64,000 bases of DNA, taken from Pseudofrankia sp. DC12. GTDB taxonomy: Bacteria > Actinomycetota > Actinomycetes > Frankiales > Frankiaceae. Under the pieces are notes generated by a model that was given only the letters and a program-made list of their open reading frames with translations, had not been told where the DNA came from and made no database searches. The DNA is taken from NCBI RefSeq assembly GCF_000966285.1, contig NZ_KQ031391.1:2763208-2827207 (forward strand), read 5' to 3'. Shown piece by piece: positions 1 through 64,000 of this stretch; within the stretch, counting starts at the first letter, position 1; every line of letters begins with the position of its first letter. The position numbers were made by a program, and so were the translations under genes.

Positions 1-2
1 AG

Positions 3-1052
3 CCGACGATCGAGCAGCTGGAGACGTTCGTCGCGCCCACCTACCAGGCGCTCATCGATGGCGCGAAGTACTGCGAGGCGCAACTCAAGGCGATCATCGC
101 CGAGCATCAGCCAGACGTGCTGGTCGAGGACAACGTGATCGCCTTTCCGGCGCTCACCACCGCTGCCGGCGCGTTCGTGCGCATCGTGTCCTGCAACCCG
201 CTCGAGGTACGCGGCGACGACATCGCGCCAGCGTTCGCCGGCTACCCCGAGGACGACCGGTCACAATGGGACGCGTTCCTCGCTGAGTTCGACCGGACGC
301 ATCAGGCGATGTGGGCGCAGTTCAACGAGTGGGTGCAGGCTCAGGGCGCGAAGCCGCTGGCCAAGCGGGACTACATCGAGACCTCGGCGCACGCGAACCT
401 GTACGTCTACCCAGCGGAGCTCGACTACACGGACGCCCGGCCGCTCGATGCCACCTGGCACCGGCTCGACTCAAGCGTCCGCGAGACCGACGACGCCTAC
501 GACCTGCCGGGCCAGTTCGTCACCCGCGACCCCGATTCGGCGCTGGTGTACCTGTCGCTCGGCTCGCTCGGCAGCGCGGACGTCGGCCTGATGCAGCGGC
601 TCATCGACGTGCTGGCCACCACCCGGCACAAGCTGATCGTCAGCCTGGGCCCCCGGGCCGAGGAGCTCAAGCTCGGCCCGAACATGGTCGGCGCGGCGAT
701 GCTGCCACAGACGACGATCATCCCGGAGGTCGACCTGGTGATCACTCACGGCGGCAACAACACAACGACCGAGTGCCTACACTTCGGCAAGCCGATGATC
801 CTGCTGCCGCTGTTCTGGGACCAGTACGACAACGCACAGCGGGTCGACGAGCGTAGCTACGGCATCCGGCTGTCGACCTATGGCTTCGCCGACGACGAGC
901 TGACCGGCGCGGTCGACCGGCTGTTCGCCGACACGGCGCTGCGGGCGAGGCTGGACGCCGTCGGCGCGGCGATCCGGGGCCGGGACGGGCTGCGTACCGG
1001 CGCCGGCCTCATCGAGCGGGTCGGGCTGGATCACATCGCCGCCCGTGGCTGA
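3..1052 (+). CDS. UGT/MGT-family glycosyltransferase, 5' end outside the window
   Basis: The reading frame is open from the first bases, so the start codon lies upstream. The visible part is the C-terminal nucleotide-sugar-binding half of a GT-B enzyme of the UDP-glucosyltransferase/macrolide glycosyltransferase group. The diagnostic donor-binding segment is present: PQTTIIPEVDLVITHGGNN followed by a Glu and a PLFWDQYDNAQRV stretch, with the conserved HGG and the D/Q that contact the sugar. Such enzymes glycosylate small lipophilic acceptors such as macrolides, polyenes or sterols in the cytosol; the acceptor here cannot be inferred. The stop codon overlaps the next gene by 8 bp, so the two are probably co-transcribed. 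Confidence 0.85.
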   Translation, partial: PTIEQLETFVAPTYQALIDGAKYCEAQLKAIIAEHQPDVLVEDNVIAFPALTTAAGAFVRIVSCNPLEVRGDDIAPAFAGYPEDDRSQWDAFLAEFDRTHQAMWAQFNEWVQAQGAKPLAKRDYIETSAHANLYVYPAELDYTDARPLDATWHRLDSSVRETDDAYDLPGQFVTRDPDSALVYLSLGSLGSADVGLMQRLIDVLATTRHKLIVSLGPRAEELKLGPNMVGAAMLPQTTIIPEVDLVITHGGNNTTTECLHFGKPMILLPLFWDQYDNAQRVDERSYGIRLSTYGFADDELTGAVDRLFADTALRARLDAVGAAIRGRDGLRTGAGLIERVGLDHIAARG

Positions 1053-2244
1053 CGGGTCCCCGACGCTGCCGCTGGTCGTCGAGCTCGTCGATGGCGCCTG
1101 GCGGGCCCGGCCGAGCGGTTCCGGTGCGGGAATCGCCCTGCTTACGCTGTTGGGCTCGGGCGGGGCTGTTCCGGACGGCTTCAGGATCCTCCGCGGGGTG
1201 AGCCGGCCGTTCGAGGCGACCGAGCGGAGGGTGGCGGCCGACCAGACCAACGAGTCCTGGATCATCGGCGAAGCCGCCGTCGTCAAGTGGACGACCGAAC
1301 CGCTGGTCGGGCCACAGCCGGACCGGTTGCGCCGGCTCGTCGAGGCCGGGTTCGGCCAGACGCCGGCGCTGTGGGGAATGGTCGAGTGGCGCACGCCGGA
1401 CGGGCACTGGGTGCCTGTCGCGACCGTCAACGATCTCGTTCCCGGCGCGGAGGACGGCTGGACCTGGTGCGTCGACGAGGCCCGGCGCGCGCTCGCGGCC
1501 TCAGGTCCGCCTGCCACGCCGCCAGCTCCGCGCGGCAGCGGCGACGGCGCCGGGAGGGTGGGCCAGCCCTTCGGTGCGGAGCTGGGTGCGCTCACCGCCG
1601 CGATGCACCTGGCCCTGGCCGACCAGCCCGCCGCGACAGCCTCCCCCCGCGAGGCGCTGGCCTGGCTGGCGGCGGCAGAGGAACTGCTGGGCCAGACGCG
1701 CTCGCCGCTGTTGGACGCGCACCGCGACACGATCGCGGCGGCGCTGGGCCCACTCGGCAGGGCCGCTGGGACACCGCTCGTCGCGGCCCACGGCGACTTT
1801 CACGTCGGCCAGCTGCTGCGCGCGCCCGGCGGCCCGCTGTTCGTGATCGACTTCGACGGCAACCCGACGCTGACCCCACAGCAGCGCAGCGCGCCGCAGC
1901 CGGCCGCGCTCGACATCGCCGGGATGCTCATGTCTCTGGAGAACGTCGGGCACGTGGTCCGTCGTTACGCTCCCGAGGTTCCCGACGCCGCGGCCGCCGC
2001 GTGGACCGCCTGCGTCCAGGCCGAGTTCCTCTACGGCTACCGGGCCAGCCTCGCCTCGGCCGGGCGGGGTGAGCTGTTGGACGAGTCGTTGCTGGAGGCC
2101 TACGGCTGGCAGCAGCTGTGCCGCGAGCTTGCCTACGCCGATGGTCATCTGCCGCGCTGGCGTTACGTACCGGAGGGCGCGCTGCGGCGCCGGTTCGGCC
2201 CGGCCGCCGGACAAGCGCCAGCCGCCGGCCATGAGGAAGCCTGA
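1045..2244 (+). CDS. Maltokinase-like phosphotransferase (APH/trehalose-maltokinase fold)
   Basis: 399 residues from a GTG that overlaps the upstream stop. The kinase-like fold is supported by the catalytic loop AAHGDFHVGQLL (about residue 250, the HGDxHxxQ Brenner-type motif) and a metal-binding VIDFDGNP, then DIAGML, all as in maltokinases and hydroxyurea/aminoglycoside phosphotransferases. The N-terminal lobe has WIIGEAAVVKW, with a candidate ATP-binding lysine. A proline/alanine-rich insert sits near residues 150-180. It probably phosphorylates a sugar or small alcohol in the cytosol. Because the following remnant is a sugar-phosphate isomerase (SIS) gene, a sugar kinase role fits best, but the substrate is unknown. 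Confidence 0.7.
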   Translation: MADGSPTLPLVVELVDGAWRARPSGSGAGIALLTLLGSGGAVPDGFRILRGVSRPFEATERRVAADQTNESWIIGEAAVVKWTTEPLVGPQPDRLRRLVEAGFGQTPALWGMVEWRTPDGHWVPVATVNDLVPGAEDGWTWCVDEARRALAASGPPATPPAPRGSGDGAGRVGQPFGAELGALTAAMHLALADQPAATASPREALAWLAAAEELLGQTRSPLLDAHRDTIAAALGPLGRAAGTPLVAAHGDFHVGQLLRAPGGPLFVIDFDGNPTLTPQQRSAPQPAALDIAGMLMSLENVGHVVRRYAPEVPDAAAAAWTACVQAEFLYGYRASLASAGRGELLDESLLEAYGWQQLCRELAYADGHLPRWRYVPEGALRRRFGPAAGQAPAAGHEEA

Positions 2245-2520
2245 CGGACGCCGAGCTGTTCCGCGCGGACCTGGAGGCGAAGCCGGCCCGGCTGCGCGAG
2301 CTGTCCGCCCAGGTCAGCGGCCTGTGGGCCGGGGTCGACACCGACCGGCCGATCCTGTTGCTCGGGATGGGCTCGTCGCACTACGCGGGCGGGGTCGTCG
2401 CGGCCCGGCTGCGGGCGGCGGGCGGGCGGGCGGTGGCCGAGCTCGCCAGCAACGAGCTCCTTCCCCGGCTTCGGCCCGGCACCCTGGTGATCGCGGTGTC
2501 CGCGTCGGGCGGCTCGCGCA
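2241..2520 (+). pseudogene. N-terminal remnant of a SIS-domain sugar-phosphate isomerase
   Basis: Read in the frame starting at 2241, this gives the start of a SIS (sugar isomerase) domain: LLLGMGSSHYAGGVVAARL, then AVAELASNELLP and TLVIAVSASGGS, the phosphosugar-binding signature of GlmS/AgaS-like proteins. After the SASGGSR motif the homology stops and the frame becomes meaningless. The natural start position is CTG rather than ATG/GTG, with an in-frame stop just upstream, so it may also have lost its start codon. It would have been coupled to the phosphotransferase, whose TGA it overlaps. It is C-terminally truncated at the join with an antisense EAL fragment. Confidence 0.6.
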
Positions 2521-2770
2521 GGTGGCTGACGGCACGCAGGGTGCCCGGCCCGGCGGTGTGGTTCTCGTGCTCGGTTATCTCGATGATCAGGCGATCGCGA
2601 TGGGGCACTCCCCGGACGAGATCGGCCAGCGCGGTGGCGACGGTGCTCGGCGAGGCATTGACCGCCAGCTTCATCCCAGGGGGAATGCTGGGGATCGCGT
2701 CGACGGCGCGCGCGACCGCACGCCCGGTCGACGGATCCGTGGGACGACATCCCGGCCATAAGGCTCGAGC
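2515..2770 (-). pseudogene. Fragment of an EAL-domain (c-di-GMP phosphodiesterase-like) gene
   Basis: On the minus strand about 80 codons give recognisable EAL-domain sequence: GMKLAVNASPSTVATALADL and then RLIIEITEHE. These are the LAVNxSP and E(I/L)TE landmarks that follow the EAL motif in cyclic-di-GMP phosphodiesterases. The catalytic EAL/ELL motif itself and everything after the ITEHE strand are missing. The fragment ends where the opposite-strand SIS fragment ends, near 2517. It cannot encode an active enzyme. Confidence 0.55.
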
Positions 2771-2817
2771 CACTGCCCGGCGTGGTCGAAACAACCAGCG
2801 GCGGGAAGCACTGTGGA

Positions 2818-4305
2818 ATGAGATGCGTCGTCGTGGGTGCGACCGGATACATCGGAAGCCGGCTCATCCCCGAGCTGCTCGCCAGGGGGCATACGGTGCG
2901 GGCCGCCGCGCGCAGCCCGGCCCGGCTGGCCGGGGTGCCGTGGCTGGACCAGGTCGAACTGGTCAGGGCCGACGTCGGCGACCCGGGCCAGGTGGCCGCC
3001 GCCCTGGCGGGCCAGGACGTCCTCTACTACCTCGTGCACTCCCTGCACCAGCGCGACTTCGTCGAGCGCGACCGGGCCGCGGCCCGCACGGTCGCGCTGG
3101 CCGCCCGGCGGGCCGGGGTGCGGCGGATCATCTACCTCGGCGGGATCAGCCCGGCCGGGCAGCGGCTGTCCGCGCACCTCGCCTCGCGCGAGGAGGTCGG
3201 GCTGAAGCTGCTCGGCTCCGGGGTGCCCACGGTGGTGCTGCGGGCCGCCGTGGTGATCGGCTCGGGATCCGCCAGCTTCGAGATGCTTCGTTACCTCACC
3301 GAACGGCTCCCAGCCATGGTCACGCCACGCTGGGTACGGTCGCGTGTTCAGCCCATCGCCATCCGTGACGTGCTCTATTACCTGACCCGAACCGCCGAAC
3401 TGGTACCGGCCGAAGTCAACCGCGGCTTTGACATCGGAGGTCCCGAGGTTCTGACGTACTGGGAGATGATGTGCCGCTACGCGGCGGTCGCCGGCCTGCC
3501 CCGCCGCGTCGTGGTTCCCGTCCCGCTGCTCACGCCGTGGTTGTCGGCCCAGTGGGTCAACCTCGTCACGCCGGTGCCGCGCAGCATCGCCGTCCCGCTG
3601 ATCTCCTCACTCGTCCACGAGGTCGTCTGCCGCGACCACGACCTCGCCGCCTACGTCCCCGACCCGGCCCGCGGCCTGACCGGCTACGACGAGGCGGTCA
3701 CGCTGGCGCTGGCGCGGACCAGACAGGCCGACGTGCCGTCGCGGTGGGCCCGCGCCACTGCACCGCGAGCCCGTCCGTTCTCGCCGTCGGACCCGCTGCC
3801 GACCGATCCGGACTGGTCCGGCGGGACCGTCTACCAGGACGTGCGCGAGCTGGCCACGGCGGCGGAGCCGGCCCGGCTGTGGCGGGTCATCGAGGCCGTC
3901 GGCACCGAGAACGGCCGTCGCGCCATCCCCACCGCCTGGCCAGCCTCGACCGGCTCCGGCCGCCTCGCCCGGTACGCCGAGGCCTTGCGCCGCCGGGTGC
4001 TCCGGCCGGCCGGGAGCGCCGACACCGCCCTGGCCGGCTGGCGCGTCGAGGACGTCGAACGACCACGCCGGCTCCGGCTGCGCGCGCGGCTTCGCCTGCC
4101 GGGCCAGGCCTGGCTCGAACTCTCAGCAGCCCCCGCCGCCCAGGGATCCGTCTATCGGCAACGCGCGATCTTCGAGCCGCATGGCCTCCTCGGCCAGGTC
4201 TGCTGGAAGTCCTTCGCGCCGGTGCGCGGCGTCGTCCTGGGCCGGATGGCGCGCACCATCGCCGCGGCGGCCGAGCAGCCGGCGCCCGTGGGCCAGCCGT
4301 GGTGA
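2818..4305 (+). CDS. SDR/NAD(P)-binding protein with C-terminal DUF2867-like domain
   Basis: I prefer the ATG at 2818 (495 aa), because it directly precedes the dinucleotide-binding strand MRCVVVGATGYIGSRLIPEL (GxTGxIG, atypical SDR / NmrA-like). An earlier in-frame start at 2782 adds only non-conserved residues. Residues about 1-300 are the Rossmann part, with YYLVHSL, RIIYLGGIS and VVLRAAVVIG. The C-terminal 200 residues resemble the DUF2867/SRPBCC-like half found in actinobacterial two-domain SDRs. It is probably cytosolic with an unknown substrate. The gene is translationally coupled to the photolyase by a GTGA overlap, and such SDRs often sit next to photolyase genes. Confidence 0.75.
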   Translation: MRCVVVGATGYIGSRLIPELLARGHTVRAAARSPARLAGVPWLDQVELVRADVGDPGQVAAALAGQDVLYYLVHSLHQRDFVERDRAAARTVALAARRAGVRRIIYLGGISPAGQRLSAHLASREEVGLKLLGSGVPTVVLRAAVVIGSGSASFEMLRYLTERLPAMVTPRWVRSRVQPIAIRDVLYYLTRTAELVPAEVNRGFDIGGPEVLTYWEMMCRYAAVAGLPRRVVVPVPLLTPWLSAQWVNLVTPVPRSIAVPLISSLVHEVVCRDHDLAAYVPDPARGLTGYDEAVTLALARTRQADVPSRWARATAPRARPFSPSDPLPTDPDWSGGTVYQDVRELATAAEPARLWRVIEAVGTENGRRAIPTAWPASTGSGRLARYAEALRRRVLRPAGSADTALAGWRVEDVERPRRLRLRARLRLPGQAWLELSAAPAAQGSVYRQRAIFEPHGLLGQVCWKSFAPVRGVVLGRMARTIAAAAEQPAPVGQPW

Positions 4306-5627
4306 CGACGCTCGCCGTGTTCACCCGGGACCTGCGGGTGCACGACAACCCCATGCTCGCCGCGGCCGTCGCCGAGGCCGAGCACACGGTGCCGCTGTTC
4401 GTACTGGACCCGGCGATGGCGCGGCCCGCCTTCGCCGCCGGCGGCCGGCAGCGCTTCCTCGCCGAGAGCCTCGCCGATCTCGACCGGTCAGTGCGGGGGC
4501 TGGGCGGGCGCCTGGTGGTCCGGGCCGGCCACCCGGTCGAGCAGGTCTGCCGGATCGCGGACGAGGTCAACGCCGGCACGGTGCACCTGGCCGCGGACTG
4601 CTCGGGGTACGCACAGCGGCGCGAGGAGGCGCTGAACTCGGCGCTGGCGGAGCGCGGGCGAACGCTGCGCTGCCACGACGAGGCCCACGCCGTGGTTGGG
4701 CCAGGCCGGGTGACCCCGGCCGGCCGGGACCACTACGCCGTCTTCGGCGCCTACCACCGGCGGTGGGAGGCGGCCGGCTGGCGGCGGGTCGTCCCGCCTC
4801 CACATCGAATCCGGCTACCGGCCGTCGACCCGGGCAAGCTGCCACCCACCGACGGGCCAGCCGGCGACGGCGGGTTTCCGGGCGGTGAGACCGCGGGCCG
4901 GGCGCGGGCCGAGAACTGGCTGAGCCAGAGCATCGACGACTACGACGTCCGCCGGGACCAGCTCCCGGCGGACGCCACGTCCCGGCTGTCGCCCTACCTG
5001 CACCTGGGCTGCCTGTCGGCGCTGGAGCTCGCGACCCGGGCCGGGACGAGCGGGCCGGCCCGCGCCTTCGTGCGCCAGCTCGCCTGGCGGGACTTCTTCC
5101 ACCAGCTCCTGGCCGCCCGACCGGACGCGGCGCACGAGGACTACCGCGCCGCGCGGCGCACCTGGCGCGACGATCCGATGGCGCTGGACGCGTGGCGCTC
5201 CGGCCACACCGGCATCCCCATCGTCGACGCCGGCATGCGTCAGCTGCTGGCCGAGGGCTGGCTGCCCAACCGGGCTCGGATGATCACCGCGAGCTTCCTC
5301 ACGAAGACTCTCGGCCTCGACTGGCGCACCGGCGCCGCCCACTACACCGAACATCTGCTCGACGCGGACGCGGCGAACAACAGCCTGAACTGGCAGTGGG
5401 TCGCCGGCACCGGCACCCGGCCGGGGCGCGTCCTGAACCCCCTGCGCCAGGCCGAGCGGTTCGACCCCAACGGCGTCTACGTGCGACGGCACGTGCCGGA
5501 GCTGGCAGGCCTGGCGGGGCGCGCTGTCCATCGACCGTGGCGGCTGACTGACGGCGACCGGGCCGCGCCCGGCTACCCGCAGCCGCTGCCTGGCCTGGCG
5601 GAACGGCTGGGCGCGGAGCGACTCTGA
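4302..5627 (+). CDS. phrB: Deoxyribodipyrimidine photolyase (cryptochrome/photolyase family)
   Basis: 441 residues from the GTG at 4302, which overlaps the previous stop; this start places LAVFTRDLRVHDNPML at the very N-terminus, as in class I CPD photolyases. The N-terminal alpha/beta antenna domain is followed by the FAD-binding domain with RQLAWRDFFHQLL, WRSGHTGIPIVDAGMRQL, NRARMITASFLTK and DADAANNSLNWQWVAGTG, all standard flavin and DNA-lesion contact motifs. The enzyme repairs UV-induced cyclobutane dimers using blue light. It ends with a plausible terminator downstream. Confidence is high for the family; CPD specificity is inferred. Confidence 0.92.
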   Translation: MTTLAVFTRDLRVHDNPMLAAAVAEAEHTVPLFVLDPAMARPAFAAGGRQRFLAESLADLDRSVRGLGGRLVVRAGHPVEQVCRIADEVNAGTVHLAADCSGYAQRREEALNSALAERGRTLRCHDEAHAVVGPGRVTPAGRDHYAVFGAYHRRWEAAGWRRVVPPPHRIRLPAVDPGKLPPTDGPAGDGGFPGGETAGRARAENWLSQSIDDYDVRRDQLPADATSRLSPYLHLGCLSALELATRAGTSGPARAFVRQLAWRDFFHQLLAARPDAAHEDYRAARRTWRDDPMALDAWRSGHTGIPIVDAGMRQLLAEGWLPNRARMITASFLTKTLGLDWRTGAAHYTEHLLDADAANNSLNWQWVAGTGTRPGRVLNPLRQAERFDPNGVYVRRHVPELAGLAGRAVHRPWRLTDGDRAAPGYPQPLPGLAERLGAERL

Positions 5628-5642
5628 CCCGCTCGCGTGGTC

Positions 5643-5733
5643 GTCGTCACGGCCCATACTCGCCCGCGCTGTGACGACTGGATCCCGCATGGCCGGCCAC
5701 CGACCCCGAGACTCCCGAGGTCGGTGACCGGCC
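5643..5733 (+). terminator. Two stem-loops after the photolyase gene
   Basis: Two inverted repeats follow the stop at 5627. GTCGTCAC (5643-5650) pairs perfectly with GTGACGAC (5671-5678). GGCCGGCCACCGACC (5691-5705) pairs with GGTCGGTGACCGGCC (5719-5733) with one mismatch over 15 bp and a 13-nt loop. There is no T-run, which is usual in actinobacteria. The rest of the gap up to 5969 shows no gene. Confidence 0.45.
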
Positions 5734-5969
5734 ACCACCGGCCCCCCGTGCCGCGAAGGCAGGTTATCCACCCGCCACGCTGGGACAACGCCCCTTGCGG
5801 CGACACGACGTCCCGGCTGTCCCGTCCCGTCCTGTTTCGCCGGTCAGACTGGGAGAATCCCCCGCGACGGGTACTCCACGTGCTCGCCAGAAGCGGGCAA
5901 GGCGACCGGTCGGCGTCGTGCCCGCGGCGGCGGCGCCCCGCCTGACCCGACCTGAAGGAGCGCGACCTG

Positions 5970-7238
5970 ATGACGGAGCCGAAGGTGGATCCGGCGCCAG
6001 ACCCCGCGTCGGTCTCGACCGAGGAGGAGCTGCGGGTCGCCGTGCTCGCCCTGCTGGGCGACTCCTACGACCGGGCCGTGGAGCGGCGGACGGGGCTGTC
6101 CAAGACGACGGTCAACGACGTCCGCAACGAGCGCCGGCGGCTGACGGCGAAGACCCTCACCCTGATCGTCGAGGCCTACGACCCGTACCGGCGCGAGGAC
6201 TGGCTGGCGGCCTGGCGACGGGTCCGGGCCCGCTCCGATCGAAACGGGGCCGCGCCGGCCACCGATGACGAGGCCCAGACGGCCGAATCCGGAGATCGTC
6301 CGACGGGTTTCAGCCCGGTGGCTGGCGACCCGGACGCCGCCGCGCGGACGGTGGCAGCCGGCAACGGGTTCGCACGGGCAGGCGCCCACTGGCCCGCGGA
6401 CGCCGACCCGACCGCGGCGACCGACGGCCGCCGGGGTGCCGGTCGGTGGACCCGGTCAGGACTGGTGGGAGCCGGGCTCTGGCGATCGGTCTCGCTGACC
6501 ATCGGCGTCGCCCTCCTGGCGAGCGCGGGCGCCGCGCTGATCACCTACTTCGCGATGCGCGGCGACGTGGCCGCCCCCACGACACCGGTGCCGACGGATA
6601 CCGCCACGGCACCCGGCGGCCCCGAGCGGCTTCTCCCGGGCCAGGCCCCGCCGCTGGGGCCAGGCGGTCCCGGCGCCGCGTGGCCGGTCGGCGGCCTCGG
6701 CCCGCCGCGCGTCGACCAGAGCCCGGCCACGCCCGGCGCCGCCCCTGTCGCCGGCGGCTGCTACTCCCTGCCGCTGGCGACGAAGGCCGACGTGGTGGCC
6801 GGCCCGGGAGGCGACGCGGCCGGTCCCCGGCTCACCGAGCTGCGCTACACCTTCTACCCGGCCTGGCATCCGTCGCTGGCCTTCGGCGGCCGGCTCAGCG
6901 CACCGGTTCCGCGCGACACGCGGCTCGTCCTCGCCGCCTGGGCCGATCCGAGCACGAGCGACTCCACCAACGATCACAACCGGGGTAACGGGCGTTACTA
7001 CCCCGGCGACGACCTGGCGACGACCAACCAGAACTGCTTCACGGTCCCGCCCTACAACCTGAGCTACGGCGGATACCCCGGGATCACGACCCGCCTTTAC
7101 GCGATGCTGGTCAAGTCGACGGACGTGGTGCGCTTCCTGCGGGCCGCCGGCCGGGGCGCGGGCCTGACCGACACCGACCTCGCGGGCTGGAACATCCGAG
7201 TCCTCGGCTACGCCATCGTGCCGTCCAAGGCCATGTGA
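5970..7238 (+). CDS. HTH-like N-terminus, single membrane segment, secreted C-terminal domain; function unknown
   Basis: The ATG has a good ribosome site (AAGGAG about 11 nt upstream). Residues about 15-75 look like a small helical DNA-binding module, with LSKTTVNDVRNERRRLTAKT then LIVEAYDP and a Trp-rich helix. A low-complexity linker leads to one hydrophobic segment around residues 170-190 (SLTIGVALLASAGAALITYF), then a Pro/Gly-rich spacer. The roughly 160-residue C-terminal domain contains GGCYSLPL, LRYTFYPAWHPSL and CFTVPPYNLSYGGYPG, with two cysteines. The arrangement suggests a membrane-bound cytoplasmic regulator with an extracellular sensor. I do not recognise the C-terminal domain. 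Confidence 0.6.
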   Translation: MTEPKVDPAPDPASVSTEEELRVAVLALLGDSYDRAVERRTGLSKTTVNDVRNERRRLTAKTLTLIVEAYDPYRREDWLAAWRRVRARSDRNGAAPATDDEAQTAESGDRPTGFSPVAGDPDAAARTVAAGNGFARAGAHWPADADPTAATDGRRGAGRWTRSGLVGAGLWRSVSLTIGVALLASAGAALITYFAMRGDVAAPTTPVPTDTATAPGGPERLLPGQAPPLGPGGPGAAWPVGGLGPPRVDQSPATPGAAPVAGGCYSLPLATKADVVAGPGGDAAGPRLTELRYTFYPAWHPSLAFGGRLSAPVPRDTRLVLAAWADPSTSDSTNDHNRGNGRYYPGDDLATTNQNCFTVPPYNLSYGGYPGITTRLYAMLVKSTDVVRFLRAAGRGAGLTDTDLAGWNIRVLGYAIVPSKAM

Positions 7239-7395
7239 CAGGCCGGCCGACTTGGCCGTGAGCGGGCGTCAGAACTGGCCGCGACTGGCTTGGCCCCGTT
7301 CGGCCGGCCGGTTTCGCCGAGCTTGATCGCCGTCTTGGCGCTCCCGGGGCCGGGCTCGCAGCCGTTTCGCGACCATCGGAGGGCGAAGACGGCAA

Positions 7396-7603
7396 TCAGG
7401 CCAGCTCGGCGACCGTGGCGTTCGAGGCGCTAACGACGGTAGGCGGCGAAGAGAGCACAGACGGCCTGGCTGGCGTCGAGCTGACCACCAGGCGCAAGGT
7501 CACGTCGTCCCGGTGGCCGGCCCTTCCGCAGCCCGCGAGCACAGCCAGCAGCAGCGCCGCCAGGGCGGCCGCGGAGAAGACGCCGGGTGCGGTTCGCCGT
7601 CAC
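7396..7603 (-). pseudogene. Possible small lipoprotein with a frameshift in the signal peptide
   Basis: On the minus strand one frame reads FSAAALAALLLAVLAGCG, a textbook lipoprotein signal h-region and lipobox (LAGC), then about 45 Ser/Val/Thr-rich residues to a stop at 7396. That frame has a TGA just before the signal and no usable start. A neighbouring frame supplies GTG and a positively charged VTANRTRRLL n-region. One extra or missing base between them would restore a complete lipoprotein of about 68 aa. It could be a real frameshift or a sequencing error. It diverges from cobF. Confidence 0.35.
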
Positions 7604-7711
7604 ATAGGGAGCAGTGTGCCCCGATCTGTCGCAGCTACCACGGCCAGGCCTCCGCAGGCAGGGAGAGCCGGGCCTGTCGCTGGCGCCCACCCCGCCGCTA
7701 CCGTCGGTCCC

Positions 7712-8536
7712 GTGCCCCCTGCGACGTCCCAGGACAGCCTCCCCCACGACCACTCGACCACGGCAGGCGCGGGCGCGCCGCCTCGCCGGTCGGTGCTGCT
7801 GATCGGGATGGGGGTTGGCGACCCCGCGTCGCTCACGCACGAGGCGAGCGCGGCGCTGGCCGGCGTCGACGTCCTTTTCACGATCGACAAGGGGCCTGCG
7901 AAGGGTGACCTGAACGCGCTGCGGGCCGAGATCTGCGCCCGGTACGCGCGGCCGGGCCTGCGGGTCGTCGAGGTCAGCGAGCCGGACCGGGACCGGGCGC
8001 CCGTCGACTATCAGGCGGAGGTGCGTCGCTGGCACGCCGCGCGCGCCGAGGTCTGGGCCCAGGCCCTGCTGACCGAGCTCGACGAGCCGGCCCGGGGTGC
8101 GTTCCTGGTCTGGGGCGACCCGGCGCTGTACGACAGCTCGCTGCGCATTTTCGACGACATCCGGGCGCGCGGCCTCGTCGACGTCGAGGTGACCGTCATC
8201 CCCGGGATCTCCAGCGTCCAGGCGCTGACCGCCCGCCATCGGGTCCCGCTGAACACCGTCGGCGGGGCCGTGCACGTCACCACGGGCCGCCGCCTGGCCG
8301 CCGAGGCCGACGGCCAGGACTCGGTCGTCGTCATGCTCGACGGCGCGACGGCCTGGCTCGACCTGGACGCCGGCCGGTGGGACATCTACTGGGGCGCCTA
8401 CCTGGGCGGCGCCGACGAGATCACCATCGCCGGGCCGCTCGCCGAGGTCGGCGCCGAGATCGCGGCGGCCAAGCAGGCGGCCCGCGCCCGCAAGGGCTGG
8501 ATCATGGACGTGTACCTGCTGCGGCGTCGACGGTGA
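7712..8536 (+). CDS. cobF: CobF, precorrin-6A synthase (deacetylating)
   Basis: 274 residues from the GTG at 7712. This start is preferred because it lies 7 nt after a TACCGT box and precedes the first conserved strand RRSVLLIGMGVGDPASLT. The protein is a tetrapyrrole methylase: SAM-binding GMGVGDP, FLVWGDPALYDS, VTVIPGISSVQAL and a late HVTTGRR segment match CobF, which methylates precorrin-5 at C1 with loss of acetate in the aerobic B12 pathway. The long open frame upstream of 7712 is not conserved-looking. The gene converges on cobIJ and overlaps its 3' end by 35 bp, so the two transcripts are antisense at their tails. Confidence 0.88.
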   Translation: MPPATSQDSLPHDHSTTAGAGAPPRRSVLLIGMGVGDPASLTHEASAALAGVDVLFTIDKGPAKGDLNALRAEICARYARPGLRVVEVSEPDRDRAPVDYQAEVRRWHAARAEVWAQALLTELDEPARGAFLVWGDPALYDSSLRIFDDIRARGLVDVEVTVIPGISSVQALTARHRVPLNTVGGAVHVTTGRRLAAEADGQDSVVVMLDGATAWLDLDAGRWDIYWGAYLGGADEITIAGPLAEVGAEIAAAKQAARARKGWIMDVYLLRRRR

Positions 8537-10070
8537 CCGGGCCGGAGCGCCCGTCATGGTGGCGCGGGGTGAAGACGGCGCCCGTCTCGGCGTCCCACCG
8601 GGTCCGGGACGAGCCGACGATGAGCAGTGTGCGCATGTCGACATGGTCGGCGGTCAGGTCGGCCAGCCGGATGACCTCGACCCGCTCGCCCTCGGAGCCC
8701 ACGGCCCGTCCCACGACGACGGGGGTGTCGGCGTCCCGTTCCTCCAGCAGGCAGGCGCGGACCTCGTCGACGTGCGCCCGGCGGGTCTTCGAGCCCGGGT
8801 TGTAGAGGGCGAGCACCAGGTCGGCGGCCGCCGCGGCACGCAGCCGGCGCAGCACCAGCGGCCACGGCTTGAGCTGGTCGGAGAGGGACACGACGCAGTA
8901 GTCGTGGCCGAGCGGAGCGCCGACCCGGGCGGCCACGGCGTTCGCCGCCGTCACGCCGGGCAGCACTCGGACCGGCACGTCCTGGTAGCCGCCATCGGCC
9001 CGGGTCTCCAGCACCGCCGAGGCCATCGCGAACACCCCCGGGTCGCCGGACGACACGACGGCGACCCGAGCTCCCCGCCGGGCCAGGTCGAGCGCGAACG
9101 CGGCCCGCTCCGCCTCCACCCGGTTGTCCGTGGCGTGCCGGCGCTGCCCTGGCCGGGACGGCACCCGCCGCAGGTAAGTCTCGTAGCCGACGACGTCGTC
9201 GGCCGCCGCGAGGGCGTCGGCCGTCTCGGGGGTGAGCCACTCGGGGCCGGCCGGCCCCAGCCCGACGACGGTGACCGAACCGGGCTCGTGGCCGACGGCC
9301 GGTGACGGGCTCGACGGCGCGGGCCTGGCCGCGGCGGCACCCGGCACGAGGATGGTCGACATGTACGGCACGTCCTGCTCCGGGGCCACCAGGTCGCGCA
9401 GGGCCGTGACACGCTCGCCTTCCCGGCTGGCCCGGCTGACGAGCAGCGCGTCCTCGAGCCGGCCCGCGGCGGCGAGCGCCCGGCGGACACCGCCGAGGTC
9501 GCCGCGCACCTTCATCAGCACAAGCCCGTCCGCCCCGGCGGCCAGTGCGCCGAGCCGATCCGCCCGCGTGGTCGCCGGGAGCACGGCAAGCGTCTCGTCG
9601 CCGGTGACCAGCGCGACGCCCGCGGCGGCGGCGGTGGCGGACACCGACGTCACGCCGGGGACGATCACGCATCGGAACCGCGGCACCAGGCGGCGCTGCA
9701 TGTGAGTGAAGGAGCTGTACAGCGTCGGGTCGCCCTCGGCGAGCAGCGCCACGTCCCGCCCGGCGGCCAGGTGGTCGGCCAGGCGGGCGGCGGACCGCTC
9801 GTAGAACTCCTCGATCGCGCCCTGGTAGCCACCTGGGTGCGGCGTGACACCGCGGGTGACCGGATAGACGAGCTCCTCCTCGACGACGCCGGGCCGCAGG
9901 TAGGGCACCGCGCTCGCCCGCGCCAGCGACCGCCCCGGCCGCGCGGCGTGGTACGCCACGACCGGGGCCGCGCCGATCAGCCGCGCGGCCTTCACCGTCA
10001 CGAGCTCGGGGTCACCCGGGCCCACACCGACGCCGTAGAGCGTGCCGGCGGTGGCTGGCCGCGTGGTCAC
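8502..10070 (-). CDS. cobIJ: CobI-CobJ fusion: precorrin-2 C20- and precorrin-3B C17-methyltransferase
   Basis: 522 residues, two tetrapyrrole methylase domains. Residues about 8-250 are CobI-like ([46 protein letters not shown]). A Pro/Ser linker around residue 260 joins a CobJ-like domain ([59 protein letters not shown]). CobI adds the C20 methyl to precorrin-2 and CobJ methylates C17 with ring contraction, using the product of CobG. The GTG start overlaps the cobH stop by 4 bp, so it is the last gene of the long minus-strand operon. The CobI-CobJ fusion is common in actinobacteria. Confidence 0.93.
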
Positions 10071-10717
10071 AACGCCTCGGAGGCGATCGCGTTGACCGCG
10101 GCCACCGTCATCGCGCTGCCGCCCCGCCGGCCGTGCACGACGAGGTAGGGCAGGTCGAACGGGTTGTCCGCGAGAGCCCGCTTGGACTCGGCCGCACCCA
10201 CGAAGCCGACCGGCAGCCCGAGGACGGCCGCCGGCCGCGGCGCACCGGCGGCGATCAGCTCGAGCAGGTGGAACAGCGCCGTCGGGGCGTTCCCGATGGC
10301 GACGACGGCGCCGTCGAGCTGGTCAGCCCACAGTTCGAGGGCGGCGGCGGACCTCGTCGTGCCGAGCCGAGCCGCCAGTTCCGGGACGCGACCGTCGCCG
10401 AGCGCGCAGACGATCTCGTTGGCTGCGGGCAGCCGGCGCCGGGTGATCCCGCTGGCCACCATCTGGGCGTCGCACAGCACCGGCTTGCCGGCCCGCAACG
10501 CCGCCCGGGCCAGGCCGACGACGCCGGGGCTCGCCTCGACGTCCGCGGGCAGGTCCACCATCCCGCAGGCGTGGATCATGCGGACGACGACGTGCTCCAG
10601 CTCGGGCGTGAGGACGGCCAGGTCCGCCTCGGCCCGGATCGTCGCGAACGACTGCCGGTAGATCGCTGCGCCGTCGCGCTCGTAGTCGTAGCGGCGCTGG
10701 CTGCTGCCGGTCACCAT
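10067..10717 (-). CDS. cobH: CobH, precorrin-8X methylmutase
   Basis: 216 residues, normal length. It moves the methyl group from C11 to C12 to give hydrogenobyrinic acid. The catalytic histidine region [10 protein letters not shown] (His about 49), [30 protein letters not shown] and the C-terminal GFVGAAESK with [15 protein letters not shown] are all typical of the family. It overlaps cobG and cobIJ by a few bases, indicating translational coupling. Confidence 0.95.
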
Positions 10718-12111
10718 CGTGAGGACTCCTTCGGTTCGGCGCCGAGGGCCTGGACCAGGTAGCCGTCAGGCCCGGCGACGATATCCACATATGACCCGGC
10801 GGGCCGGCCGCACCGGCGGGCGCAGCCGCTCCAGTGCGCCCGCGCGCCCGGAGGCACCGGCCGCGCGGCGAAGGCAGGGGTGAGCCGGCCGGCCGCGGCC
10901 GCGTGGGCCGCGTCGGTCCGCACGTCCGCCAGCGCGCTCGCGCAGCCGGGCCGCCCGGCGCAGGCCGTGACCCGGGCCCACAGCGAGCCGGGCTCGGGAA
11001 CCAGCCCGGCCCGCCGCGCGGCCGGGATGAAGGCCCCCGGGTCGCTCAGCCGCGGCACCACGACCGACCGCCACGGGGTGACCCGCAGCGGGGCCTCGGC
11101 GGGATCGGCGCCCAGGCTCGCGGCCGCGAGCATCTCGGCGCCGGCCCGGGTCAGCCGGCCGAGCGGCACGAGGACGGCGCCCGCGTGACCGCCCTCCGGA
11201 CGGCGCCAGGCTCCGACCGGCCGCGGGCCGGCAGCCGGGTCCGGACGGGCCGCCGCGGGACGCCCGGCCCGCAGGATCGCCGCAAGTCTCGCGCCTGCGT
11301 CCGGCAGGTCTCGGACGCGCCAGATCGGCTGGCCGGCCGTCGCAGTCCTGTCTGCCGCCGCCTTGGTACCGGCCATCACGGTGGTGCCGGTCGCCCCAGT
11401 TGTTCTGGCCGGCTTGGTGGTTGCGGCCGCCTCGGTCGTGCCGGCCGCCGCGGGGGTGCCGGCTGTCGCTGGGCTTCCGGCCGCCTCGGCCACGAATCGC
11501 AGGAAGCCCCGGGCGGCGGCGAGCAGCTCCGCGACGACCGCCGAACCGTCGACCGCCACGCCGGCGGGGCCGGCCCACCAGCGGCCCCCGGCCAGCGGCG
11601 TCGCCCAGACGTCCGGCGCCAGGGCCTCGACGGCACCGGAGGCGTCGTCGAGGCCGAACAGGAACCGGCCGGACAGCCCGGCGAGCTCCGGGTCCGCGCA
11701 CAGGCCCCGGTCCAGCTCCCGTACCAGACCGTCGAGCCGCGAGACCGCCCCCGGGACGCCGCTCGCCGGGCGACCGCCCGGATCCACCCCGACCAGCCCG
11801 GCGAACGGAGCCGCGACGATGTTGCGGACGCGTTCGTGCGTCGCCGACGGCAGCAGCCCAAGCGCCGTGACCCGGTCGGCGAGCTCGGCGTGCCGGTCGG
11901 CCGGAACCCCGCGCAGCTGCAGGTTCCCCCGCGAGGTCAGCTCGACGGCGCCCCGCGGGCCGAACGACTCGGCCAGCTCCGCCAGCGCGACGAGCGTCCT
12001 ACCGGCGATGAGGCCGCCAGGCAGCCGGATCCGGGCGAGGCCACCGTCGGCGGCCTGGTGCAGGACCAGGGCGCCGGGGCAACGGTCGGTCGCCCGGTCT
12101 CGGGCCGCCAT
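10711..12111 (-). CDS. cobG: CobG, precorrin-3B synthase (Fe-S monooxygenase)
   Basis: 466 residues related to nitrite/sulfite reductases. The first half-domain has [12 protein letters not shown] and [13 protein letters not shown]; the C-terminal domain has the four cluster cysteines in [13 protein letters not shown] and [13 protein letters not shown], the [4Fe-4S]/siroheme-type motif. CobG inserts oxygen into precorrin-3A, so its presence marks the oxygen-dependent route. An unusual Ala/Thr/Gly low-complexity insert of about 50 residues (near residues 200-250, DNA 11345-11510) separates the two halves and looks like a recent repeat expansion. The start is adjacent to the cobN stop. Confidence 0.88.
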
Positions 12112-15100
12112 CTACGCGCGCCCTTCGAGGTCGCCCTCCGCGCGCAGGAACACCTCGCGCAGCGCGTCCAGGGTCTCCGGCCGGGGCGCCGCCCACAGCC
12201 CGCGGCCCACGGCCTCCAACAGCCGTTCGGCGATCCCGTGCAGGGCCCAGGGGTTCGAGTCGGTGAGGAACTTCTGGTTCTCCTCGTCGAGGACGTAGGC
12301 CTCCGTCACGGCCTCGTACATCCAGTCGGCCACCACACCGGCCGTCGCGTCGTAGCCGAACAGGTAGTCGACGGTCGCGGCGAGCTCGAAGGCCCCCTTG
12401 TAGCCGTGGCGGCGCATCGAGGAGATCCAGCGCGGGTTGATTACCCGGGCCCGGACCACCCGGGCCATCTCCTCGCCGAGCGTACGGGTGCGCACCTCGT
12501 CCGGCCGGGTCGAGTCGCCGATGTAGGCGCGCGGGCCGCGCCCGGTCAGCGCCCGGACGGTCGCGATCATGCCGCCGTGGTACTGGAAGTAGTCGTCGGA
12601 GTCGGCGATGTCGTGTTCCAGGCTGTCGGTGTTCTTCACCGCGACGCTGATCCGCCGGTAGGCCGCCGTCATGTCGTCCCGGGCCGGCCGGCCGGCGAGC
12701 CCGCGGCCGTAGGCGAACCCGCCCCAGGCCGCGTAGACCTCGGCCAGGTCGGCGTCGTCGTGCCAGGTGCCGGAGTCGACGAGCGGGAGCAGGCCGGCGC
12801 CGTACGCGCCTGGCTTTGAGCCGAAGATCCTGGTGGTGGCCCGGCGGCGGTCGCCGTGGCCGGCCGCGTCGGCGTCCGCGTGCGCGTGGACGTAGTTGTC
12901 CTCCGGCGCCTCGTCCAGCTCGGCGACCAGGCGGATCGCGTCGTCGAGCAGGTCTACGACGTGCGGGAACGCGTCCCGGAAGAACCCGGAGATCCGGACC
13001 GTGACGTCGATCCGGGGCCGGCCCAGCTCGGCGAGCGGTATCGGCTCGACGCCGCGCACCCGCCGGGACGCCTCGTCCCACAGCGGCGCCACGCCGATGA
13101 GGGCGAGGATCTCGGCGACGTCGTCACCGGAGGTCCGCATCGCCGAGGTGCCCCAGGCCGACAGGCCGACCGAGCGGGGGTACTCCCCGGTGTCGGCGAG
13201 GTGGCGGGCGAGCAGGGAGTCGGCCATCGCCCGGCCGGTCTCCCAGGCCAGCGGGCTGGGGACCGCGCGCGGGTCGACGGCGTAGAAGTTGCGCCCGGTC
13301 GGCAGCACGTTGACCAGGCCGCGCAGCGGCGAGCCGCTCGGCCCGGCCGGGATGTAGCCGCCGGCGAGCGCGTGCAGGGTCCGGTCGATCTCGTCGGTGG
13401 TGCGGGCCAGCCTCGGCACGATCTCGGTAGCCGCGAAGGTCAGCACGGCGGCGACGGCGTCCCGGTCGACCTCGTCCGGGCCGTCGGGGGCCCGGTCGAC
13501 GGCGTCCGTGTCGGCCGGCACTCCGAGGACCTCGGCGACGACCTCGGCCACGGCCGCCGGGTCCCAGTCGCGGCCGTCCAGCTCGGTGAGCAGCTCCCGG
13601 GCGACGGCCTCGACCGCGTCGGTGCGGGTCGTCCCCTCCTCCCCGCCGAGGCCGAGGGCCTGACGCAGGCCCGGCAGCGCCACGGCACCGCCCCACAGCT
13701 GGCGGGCCCGCAGCATCGACAGCACCAGGTTGACCCTGGCCTCGCCGGTCGGCGCGGCGCCGAGGATGTGCAGGCCGTCGCGGATCTGCGCGTCCTTGAT
13801 CTCGCAGAGCCAGCCGTCGACGTGCAGGATGAACTCGTCGAACTCGGCGTCGTGCGGCCGGTCGGCGAGGCCGAGATCATGGTCGAGCTTCGCCGCCTCG
13901 ATCAGCGTCCAGATCTGGGCCCGGATCGCCGGGAGCTTGGCCGGGTCCATCGCGGCGATCTGCGCGTGCTCGTCGAGCAGCCGCTCCAGGCGGGCGATGT
14001 CGCCGTAGCTGTCGGCTCGGGCCATCGGCGGGACCAGATGGTCGATGATCGTCGCGTGCGCCCGCCGCTTCGCCTGGGTGCCCTCGCCCGGGTCGTTGAC
14101 GAGGAACGGGTAGACCAGCGGCAGGTCGCCGAGTGCCGCGTCCGGGGCGCAGCTCGCCGACAGCGCCGCCGCCTTGCCGGGCAGCCATTCGAGGTTCCCG
14201 TGCTTGCCGACGTGGACGACGGCGTGCGCGCCGAACCCGGCGTCGCCCACGCTGTTGCGCAGCCAGTGGTAGACGGCCAGGTAGTGGTGGCTCGGTGGCA
14301 GGTCCGGGTCGTGGTAGATCGCGATCGGGTTCTGCCCGAACCCGCGCGGCGGCTGGATGAGGATCACCACGTTGCCTGCGCTCACTGCCGCGAGCACGAT
14401 CTCGCCGTCCGGGTCGGTGGCACGGTCCACGAACAGGTCGCCGGGCGCCGGGCCCCAGTGCTGCTCGACAGCGGCGCGCAGGTCCTCGGGCAGCGTCGCG
14501 AACCAGGTCCGGTAGACCGCGGCGGGAATGCGGATCGGGTTGCCGGCCAGGTGCTCGGCGGTCAGCCAGTCCTCGTCCTGGCCGCCGGCGGCGATCAGGC
14601 CGTGGATGAACGCGTCCCCGTCGCCGGCTTCGAGGCCGGGCAGCGCGCCGGGGCCGTCCGCCGGGCCGACGTCGTAGCCGGCCGCACGCATCGCGGTGAG
14701 CAGGGCGAGCACGCTGGCCGGGGTGTCGAGGCCGACCGCGTTGCCGATCCTGGCGTGCTTCGTCGGGTAGGCCGACAGCACCAGGGCGATCCGCTTCTCG
14801 GCGTTCGGGACATGGCGCAGCCGGGCGTGGCGCACCGCGAGGCCGGCGACGCGGGCGGCTCGCTCCGGGTCGGGCACGTAGCGGGTCAGGCCGTCGGCGT
14901 CGACCTCCTTGAACGAGAACGGGACCGTGATGATCCGGCCGTCGAACTCGGGGATCGCCACCTGGGTCGCGGTGTCCAGCGGGGACAGGCCGTCGTCGCT
15001 GGCCTCCCACTGCGCCCGCGACGACGTGACGGCCAGCGCTTGCATGATCGGCACGTCCAGGGCGGCGAGGGCGCCGATGTCCCAGTCCTCGTCGCGGCCG

Positions 15101-15792
15101 CCGGCACCGACCTCGGCGGGGGTGGCGCCCAGCGCGGCGCCGCCGGCGGCGAGCACGGTCGTGACCAGCGCGTCCGCCTGGCCGAGCTCGGCGAGCAGCT
15201 CGTCGTCGGCCGTGCGCAGCGACGCGCAGAAGACCGGCTCCGCCCGGCCGCCGGCCGCGTCGACGGCGTCGGCCAGCGCGTCGACGAACGCGGTGTTCCC
15301 GGCCAGCTCGTGCGCCCGGTAGTACAGGATCGCGACGGCCGGGCGACCGTCCGGTGCCGCCGCGTCCGGGCGAGGACGGAGCCCCCAGGGCGGGGTGGGC
15401 ACCGGCGGGTCGAACCCGAGGCCGGTCAGCAGCAGCGCGTCGGACAGGAACCGGGCGAGCTGGCGCAGGTTGTCCGGCCCACCGTGGGCGAGGTAGTTGT
15501 GCGCCTGGGCGGCCACCCCGGCGGGCACCGAGGACAGCTCCATCAGCTCGGCGTCGGGGATCAGCTCCCCGCTGAGGACCACGACCGGCAGGCCTCGGGC
15601 CAGCAGGGCGTCGACGCCCTCCGGCCAGGCCCGCCGGCCGCCGAGCAGGCGCAGGACGACCACGTCGACCCCGTCGAGCAGCCCGGGAAGCTCGGCGACG
15701 TCGAGGCGGGCCGGGTTGCCCAGCCGGTAGTCCTCCCCGCAGGCACGGGCGCACGACAGGTCGGTGTCCGACGTCGACAGCAACAGGATCAC
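12112..15792 (-). CDS. cobN: CobN, large subunit of aerobic cobaltochelatase
   Basis: 1226 residues, close to the usual length for CobN/BchH-type chelatase subunits. Recognisable blocks include [53 protein letters not shown] and [19 protein letters not shown]-like sequence (from [20 protein letters not shown]) near the end. CobN binds hydrogenobyrinic acid a,c-diamide and receives Co2+ in an ATP-driven reaction. The partner AAA+ subunits CobS/CobT are absent; a ChlI/ChlD-like fusion at the head of the same operon probably takes their place, as in many actinobacteria. GTG start, 4-bp overlap with cobQ. Confidence 0.95.
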
Positions 15793-17441
15793 GGTCGGCT
15801 CCCCAGGTGTGGAACGGAACTACGCAGGTGGCCGGCTTCCGTCCACCCGGGCGGCCCGCCTGGAGCCGGCCCGCCAGTGACCGGCCCGCCAGTGACCGGG
15901 CTGGCGGTGACCGGGCTGGCGGTGACCGGGCTGGCGGTGACCGGGCTGGCGGCACCAGCGGGGGCGCCGGGCGGGATGAACGGCAGGCCGGCCGGTGGGC
16001 CGTCGGTGAGCAGCCGCAGCAGCGCGCCGGTATCGAGGTGCTCCGCCACGAGGTCACCGAGCACGTCGAGACGCCGCTCGCGCACCGCCGCGAAGGAGAC
16101 CTCGTCGCGCGGTTGCCACGGTGAAGCCACCAGGGACGCGATGTCGGCGAGAAAGGCTCGGCGGAACGCGTCGTTCTCGAAGGCGCCGTGCCAGGTGGTG
16201 CCCCAGACCGCGTCGGCCCGGCAGCCGTCGAGGAACGGCGCACCGCCGTGCACCGTCGCCACCCCGTAGTGGATCTCGTAGCCGCGCACGGGCTGGCCGT
16301 AGGCCACGCCGACGGGCCGGCCGAGCGTCTTGGCCGCCGCGAACCGGATCGTCACCGGCAGCAGCCCGAGGCCGTCGACCCGCCCGGCGCCGCTCTCCAC
16401 CTCGTCCACGATCGTCTCGGCAAGCATCTGGTAGCCGCCGCAGAGGCCGAGCACCGGCCGGCCGGCCGCGGCGCGGCGGGCGAGCGGGCCGTCGAGCCCA
16501 CGCCGACGCAGCCAGTCCAGGTCGGCCACGGTGGAGCGGGTGCCAGGCAGCACGACGAGGTCGGCGGCGTCGAGGTCCTCCGGCCGGTCGACGTAGCGGA
16601 CCGCGACCCCGGGCTCGGCCGCCAGCGCGTCCAGGTCGGTGAAGTTGCTCAGGAACGGCAGGCGCACCACCGCCACCCGCAGCGTCCCGTCGGGGTCGCC
16701 CCTCGTCTCGCCCGGCCCCGGCAGGCCGAGCGAGTCCTCCACGTCCAGACCGAGCCCGTCACGCCACGGCAGCACCCCAAGCACGGGGCGCCCGGTCAGG
16801 CCCGTCAGCATCTCCAGGCCCGGCTCCAGCAGGGCCCGCTCGCCCCGGAACTTGTTGACGACGAACCCCGCGACCAGCGCCTGGTCGGCCGGCTCCAGCA
16901 GGGCCAGTGTGCCGAACATGGCCGCGAACACCCCGCCGCGGTCGATGTCGCCGACGACGAGGGCAGGCAGGCCGGCGGCCCTGGCCAGGCCCATGTTCGC
17001 GATGTCGTTCGCCCGCAGGTTGATCTCCGCGGGGCTGCCCGCGCCCTCGCAGATGACGACGTCGAACCGGGCCCTCAGGTCGGCCAGGCTGTCGAGCACC
17101 TCGGTGAACAGCCGGCTCTTCAGGGCCCGGTAGTCGAGCGCGCCCGCCTCGGCGATCGGGCGGCCGCGCAGCACGACCTGGCTGCGGTGCCCGGCCCCCG
17201 GCTTGAGCAGCACCGGGTTCATCGCGCCCTCCGGCTCAACGCCGGCGGCGGCCGCCTGCATCACCTGCGCGCGGCCGATCTCCGCGCCGTCGGCGGTCAC
17301 CCACGAGTTCAGCGACATGTTCTGCGCCTTGAACGGCGCCACCCGGACGCCCTGGCGGGCCAGCCACCGGCAGATGCCCGCGGTCAGGACCGACTTGCCC
17401 GCGTCCGACGTGGTCCCGGCGACGAGCAGCGCGCCGCTCAC
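15789..17441 (-). CDS. cobQ: CobQ/CbiP, adenosylcobyric acid synthase
   Basis: 550 residues, longer than the usual 480-510 because of a repetitive tail. The N-terminal P-loop-like domain ([34 protein letters not shown]) and the class I glutamine amidotransferase domain ([16 protein letters not shown] with the nucleophile Cys, and [14 protein letters not shown] with the His) are complete. It amidates side chains b, d, e and g using glutamine and ATP. The last 50 or so residues consist of SPVTA-type pentapeptide repeats that are not part of the conserved fold. Confidence 0.94.
15867..15950 (-). repeat. 15-bp tandem repeat inside the 3' end of cobQ
   Basis: Four to five tandem copies of GCTGGCGGTGACCGG (plus-strand reading), with variant GCCCGCCAGTGACCG copies at the start. 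They are in frame and encode SPVTA/GPVTG pentapeptides at the CobQ C-terminus. The near-perfect copies suggest recent slippage expansion. Confidence 0.85.
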
Positions 17442-18580
17442 GACCGGCCCCGGTGGCGGCGCGCCGCCACCCTTCCCGCGCCCGCGAGCGCGGCGAGCAC
17501 GACGGCGACGGCGCCCACCGCCCCGGAGAGGTCCGCCGAACGGGCGACGTCCGCGCCGAGCGCCGGCCCGCCGTCGCCGAGCCTGCCACGGGTCTCGACC
17601 TCGCCGTCATAGACGTTGGTGCCGCCGAGCCTGATTCCCAGCGCGCCGGCGAACGCGGCCTCGCACTGGCCCGCGTTCGGGCTCGGATGGTTGTCGCCGT
17701 CACGCCGCCAGGTCCGCCAGGCCTGCCCAGGCGAGCCGCGGACCACGGGTGCGACCAACGCCGTGAGGGCCGCGCACAGCCGCGCGGGAGCCAGGTTGGC
17801 GACGTCGTCCAGGCGCGCCGCGGCCCAGCCGAACCGCAGGTAACGCGGCGAGCGGTAGCCCACCATCGCGTCGATGGTGTTCGCGGCGCGGTAGCCGACC
17901 ACGCCGGGCAGGCCGAGCGCGGCCCCCCACAGCAGCGGGCCGAGCACCGCGTCCGCGGTGTTCTCGGCGACCGACTCGATCGCCGCCCGGGCCAGCTCCG
18001 GCTCGTCGAGCCCGCTCGGGTCTCGCCCGCACAGGTGCCCGAGCCGGTCCCGGCTGGCGGGCAGGTCACCGGACGTCAGCAGCCGGGCCATGACCGCCCC
18101 CTCGCGGCGCAGCGACGTTCCACCGAGCGCGGCCCACAGCACGGCGGCCAGCACCACCGGGCGAGCGGGAGCGGGGACGAGACGGTCCAGGGCCGCGGCG
18201 GCGAGCATCGGGCCGCCGACGGCCACGGCGACGAACCCGGCGCCGGCCACGCGGGAGTCGGCGTAGAGCCGGCGCTCGACCACGGCCGCGGCCCGGCCGT
18301 AGCCGGCGACGGGGTGGAACCGGCACGGGTCGGCGAAGACGAGGTCCGCGACGGCGCCGGCGACGATCGCCCCGGCGAACCCGCCTGGGCCAACCCCACG
18401 CCGGCGGTCCCGTGCCGCGCCCCCATTCCGGGTCGCACCGCGGCCGCCGGCCGCACCGCCGACGCCGGCCGCACCGCCGACGCCGGCCGCACCGCCGACG
18501 CCGGCCGGCGCGGCATCGCGGACCGACGCGTCATCGCTGGCAGGCGGGGCGACGCCGGGCCGGCGCTCAGCCCGCGGCAC
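17438..18580 (-). CDS. cobD: CobD/CbiB, adenosylcobinamide-phosphate synthase, membrane protein
   Basis: 380 residues from the GTG at 18580, chosen because it overlaps the cobB stop by 14 bp; the longer open frame upstream is antisense-like. The conserved membrane core begins near residue 65 ([28 protein letters not shown], quoted in pieces: [18 protein letters not shown]). [37 protein letters not shown] and [10 protein letters not shown] are CbiB hallmarks. It attaches aminopropanol (phosphate) to the f side chain of cobyric acid in the cytoplasmic membrane. The N-terminal extension carries a GVGGAA hexapeptide repeat not found in the core family. Confidence 0.9.
18447..18500 (-). repeat. 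18-bp tandem repeat, three perfect copies, in the cobD N-terminal extension
   Basis: CCGGCCGCACCGCCGACG is repeated three times without a mismatch (plus strand). It keeps the frame and encodes GVGGAA units just before the first membrane segment of CobD. Confidence 0.85.
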
Positions 18581-20015
18581 GGAGGGCCTCAGCCTGCTGA
18601 GCCGCGCGGGCGGCAGCGACGAAGCGGTGCGCCGCGCCGGGGATCCCGGCCCAGTGGGTGTGCAGGTAGGAGGCGTGGATGGCGCCGCGCACGAAGCCCT
18701 CGGCGACCTCGGCGCCAGCTGCGTCCCGCCAGCGCCAGGCAGGGGCGGCACCGCGTTGCGTGTCACCGCCGGGCGCGCCACCTGCCGCCGGGGTGGCGAC
18801 CGTGCGGTGGAACTCGTGCCCGTGGACGGCGGTGCCGCGCACGGCCAGCACCGAGTCGGTGGCCGCGGCCGCCTCCCGGTAGCCCAGTGTCAGGCGTGCT
18901 GTCATCGCCGCCGTCACCTCGCCCAGCACCCCGCACATCGGCGCGCCGTCGAGCGCGCTGCTCAGGTAGAGCAGCCCGGCGCACTCCGCGGCGACGGGGC
19001 CGCCGGTCGCCGCGAAGGCCCGGACCCGGGACCGCAGCGCGGCGTTCGCGGCCAGCGCGCCCGCGTGCACCTGCGGGAACCCGCCACCGATGATCAGTCC
19101 CGACGTCCCGGCCGGCAGCGCCTCGTCGACGGTCGGGTCGAAGCCGACGACCTCGGCGCCGGCGGCGGCCAACAGCTCGGGCGTCTCCGCGTAACCGAAC
19201 GTGAAAGCCGGGCCACCCGCGACCGCGATCACCGGGCGCGGCCCCATCGACAGCGGCGACCCGGCCGGCTCCAGTCCGGCGGCGCGCGCGTCCCACGGTT
19301 CGGCGGGCAGGTCGGGGGCCGTCGCCGCGAGCGCGAGCAGCGCGTCCAGGTCAAGGCCCGCCGCGACCGCCGCGCCGAGCTCGGCGACGGCGTCCCGCGC
19401 CGGCTCGGCGCGCTCCGCGGCCGGCACAAGGCCGAGGTGACGTGACGGGGTGGCCAGGTCGTCGCGCCGGCCCAGCACGCCGAGCACCGGCATGCCGATC
19501 TCGGCCATCGCGGCGCGCAGGATCTCCGCGTGGCGCTCGGTGCCGACCTGGTTGAGCACGACGCCGCCGATCCGCACCCCCGGGTCGAACGACCGGAAGC
19601 CGTGCACGGTCGCCGCGGTCGACCGGCCGGCCGACCGCGCGTCGACGACCAGCACGACGGGCGCCGCCAGCAACGTCGCGACGTGCGCCGTCGAGCCGAA
19701 CCCGGCCCGGGTCGCGTGCCCGTCGAACAGCCCCATGACGCCCTCGATGACGGCGACATCGGCCCGCCTGGGGTTGAGTGCGCCGTGCAGGAACAGCGGC
19801 GCGACCCGCTGTTCGCCGACGAGCCAGGGGTCGAGGTTGCGTCCCGGCCGGCCGGCCGCCAGCGCGTGGTAGCTCGGGTCGATGTAGTCCGGGCCGACCT
19901 TGTGCGGCGAGACGGCGAGCCCCCTGGCCCGCAGCGCGGCGAGCAGACCGGTGGCGATGGACGTCTTGCCGGCACCGCTGGCGGGCGCGGCGAGGACGAC
20001 CCGCGGAATCCTCAC
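18567..20015 (-). CDS. cobB: CobB/CbiA, hydrogenobyrinic acid a,c-diamide synthase
   Basis: 482 residues. N-terminal ATP-dependent amido-ligase domain: VVLAAPASGAGKTSIATGLL P-loop, HKVGPDYIDPSYH, VIEGVMGLFDG. The C-terminal class I GATase-like domain has GGFPQVHAGALAAN, GPVAAECAGLLYL with the nucleophile Cys, and the late ASYLHTHWAG His. It amidates the a and c carboxylates with glutamine, making the substrate for cobalt insertion. About 94 bp without a gene separate it from cobO upstream in the same operon. Confidence 0.93.
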   Translation of the reverse strand: MRIPRVVLAAPASGAGKTSIATGLLAALRARGLAVSPHKVGPDYIDPSYHALAAGRPGRNLDPWLVGEQRVAPLFLHGALNPRRADVAVIEGVMGLFDGHATRAGFGSTAHVATLLAAPVVLVVDARSAGRSTAATVHGFRSFDPGVRIGGVVLNQVGTERHAEILRAAMAEIGMPVLGVLGRRDDLATPSRHLGLVPAAERAEPARDAVAELGAAVAAGLDLDALLALAATAPDLPAEPWDARAAGLEPAGSPLSMGPRPVIAVAGGPAFTFGYAETPELLAAAGAEVVGFDPTVDEALPAGTSGLIIGGGFPQVHAGALAANAALRSRVRAFAATGGPVAAECAGLLYLSSALDGAPMCGVLGEVTAAMTARLTLGYREAAAATDSVLAVRGTAVHGHEFHRTVATPAAGGAPGGDTQRGAAPAWRWRDAAGAEVAEGFVRGAIHASYLHTHWAGIPGAAHRFVAAARAAQQAEALRAAG

Positions 20016-20109
20016 GGCCCGCCCGGCGCGGCGGCCGGCGGCGTCGTGGGACGCGGCCCCGTCACCGGCGTCGCGGCCCGACGCGCGGCCGGCACCGGCG
20101 GGGGCGCGG

Positions 20110-20724
20110 TCACCACTCGATCCCCCGCTGGCCCTTCTGGCCCGCGTCCATCGGGTGCTTCACCTTGGTCATCTCGACGACCAGGTCGGCGGCCTCGACG
20201 AGGCGCGGGTGGGCCCGGCGGCCGGTGATGACGACGTGCTGGAAGCCGGGACGCGCGGCCAACGTCGCGACGACCTCCTCGACGTCGACCCAGCCCCACT
20301 CCATCACGTAGGTGAACTCGTCGAGCACGAGCAGGCCGTAGGTCTGCGCGGCGAGGTCTGCCTTGATCCGCTCCCAGCCCTCAGCGGCGGCCGCGGCGTG
20401 GTCGTCGAGCGGTCCGCGCTGGGTCCACGACCAGCCGGAGCCCATCCTGAACCAGTCGACGGGGCCGCCCTCCCCGGTCTGCTCGTGCAGCCGGCCGAGC
20501 GCCCGCAGCGCGTTCTCCTCGCCGACCTTCCACTTCTGGCTCTTGACGAACTGGAACACCCCGATCGGCCAGCCCTGGTTCCAGCCACGCAGCGCCAGGC
20601 CGAACGCGGCCGTCGACTTGCCCTTCATGTCGCCGGTGTGGACGACGACCAGCGGCCGGTTGCGCCGCTGCCGGGTGGTCAGCCCGTCGGCGGGGACGCT
20701 CGACACCTGTCCCTGCGGGGCCAT
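20110..20724 (-). CDS. cobO: CobO/BtuR, cob(I)yrinic acid a,c-diamide adenosyltransferase
   Basis: 204 residues, full length. P-loop VVVHTGDMKGKSTAAFGLAL, GVFQFVKSQKW, LLVLDEFTYVMEWGWVD and HVVITGRRAHPRLVEAADL with EMTKVKHP are the complete signature of the CobO/BtuR family. The enzyme transfers the adenosyl group of ATP to reduced cobalt. Its ATG overlaps the stop of the chelatase ATPase gene, so it is the second gene of the riboswitch-controlled operon. Confidence 0.95.
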   Translation of the reverse strand: MAPQGQVSSVPADGLTTRQRRNRPLVVVHTGDMKGKSTAAFGLALRGWNQGWPIGVFQFVKSQKWKVGEENALRALGRLHEQTGEGGPVDWFRMGSGWSWTQRGPLDDHAAAAAEGWERIKADLAAQTYGLLVLDEFTYVMEWGWVDVEEVVATLAARPGFQHVVITGRRAHPRLVEAADLVVEMTKVKHPMDAGQKGQRGIEW

Positions 20725-22937
20725 CAGGCGGCGTCCCGCACCGCGCGGACGGTGGCGGCGAGCCCGGCGCCGGTGGCGGCGGCATCCAGGCCGGCGTTGT
20801 CCCGGCCACCTCGGCGCCGGCCTGGGTTCGCGGGCTCGGAAGCGGCGAGCTCGCCGAGCCCGAGCAGCGTGGCGCCGAGGGTGGCGGCAAGCTCGGCGGC
20901 GAGCCCCAGCCGGACCCGGCCCGTCTCGCAGTCGACGACGACCGCGGCGACGCCGGCACGGGCGAGCAGCCGGGCCGCCGGCGCTGGCCGCGGCCCCGCG
21001 GTATGCCGGCCGTCCGTCAGGATGACCAGCAACGGACGGCGGCTCGGATCACGCAACCGCTCCCTGGCCAGGACCCGGTTCGCCAGCAGCAGGCCGTCGG
21101 CCAGGGGCGTGCGCCCGCCCGACGGCAGGTCGGCCAGCAGCGTCGCCGCCACGTCCACCGACGACGTCGGCGGGAGCGTGAGACGCGCGTCCTCGCCCCG
21201 GAACGTGATCAGACCGATCTTGTCCCGGCGCTGGTAGGCGTCGAGCAGCAGGGAGAGCACGGCCGCCTTGACGGCACCCATCCGGGCCCGCGCGGCCATC
21301 GAGCCGGAGGCGTCGACGACGAACAGCACGAGGTTGCCCTCCCTGCCCTCCCGCCTGGCCTGCCGCAGGTCGCCGGGCCGCAGCCGCAGGCCAGGCCCAC
21401 CCCGGCCGCGCGCCAGCTGGTGCGGCGCCGCGGCCAGCAGCGTCGCGACGATGTGCGGGTCGCGCAGGCGCCCGGCCGGGACCCGCGCGCCGACCACCGC
21501 ACCGGCCGGGGTGACCGCGCGGGACCGTCGGCCGGGCACGCCACCGCCGACCCCGGGCACCTCCAGCCGGCGGGCACGGAACGTCGCGGCGGGCGCGACG
21601 ACGCCCACCGCGGGCTGCGTCGCAGATCGAGGTGCCGGGGCCGTCTGGTCACCGGACGATCCTCCGGGCGCGGGGCGTGCCTCGTCGTCCGCGTCGGCGA
21701 CGGGAGCGCCGCCACCGGGGCCGCCGGGATCCGGGTCGATGTCCAGGTCGGTCTGGCCCTCCGGGCCGCCGGCCGCCTCCGGGCCGTCAGCCGCGTCCTG
21801 GCTCACCTCGTCCTGGCCCGCGGCGTCGCTCGACTCGTGCTGGGGCTGGTCGTCCGGGCACTGGTCGCCCTGGCTCTGGTCAGGCTCGTTCTGGAGAGAG
21901 CCGAGCTCCTCGCGGGCCGACTCCAGCGCGGCGTCGAGCGCCTCGGGCTCCAGCCCGGGCGCGTCGAACGGGTCGCGGCGACGGCGGTGGGGAAGCGCCA
22001 GCGCGACGGCGGCCCGGACGTCGTCCTCGGTGACCTCGCTGCGCCCGGCCCAGGCGGCGTGCGCGACGGCGGCCCGCGCGGTCACCAGGTCCGCCCGCAG
22101 CCCGTCGACCTCGAAGGCCGCGCAGACGACGGCGATCCGGGTCAGCTCCCGGTCGGGCAGCCGGACGGCGGGCAGCGCGGCCCGGGCGGAGGCGATCCGC
22201 GCCGACAGCTCCCGCTCCGGCCCCTCGTAGCCGGCGGCGAAGGCGTCGGGATCCGCGTCGAAGGCCAGCCGGCGGCGGACCACCTCGGCCCGGCGGGCCG
22301 GCTCACGCGGCGCCGCGACCTGCACGGTCAGCCCGAACCGGTCGAGCAGCTGCGGGCGCAGCTCACCCTCCTCGGGGTTCATCGTCCCGACCAGCAGGAA
22401 CCGGGCCGCGTGCCGGACCGACACCGCGTCGCGCTCGACGTGCGCCACGCCGAGCGCGGCCGCGTCGAGCAGCAGGTCGACCAGGTGGTCGTGCAGCAGG
22501 TTGACCTCGTCGACGTAGAGGACGCCTCGGTGCGCGGCGGCGAGCAGCCCCGGCTCGAACACGACGACGCCCGCGGTCAGCGCCCGTTCGATGTCGAGCG
22601 AGCCGAGCAGGCGGTCCTCGGTCGCGCCGACCGGCAGCTCGCACAGCCGGGTCGGCCGGTGCGAGGCGGGGGCCGCCGTCGGATGCGGGCCGTCGGGGCA
22701 GTCCTTGTCCGGGCGGGCCGGGTCGCAGGAGAACCGGCAGCCGGCCACCACCGCCACGGGTGGCAGCACCCCGGCGAGCGCGCGCACCGCCGTCGACTTG
22801 GCGGTGCCCTTCTCCCCCCGGACGAGCACGCCGCCGATCTCGGGGCAGACCGCGTTCAGGACGAGCGCGAGCCGCAGATCGTCCATACCGACGATCGCGC
22901 TGAAGGGGAACTGGGGCACGCGTGCACCACCTCGCAC
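20724..22937 (-). CDS. ChlI/ChlD-type chelatase ATPase fusion, probable cobaltochelatase partner of CobN
   Basis: 737 residues. The N-terminal AAA+ domain resembles ChlI/BchI ([76 protein letters not shown]). An acidic/Gln-rich linker (about residues 335-430) leads to a C-terminal von Willebrand A domain with a MIDAS motif, [11 protein letters not shown]. This ChlI-ChlD fusion is known beside cobN in actinobacteria, where it supplies the ATPase activity otherwise given by CobS/CobT; Mg-chelatase use is unlikely here. Two in-frame GTG codons at 22937 and 22919 are possible starts. Confidence 0.9.
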
Positions 22938-22984
22938 CGGCAGTGTCCGCGCCTGCCGCTCGTACGGGCCCGGGAACTGCCGCC

Positions 22985-23120
22985 CACGGGCGGGCGATCG
23001 AGGTGTTCTGGCTCACCGCGCCGAACCGGCCGCGGCTCACAGTGGCGGGACCGCCCCGGTCTTGGCGCCCGCGCCGCACCGGAGTTCCCCTCGTATCGCC
23101 TGGCAGGAATGGTGCCATGG
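22985..23120 (-). promoter_or_regulatory. Cobalamin (AdoCbl/B12) riboswitch
   Basis: On the minus strand, in the leader of the chelatase-cobO-cob operon, the core of the B12 riboswitch can be read in order: GGGGAACTCCGGTG (around 23078-23091), then GACCGGGGCGGTCCCGCCA followed directly by CTGTGAGC, a variable stem, and the B12 box as TGAGCCAGAACACCTC near 22999-23015. This matches the consensus GGGAAnnnGGTG ... CCCGCnACTG ... AGYCAGgAnACC. It lies 50-180 nt upstream of the GTG start. High AdoCbl is expected to sequester the ribosome site and switch the biosynthetic operon off. Confidence 0.88.
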
Positions 23121-23216
23121 GAGAGCACCCGAGGGACAGTGACCACGAACACCCGCCGGCCACCCTCCCATCCATCGGCGCGACGCCACCTGGTGCTGGC
23201 GGGCACAATCGCCCCT

Positions 23217-24590
23217 GTGCCAGCCAGACCCCAGCCCTCCGAGCCGACAACCACCGGACCTGCGCCCGGCGGCCCCGCACCCGTCCTGGCTGCCGGTCGC
23301 GCGGTGGCCGGGACGACGGGAGCCGTCGAGGTCACGGTCGTCGGCATCGGCGAGGACGGCTGGGATGGCCTCGGCCAGCCGGCCCGGGCGGCGCTCGCGG
23401 CCGCGGATGTCGTGCTGGGCGGGGCCCGTCAGCTGGGGCTCGTGGCCGGCCGGGTCCGTGCCGTCGAGGCCTGGCCCCGCGACCTGGCGGCGGCCGCGGC
23501 GGCGCTGCCTGACAGCCACGCCGGAAAGCGCGTCGCCGTGCTCGCCAGCGGCGACCCGATGCACTACGGCGTCGGCGGCACACTCGCGCGGGTGCTCGGG
23601 CCCGGGCGGGTCCGGGTCCTGCCGGCCCCGTCGTCGATCTCGCTGGCCTGCGCCCGGCTCGGCTGGCCGGTCGAGGAGGTGGCCGTCGTCAGCGCGGTCG
23701 GCCGGCCGTACGCCGCCGTCGGGCCGCAGCTGCGCGCAGGCGCGCGGGTGCTGGTCCTCACCGGCGACAAGGACGGCGCGGACCGGGTCGGCGCGCTGGT
23801 CGCCGAACGCGGCCTCGACGCCGAGATCACGGTGCTCGAACGCCTCGGCGGGCCGCGCGAGCGGGTCAGCGGCCCGCTCCGAGAGCCCGCGGTGCCGCCA
23901 CACGACCGCCTCGCCATCGTCGCGGTCCACTGCGGCCCCGGCCCCTCCGACGAGGCCCGTGCGATGGCCAGTCGGGTCCCCGGGCTACCCGACACCACCT
24001 TCGCCACCGACGGCGTGCTCACGAAGCAGGAGGTCCGGGCCGTCACCCTGGCCGCCCTCGCGCCGACGCCCGGCGAGCTGCTCTGGGACGTCGGAGCCGG
24101 CAGCGGCGGCATCACCACCGAGTGGCTGCGCGCCGACCACCGGTGCCGCGCGGTCGCGATCGAGCCGCGGGCGGACCGGGCCGCCCACGTGCGCGCGAAC
24201 GCCGAGCGGCTCGCGGGCGCCGTCGAGCAGACCGCGGGCCTGGTCGCCGGAGCGGGCGGGCTGCGTGTCGTCGAGGGCCGCGCACCGGCGGCGCTCGCCG
24301 GCCTGCCCAGGCCCGACGCCGTCTTCGTCGGCGGCGGTGCGAGCAGTCCCGGCGTCGTCGAGACCTGTCTCGCGGCGCTGCGGCCCGGCGGACGCCTGGT
24401 CGCCAACGCGGTCACGATCGAGACCGAGGCCGTGCTCGCGGACTGGCACCGCCGGGTCGGCGGCAGGCTGCGCCGGATCGCGATCTCCCATGCCGAGCCG
24501 GTCGGCTCGTTCACCGCGTTCCGGCCGGCGCTGCCCGTCACGCAGTGGGTCCATACCGCGCCAGCCGACGGCGCGGCCGCGGCCGTCTGA
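23217..24590 (+). CDS. cobL: CobL (CbiE-CbiT fusion), precorrin-6Y C5,15-methyltransferase (decarboxylating)
   Basis: 457 residues from the GTG at 23217; upstream the frame is open but antisense to the riboswitch and chelatase gene, so it is not coding. The N-terminal CbiE-type methylase has VTVVGIGEDGWDGLG, VAVLASGDPMHYGVGGTLAR and LPAPSSISLACARLGWP. The C-terminal CbiT-type SAM methyltransferase has ELLWDVGAGSGGITTEWLR and DAVFVGGGASSPGVVETCL. It methylates C5 and C15 and decarboxylates ring C acetate. It starts a short operon with cobM and cobK, divergent from the main cluster. Confidence 0.92.
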   Translation: MPARPQPSEPTTTGPAPGGPAPVLAAGRAVAGTTGAVEVTVVGIGEDGWDGLGQPARAALAAADVVLGGARQLGLVAGRVRAVEAWPRDLAAAAAALPDSHAGKRVAVLASGDPMHYGVGGTLARVLGPGRVRVLPAPSSISLACARLGWPVEEVAVVSAVGRPYAAVGPQLRAGARVLVLTGDKDGADRVGALVAERGLDAEITVLERLGGPRERVSGPLREPAVPPHDRLAIVAVHCGPGPSDEARAMASRVPGLPDTTFATDGVLTKQEVRAVTLAALAPTPGELLWDVGAGSGGITTEWLRADHRCRAVAIEPRADRAAHVRANAERLAGAVEQTAGLVAGAGGLRVVEGRAPAALAGLPRPDAVFVGGGASSPGVVETCLAALRPGGRLVANAVTIETEAVLADWHRRVGGRLRRIAISHAEPVGSFTAFRPALPVTQWVHTAPADGAAAAV

Positions 24591-24656
24591 CCCGCCCGGA
24601 CCCGCCATCGGGTACCTCACCCGGTCACCTTCACCGACCTACCAGGAAGCGACGCG

Positions 24657-25409
24657 ATGACCGTCCACTTCATCGGCGCCGGGCCCGGCGCCGCCGACCT
24701 GATCACACTGCGCGCCCGCGACCTGATCGCGGCGTCGCCGGTCTGCCTGTATGCCGGCAGCCTCGTCGACCCGGCCGTGCTGGCGCACTGCCCGCCGGGT
24801 GCCCGGCTGGTCGACACCGCCCGGCTCACCCTCGACGAGATCGTCGGCCACCTCGTCGAGGCCGACGCCGCCGGGCAGGACGTCGCCCGGCTCTGCAGCG
24901 GCGACCCGTCGGTGTTCAGCGCCGTCGCGGAGCAGATGCGCCGGCTCGACGCGGCCGGCGTGCGCTACGACATCTGCCCGGGCGTGTCCGCGTACGCGGC
25001 GGCGGCGGCCGAGCTGAACCGGGAGCTGACCGTCCCGGGCGTCGCGCAGAGTGTCGTGCTGACCAGGACCAGCGAGAACGCCTCGGCCATGCCCCCCGGG
25101 GAGACGCTCGCGGCCCTCGGCGCCGCCCAGGCGACCATGGTCATCCACCTGTCGGTCCAGCGGATCGAGGCGGTCGTCGCCGGGCTGCTGCCGGTCTACG
25201 GCCCGGACATCCCGGTCGCCGTGGTCGCCTGGGCTTCGCGGCCCGACCAGGTCGTCCTGCGCGGCCGGCTCGACGGCATCGCGGCGGCCGTGCGCGCCGC
25301 CGGCATCCGCCGGGCCGCCGTCATCATCGTCGGCGCGGCGCTCGCGGCCGAGGGCTTCAGGGACAGCCACCTGTACTCGGTGGAACGGGACCGCGCGTGC
25401 GTGTCCTGA
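24657..25409 (+). CDS. cobM: CobM, precorrin-4 C11-methyltransferase
   Basis: 250 residues, standard length, with ribosome site AGGAAG before ATG. Motifs: VHFIGAGPGAADLITLRARD, CLYAGSLVDPAVL, RLCSGDPSVFSAVAEQM, YDICPGVSAYAAAAAEL and LTRTSENASAMP, all diagnostic for CobM/CbiF. It methylates C11 of precorrin-4. It overlaps cobK by 13 bp. Confidence 0.96.
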   Translation: MTVHFIGAGPGAADLITLRARDLIAASPVCLYAGSLVDPAVLAHCPPGARLVDTARLTLDEIVGHLVEADAAGQDVARLCSGDPSVFSAVAEQMRRLDAAGVRYDICPGVSAYAAAAAELNRELTVPGVAQSVVLTRTSENASAMPPGETLAALGAAQATMVIHLSVQRIEAVVAGLLPVYGPDIPVAVVAWASRPDQVVLRGRLDGIAAAVRAAGIRRAAVIIVGAALAAEGFRDSHLYSVERDRACVS

Positions 25410-26212
25410 TCCTCGGGGGCACCCGGGAGGCCCGCGACCTGGCCGCCGCGCTCGTCGCGGAGCCGGGGATGGCCGTCACCAGCTCGCTCGCCGGCCGCGT
25501 CCGCGACCCGGCGCTGCCCGCCGGAGAGACCGTGATCGGCGGCTTCGGTGGCGTGGCCGGCCTGCGCGCCTTCCTGCGCGAGCGCGCCATCGACGCCGTC
25601 GTCGACGCCACCCACCCGTTCGCCGCGACGATGTCCGCGCACGCCGCCACCGCCTGCCTTGAAAGCCAGGCGGACGGCGCGCCCGGCGGCGCGGTACCGC
25701 TGCTGCGGCTGGCCCGGCCGGGCTGGACGGACCGTCCTGGTGACAGCTGGCATCGCGTGCCGGACCTCGAAACGGCAGCCGAACGAGCCCGGACGCTGTG
25801 CCCGCCGGGTGGCGCGGTGTTCGTCACCACCGGCCGCCGCCGGCTCGGGCCGTTCGCCGCCGACCCGGACCGGCACTACCTGATCAGGGCAGTCGACCCA
25901 CCGACAGACGATCTGCCGCCCCGGCACACCGTGCTGCTCGACCGCGGCCCGTACACCGTCGACGGCGAGACCCGGCTCATGCGCGAGCACGGGGTCCGCG
26001 TCCTGGTGACCAAGGACAGCGGCGGCTCCCTGACCGCGGCGAAGCTCGACGCGGCCCGAGCCCTCGGCGTGCCTGTCGTCATGGTCGACCGACCAGCCAC
26101 GACCGGGCCGGTGGCCCCGACCTGGACGGACGTCGCAGGAGTGCTCACCGCCCTGCGCGCACTCGCCCACGGCGATGCCGAGCAACCATCCGCCCACCAG
26201 CCTCGCCCATGA
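25397..26212 (+). CDS. cobK: CobK, precorrin-6A reductase
   Basis: 271 residues from the GTG at 25397, which places the nucleotide-binding strand VRVLILGGTREARDLAAALV at the N-terminus. Further family features are DAVVDATHPFAATMSAHAA, FVTTGRRRLGPF and the late VLVTKDSGGSLTAAKLDAAR. It reduces precorrin-6A with NADPH. It is the last gene of the cobLMK operon. Confidence 0.93.
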   Translation: MRVLILGGTREARDLAAALVAEPGMAVTSSLAGRVRDPALPAGETVIGGFGGVAGLRAFLRERAIDAVVDATHPFAATMSAHAATACLESQADGAPGGAVPLLRLARPGWTDRPGDSWHRVPDLETAAERARTLCPPGGAVFVTTGRRRLGPFAADPDRHYLIRAVDPPTDDLPPRHTVLLDRGPYTVDGETRLMREHGVRVLVTKDSGGSLTAAKLDAARALGVPVVMVDRPATTGPVAPTWTDVAGVLTALRALAHGDAEQPSAHQPRP

Positions 26213-26715
26213 ACGTCGCTCGCCGCCTGGCCGGAAACGACTCCTACGCGATGGCCGAAATCGGCCCGGAAAGTCAGCCGACGTTCGACGACGCCGACCG
26301 GCATCCGGCCGGCCAGCAGCAGGCCGAGCAGAACGACGAGCGGCAGCGCCGCGAGCCAGCCCACGGTGAGAATCCGATCCCCACCGCATGTGAAGCGCAT
26401 ACGAGTTCGTTGTCCGGCTCTGCCGACCGGCCTCGACCCCCGGTTCCTGAACGCGCACGAAAAGTCGGCGGCCCCGGCCGCTCAGATCATCCGTCGGCGT
26501 GGCCGGCCACCGGCCCGACACCGGCCGAAGATCCCAGTCTGGGTATGCAATCTGGCGTCAGCCCACAGCGGCGAGATCCCGATGGCGCCCGTGCACGCCC
26601 GCGCGCCGGCCGCCGAGATCGCTTTCAGCTCCGACGGTCGACCCAGCCTCGAAGCCGTGCGACGAGTCAGGGCCTGGCGGGCTCCCGCGTGAATCCCGGC
26701 GGCGTGTAGCGCCTC
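26213..26715. other. Intergenic region after cobK
   Basis: About 500 bp without a convincing gene. On the minus strand an ATG at 26400 opens a frame beginning MRFTCGGDRILTVGWLAALP and continuing with LVVLLGLLLAGRMPVG, a clear single membrane segment. The frame then runs antisense through the end of cobK without a natural stop, so a small membrane protein is possible but not supported. Confidence 0.3.
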
Positions 26716-26732
26716 CCTAGACTGGAGGAGTG
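26716..26732 (+). promoter_or_regulatory. Probable leaderless promoter of the AfsR-like gene
   Basis: CCTAGACT (26716-26723) provides a TAnnnT -10 box ending 6 nt before the GTG at 26730. A GGAGG stretch lies only 1 nt before the start, too close to act as a ribosome site, so transcription probably begins at or next to the start codon. Confidence 0.45.
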
Positions 26733-29700
26733 CCGATCGTCCTGGCCGTTCTCGACGGCGTGCGCTGGCGTGGCCGGCCAGTGGTCGGCGAGCGCCCGCA
26801 GGCGTTGTTGGCGGCCCTGGCGGTCGGCGGTGGCCAGGCCGTGGCGAGCGAGCGGCTCGCCGAGGTGGTCTGGGGCGACAAGGAGCCGGGGAACGCCGGC
26901 AAGGCCCTCCAGGTCCTGATCTCGCGGACCCGGTCCCAGTGCGGGCCGGACGCCGTCGTGCGCGACGGGCACGGCTACCGCCTCGGCGTCCCGCCCGAGC
27001 AGGTCGACGCGCTGTGGCTCGGCGGCCTCACCCGACGGACGCGGCGCCTGCTCGCGGCCGGCGACCTGACCGCGGCGCGCGAGGCGGCGACCGAGGCGAT
27101 GGCCCTGGCCGAGACGCTGGTCGAGCCCAGGGACGAGGACGCCCACCCGCTCGCCGAGCTGCGCCGGGACGCGACCGCGCACCGGGCCGAGCTAAGCGGG
27201 CTGCTCGGCCGGGTGCTGAGCCTGACCGGGGAGCACGCGGCCGCGCTGCCGCGCCTGCGCGAGGCGTTCGACCGGGACTCCTCCGACGAGGCCGTGCTGG
27301 CCTGCCTGCTGCGCAGCGAGGCTGCGGTGCGCGGCCCGAGCCCGGCCCTCGACCGGTACGAGCGGTACCGCGCCGGCCTGCGCGACCGGCTCGGCGTCAG
27401 CCCGGGTGTCCTGCTCGAACGGGTGCACCAGGAGCTGCTGCACCTCGACCGGCCGGTCCGGGTGGGCCTGCACTACGACACGAGCCCGCTGATCGGGCGT
27501 TCCGCGGACCTCACCCGGCTGCGGGCACTGGTCGGTGCCTCGCGGGTGGTCTCGATCGTCGGGCCGGGCGGGCTGGGCAAGACCCGGCTGGCCCATGCGC
27601 TCGGCCGGTCGGCGCAGCAGCCGGTGGTGCACTTCGTCGGGCTGGTCGGCGTGACCACGCCCGACGACGTGATCGGTGAGATCGGCTCCGCGCTGGGAGT
27701 GCGCGACTCGGTGCACGGTCGCCGGACGTTGACCCCCCAGCAGCTTGCCGACGTGCGCGGGCGGATCGCCCAGCACCTCAGCGTGGCGCCCAGCCTGCTG
27801 ATCCTCGACAACTGCGAGCATCTCGTCGACGCCGTCGCCGACCTGGTCGCCTTCCTCGTCGCCACCGCGGCCGACCTGCGAGTGGTGACCACGTCACGGG
27901 CGCCGCTGGCGATCAGCGCGGAGCGGGTCTATCCGCTGGGCGAGCTCGACGCGGCGGAGTCCGCCGACCTGTTCCGGCAGCGGGCCGTCGCGGCGCGGCC
28001 AGACGTCCAGCTCCCCGAGGACGCGGTGCGGGACATCGCCGCCCGGCTGGACGGTCTGCCGCTGGCCATCGAACTGGCCGCCGCCAAGACCCGGGTGATG
28101 TCCGTCGAGGAGATCAGCCGACGGCTGGAGGACCGGTTCGCCCTGCTGCGCGGCGGGGTCAGGAACGCGCCGGACCGGCATCGCACCCTGGCCGCCGTCA
28201 TCGACTGGTCCTGGAACCTGCTGGAGGAGCGCGAACGCCGGGCACTGCGCTGGCTGTCGGTCTTCCAGGACGGCGTCACCCTCGCGGGGGCGGAGGATGT
28301 GCTCGGCCCGGACGCGCTGGGCGCTGTGCAGGCACTCGTCGACCAGTCGCTGCTGACCGTCGCCGAGACGGACGCCGGCGTGCGGTACCGGATGCTCGAG
28401 ACGGTCCGCGAGTTCGGCCGGATGCGCCTTGCGCAGGCCGGCGAGCAGGACGAGGCGCAGGCCGCGCTGCGGGCGTGGGCGGTCGGCTACGCGTACGCGG
28501 CGGCCAGGCAGATGTTCGGCGCCCATCAGCTCGAAGGCATCGACGCGCTCGACGCCGAGGAGACCAACCTGGCGGACGTGCTGCGGCAGACGCTTGCCGC
28601 CGCCGACCCGGAGGCGGCTGTCCACCTGCTGTGCGGTCTCGGAGGCTTGTGGTCCCTGCGAGGTGAGCACCCGAGAGTGACCGCCCTTGCGGCCTCTGTC
28701 GCCGAGACCGTCTCCGGTTGGCACCCTGGGCCGGAGACAGCCGACGCGACGCGGGCTGCCATGGTCATCGTGCTGCAGAACGCGATGATCGGGGCGAAGG
28801 AAGAGGCCTTCGCCCAGATCCACGACCTGCTCGTCCGGCTTGGGACGGACGACCACGGTGACCCACGGATCAACGCGATGGTCACCGTGATGCTCGCGCA
28901 CGACCTGACCGGGAAAGACCCGCTCGGAGCACGGCTGGCGGAGCTGTCCGAGTCCGAGGACCGGTCCGTGGCGCTCGCCGCCCTGCAGTGGCGCAGTCAT
29001 CTGCTCGAGAACTCCGGTGCGCCCGCACGCGCGATCGTGCTCGCCGAGCACGCGTTGAGCCTGATGCGCGCGGAGTACGACGGGCCGTGGCTGGCGGCAA
29101 TGTTGCACGCCCATCTGGCCGGTCTCCATATGCAGCTTGGACATCCGCTCGCTGCGGTTCCACACGCCCACGCGGCGATTCCCGTACTGAAGCGGCTCGG
29201 CGCGCTCGACGACCTGATCCAGGTCCATTCGGTGCTGGCGCTCTCGGCGATCGCAGCGGGTCGGCTCGACGAGGCGTCGGCGCATCTTGCGGACATCGAC
29301 CGGCTCAAGGGAACCGGGGGGGCGCTCGGCGGGCTGCTCGGGCTCGGGACGGTGGTGGCCGAGCTGGCGTTGGCGAACGGAGACACCGCCGCCGGGCTCG
29401 CCGCCTACCGGGACTCGGCCGCGCGGCTGCGCGCCTTCGTCTTCCCGGGCCACATCTCGACCGGTGCCGAGCCCTGGCTGCTGTTCGCGGACGCGAGCAC
29501 GCTGACGGCGTTCGCCTACTACGCCTCCCCCGAGGACGAGGCCGAAGGCACCGAGCTGTTCCACTCGTGCCTCGCCAGGACCTCGCGAGCGCTGAAGCTC
29601 AGCGACGCCCGCCGCGACTTCCCGGTGTTCGGCATGGCGCTGTTCGCCCTGGGCGCCTGGGGCCTGCTGCGGTCCGCGGCGCCCGCCGCCGAGGCGGTGC

Positions 29701-29894
29701 GCCTGCTCGTGCTCGCCGAGCGGTTCGCCTACAGCCGGATGATGCCCACGATGTCCTGGGAGAAGATCATGCCCTGCGCCGAGGACAGGGCGCCGGGCTC
29801 GATGGCGGAATTCCGCGCGGCCTATGCCGAGCGAGCCGCTGCCGACCTGGCCGAGGAGGCCCTTCGCGCCGTCAGCCAGCTCAACACCACATGA
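26730..29894 (+). CDS. AfsR-like transcriptional regulator: winged helix, BTAD, NB-ARC and TPR-like domains
   Basis: 1054 residues. Residues 1-90 form an OmpR-type winged helix (RPQALLAALAVGG, LAEVVWGD, LQVLISRTRSQCG, GHGYRLGV). Residues about 95-245 are the bacterial transcriptional activation domain. A STAND ATPase follows: Walker A IVGPGGLGKTRLAHALG near 275, Walker B PSLLILDNCEHLVD, sensor VVTTSRAPL and GLPLAIELAAAKTR. The C-terminal 450 residues are helical repeats. Such proteins integrate signals and activate secondary-metabolite or transport genes by binding direct repeats. A DrrAB-type exporter and a 22-bp-spaced direct repeat lie just downstream, making them likely targets. It ends at a bidirectional terminator. 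Confidence 0.85.
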   Translation: MPIVLAVLDGVRWRGRPVVGERPQALLAALAVGGGQAVASERLAEVVWGDKEPGNAGKALQVLISRTRSQCGPDAVVRDGHGYRLGVPPEQVDALWLGGLTRRTRRLLAAGDLTAAREAATEAMALAETLVEPRDEDAHPLAELRRDATAHRAELSGLLGRVLSLTGEHAAALPRLREAFDRDSSDEAVLACLLRSEAAVRGPSPALDRYERYRAGLRDRLGVSPGVLLERVHQELLHLDRPVRVGLHYDTSPLIGRSADLTRLRALVGASRVVSIVGPGGLGKTRLAHALGRSAQQPVVHFVGLVGVTTPDDVIGEIGSALGVRDSVHGRRTLTPQQLADVRGRIAQHLSVAPSLLILDNCEHLVDAVADLVAFLVATAADLRVVTTSRAPLAISAERVYPLGELDAAESADLFRQRAVAARPDVQLPEDAVRDIAARLDGLPLAIELAAAKTRVMSVEEISRRLEDRFALLRGGVRNAPDRHRTLAAVIDWSWNLLEERERRALRWLSVFQDGVTLAGAEDVLGPDALGAVQALVDQSLLTVAETDAGVRYRMLETVREFGRMRLAQAGEQDEAQAALRAWAVGYAYAAARQMFGAHQLEGIDALDAEETNLADVLRQTLAAADPEAAVHLLCGLGGLWSLRGEHPRVTALAASVAETVSGWHPGPETADATRAAMVIVLQNAMIGAKEEAFAQIHDLLVRLGTDDHGDPRINAMVTVMLAHDLTGKDPLGARLAELSESEDRSVALAALQWRSHLLENSGAPARAIVLAEHALSLMRAEYDGPWLAAMLHAHLAGLHMQLGHPLAAVPHAHAAIPVLKRLGALDDLIQVHSVLALSAIAAGRLDEASAHLADIDRLKGTGGALGGLLGLGTVVAELALANGDTAAGLAAYRDSAARLRAFVFPGHISTGAEPWLLFADASTLTAFAYYASPEDEAEGTELFHSCLARTSRALKLSDARRDFPVFGMALFALGAWGLLRSAAPAAEAVRLLVLAERFAYSRMMPTMSWEKIMPCAEDRAPGSMAEFRAAYAERAAADLAEEALRAVSQLNTT

Positions 29895-29944
29895 CCGGGT
29901 GGGGCTCATGGTCGTCAAGGCGACCTCGAATCCACCCGGTCATG
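29890..29944. terminator. Bidirectional hairpin between convergent genes
   Basis: CATGACCGGGTGG (29890-29902) and CCACCCGGTCATG (29932-29944) form a perfect 13-bp stem; the loop holds a second 5-bp hairpin, GGTCG/CGACC (29910-29925). It overlaps the stop of the AfsR-like gene and faces the stop of the ABC permease gene. Confidence 0.7.
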
Positions 29945-29963
29945 AGGCTCAGGAACGTCCGCG

Positions 29964-30806
29964 TCAGAGGTGACGCTTGTAGCTGCGCACCGAAAGCGGC
30001 GCGAAGATCGCGATCACGACCAGGCAGGCCACCAGCGTCCACCCCACCTGGGCGGACAGGTGCGCGTGGTTGGCCAGGTCCCGGTCGGCCGAGACCAGGT
30101 GCGAGACCGGGTTGACCTTGACGAACGCCTTCAGCGGGCCCGGCAGCGTGTCGACGGGCACGAACGCGTTCGACAGGAAGGTCAGCGGGAAGAGGATCAT
30201 CATCGACATGCCCTGGACGCTCTGCGCGCTGCGGGCGATGGTGCCGAAGAAGGTGAAGACCCAGGCCAGCGACCAGCCGGTGAAGATCGCCAGGAGGATC
30301 GCGCCGGCCACCCCGAGCACGCCTCCGCCGGGGCGGTAGCCGATGACGATGCCCATGGTGAAGGTAAGCGTCGACGCGATCGCGTACCGGATCAGGTCGG
30401 CGACCATCGGCCCGGCCAACGGCGCGATCCGGGCCATCGGCAGCGACTTGAACCGGTCGAAGACACCCTTGTCCATGTCCTCGCGCAGCTGCACGCCGGT
30501 GGCCATGCAGCAGGTCAGCACGGTCTGGGCGAGGATGCCGGGGATCATCAGCGGCAGGTAGCTCTTCACGTTCCCGGAGATCGCCCCGCCGAAGACGTAG
30601 GCGAACATCACCGTGAACAGGATCGGCTGCAGCGTCACGTCGAAGAACTGCTCCGGGTTGCGGCGCATCTTCTTGGTGGCCCGCCAGGCCATCGTGAGGA
30701 CCTGGCGGAGGGTGTCCGCCGGGCTGGGGCGGTGCTGGGTGCGGGCGACCGCGGCCCGCGGGTCGACGGTGATCGTGGCCCGGGGCTCGGCGGTGATCGT
30801 GGTCAT
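29964..30806 (-). CDS. ABC-2 type exporter permease, DrrB-like
   Basis: 280 residues with about six membrane segments, including PILFTVMFAYVFGGAI, the ABC-2 hallmark before the GNVKSYLPLMIPGILAQTVL loop, and FPLTFLSNAFVPVDTLPGPL. The latter is characteristic of daunorubicin-resistance (DrrB) and related drug or lipid exporters. It forms the membrane channel for the ATPase encoded just upstream, whose stop overlaps this ATG. Substrate unknown; a secondary metabolite or glycolipid is likely. Confidence 0.9.
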   Translation of the reverse strand: MTTITAEPRATITVDPRAAVARTQHRPSPADTLRQVLTMAWRATKKMRRNPEQFFDVTLQPILFTVMFAYVFGGAISGNVKSYLPLMIPGILAQTVLTCCMATGVQLREDMDKGVFDRFKSLPMARIAPLAGPMVADLIRYAIASTLTFTMGIVIGYRPGGGVLGVAGAILLAIFTGWSLAWVFTFFGTIARSAQSVQGMSMMILFPLTFLSNAFVPVDTLPGPLKAFVKVNPVSHLVSADRDLANHAHLSAQVGWTLVACLVVIAIFAPLSVRSYKRHL

Positions 30807-31810
30807 CGGGCCACCTCCTGTGGGGTCTGCTGCTTCGACTGGCTGGGCACGGCCGGGTCCGGCTGGTCGCCCTCGCCGGCGTCGTGGCCGGTGAGGGCGA
30901 GGAAGACCTCGTCAAGCGTCGGCTTGTCCACGCCGACCGAGGCGATGTTGACACCGGCCTGGCGCAGCCCGATCAGCACGTCGGCGACCCGGTCGGAGGT
31001 CTCGAGCGCGACGTTGAGCTGCCCGGCCTCGGGGGTGACGACCGGCTCCTCGCCGAGCTGGCGGCGGACGACATCCGTGGCCAGCGAGGTGTCCGCGCCC
31101 GAGGCCAGCCGCAGCCGCAGCGTCAGGTTGCCCACCGAGGTCTTCAGCTCGTCGGGGGTGCCCTCGGCGACCTTGCGGCCCCGGTCGATCACGGCGATCC
31201 GGCCGGCGAGCTGGTCGGCCTCGTCGAGGTACTGCGTGGTGAGCAGAACCGTGCACCCGCTGGCGACGAGGCCGCGGATGGTGTCCCACATCTGCCCGCG
31301 GGTGCGGGGGTCGAGGCCGGTGGTCGGCTCGTCGAGGAAGATCAGCGGGGGGCGGGTGATCAGGCTCGCGGCCAGGTCCAGCCGGCGGCGCATGCCGCCG
31401 GAGAACTGCGAGATCTGCTTCTTCGCCGCGTCCGTGAGGTCGAACTGCTCCAGCAGCTCGGCGGCCGTCGCGCGTGACTGGCGCGAGCTCAGGCCCTGGA
31501 GGCGGCCGAACATCCAGAGGTTCTCGGTGGCGGTGAGGTTCTCGTCGACGGAGGCGTACTGGCCGGTGACGCCGATGAGCTGGCGCACCCGGTGCGGCTC
31601 GCGGCGAACGTCGACACCGAAGATCGACGCGTCGCCGCCGTCGATCGTCAGCAGCGTCGCCAGCATCTTCAGCATCGTCGTCTTGCCGGCGCCGTTGGGG
31701 CCGAGGACGCCGAAGATCTCGCCTTCACCGATGTCAAGGTCGACGCTGTCGACGGCGCGCACGTCGCCGAACGTCTTGACCAGACCACGTGCGTGGACGG
31801 CGGCTGTCAT
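30803..31810 (-). CDS. ABC transporter ATP-binding protein, DrrA-like
   Basis: 335 residues. Walker A GVLGPNGAGKTTMLKML, Q-loop GVTGQYASVDENLTATENL (DrrA-type), signature FSGGMRRRLDLAASL, Walker B PPLIFLDEPTTGLDPRTR and switch His region TTQYLDEADQLA. The C-terminal domain with a DEVFLALTG motif is specific to the DrrA/daunorubicin group. With the permease it makes a two-gene exporter. The direct repeat at 31874-31905 lies 65-95 nt upstream of its start, where an activator could act. Confidence 0.93.
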   Translation of the reverse strand: MTAAVHARGLVKTFGDVRAVDSVDLDIGEGEIFGVLGPNGAGKTTMLKMLATLLTIDGGDASIFGVDVRREPHRVRQLIGVTGQYASVDENLTATENLWMFGRLQGLSSRQSRATAAELLEQFDLTDAAKKQISQFSGGMRRRLDLAASLITRPPLIFLDEPTTGLDPRTRGQMWDTIRGLVASGCTVLLTTQYLDEADQLAGRIAVIDRGRKVAEGTPDELKTSVGNLTLRLRLASGADTSLATDVVRRQLGEEPVVTPEAGQLNVALETSDRVADVLIGLRQAGVNIASVGVDKPTLDEVFLALTGHDAGEGDQPDPAVPSQSKQQTPQEVAR

Positions 31811-31873
31811 GAAGGTGCTCCTTCCGGACCGCTCCGGTGTGGCCGGCCCATGGGAACAACTCTGGCTGCCGCC

Positions 31874-31905
31874 GGTTTCACGGTGCCCTCAGGGTGGTTT
31901 CACGG
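31874..31905. promoter_or_regulatory. Direct repeat with 22-bp spacing between divergent ABC exporter and PPOX genes
   Basis: GGTTTCACGG occurs at 31874-31883 and again at 31896-31905, exactly 22 bp (two helical turns) apart. Direct repeats with 11- or 22-bp spacing are the known binding pattern of SARP/AfsR winged-helix regulators. This is a candidate site for the regulator encoded nearby. Confidence 0.4.
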
Positions 31906-31969
31906 GTACCCGATGGCTTTCGCGCGGCTGCCGGCCGGCTGGTGGGACGGGGTCCTAGACTTCGGCGCC

Positions 31970-32407
31970 ATGGCAATCAGCGATGAGAAGTACGTGGCGG
32001 TCACGACTTTCCGCAAAAACGGCGCCGGTGTCTCCACGCCGACCTGGATCGTGCCGCTCGACGACGGCCGGGTCGGTTTCTGGACGTCGTCCGCCTCCGG
32101 CAAGTACAAGCGGCTGCGCAACAACCCCAGGGTGACGGTCGCGCCCTCGGACGCCCGCGGCCGCATCAAGGCCGATACTGCCGCGGTCGACGGAACCGCC
32201 GAGCTGGCCCAGTCCGGTGCGGACTTCGACGCGATCCGGACCAGGGTGCGGGCGAAATACGGCGTCGCTGTCCACCTCACGAAGTTCCTCAACACCCTTG
32301 GCCACCTCGGCAAGGGCAGGTTCCCCTATGGCGACACCGGCGTCGTCATCACCCTCGCCGCCCCCGCCCCCGCCGCCGAGACCGAGACCGCGTCCAGCCT
32401 GGAATAG
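31970..32407 (+). CDS. PPOX-class F420-dependent (or flavin) oxidoreductase
   Basis: 145 residues. The split-barrel flavin fold is recognised by KYVAVTTFRKNGAGVSTPTW, GRVGFWTSSASGKYKRLRNN and VTVAPSDARGR, typical of the small F420-binding PPOX/FDOR-B proteins of actinobacteria. The ATG at 31970 is preferred over upstream starts because it immediately precedes this motif and lies 8 nt after a CCTAGACT box, so the message is probably leaderless. Cytosolic; substrate unknown. Confidence 0.82.
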   Translation: MAISDEKYVAVTTFRKNGAGVSTPTWIVPLDDGRVGFWTSSASGKYKRLRNNPRVTVAPSDARGRIKADTAAVDGTAELAQSGADFDAIRTRVRAKYGVAVHLTKFLNTLGHLGKGRFPYGDTGVVITLAAPAPAAETETASSLE

Positions 32408-32481
32408 CACCGGCGGCCCGATGATGGCCGGGTGGGCCACGAGGTAAGCCTCACTGACGCCAAAGCCCGGCCGACCGGCAT

Positions 32482-33285
32482 CTACTGGCTGCCGGAGTAA
32501 CCGCGAGGCCGTCGGCCAGGCCGGCGTCCGGCGACTCGAACGACGGCGATCTGGACGACCACAGCCGCGGCGAGCGCCGCGGCGAATGCCACAAATGTCC
32601 CGGCCGGGACGACGAGAACCGCGACGAGAAAGCAGAAAGTCGCGAATGCGGCCAGGCCTCGCAGAACGCCACGCAACAGCGCGGCCGTGAGCTGGTGGCC
32701 GTGCTGGGCCAGCGTGAACGCGGCGACGACACTGGTCGCGATCGGGAACGGGGCGAGAACACCGGTCAGCCGAGGGCCCAGCGCTGCCGCGGACTCCGTC
32801 AGCATGAGAACGAGGACCGCGGTGGCGACCGCGCGACCAGGCAGATCCCAGGCCGGCTGCGCGGCCCGGCCGTGCCCGCCGCCGGTCGGCGTAACGGCCG
32901 GCATCACCGCGACGGCGCCACCAGCCGCAGCCAGCGCGAGAAGAAGGCCGATCGGCGGCGGCACCACGAGCAACGCCAGGAGAAGGTCGGCGGTCAGGCA
33001 CGCGCCCCAGCCGACCGCGAGGCTGCCCTTCCAGCCCAGCTTGCGTGCGGCGCGGGCGAACACCACCGCGAACAGGGCGAGCGTCACCAGGCCGAGCAGC
33101 GCGGCGTTCGCGGCAGGCGCGGCGAACCGCCGGCCGTGCTGAAGGTCGGTGATAAGCAGGATCGGGCCGGCGACGACGGGCAGCGCGACCAACGTGCCGG
33201 CCAGGCCAGGTCCCCACCGTCGTCCCGCGAGTGACGAGGCGACGGCCAGGAGCGGGGCGAGCAGCAGTTTCAAGGCCAGCGTCAC
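32482..33285 (-). CDS. Integral membrane protein, function unknown
   Basis: 267 residues with seven or eight hydrophobic segments, among them LLLAPLLAVASSLAGRRWGP, GTLVALPVVAGPILLITDLQ and LGLVTLALFAVVFARAARKL. The family looks like an actinobacterial conserved membrane protein without assigned function; no transporter signature is visible. It is monocistronic, between a convergent PPOX gene and a divergent SDR gene. Confidence 0.7.
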   Translation of the reverse strand: MTLALKLLLAPLLAVASSLAGRRWGPGLAGTLVALPVVAGPILLITDLQHGRRFAAPAANAALLGLVTLALFAVVFARAARKLGWKGSLAVGWGACLTADLLLALLVVPPPIGLLLALAAAGGAVAVMPAVTPTGGGHGRAAQPAWDLPGRAVATAVLVLMLTESAAALGPRLTGVLAPFPIATSVVAAFTLAQHGHQLTAALLRGVLRGLAAFATFCFLVAVLVVPAGTFVAFAAALAAAVVVQIAVVRVAGRRPGRRPRGYSGSQ

Positions 33286-33463
33286 GACGGGATCCTCACC
33301 TGATCCTGGACCGTCCGCGGGACGGTTTGTGCCAGGACCTCCCGGTCGTCAGAGTGGTCGAGGCCACCGGTGCGGCCCCGCGCGAGGGTGACCTGGAGAA
33401 GTTCCGGCGGCGGCCCGGAGCCGCGGCCCGAGGTCGTCGGGCGAGCAGGGAAAGCGGGCTGCG

Positions 33464-34894
33464 ATGAGCCGAAAACGGCGCGTGTTCCTGACCGGCGCGA
33501 CCGGGAACTGGGGCCGCCGGGTGCTGCGCGAGTTCGCCGACCGGGCGGACCGGTTCGACGTCGTGGCCCTGGTGCTGCCGACCCGGCGCGAGCGCGCGGC
33601 CATCGCCGCGTTCAGCGACCTGCCGAACCTGCGGGTCGTCTGGGGCGACCTGACGGACTACGACACCGTCGAACAGTGCGTGCGCGGCAGCGACTACGTC
33701 CTGCACGTCGGCGCGATCGTCTCCCCGCAGGCGGACGACCAGCCGGAGCTCACCTACCGGGTCAACGTCGGCGGCGCACGGAACATCATCAGGGCGGCCC
33801 GGGCCCAGCCGGACCCCGGGGCGATCGGCGTCGTCATGATCGGATCGGTCGCCCAGACCGGTGACCGCAATCCACCGCATCACTGGGGCCGGGTCGGCGA
33901 CCCGCTTCGGGTCTCGCGGTTCGACGAGTACGGGCAGAGTAAGATCGTCGCCGAGCGGACGCTGATCGAATCCGGGCTGCCGCGCTGGGTGTGGCTGCGC
34001 CAGACCGGGATCTTCCACTCCGGGATGCTGGAGATCCGGGACGCGATCGTGACCCACGTGCCGTTCACGGGCGTCATGGAATGGGCGACCGCCGAGGACT
34101 CGGCCCGGCTGCTCGCCAACATCTGCGAGGACGGCGTGCCCGAGCGGTTCTGGGGCCGGGTCTACAACATCGGCGGCGGCGCCGACTGGCGGCTGACCAA
34201 CTGGGAGATTCAGGTCAGGCTGGCCGCCGTGCTCGGCGTGCCGGACATCCGGCGCTGGTACGAGCGCAACTGGTTCGCCACGCGGAACTTCCACGGCCAG
34301 TGGTACACCGACTCGGACGACCTGGAGAACCTCGTGCCGTTCCGGCGCGACACCGTGGACGACGCGCTGGCCCGGGCCGTCCGCGCGTGCCCTCGATCGG
34401 TGCGCCTGGCGGGAAGGATCCCGGCGGCGGTCGTGAAGAACCTCGTGATCGGCCCGCTCACCCGCCAGCCCCGCGGCAGCATGGCGTGGATCCGCGCCGA
34501 CGACGACCAGCGCATTCGCGCCTATTTCGGCTCCCGCGCGGACTGGGAGGCCATCGGCGACTGGTCCACCTTCCAGATCCCGGCGCCGGACCAGACCCCG
34601 CGGCTGCTCGACCACGGGTACGACGAGTCGAAGGACCCGGCTGCCTGGACCGACGACGACTTCGCCGCCGCCGCCGACTTCCGTGGCGGCGAGCTGCTGT
34701 CCGAGATCCTGCCTGCCGGCGACGTCACGGCACCGCTGCGCTGGCGGTGCGCCGACGGCCACGAGTTCACCGGCAGCGCACGCCTCATCCTCACCGCCGG
34801 CCATTGGTGCCCCGAATGTGTCCGCGACCCGGCCGGCTACGCCAAACAGGCCGTGGCCAACCGTTTCCTGGCCCAGATCGAGTCCACCTCGTAG
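33464..34894 (+). CDS. NAD-dependent epimerase/dehydratase (extended SDR) with C-terminal zinc-ribbon-like tail
   Basis: 476 residues. N-terminal Rossmann motif RVFLTGATGNWGRRVLREF (GxTGxxG), then LHVGAIVSPQADD, the YxxxK pair in FDEYGQSKIVAERTL and a long substrate domain. The last 60 residues contain WRCADGHEF and HWCPECV, two Cys-x-x/His clusters resembling a small zinc ribbon, an unusual addition for an SDR. Ribosome site AGGGAAAG precedes the ATG. The stop lies 1 bp from the stop of the convergent ABC-F gene. Substrate unknown. Confidence 0.78.
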   Translation: MSRKRRVFLTGATGNWGRRVLREFADRADRFDVVALVLPTRRERAAIAAFSDLPNLRVVWGDLTDYDTVEQCVRGSDYVLHVGAIVSPQADDQPELTYRVNVGGARNIIRAARAQPDPGAIGVVMIGSVAQTGDRNPPHHWGRVGDPLRVSRFDEYGQSKIVAERTLIESGLPRWVWLRQTGIFHSGMLEIRDAIVTHVPFTGVMEWATAEDSARLLANICEDGVPERFWGRVYNIGGGADWRLTNWEIQVRLAAVLGVPDIRRWYERNWFATRNFHGQWYTDSDDLENLVPFRRDTVDDALARAVRACPRSVRLAGRIPAAVVKNLVIGPLTRQPRGSMAWIRADDDQRIRAYFGSRADWEAIGDWSTFQIPAPDQTPRLLDHGYDESKDPAAWTDDDFAAAADFRGGELLSEILPAGDVTAPLRWRCADGHEFTGSARLILTAGHWCPECVRDPAGYAKQAVANRFLAQIESTS

Positions 34895-34895
34895 G

Positions 34896-36515
34896 TCAGC
34901 GACTGCGCTCGACCCGGCCCTCGTCCCAGACCGGCTCCGCGGTCTCGCGGACCTGACCGTCCATGCCGAAGGCCAGGAACCGGTCGAAGGCGCGCGCGAA
35001 CCAGCGGTCGTGGGTGACCGCGAGGACGGTGCCCTCGAACGACTCCAGCGCCGCCTGCAATGCCTCGGCCGATTCCAGGTCGAGGTTGTCGGTCGGCTCG
35101 TCGAGCAGCAGCGCGGTACTGCCGGCCAGCTCCAGCAGCAGGATCTGGAACCGCGCCTGCTGGCCACCCGAAAGCTTCTCGAACGGCAGATCACCCTGCG
35201 GTTCGAGCTCGTAACGGCGCAGCATGCCCATCGCGCCGCCACGGTTCTTGGCGTGGTCCTTCCAGAGAATGTCGACGAGGGTGTGGCCGGCCAGCTCCGG
35301 GTGGGCGTGCGTCTGCGCGAAATGGCCCGGCACGACGCGCGCTCCCAGCTTCCACTCACCGGTGTGGGCGACGGGCTGGCCGGCAAGCAGCCGCAGCAGG
35401 TGCGACTTCCCGGAACCGTTCGAGCCGAGGACCGCGACCCGTTCGCCGTAGAAGACCTCCAGGTCGAACGGGCGCATCAGCCCGCTCAGCTCCAGCCCCG
35501 CGCAGGTGAGCGCGCGGACCCCGGTCCGGCCGCCCCGCAGCCGCATCCGGATGTCCTGGCGGCGCGGCGGCTCCGGCGGCGGGCCGATCTCCTCGAACTT
35601 GCGCAGCCGGGTCTTCGCGGCCTGGTAGCGCGACGCCATGTCGGGGCTGCGCGCGGCGTACTGCTGCAGGTCGGCGACGAGCCGCTTCAGCTGGGCGTGC
35701 TTCTCGCCCCAGCGCCGGCCGAGCTCCTCGAAACGTTCGAAACGCTGCTGGCGGGCCTCGTGATAGGTCTCGAAGCTCTCGCCGTGCACCCAGACATCGG
35801 ATCCCGCCGGGCTCGGCTCCACACTGACGATCTTCTCGGCCGCACGGGACAACAGCTCCCGGTCGTGCGAGACGAACAACACGGTCTTACGCGTCGCTTT
35901 CAGCTGCTCCTCGAGCCAGCGCTTGCCCGGCACGTCGAGATAGTTGTCCGGCTCGTCGAGGAGCAGCACCCCGTCCGGGCCGCGCAGCAGCGCCTCCAGG
36001 ACCAGGCGTTTCTGCTCCCCGCCGGACAGCGTCCGGACCTCGCGCCACTGCGCCCGTTCGTATGGCGTGCCGAGCGCGGCCATGGTGCACGTGTCCCAGA
36101 CGGTCTCGGCCTCGTAGCCGCCGACCTCGGCCCAGTCGCTCAGCGCCTGCGCGTACTGCAGCTGCGCCGCCTCGTCGTCGCGCTCCATCATGGCCAGCTC
36201 GGCCGCGTCGACCTGGACGGCCACCTCCCGGACCCGTGGCTCGGCCACCGAGACCAGCAGGTCGCGGACCGACCGCTCGTCGCGCACCGAACCGACGAAC
36301 TGCGGCATCACGCCGAGGCCACCGCTGACCACGACCGTCCCGCCGTGCGGGCGCAGCTCGCCGGACAGCAGCCGCAGCAGCGTCGTCTTGCCGGCGCCGT
36401 TAGCGCCCACCAGGGCGGCCTTCGCGCCTTCTCCCACCCGGAAGGACGTGTCCGAGAACAGCACCCGCCCGTCCGGCAGGTAGTACTCGACGTGCGCCAC
36501 TTCCAGATGCCCCAT
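34896..36515 (-). CDS. ABC-F family ATPase (ribosome-associated, antibiotic-resistance/translation factor type)
   Basis: 539 residues with two ABC domains and no membrane part. Domain 1: ALVGANGAGKTTLLRLLSG, RTLSGGEQKRLVLEALL, GVLLLDEPDNYLDVPG. Domain 2: VAVLGSNGSGKSHLLRLLAG, EKLSGGQQARFQILLLELAG, ALLLDEPTDNLDLESAEAL. Between them is the charged, helical linker typical of ABC-F (about residues 240-320). These proteins act on the ribosome, relieving stalls or protecting it from antibiotics; which class this belongs to cannot be told. Confidence 0.9.
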   Translation of the reverse strand: MGHLEVAHVEYYLPDGRVLFSDTSFRVGEGAKAALVGANGAGKTTLLRLLSGELRPHGGTVVVSGGLGVMPQFVGSVRDERSVRDLLVSVAEPRVREVAVQVDAAELAMMERDDEAAQLQYAQALSDWAEVGGYEAETVWDTCTMAALGTPYERAQWREVRTLSGGEQKRLVLEALLRGPDGVLLLDEPDNYLDVPGKRWLEEQLKATRKTVLFVSHDRELLSRAAEKIVSVEPSPAGSDVWVHGESFETYHEARQQRFERFEELGRRWGEKHAQLKRLVADLQQYAARSPDMASRYQAAKTRLRKFEEIGPPPEPPRRQDIRMRLRGGRTGVRALTCAGLELSGLMRPFDLEVFYGERVAVLGSNGSGKSHLLRLLAGQPVAHTGEWKLGARVVPGHFAQTHAHPELAGHTLVDILWKDHAKNRGGAMGMLRRYELEPQGDLPFEKLSGGQQARFQILLLELAGSTALLLDEPTDNLDLESAEALQAALESFEGTVLAVTHDRWFARAFDRFLAFGMDGQVRETAEPVWDEGRVERSR

Positions 36516-36645
36516 GGGCGGATCCTCGCGGGCGCGTCACGGCCTGGCAAACCGTTTGATCGCCACGAGCCCCTGGCCGGTGTGCGCCGCGCCGGGCGGC
36601 TTGCGCGGGAGCCGGGCGTCGCGCCGGCTGGGATAGTCGGGGGCC

Positions 36646-36917
36646 ATGACTTATGGCACGATTGTCCGCCCGGTGGATGCCCGCACCTTCCTTTACGCCG
36701 GACAGCCGATGGCGGTGCTCGCCGAGCCGGCGCCAGGAGTGGACTCCCTGGCCGCCGCGGAGATGCTCGTTCCGCCGTTGTTCGCGGGGCCGGTGCCACA
36801 CGCCCACAACGGGTTCGACGAGGCGCTCTACGTGCTGGACGGCGTGCTGCTGCTTACCTACGGCCAGGCCGAGCCGGTCGAGGCATCCGCGGGCACCTTC
36901 TGCATGGCGCCGCATGC
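36646..36917 (+). pseudogene. N-terminal remnant of a cupin-domain protein
   Basis: Starting at an ATG 8 nt after GATAGT, about 90 codons encode the first half of a cupin barrel: VPPLFAGPVPHAHNGFDEAL with metal-binding His residues, then YVLDGVLLLTYG and AGTFCMAPH. The second cupin motif is lost. The reading frame continues as nonsense through an antisense glycosyltransferase fragment. Probably once a small metal-binding cupin of 140-150 aa. Confidence 0.65.
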
Positions 36918-37254
36918 TCAGCAGGTCGTACGTCCGTTCCAGGTACTCCGGCAACAGGACGTCGTCGTCGGCCGCCCAGCGGAAGAAGCGCCCCCGCGAG
37001 ATCCTGGCGACCTCGTTGTAGTTGGCGTTCGCGCCGATGTTCTCCGCCTGTCGCAGGTAGCGAACCCGCGAGTCCTCCTTGGCGAAGCGGCGACAGAGCT
37101 CCTCCGTGCCATCGGTGGAGGCATTGTCCGAGATCACCAGCTCGAAGTCACCGAACGTCTGCGCCAGATGCGACTCGATCGCCGCCCCGAGGAAGTCAGC
37201 GCCGTTGTACACCGGAATCCCGATGCTGACCTCAGGTACCCGGGATTCCGTCAT
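36918..37254 (-). pseudogene. N-terminal remnant of a GT2 glycosyltransferase
   Basis: About 112 codons of a GT-A family 2 glycosyltransferase: EVSIGIPVYNGADFLGAAIE, ELVISDNASTDGTEEL, ENIGANANYNEVARISRG and the metal-binding WAADDDVLLPEYLERTYDLL. The acceptor-binding C-terminal half is gone; the sequence collides with the cupin fragment near 36917. The intact start suggests it may still be transcribed. Confidence 0.7.
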
Positions 37255-37673
37255 CGCAGCGTCTCCGTCTGTCGATCGTCAGCCTGCCGAGCACCAGGGC
37301 CGCGCCCGGGCGTGCACATTGGCGCTCGACCGCGGGTGGATCAGGGTCTCCCGCCGGCGTCGCACCCTCCAGGGCGAGCAGAGCCCCCGGGAACACGTCA
37401 CCTCAAACGCGCCAACCATACCCTCACGTGAGGGTATGGTTGGCCCTGGGTGCGGATGGGACTCGAGGCCCAGCGGGCCGCGAGGGAGCGGCCGCGACGA
37501 GCGTTCGCCCACGTCGCGGACGCCAGGACACCGGCTGGTCTCGTGCGGTGTCGAGCTGGCTACGTTCGGGGACCCCGGTGTGGCGGCCCACCGCGCCGGA
37601 GATCGCCCCATCGCCTGCCGCCGCAGGCCCCCTGGCTCGCACCACCTCGGGCCTGCGCGCGGCCGCTCGGTGA
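37255..37673. other. Non-coding stretch holding a long palindrome
   Basis: No gene is recognisable on either strand in this roughly 420-bp gap. The notable element is the 34-bp perfect palindrome listed separately. The right end runs into the decapitated nuclease frame after a TGA at 37671. Confidence 0.6.
37411..37444. promoter_or_regulatory. Perfect 34-bp palindrome centred on CACGTG
   Basis: The left half GCCAACCATACCCTCAC is followed immediately by its exact reverse complement GTGAGGGTATGGTTGGC, with no spacer. It could be an operator for a dimeric (TetR- or MerR-type) regulator, or a hairpin/cruciform. No regulator gene lies next to it; the nearest intact start is the truncated GT2 gene 157 bp to the left. 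Confidence 0.6.
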
Positions 37674-38190
37674 TTCCTTTTCACCCAGATCACGAGCAAC
37701 TCCCCCGAGGGCACCGCCCCCAGCGGCAACTCGGTCGTCCTGAGCTACCAGCGCAACGCGGCCGGCACCGACAAGGAGGCGCACGAGGGCGAGCTGATCG
37801 CGCCCCAGGGTGACTTCACCGTCTCGGACAACTACGACGCGAACTGGTACGGCTCCTTCACGCTGGCCGCCGGGGACACCCCGCTGCACCAGCCGACGGA
37901 CGTCGGCACCGCCGGCAGCCCCGCCGCGCAGTCCGCCGCCGCCGACAACGCCGCGCGGATGGTCACCCTCGACGACGGGTCGAGCGTCAACTACTCGACC
38001 GGCGCGAACGCGCGCTACGTCGACCTGGGCAGCACGCTCGACCCGGCGGAGCAGACGTACTCGTACAACAGCCTTGAGGGCTCGCTGGATCACGTGCTCG
38101 CCAACCCGGCCGCGCTGACGATGGTGACCAGCGCGGACGTGTGGCAGGGCAACGCCCAGGAGGCCGTCGCCTTCGCCTACAGCCGCTACA
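37674..38190 (+). pseudogene. Internal fragment of a secreted ExeM/NucH-type nuclease (lamin-tail/OB plus EEP domains)
   Basis: The frame opens just after a stop with no start codon. It reads SNSPEGTAPSGNSVVLSYQR, then LIAPQGDFTVSDNYDANWYG, LAAGDTPLHQPTDVG and MVTLDDGSS, matching the middle domains of large extracellular nucleases. It then jumps to YSYNSLEGSLDHVLANP and ADVWQGNAQEAVAFAYSRYN, the C-terminal part of the exonuclease-endonuclease-phosphatase domain. The several hundred residues normally between these blocks are missing. So it is truncated at both ends and internally deleted. Confidence 0.6.
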
Positions 38191-38951
38191 ACTGGCTGCG
38201 CAGCACGCTGCGCACGTTCCACGAGTTTTTCGCCGAGGCCCCGTCGCTCGCGCTGCAGGCCCGGCCGCGGGACCTGAACCTGCTGCTCAATGCCGCCCGC
38301 GACGGCGAGGTCCAGCTCGAGCGCTTCATGACGGCGATCGACGCGCTCGACGACCGGGATGTGCGCGGCCCCGTCGCGGCCCAGGTGCAGGGCCACCTGG
38401 GCTCGGAGCACCTGCGGGGCCGGGAGCGAGCCCTGGCGTGGATGCGCGGCGGGGAATACCTGGGCTTCGTCGACGACCTGGTCGCCTTCGTGACCGCGCC
38501 GCCGTACTCGCCCCTCGGCCAACCCCCGGCCGGGGCGGCTCTGCGCGCCCCGGTCCGCAGGGCCGACCGCAAGCTGCGACGCCGGGCCGGCCTCGCGCTT
38601 CGCGCCCCCGAAGGAGACCGCCAGGACGCCGCCCTGCACGCCGCGAGGAAGGCGGCGAAGCGGCTTCGCTACGCCGCCGAGACGATCAGGCCGGTCCACG
38701 GGATGAACGCCGCGAAGCTCGCCAGGCGCGCCAAGCGAATCCAGGACACCCTGGGCGAGCATCAGGACTGCGTCGTCGCCCAGGGCGTCCTGCGGGAGTT
38801 CGCGACCGCCGCGAACGGCGCCGGCGAGTCCTCGTTCACCTACGGGCTTCTCCTCGGCGGCGAGCAGGAGCACGCGCGCCGGATACGGGACGCCTTCGCC
38901 GCCCGCTGGCCGAAGGTCGCCGGCCGAGGCCACCGCCGCTGGCTGCGCTAG
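37959..38951 (+). CDS. Chimeric frame: nuclease tail fused in frame to a CHAD domain
   Basis: An open frame of 330 codons joins nuclease sequence (first about 77 residues) to a CHAD domain starting at WLRSTLRTFHEFF (about 38192). The CHAD part includes LHAARKAAKRLRYAAETIRP, with the conserved H-x3-K-x2-KRLRY helix, and RIQDTLGEHQDCVVAQGVLR. CHAD domains are helical, basic, and bind polyphosphate. The usual first helix of CHAD (RVATRRLR) is replaced by the nuclease sequence. Whether the frame is translated is unknown; an ATG at 37959 is available. It most likely results from a deletion between two plus-strand genes. Confidence 0.6.
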   Translation: MVTLDDGSSVNYSTGANARYVDLGSTLDPAEQTYSYNSLEGSLDHVLANPAALTMVTSADVWQGNAQEAVAFAYSRYNWLRSTLRTFHEFFAEAPSLALQARPRDLNLLLNAARDGEVQLERFMTAIDALDDRDVRGPVAAQVQGHLGSEHLRGRERALAWMRGGEYLGFVDDLVAFVTAPPYSPLGQPPAGAALRAPVRRADRKLRRRAGLALRAPEGDRQDAALHAARKAAKRLRYAAETIRPVHGMNAAKLARRAKRIQDTLGEHQDCVVAQGVLREFATAANGAGESSFTYGLLLGGEQEHARRIRDAFAARWPKVAGRGHRRWLR

Positions 38952-39791
38952 CCGCGACAACGCCGTCACCGGTCGTCTGCTTCGACGGGACGGCCAGGCA
39001 GGCTGCGACCGGGCAGCCTGCCGACAGGACGGGGCGATCGCGAGCTGGCGGGCACCGGTACACCGTCCGGCGGCCCCCAGGCAGGCCACCTGCGGCGGCA
39101 TGTCGCGCGCCTCCTCCGCATCTCACCGCGCCGCCGTCGCGCCAGGCCGGACCGGGTGGGCGGCTTCGATCGCGGGCCGACGCACTCGCGTCACCCGAAG
39201 TCGGATTCGGAAACAGCATCGACGCGCGGCGACGGGATCGTACCGACCAGTTCGATTTACCAGCGGATTGCGACGGCATCTTGCGACCACCAGGCCCCGG
39301 ACCATGCGCGCGGCCTGCCTCGATGTTGTCCCGGAGTGCTCGCCGTGCGACCTTGCCGCGCATCAGTCGGCCGAGTTTCCTGGCGTTGCAGCGTTCCGCG
39401 TGCCCTTCGCGGCATGCCAGGCAGGCAAAGGGGAAAGATGACGAGCAGCGTGCGCGCGGCCATGGGCTTGCGAGACCCGGTCCACATCGTCCGGGGTGGG
39501 CAGAGCAGGACCGGACCAGCCGCTCCTGGTGCGCCGAACGGCCCCGCCGCCTCGACCCCAGTTCGTTGCCAAGTCAACGAAACCGGTGGGCGGATGCCCG
39601 ACATCCTCACATCCGTGACACCTTGGCCGTATCATTCGCAGCTACCGGGGCGGGTGGTCGGGGAGCCCGCCGGTAGGCCCATCGCCTCGCCCGACGCGCC
39701 GGCGGCGTGCACGCGAGGTGACCGGAGAAAGGACCTGCGCAGTGCCGCGAAACCGTCCTTCCGCAAGCCTTCCGGCCTCAGCCCGGACGGT
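38952..39791. other. Long region without a convincing gene
   Basis: About 840 bp. The frame of the following hypothetical gene is open back to 39156 and has an ATG at 39438 with a strong AAAGGGG ribosome site, but codon use there (many AT-ending codons) does not look like neighbouring genes. No homology is recognisable up to about 39790. Confidence 0.4.
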
Positions 39792-40832
39792 GTGTGGGTG
39801 AGCCTCTCGGGAGCGCGCCCCAAAGGGCCGCGCCCAGATCTGAAGGATGGGCCTCAGAAAGTTCTCCTGACCCGGCTGAACGAACTCAACAATCCATATC
39901 GGGTCAGCTATGAAATGGTTTCCCGCCAGCTCTGGTCAGATCAGGCACCGACCAAGATCCAGAGGTCGCGGACGCGAGATCTGAGCCGCCAGCTCCGTGG
40001 CGAGAAAGCCATCGAATGGCGGGTCGTCGAGATCTACGTCGAGCTGCTTTTCGCCGCGCCCGACCCGGCCCGGGCGATCGAGCTGGCATCGCTGCGCGAC
40101 CTGCACACCCAGGCGTTCGGGGCGACCGTCGACCCCGACGGTGCCCCCTCCCCGGAGCCCGAAGCCGCGCCGGTCGACCCGGCCTACGTCGCCGAGCTGG
40201 AGCGCAAGCTGGAGGAGGCCCGGACCCGCGCCTCCTTCGCCACCGCGCTGCTCGTGATCGTGCAGGCGGAGAACACGACGCTGCGCGGCCGCAACTCGTC
40301 CTTCGACTGGTTCAACCAGCCGGCCCGCCGCGGCAGCGCCGCGGCCCAGGCCGCCGAAGCTGGCTCCCGCCCGCGCGGTGGACGGCGGGCCGCCGCCGAA
40401 CAGCCCACGACGGCCAACCGGGCCACCGGCAGCCGCTCCAGCGGCGCCCGGACCAGTAGCGCCCCCTCCCCCGCCGGCTCCACGTCGAGGACGAGCCGCC
40501 GGGAGCCCGAGCCGAGCGTCGGCAGCGAGGCCTTCCGGCCTGCCGACCCAGTCACCACACCGATCACCCGGCGCGGGTCCTACCGCACCGGCCAGCGCCG
40601 CCGTCCCGTCTCGGCCAGAGCGACCCTGGCCGACGCCTTTCCGCCTGGCGGCCGCGCGCCGGCCCACCCAACGGCTGCTCCCCCGGCCCCGCCGACGACA
40701 CTCGCCGCCGCCACGCGCGGCCGCTCGGCGTCGACCTCGCTTCACCGCGCCCCGATACCCGAATCACCGGCCGACGACGGCCTGGACGCCCTGGTCAGCC
40801 ACGAGAAACGCCGCCGCGGCAAGAACCCCTGA
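39792..40832 (+). CDS. Hypothetical DNA-binding-like protein with coiled coil and disordered tail
   Basis: 346 residues if started at the GTG at 39792; starts at 39798 or 39438 are alternatives. Residues about 15-100 look like a helix-turn-helix region: VLLTRLNELNNPYRVSYEMV, then TRDLSRQLRGEKAIEWRVVE. A predicted coiled coil follows (YVAELERKLEEARTRASFAT), then about 170 residues of Ser/Arg/Pro/Ala-rich disordered sequence. It resembles the N-terminal part of the HTH-membrane protein at 5970 in layout (compact helical module, then low complexity) but lacks a membrane segment. Function unknown; probably cytosolic. Confidence 0.5.
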   Translation: MWVSLSGARPKGPRPDLKDGPQKVLLTRLNELNNPYRVSYEMVSRQLWSDQAPTKIQRSRTRDLSRQLRGEKAIEWRVVEIYVELLFAAPDPARAIELASLRDLHTQAFGATVDPDGAPSPEPEAAPVDPAYVAELERKLEEARTRASFATALLVIVQAENTTLRGRNSSFDWFNQPARRGSAAAQAAEAGSRPRGGRRAAAEQPTTANRATGSRSSGARTSSAPSPAGSTSRTSRREPEPSVGSEAFRPADPVTTPITRRGSYRTGQRRRPVSARATLADAFPPGGRAPAHPTAAPPAPPTTLAAATRGRSASTSLHRAPIPESPADDGLDALVSHEKRRRGKNP

Positions 40833-40941
40833 CGTCCTCGGCCAGGGCGGCCAGGGCGGCCGGGGCGGGCCGCCAGCACGACGACCGACCGGCCCCGGGG
40901 GGATCCCCCGGGCCGCCTCGGATTCCGGCAGGCTCCGCCGG

Positions 40942-40972
40942 TTGACAAAGGTAGTGAGTCGCCACTACCTTT
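40942..40972 (+). promoter_or_regulatory. Promoter of the tetR gene with overlapping palindromic operator
   Basis: A TTGACA -35 (40942-40947) overlaps the inverted repeat AAAGGTAGTG (40947-40956) / CACTACCTTT (40963-40972), perfect 10-bp arms with a 6-bp spacer. TACCTT inside the right arm can serve as -10, placing transcription start at or near the ATG (40978). The position is ideal for autorepression by the encoded TetR protein. Confidence 0.7.
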
Positions 40973-40977
40973 TTGCC

Positions 40978-41538
40978 ATGGCCACCAAGACAGCCGACTC
41001 CGGCAGGACCCGGATGAGCGCCGACGAGCGGCGTGCCTCCGTCCTCACGGTCGCCGTCGAGGAGTTCGCGCGTGGCGGGCTGGCCGGCACGTCCACCGAG
41101 ACGATCGCGGCCCGCGCCGGGATCTCGCACCCCTACCTGTTCCGCCTGTTCACCAACAAGAAGGGCCTCTTCCTCGCCGCCGTCCGGGAGATCTTCGCCC
41201 GCACCGTCACCATGTTCGAGCAGGTCGCCGGCGACCAGTCCGGCGAGGCGGCCTTCAAGGCGATGGGCGACGCCTACAACGAGCTGTTGACTGATCGGAC
41301 CTACCTGCTGCTGCAGATGCAGGCGTACGCGGCCTGCGAGGACGCGGAGGTCCGGGACGTCACCCGGCGCGGGTTCCGCGACCTGTGGTACTGCGTCGAA
41401 CGTCTCTCCGGCCTGCCCGTGGACGAGGTCCGCGACTTCTTCGCCTTCGGCATGCTGCTCAACGTGGCCGCCGCGATGGACCTGCCTGCCCTCGGCGAGC
41501 GCTGGGCCCAGAACCTCTGCCCGGAACGGGCCGAGTAG
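40978..41538 (+). CDS. TetR-family transcriptional regulator
   Basis: 186 residues from the ATG at 40978. The N-terminal HTH is clear: RRASVLTVAVEEFARGGLAG, TSTETIAARAGISHPYLFRL and FTNKKGLFLAAVREIF. The C-terminal ligand-binding part is TetR_C-like. The same 16-bp operator core appears in front of the next gene, an efflux pump, so it very probably represses that pump and itself until a drug-like ligand binds. Confidence 0.92.
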   Translation: MATKTADSGRTRMSADERRASVLTVAVEEFARGGLAGTSTETIAARAGISHPYLFRLFTNKKGLFLAAVREIFARTVTMFEQVAGDQSGEAAFKAMGDAYNELLTDRTYLLLQMQAYAACEDAEVRDVTRRGFRDLWYCVERLSGLPVDEVRDFFAFGMLLNVAAAMDLPALGERWAQNLCPERAE

Positions 41539-41599
41539 CCCCCTACGCGTATCCCCGACCGGGCGGCACAGCCCGACCAGGCAGTACGGCCCCCTTTTT

Positions 41600-41630
41600 T
41601 TGACCTCGCTATGCAGTGACGACTCACTAT
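41600..41630 (+). promoter_or_regulatory. Promoter/operator of the MFS efflux gene
   Basis: TTGACC (41600-41605) and a CACTAT -10 (41625-41630) frame CAGTGACGACTCACTA (41614-41629). This differs from TAGTGGCGACTCACTA, the reverse-strand reading of the tetR operator core, at only two of 16 positions. A GAGAGGAG ribosome site follows before the ATG at 41649. Confidence 0.65.
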
Positions 41631-41648
41631 CGAGAGGAGTGCGGACCG

Positions 41649-43097
41649 ATGACCACCCCACGGGCTCGGACCGTCTGGACCTTCGTCATCACCTCGCTGG
41701 CCGCGTTCATGGTGTCGCTGGACAACCTGGTGGTCACCTTCGCGCTGCCCCAGATCAGGGCCGACCTCGGCTCAGGCCTCGAGGGCCTGGAGTGGACGGT
41801 CAACGCCTACACGCTGCCGTTCGCGGTCCTGCTGCTGATCGGCGCGGCCCTCGGTGACCGGCTCGGCCGTCGGCGGATCTTCACCCTCGGGCTGACGGTC
41901 TTCACCGCGGGCAGCGCGGCCGCCGCCCTCGCCCCGTCCATCGGCGTCCTCATCGCGGCCCGGGCCGTGCAGGGTGCCGGCGCGGCGTTGGTCCTGCCGC
42001 TCACCCTGACGATCCTGTCCGCGGCGGTCCCGCCGCAACGGCGCGGTGCCGCCCTCGGCGTGTGGGGCGCGGTCTCCGGTCTCGCGGTCGCCCTCGGCCC
42101 GCTCATCGGCGGGGCCATCACCGACGGCGCGGCCTGGCAGTGGATCTTCTGGCTGAACGTCCCGATCGGGATCGTCACCATTCCGATCGCGCTGCGCCGG
42201 CTCACCGAGACCCGCGGCCCCTCCACCAAGCTCGACCTGCCCGGCGTCGCGATCGGCGCGACCGGCCTGTTCGGCGTCACCCTCGGCCTGGTGCGCGGCG
42301 AGGGGCACGGCTGGACCAGCGCGCCCGTCCTGGCCAGCCTGATCCTCGGCAGCCTCGCCGTCGCAGCGTTCGTCGCCTGGGAGCTTCGCCTCGAAGCTCG
42401 CGGCGGCCAGCCGATGCTCCCGATGAGCCTGTTCCGCAACCGCGGGTTCGCCGCAGTCAACGTCGCCACGGTCCTGTTCTCCGTCGGCATGTTCGGCGCG
42501 ATCTTCCTGCTCGCCCAGGCGCTGCAGAACGTCTTCGGCTACTCCCCGCTGGAGGCCGGCCTGCGCACCCTGCCCTGGACAGCGATGCCGCTGCTGATCG
42601 CCCCGATCGCCGGGCCGCTGTCCGACCGGACCGGCGGGCGCCCGCTGCTGGTCACCGGCCTGTTGCTGCAGGCGGCCGGCCTGGCCTGGATCGCCGCCAC
42701 GATGACCACCGGGATGAGCTACGGCCAGCTGGTTCCGGCCTTCACCCTGGCCGGGCTGGGCATGTCGCTGTTCATCGTCCCCATCGCCACCGTCGCCCTC
42801 GGCTCCGTCCGATCCGACCAGCAGGGCCTGGCCTCCGGCGCCAACAACGCCGTCCGCGAGCTCGGCGGCGTCCTCGGCATCGCCGTCCTGTCCTCGGTCT
42901 TCGCCAACCAGGGCGGGTACGGCGACGCGCAGCACTTCATCAACGGCATCACCCCCGCCCTCTGGGTCGGCGTCGCGGCGCTGGTCGCCGGCGCCCTGGC
43001 CGGGCTCGTCATCCCCGGCCGGCCGGCCGTCGCCCCCTCCCCGGTGGCGGACGATGCGACGACCGCGCGACCGAACCTGGAACCCGTCACGATCTGA
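41649..43097 (+). CDS. MFS multidrug exporter, EmrB/QacA (DHA2, 14-segment) family
   Basis: 482 residues with about 14 hydrophobic segments. Family motifs: SLAAFMVSLDNLVVTFALPQ (motif D1), LGDRLGRRRIFTLGL (motif A), AARAVQGAGAALVLPLTLTI (motif B) and GVWGAVSGLAVALGPLIGGA (motif C, antiporter). It sits in the cytoplasmic membrane and exports hydrophobic compounds against protons. The start is set by the ribosome site about 9 nt upstream. It is regulated with the adjacent tetR gene and ends at a strong terminator. Confidence 0.93.
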   Translation: MTTPRARTVWTFVITSLAAFMVSLDNLVVTFALPQIRADLGSGLEGLEWTVNAYTLPFAVLLLIGAALGDRLGRRRIFTLGLTVFTAGSAAAALAPSIGVLIAARAVQGAGAALVLPLTLTILSAAVPPQRRGAALGVWGAVSGLAVALGPLIGGAITDGAAWQWIFWLNVPIGIVTIPIALRRLTETRGPSTKLDLPGVAIGATGLFGVTLGLVRGEGHGWTSAPVLASLILGSLAVAAFVAWELRLEARGGQPMLPMSLFRNRGFAAVNVATVLFSVGMFGAIFLLAQALQNVFGYSPLEAGLRTLPWTAMPLLIAPIAGPLSDRTGGRPLLVTGLLLQAAGLAWIAATMTTGMSYGQLVPAFTLAGLGMSLFIVPIATVALGSVRSDQQGLASGANNAVRELGGVLGIAVLSSVFANQGGYGDAQHFINGITPALWVGVAALVAGALAGLVIPGRPAVAPSPVADDATTARPNLEPVTI

Positions 43098-43128
43098 CCC
43101 GCGCAAAACGGCGCAACCCCGCTGCGAC

Positions 43129-43175
43129 CAGGCGGAAGGCCGGTCCGGGCTGGGCCCGGACCGGCCTTCCGCCTG
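43129..43175. terminator. Very stable bidirectional terminator hairpin
   Basis: A perfect 22-bp stem with a 3-nt loop TGG (43151-43153): the left arm begins CAGGCGGAAGGCC at 43129 and the right arm ends GGCCTTCCGCCTG at 43175. It lies between the convergent MFS and kinase genes. Confidence 0.9.
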
Positions 43176-43194
43176 CTGGCGGGCAGGCGCTGCA

Positions 43195-45477
43195 CTAGCT
43201 CGACGTCCAGAGGCGGACCGTGTTGTCCCGGCTTCCACTGACGAGCATGCGTCCGTCAGGGCCGAACGCCAGCTTGGTGATCGTGTCGGTGTGGCCGGAC
43301 AGTGTGTTCCCGACCGGGCGCGGTGCCGACGGGACGGAGACGTCCCACAGCCGGATCGTCCGGTCCGCGCCGGCGGTGGCCAGGGTGTGGCCGTCAAAGG
43401 CGAGCGCGACCGCCCACACCTGGTTGGGCTGGCTCAGGGCGGCGAGCAGCCGCGGAACCGACGGGACCGAGATGTCCCACAGCCGGACGGCATGGTCAAT
43501 GCTGCCGGTGATGAGGGTGCGCCCGTCCGGGGTGAAGGCCAGCGACTCCACAGCCTTGACTCCGTTTCCCGACTGGACGGGCAGGACGCCAAGCTGCTGT
43601 GGTTGCGACTGCGGGTTGGAGACGTCCCAGAGCCCCACCGAGCCGTCCTGGCCGGCGGTGGCGAGTATCGATCCATCGGGCGAGAACGCCACGAACCACA
43701 CCTCACCGCCGTCGAAGTGGAACGGCTGGCCCACCATGCTCGGTGCCTTCAGGTTGGACACGTTCCACAGCCGCACCGTGCCGCTGTGGTCGCCGCTGGC
43801 GAGAAGGTTGCCTACTGGCGAGAAGCCCACCGACCACGCTGGTCCACCGCCCGCATCGACGAGCGGTACGCCCAGCCGCCGCGCCGCCGAAGGAACCGAG
43901 ACGTCCCAGAGCTGCACCGTGCCGTTCCTGCTCGCGCTGGCGAGGGTGAGCCCGCCCGGCGCGAAGGCCACCGCCATCATCCCCGTCGTGTCGCCGGTGC
44001 TCAGCGCCGGAAGCGCACGCGGCTGCGCGGGACGGGAGATGTCCCACAGCGCCATCGTGCCGTTCTGGCTGGCGGCGGCGAGGGTTTTCCCATTGGGCGT
44101 GACGGCGACGCCCCACACCTCGCCCTTCGCGTCGGTCAGCGGTTCGCCCAGCGCCCGGAAGTCAGCGCTCGCCGACGCGGTTACCGCAGCCGTGGCCGAT
44201 GGCGTCGATGGTCCGCCGCCTAGCCCGCCGTTGAGGGCGAAGGCGGTGACGGTCGCGGCGAGGACGACTACCGCCGCCCCGGCCGCGAGCAGGACGGTTC
44301 GCCGCCGACGGCGCGGACCAGGCTGGATGCCCGGCTCCTGGCCGGGGCCGTCCGCCGGGACCGCCTTGCCGGCGGGTCCCGGGTCAGCTCGACGGGTGCT
44401 CGCCTCCGAGAAGCCGGAGTCCGCAGGCGCCGGGGCGTTCGTCGCCGAGCGCGACAACGGCGTCGAGGACGGGTCCGAGGTTGTGCTGACCGGCCGCCGG
44501 AACGGCGGTGGCCCGGTCATCGGCCCCTGAGGGCGGGTGGCCGGGCCGTCCGCGTCCTCGGAAGACAGGCCCGACGCCGGGGTCGAAGGCGGCGTGTGGA
44601 TCTGTCTGACGGCGTCACCCAGCTGCGCCGCGGTGGGGCGGGCGGCCGGTTCCTTGGCCAGCGCGCGGGCGGCGAGCGGCCGCAGGGTGCCGGGAATCCT
44701 GCTGAGGTCGGGGGTCTCCTCCAGGACGCGGCGCATGACCGTGGGAATCGTGTCGCCGGCGAACGGGGCACTGCCGGTCGCGGCGAAGACCAGAACGGCA
44801 CCCCAGGCGTGAATGTCGACGGCGGGCGTCACGCCCTGGTTGAGGACCTGTTCCGGGGCCATGAAGGCCGGGGTGCCGATCGCGCTCTGGGTGGCCATCG
44901 TGGTCGTGTCGAGCGCGCGGGCAATCCCGAAGTCGATCACACGGGCGCCGAACGGGGAAAGCAGGATGTTGCTGGGCTTCAGGTCGCGGTGAATGACGCC
45001 GGCGGCGTGGATCGCGCGCAGCGCGTCGGCGACCGCGCCGGCGAGCCACTCCAGCTGGGCCGCCGGCAGCGGGCCGTTCGCACGGATCCGGTCGGAGAGC
45101 GTCGGGCCGTCGACGTACTCGGTGACGAGATACGGGCGAGACCCCGTGATGTTCACGTCCAGGAGCGCGGCCGTGTAGGCGTTGTGGACGCTCTGGGCGG
45201 CCCGCGCCTCGCGGGCGAAACGCTCCCGGAACTCCGCGACGGTCGCCAGCTCCGGCCGGATCACCTTGATGGCCACCAGCGGCCCTACTGTGGCTGCGTC
45301 CGCGGCACCGCTCGTGCCAGTGCTGGGGCCCGCGGCAGCATTTCCGCCGGCGGCCCGGCGACCGAGATAGACGGTTCCCATGCCGCCGTGCCCGAGCCGG
45401 CCCAGCAACGTATACGGGCCAAGCTGGTGTGGGTCGAAGTCGTCCAGTGGTTCCACGCCCGCTGGGACGTCGCTCAC
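43195..45477 (-). CDS. Membrane Ser/Thr protein kinase with extracellular WD40 propeller
   Basis: 760 residues from the GTG at 45477, preceded by a G-rich ribosome site; longer starts add only non-conserved sequence. The PknB-like kinase has GRLGHGGMGTVYLGRR, VAIKVIRPE (catalytic Lys), GVIHRDLKPSNILLS, VIDFGIARAL and GTPAFMAPEQVL. A Pro/Ser-rich linker, one membrane helix (TVLLAAGAAVVVLAATVTAF, about residue 420) and seven WD40 repeats follow (VRLWDVS-type repeat ends, such as GTVQLWDVS and RTIRLWDVS). The propeller likely senses a ligand or cell-wall state outside the membrane. Confidence 0.92.
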   Translation of the reverse strand: MSDVPAGVEPLDDFDPHQLGPYTLLGRLGHGGMGTVYLGRRAAGGNAAAGPSTGTSGAADAATVGPLVAIKVIRPELATVAEFRERFAREARAAQSVHNAYTAALLDVNITGSRPYLVTEYVDGPTLSDRIRANGPLPAAQLEWLAGAVADALRAIHAAGVIHRDLKPSNILLSPFGARVIDFGIARALDTTTMATQSAIGTPAFMAPEQVLNQGVTPAVDIHAWGAVLVFAATGSAPFAGDTIPTVMRRVLEETPDLSRIPGTLRPLAARALAKEPAARPTAAQLGDAVRQIHTPPSTPASGLSSEDADGPATRPQGPMTGPPPFRRPVSTTSDPSSTPLSRSATNAPAPADSGFSEASTRRADPGPAGKAVPADGPGQEPGIQPGPRRRRRTVLLAAGAAVVVLAATVTAFALNGGLGGGPSTPSATAAVTASASADFRALGEPLTDAKGEVWGVAVTPNGKTLAAASQNGTMALWDISRPAQPRALPALSTGDTTGMMAVAFAPGGLTLASASRNGTVQLWDVSVPSAARRLGVPLVDAGGGPAWSVGFSPVGNLLASGDHSGTVRLWNVSNLKAPSMVGQPFHFDGGEVWFVAFSPDGSILATAGQDGSVGLWDVSNPQSQPQQLGVLPVQSGNGVKAVESLAFTPDGRTLITGSIDHAVRLWDISVPSVPRLLAALSQPNQVWAVALAFDGHTLATAGADRTIRLWDVSVPSAPRPVGNTLSGHTDTITKLAFGPDGRMLVSGSRDNTVRLWTSS

Positions 45478-45971
45478 GTCACCCCCCTGACGCAGCGGGC
45501 ACCGGGCATGGCCTCGTGGCAGCCCGGCACCGTCGATACCGGGCCATGTATACCCTATCGATCTTCCCGTCCGGTAGGTCGGATAGGCGACGTGACCGTC
45601 ACGCGACGACCGCCACAGACGCTGAGTTCCAGACTTTCCGTCCGCCACATGCAGCCCCTACACATCGCTGGACACCACGGTCCGTGGGCGGACGGCGCCC
45701 CGCCTGTCAGCCTGGCTCGGCCAAGTCCGCGGGCCCGGGAAAGTTCCACCCGAATCCCTGTAGAAAGGTCGCGAGGAACACCCATGGCTCTGGAGGTGGC
45801 GGGTGAAGATCGACGGCACGCGCGGCGGGCTGGACACGGCGCCGCATCGGGCTCGGGCAGCCGGCGACCTCCGCCACGATGGAGCGCGCACGGTCGAGGT
45901 CACGCACGGCCCGCACGCGACGGGCCAGATCCGGCTTGACACGTCGGTCATGACGCCCGGCCGGGCCGTCA
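45478..45971. other. Intergenic region upstream of the Fic gene
   Basis: About 490 bp. An ATG at 45784 opens a short Arg/Gly-rich frame of about 51 codons, and other short frames overlap it; none has recognisable antitoxin features such as the inhibitory (S/T)xxxE(G/N) helix that partners Fic proteins. No gene is supported. Confidence 0.45.
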
Positions 45972-46562
45972 GTGGATGACGACCCGTACGTCTGGCCCGG
46001 CACGGACTGCCTGCAGAACCTGCTCGGAATCCGAGACCGCGAAGAGTTCCACACGGCCGAGCACGAGATCGTCCGTGCCCGCAGGCTCCAGCTCGACATG
46101 GCATTCCTGCCCGGCGACTACGACACGGAGCACCTGCGCGGCTTCCATCGCTACCTGTTCCAGGACGTCTACGAGTGGGCCGGTCAGTTCCGGCAAGGCG
46201 ACATCTCCAAGGACGGCCAGCCGTTCACCCCCGCCGGGGAGCTCACCGAACGGCTGGACCGCCTCTTCGACCGGGTCGCGGCCCGCAAGCTCTTCGTCGG
46301 AATGGAATGGGAGCAGTTCATCGGCGGGTTCGCCATGCTCTACGGCGACCTGAACGGCATCCACCCGTTCCGCGAGGGCAACGGTCGGACCCAACGCGCG
46401 TTCCTGCGCCAGCTGGCCGCGCACGCCGGCTGGACGGTCGACTGGAGCTCGCTCGGCCGCTTCGCGAACGCCCGCGCCTGCGAGCGCTACCTGAAGACGG
46501 GCAAGCCCCACGCCCTGATCAAGCTCCTCGCCCCCATCATCAAGAAGCGCCCCAGAAGCTAG
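45972..46562 (+). CDS. Fic/DOC-family AMP-transferase-like protein
   Basis: 196 residues from a GTG. The Fic core carries the complete catalytic motif HPFREGNGRTQRAFLRQL (HPFx[DE]GNGRxxR), with catalytic His and the anion-binding GNGR, preceded by EWAGQFRQGDISKDG, the flap region. Fic enzymes transfer AMP from ATP to target hydroxyls, often as toxins (target may be gyrase/topoisomerase IV). No inhibitory helix is visible at either end of the protein, and no class I antitoxin gene is recognisable next to it, which is unusual for an active member. Confidence 0.88.
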   Translation: MDDDPYVWPGTDCLQNLLGIRDREEFHTAEHEIVRARRLQLDMAFLPGDYDTEHLRGFHRYLFQDVYEWAGQFRQGDISKDGQPFTPAGELTERLDRLFDRVAARKLFVGMEWEQFIGGFAMLYGDLNGIHPFREGNGRTQRAFLRQLAAHAGWTVDWSSLGRFANARACERYLKTGKPHALIKLLAPIIKKRPRS

Positions 46563-46720
46563 AGCCGCTGCCCGGACGGAGTTGGCCGGTCGTGCGAGTG
46601 TGAACCTGGCTGGTGAACCACGCGGCGCCAGCCGGCCGGCGCTGGCGCCGCTCTGGTCCGTGTGCATCTTGTTGGTGCCCTGGGGTGTGCCTGGGGCGTC
46701 GGGCCTGTCACGCTGTGTCC

Positions 46721-47427
46721 ATGCGAGATCGTTCGGCCGGGGGGCCGGAACGGCTGACTGATCTGGGTGCGATCGCGGCCAAGCTCGCCGAACCGGCTGG
46801 TTACCACGTGCTGCACCTGTCCGCGCACGGCTCGTCGGCTTCGGTCGAACTTCAGGACGAGGACGGCCGGCTGGTCACGGTCGCGGCCCAGGATCTGGTG
46901 ACCGGCGCGATCCGAGCCGCGAAACGACCGCTGCCGGTCGTGGTCCTCTCCAGCTGCGCGGGTGCCGCCGGTGGCAGCGACGGCCTTGCCGCGGCGCTGG
47001 TCCGAGGCGGCGCGGACCGGGTCGTGGCGATGCAGACGTCGGTCACCGACGACTACGCGACGACCTGGGCGCGAGTTCTACCGAGAGCTGGCCAGCAACC
47101 CGCGGTTGACCGTGGCGGCGGCGGTCGCACAGGCGCGTCGGGTCGTGGAGCAGCAGCGACTGGCGGCTCGACGCGTAGACCGCCCGCGGCTGCTCGCCCC
47201 GGAGCGCCACCGTCGCGATGGCGGCGGAACAGGCCGGCGACGGCGCGACGGGGCTGGCCGACGGTGAGCGGGAGCTGCTCGCTCAGGCTGGGGAGGCGTT
47301 GGGTGACCCGCGCTGGGATGACAGCGCGCGCCTCGCGCTGGTCGGCGAGCTCCTTCGCAAAGCGCGACTGGTCATCCTGTTCGACGACTTCGAGCAGACC
47401 CTCACGGCCGATGGGCGGCAGACGGTC
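46721..47427 (+). pseudogene. Broken CHAT-domain (caspase-like) gene
   Basis: Three successive frames give pieces of one CHAT protein. The first has YHVLHLSAHGSSASVELQDE with the catalytic-type His, and PVVVLSSCAGAAGGSDGLAA with the Cys, then DRVVAMQTSVTDDYATTWA. A shift near 47072 leads to REFYRELASNPRLTVAAAVA. A second shift near 47200 leads to RLALVGELLRKARLVILFDD followed by FEQTLTADG, the start of the STAND/ATPase-like part. The rest is missing at a join with an antisense globin fragment. CHAT proteases act in bacterial immune-type cascades, but this copy is inactive unless the frameshifts are sequencing errors. Confidence 0.65.
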
Positions 47428-47611
47428 TTCCAGAAGTCGCACATGATCGGTAGATGTGCGGCGAGGTCGAGGTGCACGACATCGACGAAGCTCGGACCGA
47501 GCAGCGGGTCGGCGAACGCCCGGCCGTAGAACGCGGTGACCAGTGTGGCGATGTCCTCCCGTCTGTGATGTCGCGCGTCGGCGCGTCCGGTGCCCCGCTG
47601 CCGCCGGTCAT
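47428..47611 (-). pseudogene. Truncated and frameshifted group III truncated hemoglobin
   Basis: The ATG (complement of 47609-47611) overlaps the stop of the upstream membrane gene, as in a coupled operon. After APTRDITD one base seems lost (near 47565); the next frame reads REDIATLVTAFYGRAFADPL, then LGPSFVDVVHLDLAAHLPIM and CDFWKTV, an unmistakable trHb3 N-terminal half. The heme-proximal His and everything after the FW motif are missing. Group III globins are linked to NO or oxygen chemistry. Confidence 0.65.
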
Positions 47612-48045
47612 CTCAACAGCTCCTGAGCGAGCAGGGCGCCGAGCGTGGGCAGCAGGATCACTTTGACAGCTTCCAGGGCGATGTAGGCGACGTGCAGGTG
47701 GGACGGTGGCGGCGGGTTTCCCGCGATCACCTGCACGGCCCGCCGGTCGAGGCTGGGGCGCAGCGCCGCCACTTGGACGGCGAGAACGGCAAGGATCGCG
47801 GCGGTCACCCCCCACGCGGGCGTAGCAGGTGCGTGAAGGGCCAGGGCAAGCAGAAGTAGCGCACCCAGGGCGATTTCCAGCCGGTTGACCGCGCGGAACA
47901 CCAACCGGCCGATACCCAGGCCCAACGGGATCGTGATCTCGGGCGCGCGGAACTTCAGCGGCGCCTCGAGAAACGAGATCCCGGCGACCAGCCCGAGCCA
48001 GACGAACGGGACCGCGACCTGAAGGACCCGTGCGGCGTCACGCAC
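47608..48045 (-). CDS. Small integral membrane protein (DUF4149-like?)
   Basis: 145 residues, four predicted membrane segments: AVPFVWLGLVAGISFLEAPL, LEIALGALLLLALALHAP, WGVTAAILAVLAVQVAAL and LEAVKVILLPTLGALLAQ. It overlaps the upstream regulator stop by 8 bp and the downstream globin start by 4 bp, so it is the third gene of a four-gene operon. Function unknown; the resemblance to DUF4149-type proteins is weak. Confidence 0.72.
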   Translation of the reverse strand: MRDAARVLQVAVPFVWLGLVAGISFLEAPLKFRAPEITIPLGLGIGRLVFRAVNRLEIALGALLLLALALHAPATPAWGVTAAILAVLAVQVAALRPSLDRRAVQVIAGNPPPPSHLHVAYIALEAVKVILLPTLGALLAQELLR

Positions 48046-48859
48046 GCGATGCCCCGCGAGCCGCCGTCGCCCGGGTGGTCAGGTGCGCCACGCACAGGCC
48101 GGGCTCGGCGAAGGGCACGAGGCGGGTGTCGAGAGGCGGTGCGGCGAGGTGCTCCAGCGCTCCGCGAAGGAGCCCGAGGTGCAGGGTGCAGACCACCTCG
48201 GGATGTGCCTTGGCGACGCCGAGGAACGGACAGGCATGCAGCAGGACGCGCTTTGCGCCGGGTTCGCCGGCGAGTTCCGGATCGAAGCCCACCTCGGTGA
48301 ACAACGCCATGACCTCCCGCATGACGTCGCCGAGCGCCCTGGTCTGATGGCCCGCCGGCCCCCGAGCGTTTCCAACGATCAGGTGGCCGTCGGGTGACCG
48401 CGCCGAGTAGCACTCGTCGGCCCAGGCACGGCCGGCCCGCTCCGCCCGCGCGGCCTTCTCGCCGGCGCTGTCCGCCAGATTCGCCGCGAGCATCGCGGCA
48501 AGGTGCTCGTAGCCGCCTCGCTCGTCGCCGGGACTGGTGGGCGCGTAGGTGACCCGCGGGCGACCAGGTGTCGAACGCGCCCGCGGCCCGGACACGACGA
48601 GACCTGCGGCGGCCAGCCGGTCCAGGTGGAAACGGACTGTCGACACGGCCAGGCCACTTTCCAGGGCGAGCTCGCGGGCGTCGAGCGGACCCGGGGCCGC
48701 GCGCAACAGGCGCAACAGGTCCAGGCGGCTGGCCACCGCCAGCGCGCCGTGCCGGCGGCTCCGGTCAGCCGCCGCGTCGCGGGCCGCGCCGACGCGCTGC
48801 CCGTCCCCGCTCGGCCCGCTGCGCCCGCCGGGGCCGGCCGGACCGGGACCGCCGGTCAT
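48038..48859 (-). CDS. HTH transcriptional regulator with C-terminal cysteines, possible Fe-S or NO sensor
   Basis: 273 residues from the ATG at 48859, which overlaps the ferredoxin stop. Winged helix near residues 60-120: [40 protein letters not shown] and [11 protein letters not shown], as in ArsR/SufR-type regulators. The C-terminal part has [20 protein letters not shown] (Cys-x13-Cys) and [12 protein letters not shown], a third Cys. Similar cysteine patterns hold an iron-sulfur cluster in SufR-like repressors. Placement between a ferredoxin and a globin supports sensing of iron, redox or NO; this is inference. Confidence 0.75.
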
Positions 48860-49197
48860 GCCCGGGACGGATGACCGGCGACCAGGAGGGTGTCGACGCC
48901 GACCACGCCGACCTTGCCCGCTCCACCAGGCGAGCCCAGTGCGGTGGCCCGGCCAGGCAACGGCTCGGCGAAGAACCGAACGTTGTCGGCGATGAACGGC
49001 TGGCGCGCCTCGGGGACATCGTCCTCGTAGGCGATCGCCTCGACCGGACACACCGGTTCGCACGCCCCACAGTCGACGCACTCATCGGGCTGGATGTACA
49101 GCGCCCGGCCACCCTCGTAGATGCAGTCGACAGGGCACTCCTCGATACACGCCCGGTCCAGGACGTCGATGCACGGCTCGGCGATCACGTATGTCAC
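48856..49197 (-). CDS. fdxA: Seven-iron (3Fe-4S/4Fe-4S) ferredoxin, FdxA-type
   Basis: 113 residues. [20 protein letters not shown] with [10 protein letters not shown] and [20 protein letters not shown] shows the FdxA cysteine pattern for one 3Fe-4S and one 4Fe-4S cluster. A soluble electron carrier, first gene of the operon fdxA-regulator-membrane protein-globin. The GTG start lies 43 nt downstream of an AT-rich promoter region containing the palindrome ACGATgaatATCGT. Confidence 0.92.
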
Positions 49198-49239
49198 GGC
49201 GCACCCCTCGATCGGCGACGATCTCGTGGCAGAGTTTAC

Positions 49240-49253
49240 ACGATGAATATCGT
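49240..49253 (-). promoter_or_regulatory. Candidate operator of the ferredoxin operon
   Basis: ACGAT GAAT ATCGT (49240-49253) is an inverted repeat with 5-bp arms inside the most AT-rich stretch of this neighbourhood, just upstream of fdxA. It could bind the operon's own winged-helix regulator. Confidence 0.4.
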
Positions 49254-49441
49254 TTTTACGTGGTCGAGACGCGAACGGGTCCCGGTGCCACTGGCCGGGC
49301 CAGGTCGCGGATCTCCGCCAGGACGGGCCTTGTCAGGGTGTCGGCAGGGTGTTGGCGTTTGGCGGTGCGGTGTGCTGTCGAGCAGCGCGCGAGCGTGCGC
49401 GAGCACGGTCGGGTCGCTGTCGACGTCCGCCTGCCGGGCGT

Positions 49442-49720
49442 TCACCGCTGGTTGATGAAGGTGCCGCCGCTGGCGACGGACTCGACGCATGAACCAGAGT
49501 TGCCGACCGTCTGCACCATCGAGCTGTTCCCGGAAACGACGTTGTTGGCAACCGGCGAGCTGGCCGGAGAATTGTTCCCCGTACCCACGCTCTGACCGTT
49601 CTGGAGAACCATCAGCGTAATGCGCTCAGGTAGCAGCTCGGCATACTCCGCCGCCAGCTCGGCGGCATCCATTCCCGGGCGGTCTGTCCCCGTCAGGTCC
49701 ATTACCTCACCGTCTCCCAT
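49442..49720 (-). CDS. Small Ser/Asn/Gly/Val-rich protein of unknown function
   Basis: 92 residues from the ATG at 49720 (another ATG at 49702 has a closer GAGGTA ribosome site). The N-terminal third is acidic and leader-like (MDAAELAAEYAELLPERITL). The rest is small polar residues with recurring G-N-S and V/S patterns (GQSVGTGNNSPASSPVANNV, then VSGNSSMVQTVGNSGSCVES) and a single Cys. No modifying-enzyme gene is visible beside it. It could be a RiPP-like precursor, a beta-solenoid-like surface peptide or a disordered protein. I do not recognise the family. Confidence 0.5.
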   Translation of the reverse strand: MGDGEVMDLTGTDRPGMDAAELAAEYAELLPERITLMVLQNGQSVGTGNNSPASSPVANNVVSGNSSMVQTVGNSGSCVESVASGGTFINQR

Positions 49721-50375
49721 GACTCGCTCACGCTTCTGCCCTCCCTCGGACGGCGCCTGCGTTGACGTACCCCGAGCGTGCGGCTTCGGTCCTCCGAAGG
49801 TTGTCAGACGCGCGCATCGGCCGGCGGCGCGGGTCCGCCGCCAAAGCGAGTCGGTACCGCACCGGTTCTCACGGCCCACAGCATCGAGCCGCCATGGCAC
49901 CTTAGGCCTGTCCATGACGGACCACAACACGATGTTGACCGTCGCGATACTGCCGGGTCCCTGCACGCGGCGCGACCGACAGGGATTAGGGAATCGTCAT
50001 TCAACAACTTGATCATTTGATCTATGCCTGGGAATGCCGTGTGATCATGTCGGTAGAACGGGTCAGCCACCACCCACGGGCTCTCCCCGTGGCCTCCCCG
50101 CCAACCAGGCGGAACCCGATTGGGACGGCCGAGACGAAGGCGGCCGCGGCGGCGTCTCCACCAAACGGCCATCGGAACCCGGGAAGGTGCTCGGCGCCCG
50201 GCGCCGCTTGGGATCTGCCGCGCTCTGACGCTGCTCGGTGGCAGTCGGACCAGGCGCAGCGCAGGCCCGTCGATCCGGCGGCGGGTGCCCTGGCAGACTG
50301 GGCTGAGGCGATCGGCTATCTTAGCCGACACTCGTCACATAGACAGTGTCCGACCCGTCAGTTACCGTCTCTACG
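49721..50375. other. Intergenic region with several inverted repeats
   Basis: About 650 bp without a supported gene. It holds an AT-rich patch with the repeated TTGATC motif (TTGATCATTTGATC, 50009-50022). Further on, TCGGCTA/TAGCCGA forms a 7-bp hairpin with loop TCT (50312-50328), directly followed by GACACT/AGTGTC (50327-50350). The last two lie just in front of the small HTH gene and may be operators. Confidence 0.45.
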
Positions 50376-50606
50376 ATGACCGATGCGGATGGTAAGGGCC
50401 TCCGGGGCGCGCGCCTCGTGGGCATTGGATACCTGATGGTCGCCTCGGGCGATCCCGGACCGCGCTGCTACCAGCTCACGCTGCGTCCCACCTTCCCCCA
50501 GCCCGCCGGGGAGCCGGGACTCGGGCGTGTCTGGCGTAGGGCCGACGTGGCGCAGTGGATCACGGTCTACCGCCCGGACGAGGCGAACAAGCCGAACAGC
50601 AGCTAG
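50376..50606 (+). CDS. Small helix-turn-helix (AlpA/excisionase-like) protein
   Basis: 76 residues from the ATG at 50376, 7 nt after a TACCGT box (leaderless arrangement, identical to cobF). The C-terminal half, PTFPQPAGEPGLGRVWRRAD followed by VAQWITVYRP, resembles the FPxP...GRxWRxADVxxW pattern of small AlpA/MerR-type DNA-binding proteins used as excisionases or phage-type regulators. The N-terminal part (ARLVGIGYLMVASG) is less typical. Probably a remnant or accessory of a mobile element. Confidence 0.55.
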   Translation: MTDADGKGLRGARLVGIGYLMVASGDPGPRCYQLTLRPTFPQPAGEPGLGRVWRRADVAQWITVYRPDEANKPNSS

Positions 50607-50841
50607 CCCAGCCAAGGCTTGGACGAGCGCGGCATCGGCGCACCCGGGCTGCATGCGGAACGTGCCCAGTAAACAGCCCGAGGCACACGACAGCGACGCC
50701 GTAAGCCGTCCGGCGTGCACGGCGGCGCGCCCATGCCGGCGGCTTCCCAGCCATCGACCCCGGCTGCCACGGACGCGCACGACGCACCGTCGCGCGCCCC
50801 CGAAGAGCCGAGCCCTGGCCGAACCGCGCAGGCCCTTTCAT

Positions 50842-51264
50842 TCAGGAGGCGGGGATACCGGTGACGCCGAGTTCGTGGCCGAGCGCGACCCAGTTGGTCG
50901 CGATCTTCTCCTGGACGTCGGCGAGGGTCATCTGGCCGGAGCAGACCGCGCGCTTGGCCGCGTTCTCTACGGGGTCCTTGTCGTTGTGTTCCCCTTTTTC
51001 GGGCCACAGGTTCGCGACCGCGGTCGGCGAACCGCCGATCTCCAGGGAGATCAGGTGGTCGAGTTCGTAGCTGCCCATCGCGGTGCCGGCATAGGCGCCG
51101 TAAGCGGCGATCGCCTCGCTTTTGATCTTGTTGGTGTAGGACGTCGGCGGGCGGATCGTGGCCGTCCACCCGGACTTGCAGACCGTCGAGCCGATCGTGG
51201 CCTGAGTGACCGCTGGGTTCAGCGCGCCGGGTGTGCAGGTCGGGTCGGGCTCTTCGTTGTTGTC
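50842..51264 (-). pseudogene. HNH nuclease-like domain lacking its start and signal peptide
   Basis: The frame, readable from about 51264, gives DPTCTPGALNPAVTQATIGS, TATIRPPTSYTNKIKSEAIA, then YELDHLISLEIGGSPTAVAN and LWPEKGEHNDKDPVENAAKR, ending in a normal C-terminus at 50842. This is a secreted HNH-type protein common in streptomycetes, with the DH and N of the HNH metal site. No start codon is available in frame upstream; the sequence instead overlaps the last 45 bp of the metal ATPase in another frame. An ATG at 51078 would give only the C-terminal 78 residues. Confidence 0.6.
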
Positions 51265-53318
51265 CCGCCGCGACGGCGGCTGCGGGTCGCAGCATCCTCC
51301 CGGTGACGCGGGACGGCGATCTGGCCCTTCCTCGGTGGCTCATCGGCCGACCCGGTACGGGCGCGCCGCCAGGCGGCGTCCGCGAGCAGGCGTAGCCCGT
51401 TGAGGCCGACGATGACGGTGGAGCCTTCGTGCCCGGCGACACCTATCGGCAGCGGCAGGGAGCCACTCAGGTCCCAGATCACGAGTCCGGTGATGAACAT
51501 GGCGGCGATCAGCAGGTTCTGCACCACCAGGCGGCGGGCCCGCCGGGCGAGCGCCAGGACGGTTGGGATGGTGGCCAGTTCGTCGCGGACGACGACGGCG
51601 TCGGCGGTTTCCAGGGCGAGGCCGGAGCCGGTGCGGCCCATGGCGATGCCGGTGTGGGCTGCGGCGAGGGCAGGGGCGTCGTTGACGCCGTCGCCGACTA
51701 CGAGCACCCTGTGTCCGGCCTGCTGGAGCCCGGTGATGGCGGTGACCTTGTCCTGAGGCAGGAGCCCCGCGCGGACGTCGGTGATGCCGGCCTCGTCGGC
51801 GAGGCGGGCTGCCGCGCGCGGGTTGTCGCCGGTGACCAGCACGGGCGCGTTGCCGGTGAGCGCGGTCAGCGTGGCCACGCTGACGGCGGCGTCCGCGCGC
51901 AGCCGGTCGGCGATCCCGATCAGCCCGACCGGGGTGCCGTCGATCTCGACCAGGACGGCGGTGCGGCCGTCGCTTTCGAGGTGGGCGGCCACGGCGGCGG
52001 CCGGGTGGTCGTCGCGGCCGTCCAGCAGCCGGGCGGGGCTGCCCACCGCGACCACTCTGTCCTCGATGGTGGCGGTCACGCCGGTGCCAGGGGCCGAGCG
52101 GAACTCGGATACCGGCGGCACGGGAAGGTTGCGGACCCTTGCGGCGTCCACGATGGCACGGGCGAGGGGGTGCTCGCTGGGATGCTCGGCCGCTGCCGTG
52201 ATCCGCAGCAGCTCCCGCTCATCGAGGCCAGCGGCGGCCAGCGGCCAGATGTCCGTCACCCGTGGGGTGCCCTCGGTCAGGGTCCCGGTCTTGTCGATGG
52301 CGACCTGGTCGACCTGCGCGAGGCGTTCCATGACGACGGCGGACTTGACCAGAACGCCGTGGCGGCCGGCGTTGGCGATCGCGGACAGCAGGGGCGGCAT
52401 GGTCGCCAGCACCACCGCGCACGGCGAAGCCACGATCATGAAGGTCATCGCCCGCAGCAAGGTCGGCCGCAGAGGAGCGCCGAACAGCAGGGGCAGGGCG
52501 AACAGCGCCACCGTGGCGGCGACCAGGCCGAGGCTGTAGCGCTGTTCGACCTTCTCGACGAAGAGCTGGGTCGGGGCTTTCGTCTCGGATGCCGCCTGCA
52601 CCATCGCCACGATCCGGGCGATCACCGAGTCGGACGGGTCCCGTTCGACCTTCACTCGCAGCGCCCCAGCGCCGTTCAGAGTGCCGGCGAACACCTCGTC
52701 CCCTGGCTCCTTCGTCACCGGCAGCGGTTCACCGGTGATGGTGGCCTGGTCGACCTCGCTCGCCCCGTCCAGCACGCGGCCGTCGGCGCCGACGCGTTCC
52801 CCGGGGCGTACCAGGATGGTGTCGCCCACCCGCAGCCACCCGGCAGGCACCGCTTCCTCGATCCCGTCATCGGCCACGCGGGTAGCGGTGGCCGGGGCCA
52901 GGTCCAGCAGCCCGCGCACCGAGTCCGCGGTGCGTGCGGTCGCGATCGCCTCCAGCGCGCCGGACGTGGCGAAGATGACGATCAGCAGTGCTCCGTCCAG
53001 CACCTGTCCGATCGCCGCGGCGCCGAGCGCCGCGACGATCATGAGCAGGTCCACGTCCAGAATCTTGTGGGTGAGCGCCCTGAGGCCCGCTATGCCCGGT
53101 TCCCAGCCACCGGCGGCGTAGGTGACGGCGAACGGCGGCGCCCACGCCCACGCCGGAGCACCTAGCAGATACGGCGGCAACCCAACCAGGAACAGCACCA
53201 GCGCCGCGCCCGCCCAGCGAGCCTCGGGCAGCGCCACGATCCTTCCGCGGCGCCGCGGCACCACCGCGCCGTCAACGGCGCCGGGGGCTGAAGCAGGACA
53301 TGTGAGGGTGGAAGACAT
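51219..53318 (-). CDS. P1B-4-type metal-transporting ATPase (CoaT/CtpD-like; Co2+, Fe2+ or Zn2+ export)
   Basis: 699 residues with no N-terminal metal-binding domain. Phosphorylation site AIDKTGTLTEGTP, actuator ATITGEPLPV, hinge VGDGVNDAPALAAAHTG. The membrane metal site is SPC (TFMIVASPCAVVLATMPPLL) instead of CPC, and the last membrane segment carries HEGST (GVAGHEGSTVIVGLNGLRLL); this pair defines the P1B-4 subgroup, which exports Co2+, Fe2+ or Zn2+. The divergent ArsR-family gene and its operator almost certainly control it. The last 30 residues (basic, after AWRRARTG) are unusual and overlap the HNH remnant. Confidence 0.92.
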   Translation of the reverse strand: MSSTLTCPASAPGAVDGAVVPRRRGRIVALPEARWAGAALVLFLVGLPPYLLGAPAWAWAPPFAVTYAAGGWEPGIAGLRALTHKILDVDLLMIVAALGAAAIGQVLDGALLIVIFATSGALEAIATARTADSVRGLLDLAPATATRVADDGIEEAVPAGWLRVGDTILVRPGERVGADGRVLDGASEVDQATITGEPLPVTKEPGDEVFAGTLNGAGALRVKVERDPSDSVIARIVAMVQAASETKAPTQLFVEKVEQRYSLGLVAATVALFALPLLFGAPLRPTLLRAMTFMIVASPCAVVLATMPPLLSAIANAGRHGVLVKSAVVMERLAQVDQVAIDKTGTLTEGTPRVTDIWPLAAAGLDERELLRITAAAEHPSEHPLARAIVDAARVRNLPVPPVSEFRSAPGTGVTATIEDRVVAVGSPARLLDGRDDHPAAAVAAHLESDGRTAVLVEIDGTPVGLIGIADRLRADAAVSVATLTALTGNAPVLVTGDNPRAAARLADEAGITDVRAGLLPQDKVTAITGLQQAGHRVLVVGDGVNDAPALAAAHTGIAMGRTGSGLALETADAVVVRDELATIPTVLALARRARRLVVQNLLIAAMFITGLVIWDLSGSLPLPIGVAGHEGSTVIVGLNGLRLLADAAWRRARTGSADEPPRKGQIAVPRHREDAATRSRRRGGTTTKSPTRPAHPAR

Positions 53319-53374
53319 CGCGGCGGGGTCCTTCGCAGCCGAGTGCGACCAGCGTCCAACCCCATCACCCTACC

Positions 53375-53404
53375 TGAACATTTGAACATTGGTTCATACG
53401 TTCA
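53375..53404. promoter_or_regulatory. ArsR-type operator with four half-sites every 8 bp
   Basis: TGAACA (53375-53380), TGAACA (53383-53388), GGTTCA (53391-53396) and CGTTCA (53399-53404) form two nested palindromes centred at 53389/53390. The pattern resembles the TGAACA-type 12-2-12 operators of metal-sensing ArsR/SmtB repressors. It lies in the 109-bp divergent promoter region, between the ATPase start and the arsR start. Confidence 0.75.
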
Positions 53405-53427
53405 TCGTGACGGCGTAGGATGGAGCC

Positions 53428-53832
53428 ATGGGTCATGGAGCCGCGCCCCCCGGTGACCCTGTTCCGCGCGCTCGTCTCACCGCGGACGGCGCCGCGCAGG
53501 TGGCCACGACGCTGCAGGCGCTGGCGGCGCCGTCGCGGCTCCTGATCCTGGCCCGCCTGCGAGAGGGCCCGCTGCCGGCGACCGAGCTGGCCTCGGAGGC
53601 CGGCCTGGAGCAGTCCGCCTGCTCTCACCAGCTGCGCCTGCTACGCAATCTCGGCCTGGTCGTCGCCACCCGTAAGGGCCGCTCGATCGTGTACTCCCTC
53701 TACGACAACCACGTCGCCGAGCTCCTCGACCAGGCCCTGTACCACGTAGAGCACCTCCGCCTCGGCCGGAGCGACACCACATTCAGCCTCGGCGAGCCGG
53801 AACAGCAGGACGAGACCGTCCCGACAGCCTGA
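53428..53832 (+). CDS. ArsR/SmtB-family metal-responsive repressor
   Basis: 134 residues. Winged helix: LQALAAPSRLLILARLREGP, then TELASEAGLEQSACSHQLRL and LRNLGLVVATRKGRSIVYSL. The C-terminal helix YDNHVAELLDQALYHVEHLR contains the D-x-H...H-x-x-H ligands of the alpha-5 metal site used by Zn/Co/Ni sensors of the SmtB/CzrA/NmtR type. The ATG is 6 nt after a TAGGAT box, so probably leaderless. It regulates the divergent P1B-4 ATPase through the operator between them. Confidence 0.92.
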   Translation: MGHGAAPPGDPVPRARLTADGAAQVATTLQALAAPSRLLILARLREGPLPATELASEAGLEQSACSHQLRLLRNLGLVVATRKGRSIVYSLYDNHVAELLDQALYHVEHLRLGRSDTTFSLGEPEQQDETVPTA

Positions 53833-54046
53833 TCAAGCGCATCACCCCTGCCCGGCCTGACGTCATCTACCGGATCGGATTGATCCACAACAGTCCGGAG
53901 ACGGCGAGCCCCAGTTGTAGGCGATCCACGCGACGGTGGCCCGGGCCGCCTTCGACCAGGGCGCGTCGGTAAGGTCGAAAGGTCGAAATCGTCCGGTCCC
54001 CCAGGGGCAACGGGCGTAGGGAGGCCACACGGACAGAGGAGCGCCG

Positions 54047-55972
54047 GTGGGAACAGCACATCCGGATGGCCCGGACGTGGTGACGCCCGACGAAACCCCC
54101 TTCTCGTCCGCGCCCAGCGTCAGCGCGACGCCCCATCCGGTTCGCCCGGGAGGAGCGAGGGCGCTGAGCCCCGGCGACCCGACCTGGGTGGGTCCCTACC
54201 GTGTCGAGGGGCTGCTGGGCCGGGGCGGGATGGGCAGCGTCTACCTGGCCAGCTCTCCCACCGGCCAACTGGTCGCCGTCAAACGAGTCCGCGCCGAGCA
54301 CGCCACCGACCCCAGCTTCCGGCGGCTGTTCGAGCGCGAGGCGCGACTCGCGCAGCGGGTGGCTCGGTTCTGCACCGCCGAGGTCCTCGACTTCGGCGAC
54401 GACGACGGCCACCCGTACCTGGTCACGGAGTTCGTCGACGGCCCGACGCTGCACGAGGAGATCCACCGCCGGGGCCCGCTCGAGCCGGCCCGCCTTGAGC
54501 GGCTCGCGGTCGCGGTCGCGACCGCGCTGGGCGCGATTCACCGTGCCGGGGCGGTGCATCGCGACCTCAAGCCAGTCAACGTGCTGCTGTCGCCCGACGG
54601 TCCGCTGGTCATCGACTTCGGCATCGCGCAGGCGTTGGACTCCACCACCCACCTCACCCGCGACGCCTCCGGCACGCCGGCCTTCATGGCGCCCGAGCAG
54701 GCACGCGGTGACCGGGTCGGCCCAGCGGCCGACGTGTTCGCCTGGGGCGGCGTGGTCACGTTCGCAGCCACTGGCCGTTCTCCCTTCGGCACCGGCCGCC
54801 CCGAGGTCCTCCTTTACCGGGTTGTCCACGAACGACCGGACCTCACCGGCGTCCCCGGTCCGATGCGCGGACTCGTCGCCGCCGCGATGGACCCCGACCC
54901 GGCCCGCCGCCCGAGCACCGAGCAGCTGCTCGCCCGCATGCTGACGGCCACGCCCGGCGCCGCGTTCCTGGGCGGGCGCGACGCGGCGGATGAGATACCC
55001 GCTCCGTCGGCGGGCGCCATGCCGGCGGGTGCCATGCCGCCAACAGCCGCCGGGATGGCGCCGCCGATGCCGCTCGCGGCCCCGGCCGGGCGACGACCCG
55101 GTGTCACGCCGCTGGACTCGGCATCGGTCACGCCGATGACAACACCGGCCGACCCGCGCCAGCTCACCGTCCCACCCAAGCCCACGGGACCGCGGCCGGC
55201 GGGTTACCGCGCCGCGGGCCCGGCGCCTCGGCGCACCGGTCGTGTGTCCCGCCGCCAGGCGGGCGTGGCGGCCGTCGTCGCGCTCGCCGTCGTCGCGCTC
55301 GCCATCACCGCCCCGCTCGTGTCCCGCCACGGTTCAGCGCCTGCCGCCAGCACCCAACCACGACGCGGCCCGACGACGGCCCTGGCAACGGTCCCGGCGG
55401 CGGCGACCACACCGACGCTCACCCCGGCAGCGGCTACCTCGGCGAGCACCGCGACGACGGCGCTGGCAACGGTCCCGGCGGCGGCGACCAGACCGGCGGC
55501 CGCACCGGTTGCGGCTACCTCGGCGAGCACCCCGGCAGGTAATCCGGGACCCGTTGGACCCAACCTTGTCTCCGACGGCGCCTTCACCGACGCGACCCTC
55601 AACGCGTGGAACCACCAGGTGTGGAACACGGCCGTCGTCAGCTCGGGACGAAACGGCGGGAAGGCCGCACAGATGACCGGTCAGCCGACGGCCGGAATCT
55701 CCCAGATCGTCACAGGGCTCAAGCCTGGGACACGGTACGAGCTCACCGGCTGGATCAGCTCAAACACCGGCAACTACAGCACCTACGTCGGGGTGAAGGC
55801 CTACGACGAGGAGGCCAAGGGCGTCTCGCGGGCGATCAACTCCACCACCTGGTCCGAGGTAACGATGACCTTCACCCCAGGTCCGGGGTACACGACGGCC
55901 GAGGTCTTCTGCTGGCAGGCCGTCGCGGGGACTGGCTACTGTACCGACGTCGGTCTCCACACCCTGAGCTGA
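54047..55972 (+). CDS. Membrane Ser/Thr protein kinase with extracellular galactose-binding-like domain
   Basis: 641 residues from a GTG with a GAGGAG ribosome site. Kinase: EGLLGRGGMGSVYLASSPTG, VAVKRVRAEHA, GAVHRDLKPVNVLLSPDG, VIDFGIAQAL, GTPAFMAPEQARGD. A membrane helix (GVAAVVALAVVALAITAPLV) lies near residue 410. Then comes an Ala/Thr linker with two copies of ALATVPAAAT-(R/T)P, and a C-terminal beta domain (LVSDGAFTDATLNAWNHQVW, TGLKPGTRYELTGWISSNTG) resembling a carbohydrate-binding CBM/galactose-binding fold. It may sense cell-wall sugars. Confidence 0.9.
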   Translation: MGTAHPDGPDVVTPDETPFSSAPSVSATPHPVRPGGARALSPGDPTWVGPYRVEGLLGRGGMGSVYLASSPTGQLVAVKRVRAEHATDPSFRRLFEREARLAQRVARFCTAEVLDFGDDDGHPYLVTEFVDGPTLHEEIHRRGPLEPARLERLAVAVATALGAIHRAGAVHRDLKPVNVLLSPDGPLVIDFGIAQALDSTTHLTRDASGTPAFMAPEQARGDRVGPAADVFAWGGVVTFAATGRSPFGTGRPEVLLYRVVHERPDLTGVPGPMRGLVAAAMDPDPARRPSTEQLLARMLTATPGAAFLGGRDAADEIPAPSAGAMPAGAMPPTAAGMAPPMPLAAPAGRRPGVTPLDSASVTPMTTPADPRQLTVPPKPTGPRPAGYRAAGPAPRRTGRVSRRQAGVAAVVALAVVALAITAPLVSRHGSAPAASTQPRRGPTTALATVPAAATTPTLTPAAATSASTATTALATVPAAATRPAAAPVAATSASTPAGNPGPVGPNLVSDGAFTDATLNAWNHQVWNTAVVSSGRNGGKAAQMTGQPTAGISQIVTGLKPGTRYELTGWISSNTGNYSTYVGVKAYDEEAKGVSRAINSTTWSEVTMTFTPGPGYTTAEVFCWQAVAGTGYCTDVGLHTLS

Positions 55973-56097
55973 GCTAGGTACGGTTCACTCTTTCCTGGGA
56001 AATCTCGCCGTATTCCGCCCCGCAGATCCCGTCCGCCTTCGCGGACATCAGCCTCTCCGCGAAGGCAGGGAGCCTCGGCGCCCTGGCCTGTGAGCCC

Positions 56098-56898
56098 GTG
56101 TTGAACACCCCCGAGTTTCCCGATGTCGGCGCCACCGTGCTCGGCGTCGACCTGCTGCTGCTCTGCGCCTTCGCACTGCACGATCGGGCGCCCGTCAAGG
56201 GCGCCAACCGTGCCGAGGACCCTGGCGGGCTCGTCCCGCCGGTCGTACGCCCGTTCTGTTGGCTGGTCATCCTGCCGAGCCTGACGACCGTCGGCGTCCT
56301 CGCCAGCCGGGTCGCGGGCAGCCACGGCCCACTGAAGGTCGACCAGCGCATCGACAGCCCCGTCGCCTACCGCCTGCTGCCGTCGCGGCCCGTGTTGAAC
56401 CGTCTGGTCGAACTCGGCAGCCCGACCGGCGTCACCGTGTTGTGCACGCTGCTCGCCCTTGGCTGTCTGACGCTACGCCGGATGCGGGCCGCGACCCTCG
56501 CCGCAGCCGGCCCGACACTGGCCGGGGCACTGACCGAGTACGTACTCAAGCCGCTGATCGGCCGACACAAGGGCGGTGGGTTGGCATTCCCCAGCGGCCA
56601 CACCACCGGGGCCGTCGCCGTCGCCGTCACCATCACCCTCTTCCTGCTACCCGGCGGCACCTTCGCCGGACTACCGCGGACGCTACGGCTACTACTGGCA
56701 ACGTTCGCGGCCATCCTCGCCAGCGCCCTACCCCTCGGCCTGATCGCCCTGCACTACCACTACGCAACCGACGTGCTCGCCGGCGCCGCGCTCGCGGTCG
56801 CCCTCATCCTCACACTCGCGCTCCTGCTCGACGCGGCGCAGCCGGGGTTCAGGCCCAGCCAAGGGCCCCGGCGCTGCTGGCACCGTGAAGTTCACTGA
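56098..56898 (+). CDS. PAP2-family membrane phosphatase
   Basis: 266 residues with about six membrane helices. The three-part phosphatase motif is complete: YVLKPLIGRHKG (KxxxxxxRP-like, with H in place of P), FPSGHTTGAVAVAVT (PSGH) and LIALHYHYATDVLAGAAL (SRxxxxxHxxxD-like, with HYHYATD). Such enzymes dephosphorylate phosphatidic acid or undecaprenyl pyrophosphate outside the membrane. The GTG start is the earliest one; an internal start is possible. Confidence 0.82.
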   Translation: MLNTPEFPDVGATVLGVDLLLLCAFALHDRAPVKGANRAEDPGGLVPPVVRPFCWLVILPSLTTVGVLASRVAGSHGPLKVDQRIDSPVAYRLLPSRPVLNRLVELGSPTGVTVLCTLLALGCLTLRRMRAATLAAAGPTLAGALTEYVLKPLIGRHKGGGLAFPSGHTTGAVAVAVTITLFLLPGGTFAGLPRTLRLLLATFAAILASALPLGLIALHYHYATDVLAGAALAVALILTLALLLDAAQPGFRPSQGPRRCWHREVH

Positions 56899-56951
56899 GG
56901 TAATGCCCTATGAGGCGGCGGCGCGCCCGGCCGGAGGCCACACCGTCGACA

Positions 56952-57254
56952 ATGGGGCGCGTGCGGGTGACGATCAGAGTGCGACCAGGGGCCGGCAAGA
57001 CCGCCGTCGGCGGTGAGCTGGGCGGCCCGGACGGCGAGCCGAGCCTGGTGGTGCGTGTCTCAGCGCGGGCGGTCGATGGGAAGGCGACCGAGGCGGCGCT
57101 GCGCGCACTCGCCGACGCGCTCGGCCTGCGCCGTGCCGATGTGTCCCTCGTACACGGCGCCACAAGCCGCACGAAACTCGTGGAGATCATTACGCCGCCG
57201 GCCGATGAGCCCGCGCTACGCGACCGCCTGACCGCCCTGCGCCAGCGCCGTTGA
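56952..57254 (+). CDS. DUF167/YggU-family protein
   Basis: 100 residues from the ATG at 56952. VRVTIRVRPGAGKTAVGGEL, LVVRVSARAVDGKATEAALR and LRRADVSLVHGATSRTKLVE fit the DUF167 pattern (xKxxVxPxAxxxxv ... ApPvdGkAN ... v.iv.G..sR.K). A small cytosolic protein of unknown biochemical role, apparently intact, standing beside a degraded region. Confidence 0.85.
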   Translation: MGRVRVTIRVRPGAGKTAVGGELGGPDGEPSLVVRVSARAVDGKATEAALRALADALGLRRADVSLVHGATSRTKLVEIITPPADEPALRDRLTALRQRR

Positions 57255-57313
57255 CCAGCGCATACCGCCAACCGGTCGCCCGAACCGGGCGACATACGCC
57301 CGGCGCGCGGCGG

Positions 57314-57469
57314 TTGCATCACAAGGTCCAACTTCGGCCGCGAGACCCTCGCGCCGCTGGCGATGTCGAGGTGGATATCGCGTTCGGCGACGCCGACGCG
57401 CAGCAGCGCGTCGACTTGATGGTCGACGTTCTGGTCCGCGGTCGAGACCCGCGCGTAGCCGATCAACAC
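57314..57469 (-). pseudogene. N-terminal fragment of a serine recombinase (resolvase/invertase)
   Basis: From a GTG at 57469, 52 codons read VLIGYARVSTADQNVDHQVD and AERDIHLDIASGARVSRPKL, the resolvase N-terminal domain including the catalytic Ser in YARVSTADQ and the R-P-K-L segment. The rest of the catalytic domain and the DNA-binding tail are missing. Three TGTCGACA boxes directly upstream look like its res site. Confidence 0.75.
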
Positions 57470-57497
57470 GGCGTCGGTAATAGCCGGTCGCGACGTT

Positions 57498-57573
57498 TGT
57501 CGACATTGAATTTCGACGCGGGTTGTCGACACCCTGTGAGGGGTCTACGGGTCGCCGTCGCCCAGTGTCGACA
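57498..57573. repeat. Three TGTCGACA palindromes, probable res site
   Basis: TGTCGACA occurs at 57498-57505, 57534-57541 and 57566-57573 (spacings 36 and 32 bp), starting about 29 bp upstream of the resolvase start. Tn3-type resolvases act at three dimer sites arranged like this next to their own gene. Confidence 0.55.
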
Positions 57574-57605
57574 GGCGACCGTTTACCGACAAGCTCCCCG
57601 GGTGA

Positions 57606-57704
57606 AGCGATCCGGCCAGCCCAGCCCCGGTCGACGGCCGTGTAGGAGACGAAGAAATCCCACCGCGACGCCGGCTCCCCGCTTGAAACCTCCGTAACGG
57701 ACAC
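57606..57704 (-). pseudogene. N-terminal fragment of a TIR-domain protein
   Basis: From a GTG at 57704: about 33 codons ending SRWDFFVSYTAVDRGWAGRI, the first strand and helix of a TIR domain (FFVSYxxxD). Sequence similarity is lost where the res-like region begins. Likely the front of an actinobacterial TIR/STAND-type protein removed by recombination. Confidence 0.55.
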
Positions 57705-57734
57705 AGCCCCCGGCCCTCCCACCCACAGCGAACC

Positions 57735-58095
57735 CACGCACCGGAGACCGCCAGTCGACGGGAGCGCGAGGCCGGCCGGCTCCCGTGGGCGGTGCGCTGC
57801 CCGGTCAGCGCCAGCGACGTCTCGCACAAGAAGGACCGGTCCCAGCGCAAGGCCCGCATGGACCAATGCACCCGCGAACGGCTGCCGGTCCTGCCCGCGC
57901 TGGCCGCCTGGGTCGAGACCAAACGCGCCCGCACCGCCGGACCGCTCGCCGCCGCCGAGGCTACCCCGCCCGGCGAACTGTTCACCGCCGCCGGCTCCGA
58001 GACGCTGCGCCGGACGGTGATGAGCACCCTGACCACCGGCCGCCTCTGGGCCGAACCGTCCGGCGGCGGCCGACGCCGGGACCTCACGGTCGGTG
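57735..58095 (+). pseudogene. Internal fragment of a tyrosine-recombinase integrase
   Basis: The plus frame reads REREAGRLPWAVRCPVSASD, VSHKKDRSQRKARMDQCTRE and RLPVLPALAAWVETKRARTA, then SETLRRTVMSTLTTGRLWAE. I recognise this as the middle (core-binding) part of large actinobacterial site-specific integrases. The catalytic R...HxxR...Y part is missing; the sequence stops against the SRPBCC fragment at about 58090. No start codon belongs to it. Confidence 0.55.
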
Positions 58096-58163
58096 AAGCA
58101 GCCGAAGACGGTGTCCGCGGGCGCCTGGATCAGCACCTCGACCTCGACGACGTCAGTGGTCAC
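58089..58163 (-). pseudogene. First 25 codons of an SRPBCC/AHSA1-type gene
   Basis: The GTG overlaps the stop of the upstream ArsR gene, the normal arrangement of ArsR-AHSA1 pairs. It reads VTTDVVEVEVLIQAPADTVF then GCFTD, the first strand of an SRPBCC fold, before colliding with the integrase fragment. Confidence 0.55.
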
Positions 58164-58513
58164 GGGTCCTCCCGGTGCTCCGAGCGCGCGTGCTCCGCCT
58201 CGGCGAGGGCCTTGATCTGGTTCAGGCGCTGTTCCCACTCGGCCTCGACGACGGCCCGCAGAGGGCCGAGGCCTTCCTCGTCCGCGCGGTAGAGGCGGCT
58301 GGTCCCCACCCGCCGCTCGGTCAGGAAGCCGGCGGCCTTGAGCACCCCGATGTGCTGGCTGACGGCCGACCAGGTGACCTCGAAGTGACCGGCGAGCCCG
58401 CTCGTCCGGACACCGGTCCGTGGCCAGCCGTCGAGGAGCGCCCAGGCATCGGCGACGGTGATCTCGAGTCCTGGTGAGGACCGGGGACGCCAGCCGGGGT
58501 CCCCGGTCCTCAC
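58160..58513 (-). CDS. ArsR-family regulator with altered N-terminus
   Basis: Up to 117 residues. The wing is normal (SGLAGHFEVTWSAVSQHIGV, LKAAGFLTERRVGTSRLYRA, and an ArsR-SRPBCC-type helix WEQRLNQIKALAEAEH). The usual first helix (ALADPTRR) is not recognisable. The annotated GTG and the next 15 codons lie inside a perfect 18-bp inverted repeat (58471-58516), so the true N-terminus may have been lost and the start is uncertain. Its partner gene is truncated. Confidence 0.65.
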   Translation of the reverse strand: MRTGDPGWRPRSSPGLEITVADAWALLDGWPRTGVRTSGLAGHFEVTWSAVSQHIGVLKAAGFLTERRVGTSRLYRADEEGLGPLRAVVEAEWEQRLNQIKALAEAEHARSEHREDP

Positions 58514-58516
58514 CAG
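58471..58516. repeat. Perfect 18-bp inverted repeat at the arsR start
   Basis: CTGGTGAGGACCGGGGAC (58471-58488) and GTCCCCGGTCCTCACCAG (58499-58516) are exact reverse complements with a 10-nt loop. It may be a stable leader hairpin, an operator, or the scar of a fold-back duplication. Confidence 0.8.
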
Positions 58517-58586
58517 CGATGCGCCTAGGCTGCCACTCCCTGGAGCGACCAGCTACAGAAGGCGTTCATGCTGCCGGGTGATCGCT

Positions 58587-59711
58587 TCAGCTCAGCTCTG
58601 ACTTGGATGAGCGGTCGTCGTCGCCGTCGTAGTCCGGCTGCCGGACGCCGGCCCGCAGCGCTTCGAAGATGGCCATGCCCTGGCCGACGAGCCCGCTCGC
58701 GATGTCGCTGATGCCCTCGGCGCCGTTGAGGACGGTGACGTTCGCTCCGGCCAGGCCGGATGCCGCCTGCTTGACGATTTCGGGCAGCTGGTCGATCAGC
58801 ATCCGGTCGAGCGCGACCCGGTTGTAGGACGCCGCGGCCTCGGCCTGGATCTTCATCTTCTCGGCCTCGGCGAGGGCCAGGATGCGGACCCGCTCGGCCT
58901 CCGCCTCGGCCGGGCGGACGACCTCCGCGACGAGCTGCTGCTGGCGCAGGTCCGCGGCGCGCTGGGCGAGCTCGGTCTGGGCGGCGATGACGTCACGCTG
59001 CACCCGGGCGGTGGCCAGCGGCCCAGCCTGGGCCGCCTCGGCCTGCGCCTTGTCGATCTCGGCTCGGTACTGGGCCTGCACGACCGCGGTCTGCCGCGCG
59101 TACTCGGCCTGCTTGCGCTGTGACTCCTGCTCGGCTTCGGCCGCGGCCTGGTTGGCCTGCGCCTGCGCGATCTGGGCCTGCCGCTGAATCGCCGCGTTGT
59201 GCGGGGCCGCGATCGCCGCGATATAGCCGAGCCTGCCGTCGTCGATGGACTGGATCTGCAGGGCGTCGACGGTCAGCCCGATCCGGGCCATCTCCTCCTT
59301 GGAGCCGTCCAGCACCTCGGTGGCGAGTTTCTGCCGCTCCTGGATGATCTGCTCGACCGTCATCGAGCCGATGATCGAGCGCAGGTGGCCGGCGAAGATC
59401 CGCCCAGCCAGTACCGACATCTGGTCCTGGTCGGAGAGGAAACGCTGGCCGGCCGCGACGATGGACTCGGGATCGGGCGCGACCTTGAAGGCGATGACGG
59501 CACGGACGTTCAGCGCGATGCCCTGGTGGGTCACACAGGTCTCGGCGACCTCGGCCTCGTACATCGACAACGAAAGAAATCGCACCTTGCGGAAGAACGG
59601 CATCACGAAACCGCCGTGTCCGGTGACGACCCGGAACGGAGCCTCGCCGCGGTGCTTGCCACCGGAGATCAGCATCGCCTCGTCGGGCGCCGGGACTCGA
59701 TAGCCGAACAT
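58587..59711 (-). CDS. Flotillin-like SPFH/band-7 protein
   Basis: 374 residues. The SPFH domain (residues about 5-170) has GYRVPAPDEAMLISGGKHRG, FRKVRFLSLSMYEAEVAET and VDALQIQSIDDGRLGYIAAI. A long Ala/Gln/Glu-rich coiled coil (about 190-320) and a flotillin C-terminus (VALDRMLIDQLPEIVKQAAS) follow. No strong membrane helix is visible; flotillins attach peripherally and organise membrane domains. The gene follows a small NfeD-like gene at 15 bp, the classical NfeD-flotillin pair. Confidence 0.9.
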   Translation of the reverse strand: MFGYRVPAPDEAMLISGGKHRGEAPFRVVTGHGGFVMPFFRKVRFLSLSMYEAEVAETCVTHQGIALNVRAVIAFKVAPDPESIVAAGQRFLSDQDQMSVLAGRIFAGHLRSIIGSMTVEQIIQERQKLATEVLDGSKEEMARIGLTVDALQIQSIDDGRLGYIAAIAAPHNAAIQRQAQIAQAQANQAAAEAEQESQRKQAEYARQTAVVQAQYRAEIDKAQAEAAQAGPLATARVQRDVIAAQTELAQRAADLRQQQLVAEVVRPAEAEAERVRILALAEAEKMKIQAEAAASYNRVALDRMLIDQLPEIVKQAASGLAGANVTVLNGAEGISDIASGLVGQGMAIFEALRAGVRQPDYDGDDDRSSKSELS

Positions 59712-59726
59712 GAGGTGCTCCCTTTG

Positions 59727-59960
59727 TCAGCGATCCGCGTTGAGCGCCGGGGTGTCCGTCCAGGGCACCACGTCGACGGTTCTGGGCCCTCGGGTACCGA
59801 TGACGAGGACAGGCGCGCCCTTGGGTAGTGGATCGTCGGACCAGGCGAGGTAGGTCTCGACGCCCCCGCGGACGCTCACCTGCACCTCGCCGGCGCCGTC
59901 GAGGCCACGAGTGGCGACGGTGACATGCCCTGCGCGACCGATCACTGCCGGGTCGCCCAC
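59727..59960 (-). CDS. Short NfeD-like OB-fold protein
   Basis: 77 residues from the GTG at 59960, which is 8 nt after an AGGAGG ribosome site; an ATG at 59999 is less likely. VIGRAGHVTVATRGLDGAGE and PLPKGAPVLVIGTRGPRTVD match the soluble C-terminal beta-barrel of NfeD proteins (G..G...G.v...G.v....). The membrane part of full NfeD proteins is absent, as in short partners of flotillin. Confidence 0.75.
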   Translation of the reverse strand: MGDPAVIGRAGHVTVATRGLDGAGEVQVSVRGGVETYLAWSDDPLPKGAPVLVIGTRGPRTVDVVPWTDTPALNADR

Positions 59961-60146
59961 CGCGCCCACCTCCTGCCGGCGCCGAGGCGCATGGCCCATC
60001 TCGACCAGCTATACACCCATTCAGATCGGAGGTGCCATGCGATCCGAACCCGCGTCGCCGAGCTGACATCGGCCCGGGCCGCCGGGCTCGCTGGGCGAGA
60101 TTCGTCGGCCGTGGAGCGGTGAGTTTCGGCGGGGCGCCGGGTCGTA

Positions 60147-60161
60147 TGTGATGTCATCACA
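60147..60161 (+). promoter_or_regulatory. 15-bp palindrome upstream of the VOC gene
   Basis: TGTGATG-T-CATCACA is a perfect 7-bp inverted repeat with a 1-bp centre, ending 17 nt before the ATG and next to the AGGAGG ribosome site. It could be an operator for a GntR- or Crp-like regulator. Confidence 0.4.
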
Positions 60162-60178
60162 ACCTCAGGAGGGGCGGC

Positions 60179-60565
60179 ATGGCGCTCACGGCTACCGGGA
60201 TCGGCGCGATCAGCCTGGTCTGTGTTCCGACGATCGAGCAGGACACCGCGATCGCTTTCTACGAGTCGCTGGGCTTCGAGAAGCGGACCGACACGCCGTT
60301 CGGCGGCGGCTACCGCTGGGTGGAGGTGTATCCGCCTGGGGGTACGACCGGCATCGCGCTCGCGTCCCCGCCGGACGGCGACATCACGCCCATGCAGACC
60401 GGGATCACCCTGACCACCGACGACATCGACTCCACCCACGCGGCGATGAAGGCTCTCGGCGTGGACGTGGACGCCGACGTGGCGCGGCTGGGTGGCCCAG
60501 TTCCGCCGATGTTCTGGTTCCGTGACCCCACCGGCCACACGCTGATGGTCGTCGAGCAGAGCTGA
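60179..60565 (+). CDS. VOC-superfamily (glyoxalase/bleomycin-resistance-like) protein
   Basis: 128 residues, ATG with an AGGAGG ribosome site. Two beta-alpha-beta-beta-beta units: ISLVCVPTIEQDTAIAFYES with LGFEKRTDTPFGGGYRWVEV, and FWFRDPTGHTLMVVEQS at the end. Metal ligands E (WVEV) and E (VVEQ) are plausible. A small cytosolic enzyme or binding protein; substrate unknown. Confidence 0.88.
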   Translation: MALTATGIGAISLVCVPTIEQDTAIAFYESLGFEKRTDTPFGGGYRWVEVYPPGGTTGIALASPPDGDITPMQTGITLTTDDIDSTHAAMKALGVDVDADVARLGGPVPPMFWFRDPTGHTLMVVEQS

Positions 60566-60637
60566 ATGCGAACCGACGGGCCCACCGTTCGGATCGGTGC
60601 TCTCGTTCCGCTGACGCAGCCCGTCCAGTGGTGAGGA

Positions 60638-60937
60638 GAAGCGACGCGGCGCCGAAGGGAGGCCGATGGCGAGCCGGCAGAGGATCTTCGCCAGCACGGC
60701 CCGGTTGGGCGAGGTAACAGTTTTCCCCGCGACGAGGCCAGCGGCGACCGCCTCCAACCGCCGTCGTTTCCAGGAGCGCGGGAGACCGTCCACGAGGAGA
60801 GCGATGCCTACAAGAAGCGCGGAGAGGGCGACCACGAAGCCAGCCGCGGACACTCCGGGCAGGTTCTCCGCCACGCCGATCGCGCCGCCGAGCACCAAGA
60901 ACGACCCGACGTAGATCTGCCAGGCCCCGTTCGCCAA
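60638..60937 (-). pseudogene. Probable fragment of a small membrane protein
   Basis: From a possible TTG at 60937 the frame reads LANGAWQIYVGSFLVLGGAI, GVSAAGFVVALSALLVGIAL and LPRSWKRRRLEAVAAGLVAG: two membrane helices followed by a basic loop. No natural stop follows before the VOC gene (the frame continues antisense), and the N-terminal side abuts the TIR remnant. Treated as a decayed gene. Confidence 0.35.
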
Positions 60938-60980
60938 AGTCCAACAGGACCGCCCGCTCGTGGATGGGGGATCACGGTGG

Positions 60981-61184
60981 ATCCACGAGCGGAGCCGGGT
61001 CGGCGGCACGGGCCGGATCCGGTTCTTCGTCTCCTATGCGGGGGCGGACCGGGGCTGGGCGGAGTGAATCGCCTGGCAGCTCGAAGATGCCGGCTGGTCG
61101 ACGGTGTTGCGGGCGTGGGACTTCATGGCCGGGGAGAACTTCGTCGCCCGGATTCACGACGTGCTGACGCGGTCCGAACTCGGT
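60981..61184 (+). pseudogene. TIR-domain fragment with an in-frame stop
   Basis: Reads RIRFFVSYAGADRGWAE, then TGA at 61065-61067 exactly where TIR proteins have Trp (TGG), then IAWQLEDAGWSTVLRAWDFM and AGENFVARIHDVLTRSELG. This is most of the first half of a TIR domain, with a single-base nonsense change and no start codon. It is distinct from the TIR fragment at 57606. Confidence 0.65.
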
Positions 61185-61374
61185 CGGCGATGTCACGCAG
61201 GGCGTCGACCGCGTCGAAGCGGCTGGGACCGGTGCGTTCGACGGTGGTGCCGACGGTGGCCCTGCGGAGTGTCCGTGCCGCGGCCGTCCGGGCGGCACGG
61301 CGAGACAAGGCGCGCAGCTCATGCTCGCCGCCGTGATCGGTCCAACGCGTCGGGGCGCCTGGTGCCCAACCGCC

Positions 61375-61965
61375 TCAGGAGCCGCTGTCCCGCGAACCCC
61401 GCTCGCGTTGGCTCTGGATCAGCGACGCCAGCAGGGCGTCGAGATGCGCCGTCGGGTCGAAGTCCGGATCGGGGATCGCCAACTGGTGCAGGACGAGTCC
61501 GGTCAGGTAGTTGCCGATGATGTGGACATGATGGTCGGGGTCCGTCGAGCCCACCAGGCGCAGCCAGGTAGCGAACCAGGTGTTTACCCGGGAGCCGGTG
61601 GCCCCGAGCTGCGCCCGTAGCTCGGGGCGGCGGGAGGCCTCGACGAGGATCGCGTACCGGGACAAGGTCAGTGCCCGGTTGCGGCCCGCGCTGTCGCGGG
61701 CAAAGACGGTCAGGGCCCTGGCCAGGTCTGTAGTCGTTCGAGGTTCCAGGTGCGTGGCCAGCTCCTCCCAGTTCGCCCGCTCGCGCGCCGCGAACCGCTC
61801 CACGATCGCGTCGAACAGCGCCTCCCTGGTCCGGAAGTAGTTGGACGTCGACCCCGCGGCAAGCCCCGCCGCAGCGTCCACAGCCCGGTGCGTCAACGCG
61901 CGAACTCCCTGCTCCCCGAGCAGTTCGATCGCCGCGTCGAGAAGGTCATCCCGTCGGCCGGCCAC
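61375..61965 (-). CDS. TetR-family transcriptional regulator
   Basis: 196 residues from a GTG. HTH: RRDDLLDAAIELLGEQGVRA, LTHRAVDAAAGLAAGSTSNY, FRTREALFDAIVERFAARER. The C-terminal domain is TetR_C_6/PaaX-like in length. The upstream region holds the palindrome ACTACA-AC-TGTAGT (61995-62008), a likely operator. Neighbouring genes are fragments, so its target is unclear. Confidence 0.9.
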   Translation of the reverse strand: MAGRRDDLLDAAIELLGEQGVRALTHRAVDAAAGLAAGSTSNYFRTREALFDAIVERFAARERANWEELATHLEPRTTTDLARALTVFARDSAGRNRALTLSRYAILVEASRRPELRAQLGATGSRVNTWFATWLRLVGSTDPDHHVHIIGNYLTGLVLHQLAIPDPDFDPTAHLDALLASLIQSQRERGSRDSGS

Positions 61966-61982
61966 GAAAGAACACTACATCT

Positions 61983-62008
61983 ATAATCTTCAGGACTACA
62001 ACTGTAGT
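61983..62008. promoter_or_regulatory. Promoter/operator upstream of the second TetR gene
   Basis: ACTACA (61995-62000) and TGTAGT (62003-62008) flank a 2-bp centre. A perfect TATAAT (61983-61988) lies beside it on the plus strand in an unusually AT-rich patch. The palindrome begins about 30 bp upstream of the tetR start and may serve autorepression. Confidence 0.45.
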
Positions 62009-62127
62009 AGCCTGCATCATTGGCGGCGCGATCACCGCTGCCGCTCAATGGGTTCCGGCCAGCGCGGCACTATCACCGCCTGCCGGCGCCGCGCCGGCCA
62101 GCCGGACCGGCCGACCACCCCACCCGG

Positions 62128-62274
62128 GACGACACCGCGCTTGAGGTCGCCGCGTTGATGGCCCGAGAACGAAGGCCTCTCGTCGCGGTCGTGGAGCGAG
62201 CCGAGAGCGGCTCCCGCACCCTCGGTGTGATCACCGCCGCGCACCTGCTGGACCGACTTCTCGAGGCCCGATGA
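62128..62274 (+). pseudogene. C-terminal half of a CBS domain
   Basis: Reads DDTALEVAALMARERRPLVA, then SRTLGVITAAHLLDRLLEAR and a stop, the second half of a CBS domain pair. The N-terminal part of the protein (transporter or enzyme) is missing. Confidence 0.5.
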
Positions 62275-62279
62275 GCGAC

Positions 62280-62358
62280 TGGCACGGCCCGAGCGTCACC
62301 AGCGTCGCCGTGCGCCGCGTCGCCAGAAAGGCCGCGATCTCCTCGCCGGGAGACAGTG
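62280..62358 (-). pseudogene. Fragment of a PPOX-class flavoprotein gene
   Basis: On the minus strand: LSPGEEIAAFLATRRTATLV followed by TLGP, the first helix and strand of a PPOX/F420-type protein. Nothing further is preserved; the CBS fragment stop lies a few bases away. Confidence 0.45.
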
Positions 62359-62555
62359 CCGGAGGCCGGTGGGACCCACCGACCAGCGCCTGCCGGCGAA
62401 CAGGGAGACCGCCGAGGCGGGCGGCCCGAAAAGAGTCGAGGACAACGGCTGGCTGGCCTGCAGTGGCGGGCCGGTTCAGCATGACGCGAAGTTTTGCTGT
62501 CCTCCGGCCGTGTGGAACGCCATCGTCGTTCCTGGCAGAGGTGGGAGGGAGCAGC

Positions 62556-63959
62556 GTGCGATTGATCGCGGGGGGCCAGTTCGGCGCCGGCCGGGACCGG
62601 GAGGACCGGTCGCGGCCCGATGTCGTGTGGACCACCGCCGTACGGGCCCTCGACGCGCAGCATCGGACGACGTCGCTGATCCGCCTTGGCTTCGTCGCGG
62701 TGATGTGGGGCGTCGCCGCGAGTCTGCCCGCCGGCGGGATCGCTCGCGCCGGGCCGCAGCTCAGCCTTGCGACGGCTGGCTGCCTGCTGTCTTACGCGCA
62801 CGCCCGCCCGGCGCTGGTCGAGGCGTTCGAGCGGCTGCCGGGGCTGGCGTCGGTCGCCGGCCACCTGGCGGCGACCCGGGGGCGCGCGACCTTTGACGTA
62901 CCGGGCCTGCTCGAGGCGTTCGGCTCGGTCAGCGCCGGTCTCCTGTTCGCCGGGCCGTGGCCGGTGGCTGGGCTTTCCACTCCGATCCGATCGGTCGCCG
63001 TCATCGCCTCGGTCGGCTTCGCGTGGCTCGTCGGGCTGAACACCACGATCGACGCCGGCTGGTACGCACCCACGATGCCGGTCGTGATGGGCACGGAACG
63101 CAGCGTCGGACCGCCGCCGAAGGTGCTGGTCGTCTTTCGCCACCTCCAGGCGCTCCTCCTGTCGATCCTGGTGGCCCTCATCGTCGGCATTCCCTGGACG
63201 CCCGCGGTCGCGGCGATCCCGTGGGTGCTGCGGGTGTCGGCCATCTGCGTGATGCTGCTGCTTCAGGTCGTCTGGACCTGCTTCGAGCAGATCCTGACGG
63301 CCGCCGTGGAGACCGTGCGCGACGCCGAGGACGTGGTGCGCAAGGGCGCCGCCCAGGATCTGCACAGCCTCACCAAGAACGCGGTCCGGCTGGTGGCGAC
63401 GGCCGTCGAGGCGGAGGCGCCGAACCCGAGCGAGGTGCGCGCGCTCGTCCGCGACCTGCTGGTGGTGGTCGAGGAGACCCGGCTGGCCATGCTCGCCGAG
63501 GGTGCGGCCTCCCGCGCCGCCGACGTGGCCGACCTCTGGCACGCCGTCACCCGCATCCTCGCGGACGGGGCCCGCTCGCGCTGTGTCCTCGCCGCCGGCG
63601 CGGACCTCGTGCTCGGCGGGACCGACTATCAGCTGGCCCGGCGGGTGCTGGCCGACCTCGTCGTCAACGCGCTGAAGGCGGGCGCCGGACGCGTCGAGGT
63701 CACCCTTGCCGTCGTCGGCGAGGGACCGTCATCCGATGTCGAGCTGGACGTCGCCGACGACGGTCCGGGCATGCCGCCGGACGCTCTCGACGACCCGCGT
63801 GGCAGCCTGCGGCTGCTCGACTGGGAGCTTCGCCGCTACGGCGGCGGGATCACCTTCACCACCGAGCGTAAGACGGGGACGGTGGTCCGGGCCCGGTGGT
63901 CGTCTCCCCGGCGAGTCCGGACCGAAACGCCGCCCGGCAGAACTCTGGAGACGCGATGA
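62556..63959 (+). CDS. Membrane sensor protein with histidine-kinase-type ATPase domain
   Basis: 467 residues from the GTG at 62556 with a GGGAGG ribosome site 7 nt upstream. About five or six membrane segments occupy residues 40-250. A helical region (DLHSLTKNAVRLVATAV, a possible dimerisation segment) and a HATPase_c domain follow: N-box RRVLADLVVNALKAGAGRVE, G1 LDVADDGPGMPPDALDDPRG, G2-like YGGGITFTTERKTGTVV. A NarL-type sensor kinase is likely, since the next gene, overlapping by ATGA, begins a response regulator. Confidence 0.82.
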   Translation: MRLIAGGQFGAGRDREDRSRPDVVWTTAVRALDAQHRTTSLIRLGFVAVMWGVAASLPAGGIARAGPQLSLATAGCLLSYAHARPALVEAFERLPGLASVAGHLAATRGRATFDVPGLLEAFGSVSAGLLFAGPWPVAGLSTPIRSVAVIASVGFAWLVGLNTTIDAGWYAPTMPVVMGTERSVGPPPKVLVVFRHLQALLLSILVALIVGIPWTPAVAAIPWVLRVSAICVMLLLQVVWTCFEQILTAAVETVRDAEDVVRKGAAQDLHSLTKNAVRLVATAVEAEAPNPSEVRALVRDLLVVVEETRLAMLAEGAASRAADVADLWHAVTRILADGARSRCVLAAGADLVLGGTDYQLARRVLADLVVNALKAGAGRVEVTLAVVGEGPSSDVELDVADDGPGMPPDALDDPRGSLRLLDWELRRYGGGITFTTERKTGTVVRARWSSPRRVRTETPPGRTLETR

Positions 63960-64000
63960 CAATTCGGGTGCTGGTAGTCGACGACCTGCTCGGCGTCGAG
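63956..64000 (+). CDS. Response regulator, only the first 15 codons are in the window
   Basis: MTIRVLVVDDLLGVE is a typical receiver-domain start (VDD acidic pocket). The ATG overlaps the stop of the sensor kinase gene, so both form one operon. The output domain is beyond the window; NarL/LuxR type is a guess. Confidence 0.75.
   Translation, partial: MTIRVLVVDDLLGVE

Follow-up and report, generated by a model that had tools for sequence, protein, structure and literature searches.

A putative nitric oxide defence operon with an ArnR/SufR-type regulator and a broken globin gene in Pseudofrankia sp. DC12

Genes and features of the locus

The window analysed here is a stretch of 64,000 nucleotides from Pseudofrankia sp. 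DC12 (assembly GCF_000966285.1, contig NZ_KQ031391.1, positions 2,763,208 to 2,827,207). Its minus strand carries, between 49197 and about 47428 and in this order, a ferredoxin gene (fdxA), a regulator gene, a gene for a predicted membrane protein, here called MEM, and the remnant of a truncated-globin gene (Table 1). The strand and order that a first-pass annotation had given for these four genes are borne out by the sequence, while its claim that each overlaps the next by 4 to 8 bp holds only in part. The fdxA and regulator genes share 4 bp (48856-48859) and the regulator gene and MEM 8 bp (48038-48045), but MEM and the globin are separated by a 1-bp gap, the MEM stop codon being followed by one base and then by the globin ATG at 47606.

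Table 1. Features at the locus, with positions in the window
Feature	Position	Strand	Basis
Candidate operator, 5' of fdxA	49235-49260	-	Conserved near-palindrome; position and likeness in congeners
fdxA, FdxA-type (7Fe-type) ferredoxin, 113 aa, GTG start	48856-49197	-	NCBIfam model, PDB matches
Winged-helix regulator, 273 aa, ATG start at 48859, TRAPP/Bet3-like sensor at C-terminus (modelled)	48038-48859	-	HTH_5, alignment, model
MEM, predicted four-helix membrane protein, 145 aa, GTG start, weak DUF4149 resemblance	47608-48045	-	Model
Group III truncated-globin remnant, ATG at 47606	47428 (about)-47606	-	Reading frame, congener comparison
CHAT-domain ORF, outside the operon	46613-47446	+	CHAT, E 3.3e-9

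The ferredoxin is recognised by the NCBIfam model FdxA_Actino (NF045480) with 164.1 bits (cut-off 125), and its best PDB matches are ferredoxins, several of them named 7Fe. MEM is predicted to form four long helices. Many of its charged residues are invariant, as is a single histidine, His118. No Pfam or NCBIfam model reaches its cut-off on this protein; the resemblance to DUF4149 (PF13664) amounts to 12.6 bits against a gathering score of 24.6, and among its relatives 16 of 18 match this family at E up to 1, the best at 5.9e-5. Among solved structures, Foldseek found none that convincingly resembles the MEM model (best E 1.1).

The globin gene is damaged twice: its frame is lost from about 47553, and its sequence ends at about 47428, where it abuts the CHAT-domain ORF, the frame of which continues into the globin. 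Both genes may be truncated at this junction. A further ORF, with a Fic/DOC domain (45972-46562, E 1.1e-15), lies just 5' of the CHAT ORF. The first-pass view that the globin is broken in this strain was correct. The 46-residue remnant finds nothing in Pfam or NCBIfam, and its assignment to the group III kind is made through the intact copy of a congener, which matches no Pfam family at E 0.001 and has as its best PDB match 2ig3 ('Group III truncated haemoglobin', E 1.2e-4), presumably Campylobacter Ctb. Ctb is under the control of a CRP/FNR-type regulator. Read in its own frame against a congener, the remnant has a dN/dS of 0.14, which suggests, on the short stretch of 43 codons, that the loss is recent. 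The genome encodes three other globins of the PF01152 family, a search that did not bring up the intact group III copies of the congeners G001-G003 among the matches listed. Flavohaemoglobin Hmp was sought in the genome at E 1e-20, with no match.

Conservation of the gene order and of the upstream site

The neighbourhood of the regulator was surveyed in 80 named loci, the best 80 of 517 confirmed relatives when ranked against a Streptomyces-type regulator, a sample weighted towards Streptomyces, Actinomadura and Kribbella. The tblastn searches for neighbours, here and in the other genomes, used a small set of reference proteins and may have missed some. MEM lies downstream within 1 kb in 63 of the 80 loci, FdxA precedes the regulator on the same strand in 31, and at least one of the two stands beside the regulator in 72; an earlier count with fewer references had given 62 for MEM and 32, one of them on the other strand, for FdxA. 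Since FdxA and/or MEM flank the regulator so regularly, their grouping goes beyond chance. A divergent cupin-like gene (53/80) and a divergent gene of the hemerythrin/DUF2249 type (31/80) are also frequent, Hmp occurs once, and a group III globin never. On an annotated Nocardioides plasmid, too, fdxA and the gene of a 'helix-turn-helix domain-containing protein' overlap by 8 bp, with a DUF2249 gene divergent from them. On these neighbour counts, it is the fdxA-regulator-MEM set that is conserved, to which a globin may or may not be added.

The globin as fourth gene is found in three congeners. In G001, G002 and G003 (L140-L142) the regulator and MEM are followed by an open globin; a complete FdxA accompanies them in L141 and L142, and L140 gave just a 20-residue match to it. 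Other congeners are arranged differently: G004 combines FdxA with a regulator but has neither MEM nor globin there (L143), and carries a regulator-MEM pair at a further locus (L144); regulator-MEM pairs of yet another type are found in G005 and G006 (L146, L147); and G007 has a partial regulator only, on a short contig. A scan of 251 genomes of another family (f4), from which 18 loci were fetched, added two loci among the matches listed. In L300 (6653-13452), subunit I of an aa3-type oxidase is encoded between FdxA and MEM, a group III globin comes next in the row, and the regulator is divergent; in L302 (7570-8492) the gene behind the regulator encodes a group III globin of about 103 aa, likewise truncated. 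Genes at these two loci, as at L152 and L268 and around the globin copies of the phylum sample described below, were called with a codon-composition heuristic. Because of these two loci, the four-component set extends beyond the genus of the window, yet it is rare. Of the four-gene order proposed in the first-pass annotation, the FdxA-regulator-MEM part is thus conserved, but the globin was seen with it in the three congeners and, rearranged, in L300, and in none of the 80 named loci.

Some neighbourhoods show yet other genes. L300 also carries a DUF2249 gene divergent from another regulator, ahead of the FdxA-oxidase-MEM-globin set. On two Rhodococcus plasmids, regulators of the same kind (L286, L288) lie beside catalase, YciI, VOC or FHA genes. 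In M. tuberculosis, Rv2620c, Rv2621c and Rv2622 are given in the accessible text of one source as a single locus of a transmembrane protein, a regulator and a methylase (PMC10470581). This locus matches one of ours (L152) in the kinds and order of its genes, a likeness of annotation and not of sequence.

Upstream of fdxA, 63 bases before the start, lies a near-palindrome with the core AAAACGA-N6-TCGTGTAAA, found at the same place and closely alike in congeners. Its edge reads TAAACT, by eye a possible -10 box. The candidate operators differ between clades. A second form, TTTTTACAA-N6/7-TTGTGTAAA, is present in further members of the family as well as in f4, Streptomyces has ATTATTACATGTAgtATTtGTaaAAA, and the regulator-globin operon of L302 is preceded by a strong palindrome, AGTTTATACAA-N7-TTGTATAAACT; L298, L304 and L305 have no clear site in the stretch examined. 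A motif trained on the 80 named loci alone, with the 99% level of random locus windows as its threshold, exceeds this threshold in 79 of the 80 training loci and in 13 of 40 held-out regions, that is, in 12 of 22 of the module type and 1 of 18 with distant regulators, compared with 1.7% of locally shuffled controls. The site in the window scores -0.6 against a threshold of 3.7, yet it is exactly the site at 49235-49260 that the motif picks. The core matches the genome exactly once. A search for a wider regulon at up to 3 mismatches gave 2 matches, one of them the exact one, against 3 for the reversed control. A second target is not claimed, the near matches being within the control level; variant sites could be missed by such a search.

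With its globin destroyed and no flavohaemoglobin found in the genome at E 1e-20, the strain might be thought to carry an operon that is decaying and idle as a whole. This seems very unlikely, since the operator core is intact and FdxA, the regulator and MEM are all open, with dN/dS values of 0.14-0.40 against two congeners, although these are averages that cannot isolate the time since the globin was lost.

Affiliation of the regulator

The N-terminal part of the regulator is a winged helix, both by Pfam (HTH_5, E 3.8e-7) and in the structure model, which has a mean pLDDT of 82. The C-terminal part carries the pattern C-X13-C-X2-H-X28-C, made up of Cys210, Cys224, His227 and Cys256, so that the Cys-x13-Cys with a further Cys pointed out in the first-pass annotation is indeed present. 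The spacing between the cysteines is X13/X31. As to whether these residues vary among homologues, the first two cysteines and the histidine occur in all 46 aligned regulators and Cys256 in all 45 rows that reach its column; in alignment A1 (23 rows), one sequence (L020) is without a Cys at this column and another (L009) ends before it. The fourth cysteine of the protein, Cys150, varies even among congeners. By analogy with ArnR, Cys210, Cys224 and Cys256 probably hold a [4Fe-4S] cluster, for which His227 would be the best candidate for a fourth ligand.

In the model, residues 109-263 adopt the fold of a TRAPP subunit, with 2bjn as a match (Z 15.3, rmsd 2.6 Å over 137 residues) and the archaeal TRAPPC3 structures 7yh3 and 7yh2 somewhat behind (Z 12.2 and 11.9). 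For the regulator model, none of the matches from Foldseek alone reached E 0.001, 2bjn coming second at E 2.4e-3, and the matches of a PDB sequence search with profile A1 are confined, or nearly so, to the winged-helix region. The modelled fold of the sensor need not be specific to ArnR.

The regulator is a member of the ArnR/SufR superfamily. ArnR of Corynebacterium glutamicum is described, in the accessible text of its paper, as a NO-sensing [4Fe-4S] repressor of hmp that is linked to narKGHJI, with Cys179, Cys193 and Cys223 spaced X13/X29; its authors assign it to the TRAPP superfamily with the TRAPPC3 templates 7YH2 and 7YH3, place its homologues almost exclusively in Actinobacteria and term Rv2621c ArnR-like (PMC12343034). 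The regulator of the window shares with it the winged helix-turn-helix, the TRAPP-like C-terminal sensor (as modelled), three cysteines with X13 between the first two, a nearby conserved histidine and a tie to hmp; it differs in having X31 instead of X29 before the third cysteine, and ArnR is tied to narKGHJI as well as to hmp. A binding motif of ArnR was sought in the accessible text of the ArnR literature and not found there. Profile A1, made without ArnR, retrieved in the f4 scan, among the matches listed, regulators in two small genomes (L290, L291; E 9.6e-37) with cysteines at 179 and 193. Upstream of the regulator in L290 lie NarG, NarH, NarJ and NarI, all over their model cut-offs, and tblastn around L290 and L291 gave no match for FdxA or MEM.

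SufR of the Rv1460 type, too, is a winged helix-turn-helix repressor with three cluster cysteines, and in pairwise comparison it is as close or closer: BLAST places the regulator of the window at 4e-17 from a SufR-like protein (L247) and at 2e-11, with about 28% identity, from the nar-linked ArnR of L290. The pattern of X13 and C-X2-H recurs in a regulator near sufB (L248) and in two similar ones (L246, L247). Furthermore, an unrooted tree joins the regulator of the window with an Hmp-fused regulator (97/94), inside neither the ArnR nor the SufR-like group, which form separate long branches. Sequence alone, as it stands, does not separate the two affiliations. A split by cysteine spacing or by the SufR cut-off was dropped, as both discriminate poorly.

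It is therefore worth weighing that the regulator could respond not to NO but to iron or Fe-S status, or to peroxide, with FdxA as an Fe-S spare part and the links to Hmp and globin as secondary. Such a role fits the common superfamily, the sufB-linked relative, the better pairwise score against L247 and the catalase and YciI genes near the Rhodococcus plasmid relatives. It is nevertheless unlikely in our estimate, given that the regulator is fused to Hmp elsewhere, that no suf gene was recognised within the operon whereas SufR is encoded by the first gene of a suf operon, and that the spacing of X13/X31 departs from the X12/X27 of Rv1460; the SufR model TIGR02702 reaches 16.6 bits against a cut-off of 178.8, although it fails the SufR-like L246 and L247 as well. 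The first-pass remark that the protein is reminiscent of SufR is thus fair. M. tuberculosis SufR itself reportedly responds to NO, and because of this the two readings overlap. The ArnR-like function is preferred because of the context, that is, Hmp, globin and MEM, which favours it.

Links to nitric oxide defence and a possible mechanism

One of these links is found in another genus of the same family, where two genomes (G008, G023) encode the regulator and Hmp in a single ORF of 785 and 753 aa (L148, L150), the Hmp part having as its best NCBIfam model 'NO-inducible flavohemoprotein' (366 bits against a cut-off of 432). A sensor and a NO-detoxifying enzyme sharing one reading frame are unusual in themselves. 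In G017, Hmp is divergent from a regulator-MEM pair at about 0.9 kb. The earlier proposal of an Fe-S type regulator tied to NO is supported by these fusions, by the Cys/His conservation and by the modelled fold, which is that reported for ArnR; the cluster itself we infer.

Across the phylum, MEM was found in 20 of 396 sampled genomes (21 matches, the window's own included). Ten of the 21 copies, again with the own one, adjoin the regulator, which in G204 is a partial match. Two adjoin Hmp without a regulator (G342 and G352, the latter with an Rrf2 gene first), two have a globin but no regulator beside them (G215, G379), and seven have neither regulator, Hmp nor globin as neighbour. A run of an NsrR-like Rrf2 gene, Hmp and MEM is seen in L268 (5024-7242). 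This arrangement recalls the NsrR-Hmp pair, a NO-sensing repressor with a NO-removing globin, with MEM behind it; NsrR, however, belongs to another regulator family, and the Rrf2 protein of L268 scores 76 bits against the NsrR cut-off of 182.

The group III globin is present in 13 of the 396 genomes (16 matches, including the own one). Eight of the 15 other copies have a recognised neighbour and seven have none. MEM is the neighbour of two, and four, in three genomes, lie near a SufR-like regulator: in G338 at about 1.4 kb with one gene in between, in G348 for two globin copies with a ScdA_N/hemerythrin gene adjoining too, and in G436 with sufB adjacent. In G188 the sole recognised neighbour is a ScdA_N/hemerythrin gene, and in G439 a NorB-type nitric oxide reductase lies about 1.2 kb away. 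Genes of the ScdA_N/hemerythrin (RIC) type directly adjoin group III globins in L247 (8407-9153) and L250 (8428-9126). NorB-type reductases are seen near an FdxA-regulator pair in L161 (3682-6066) and near a group III globin in L255 (8808-11216).

These distributions also bear on the ferredoxin, for which the first-pass annotation had suggested that it feeds electrons to the globin. FdxA as the physiological donor of a group III globin turning over NO would agree with their common operon in the window, L141 and L142, and with L300, where FdxA, an oxidase subunit, MEM and a globin occur together. We give this little probability, because among the 80 named loci 31 have FdxA ahead of the regulator and none has the globin, and because FdxA was not seen within the fetched stretch in any of the 12 other globin genomes that were fetched. 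A dedicated donor for the globin is not supported by the distribution of the genes.

The gene set, the conserved Cys/His pattern, the predicted fold, the conserved operator and the links of the family with Hmp and globins, all drawn from sequence, can be brought together in an autoregulated, NO-derepressed detoxification operon under an ArnR-like Fe-S repressor, with the globin lost here. We regard this as probable, if by no wide measure; the cluster, the NO response and the repression we infer from ArnR, and the roles of MEM and FdxA are conjectural as well. With an intact [4Fe-4S] cluster, the regulator would sit on AAAACGA-N6-TCGTGTAAA over the fdxA promoter. NO would nitrosylate the cluster, the repressor would leave the DNA, and fdxA, the regulator, MEM and the globin would then be expressed jointly. 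Removal of NO would fall to the globin, as it does to Hmp where the latter is joined to the regulator or to MEM, and MEM would be a membrane partner common to modules centred on Hmp, on the group III globin or on the regulator. FdxA would supply electrons, perhaps for repair, without being dedicated to the globin. Here the globin has been lost, and the sensor, the ferredoxin and MEM remain. Against this model speak the copies without recognised partners (7 of 21 for MEM, 7 of 15 for the globin), the different neighbours on the Rhodococcus plasmids, the variation of the operators between clades, the score of the window's own site below the motif threshold, the better pairwise match to a SufR-like protein and the 80 named loci, of which one has Hmp and none the globin.

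The type of regulator is a known kind, and what seems new is the operon, the operator, the Hmp fusion and MEM. In the openly licensed PMC literature, no description was found of the fdxA-regulator-MEM(-globin) module or of any of these other three. It could be imagined, as a tentative idea, that MEM is an undescribed family of membrane proteins serving NO-removing globins, maybe by re-reducing the globin or by handling NO or nitrate at the membrane, given its placement with Hmp, with group III globins and with ArnR/SufR-type regulators. Combined with the Fe-S sensor and FdxA, MEM would then form a second NO defence in actinobacteria, one that does not depend on NsrR and extends to Rv2620c-Rv2621c.

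The NO-derepressed operon proposed here would link the ArnR-type sensing of corynebacteria to a recurrent fdxA-regulator-MEM operon of Streptomyces, Kribbella, Actinomadura and others. It predicts an operator and draws attention to MEM as an uncharacterised membrane protein found repeatedly beside various partners of NO defence. In this way, the sensing and removal of NO in actinobacteria that have no Hmp becomes testable.
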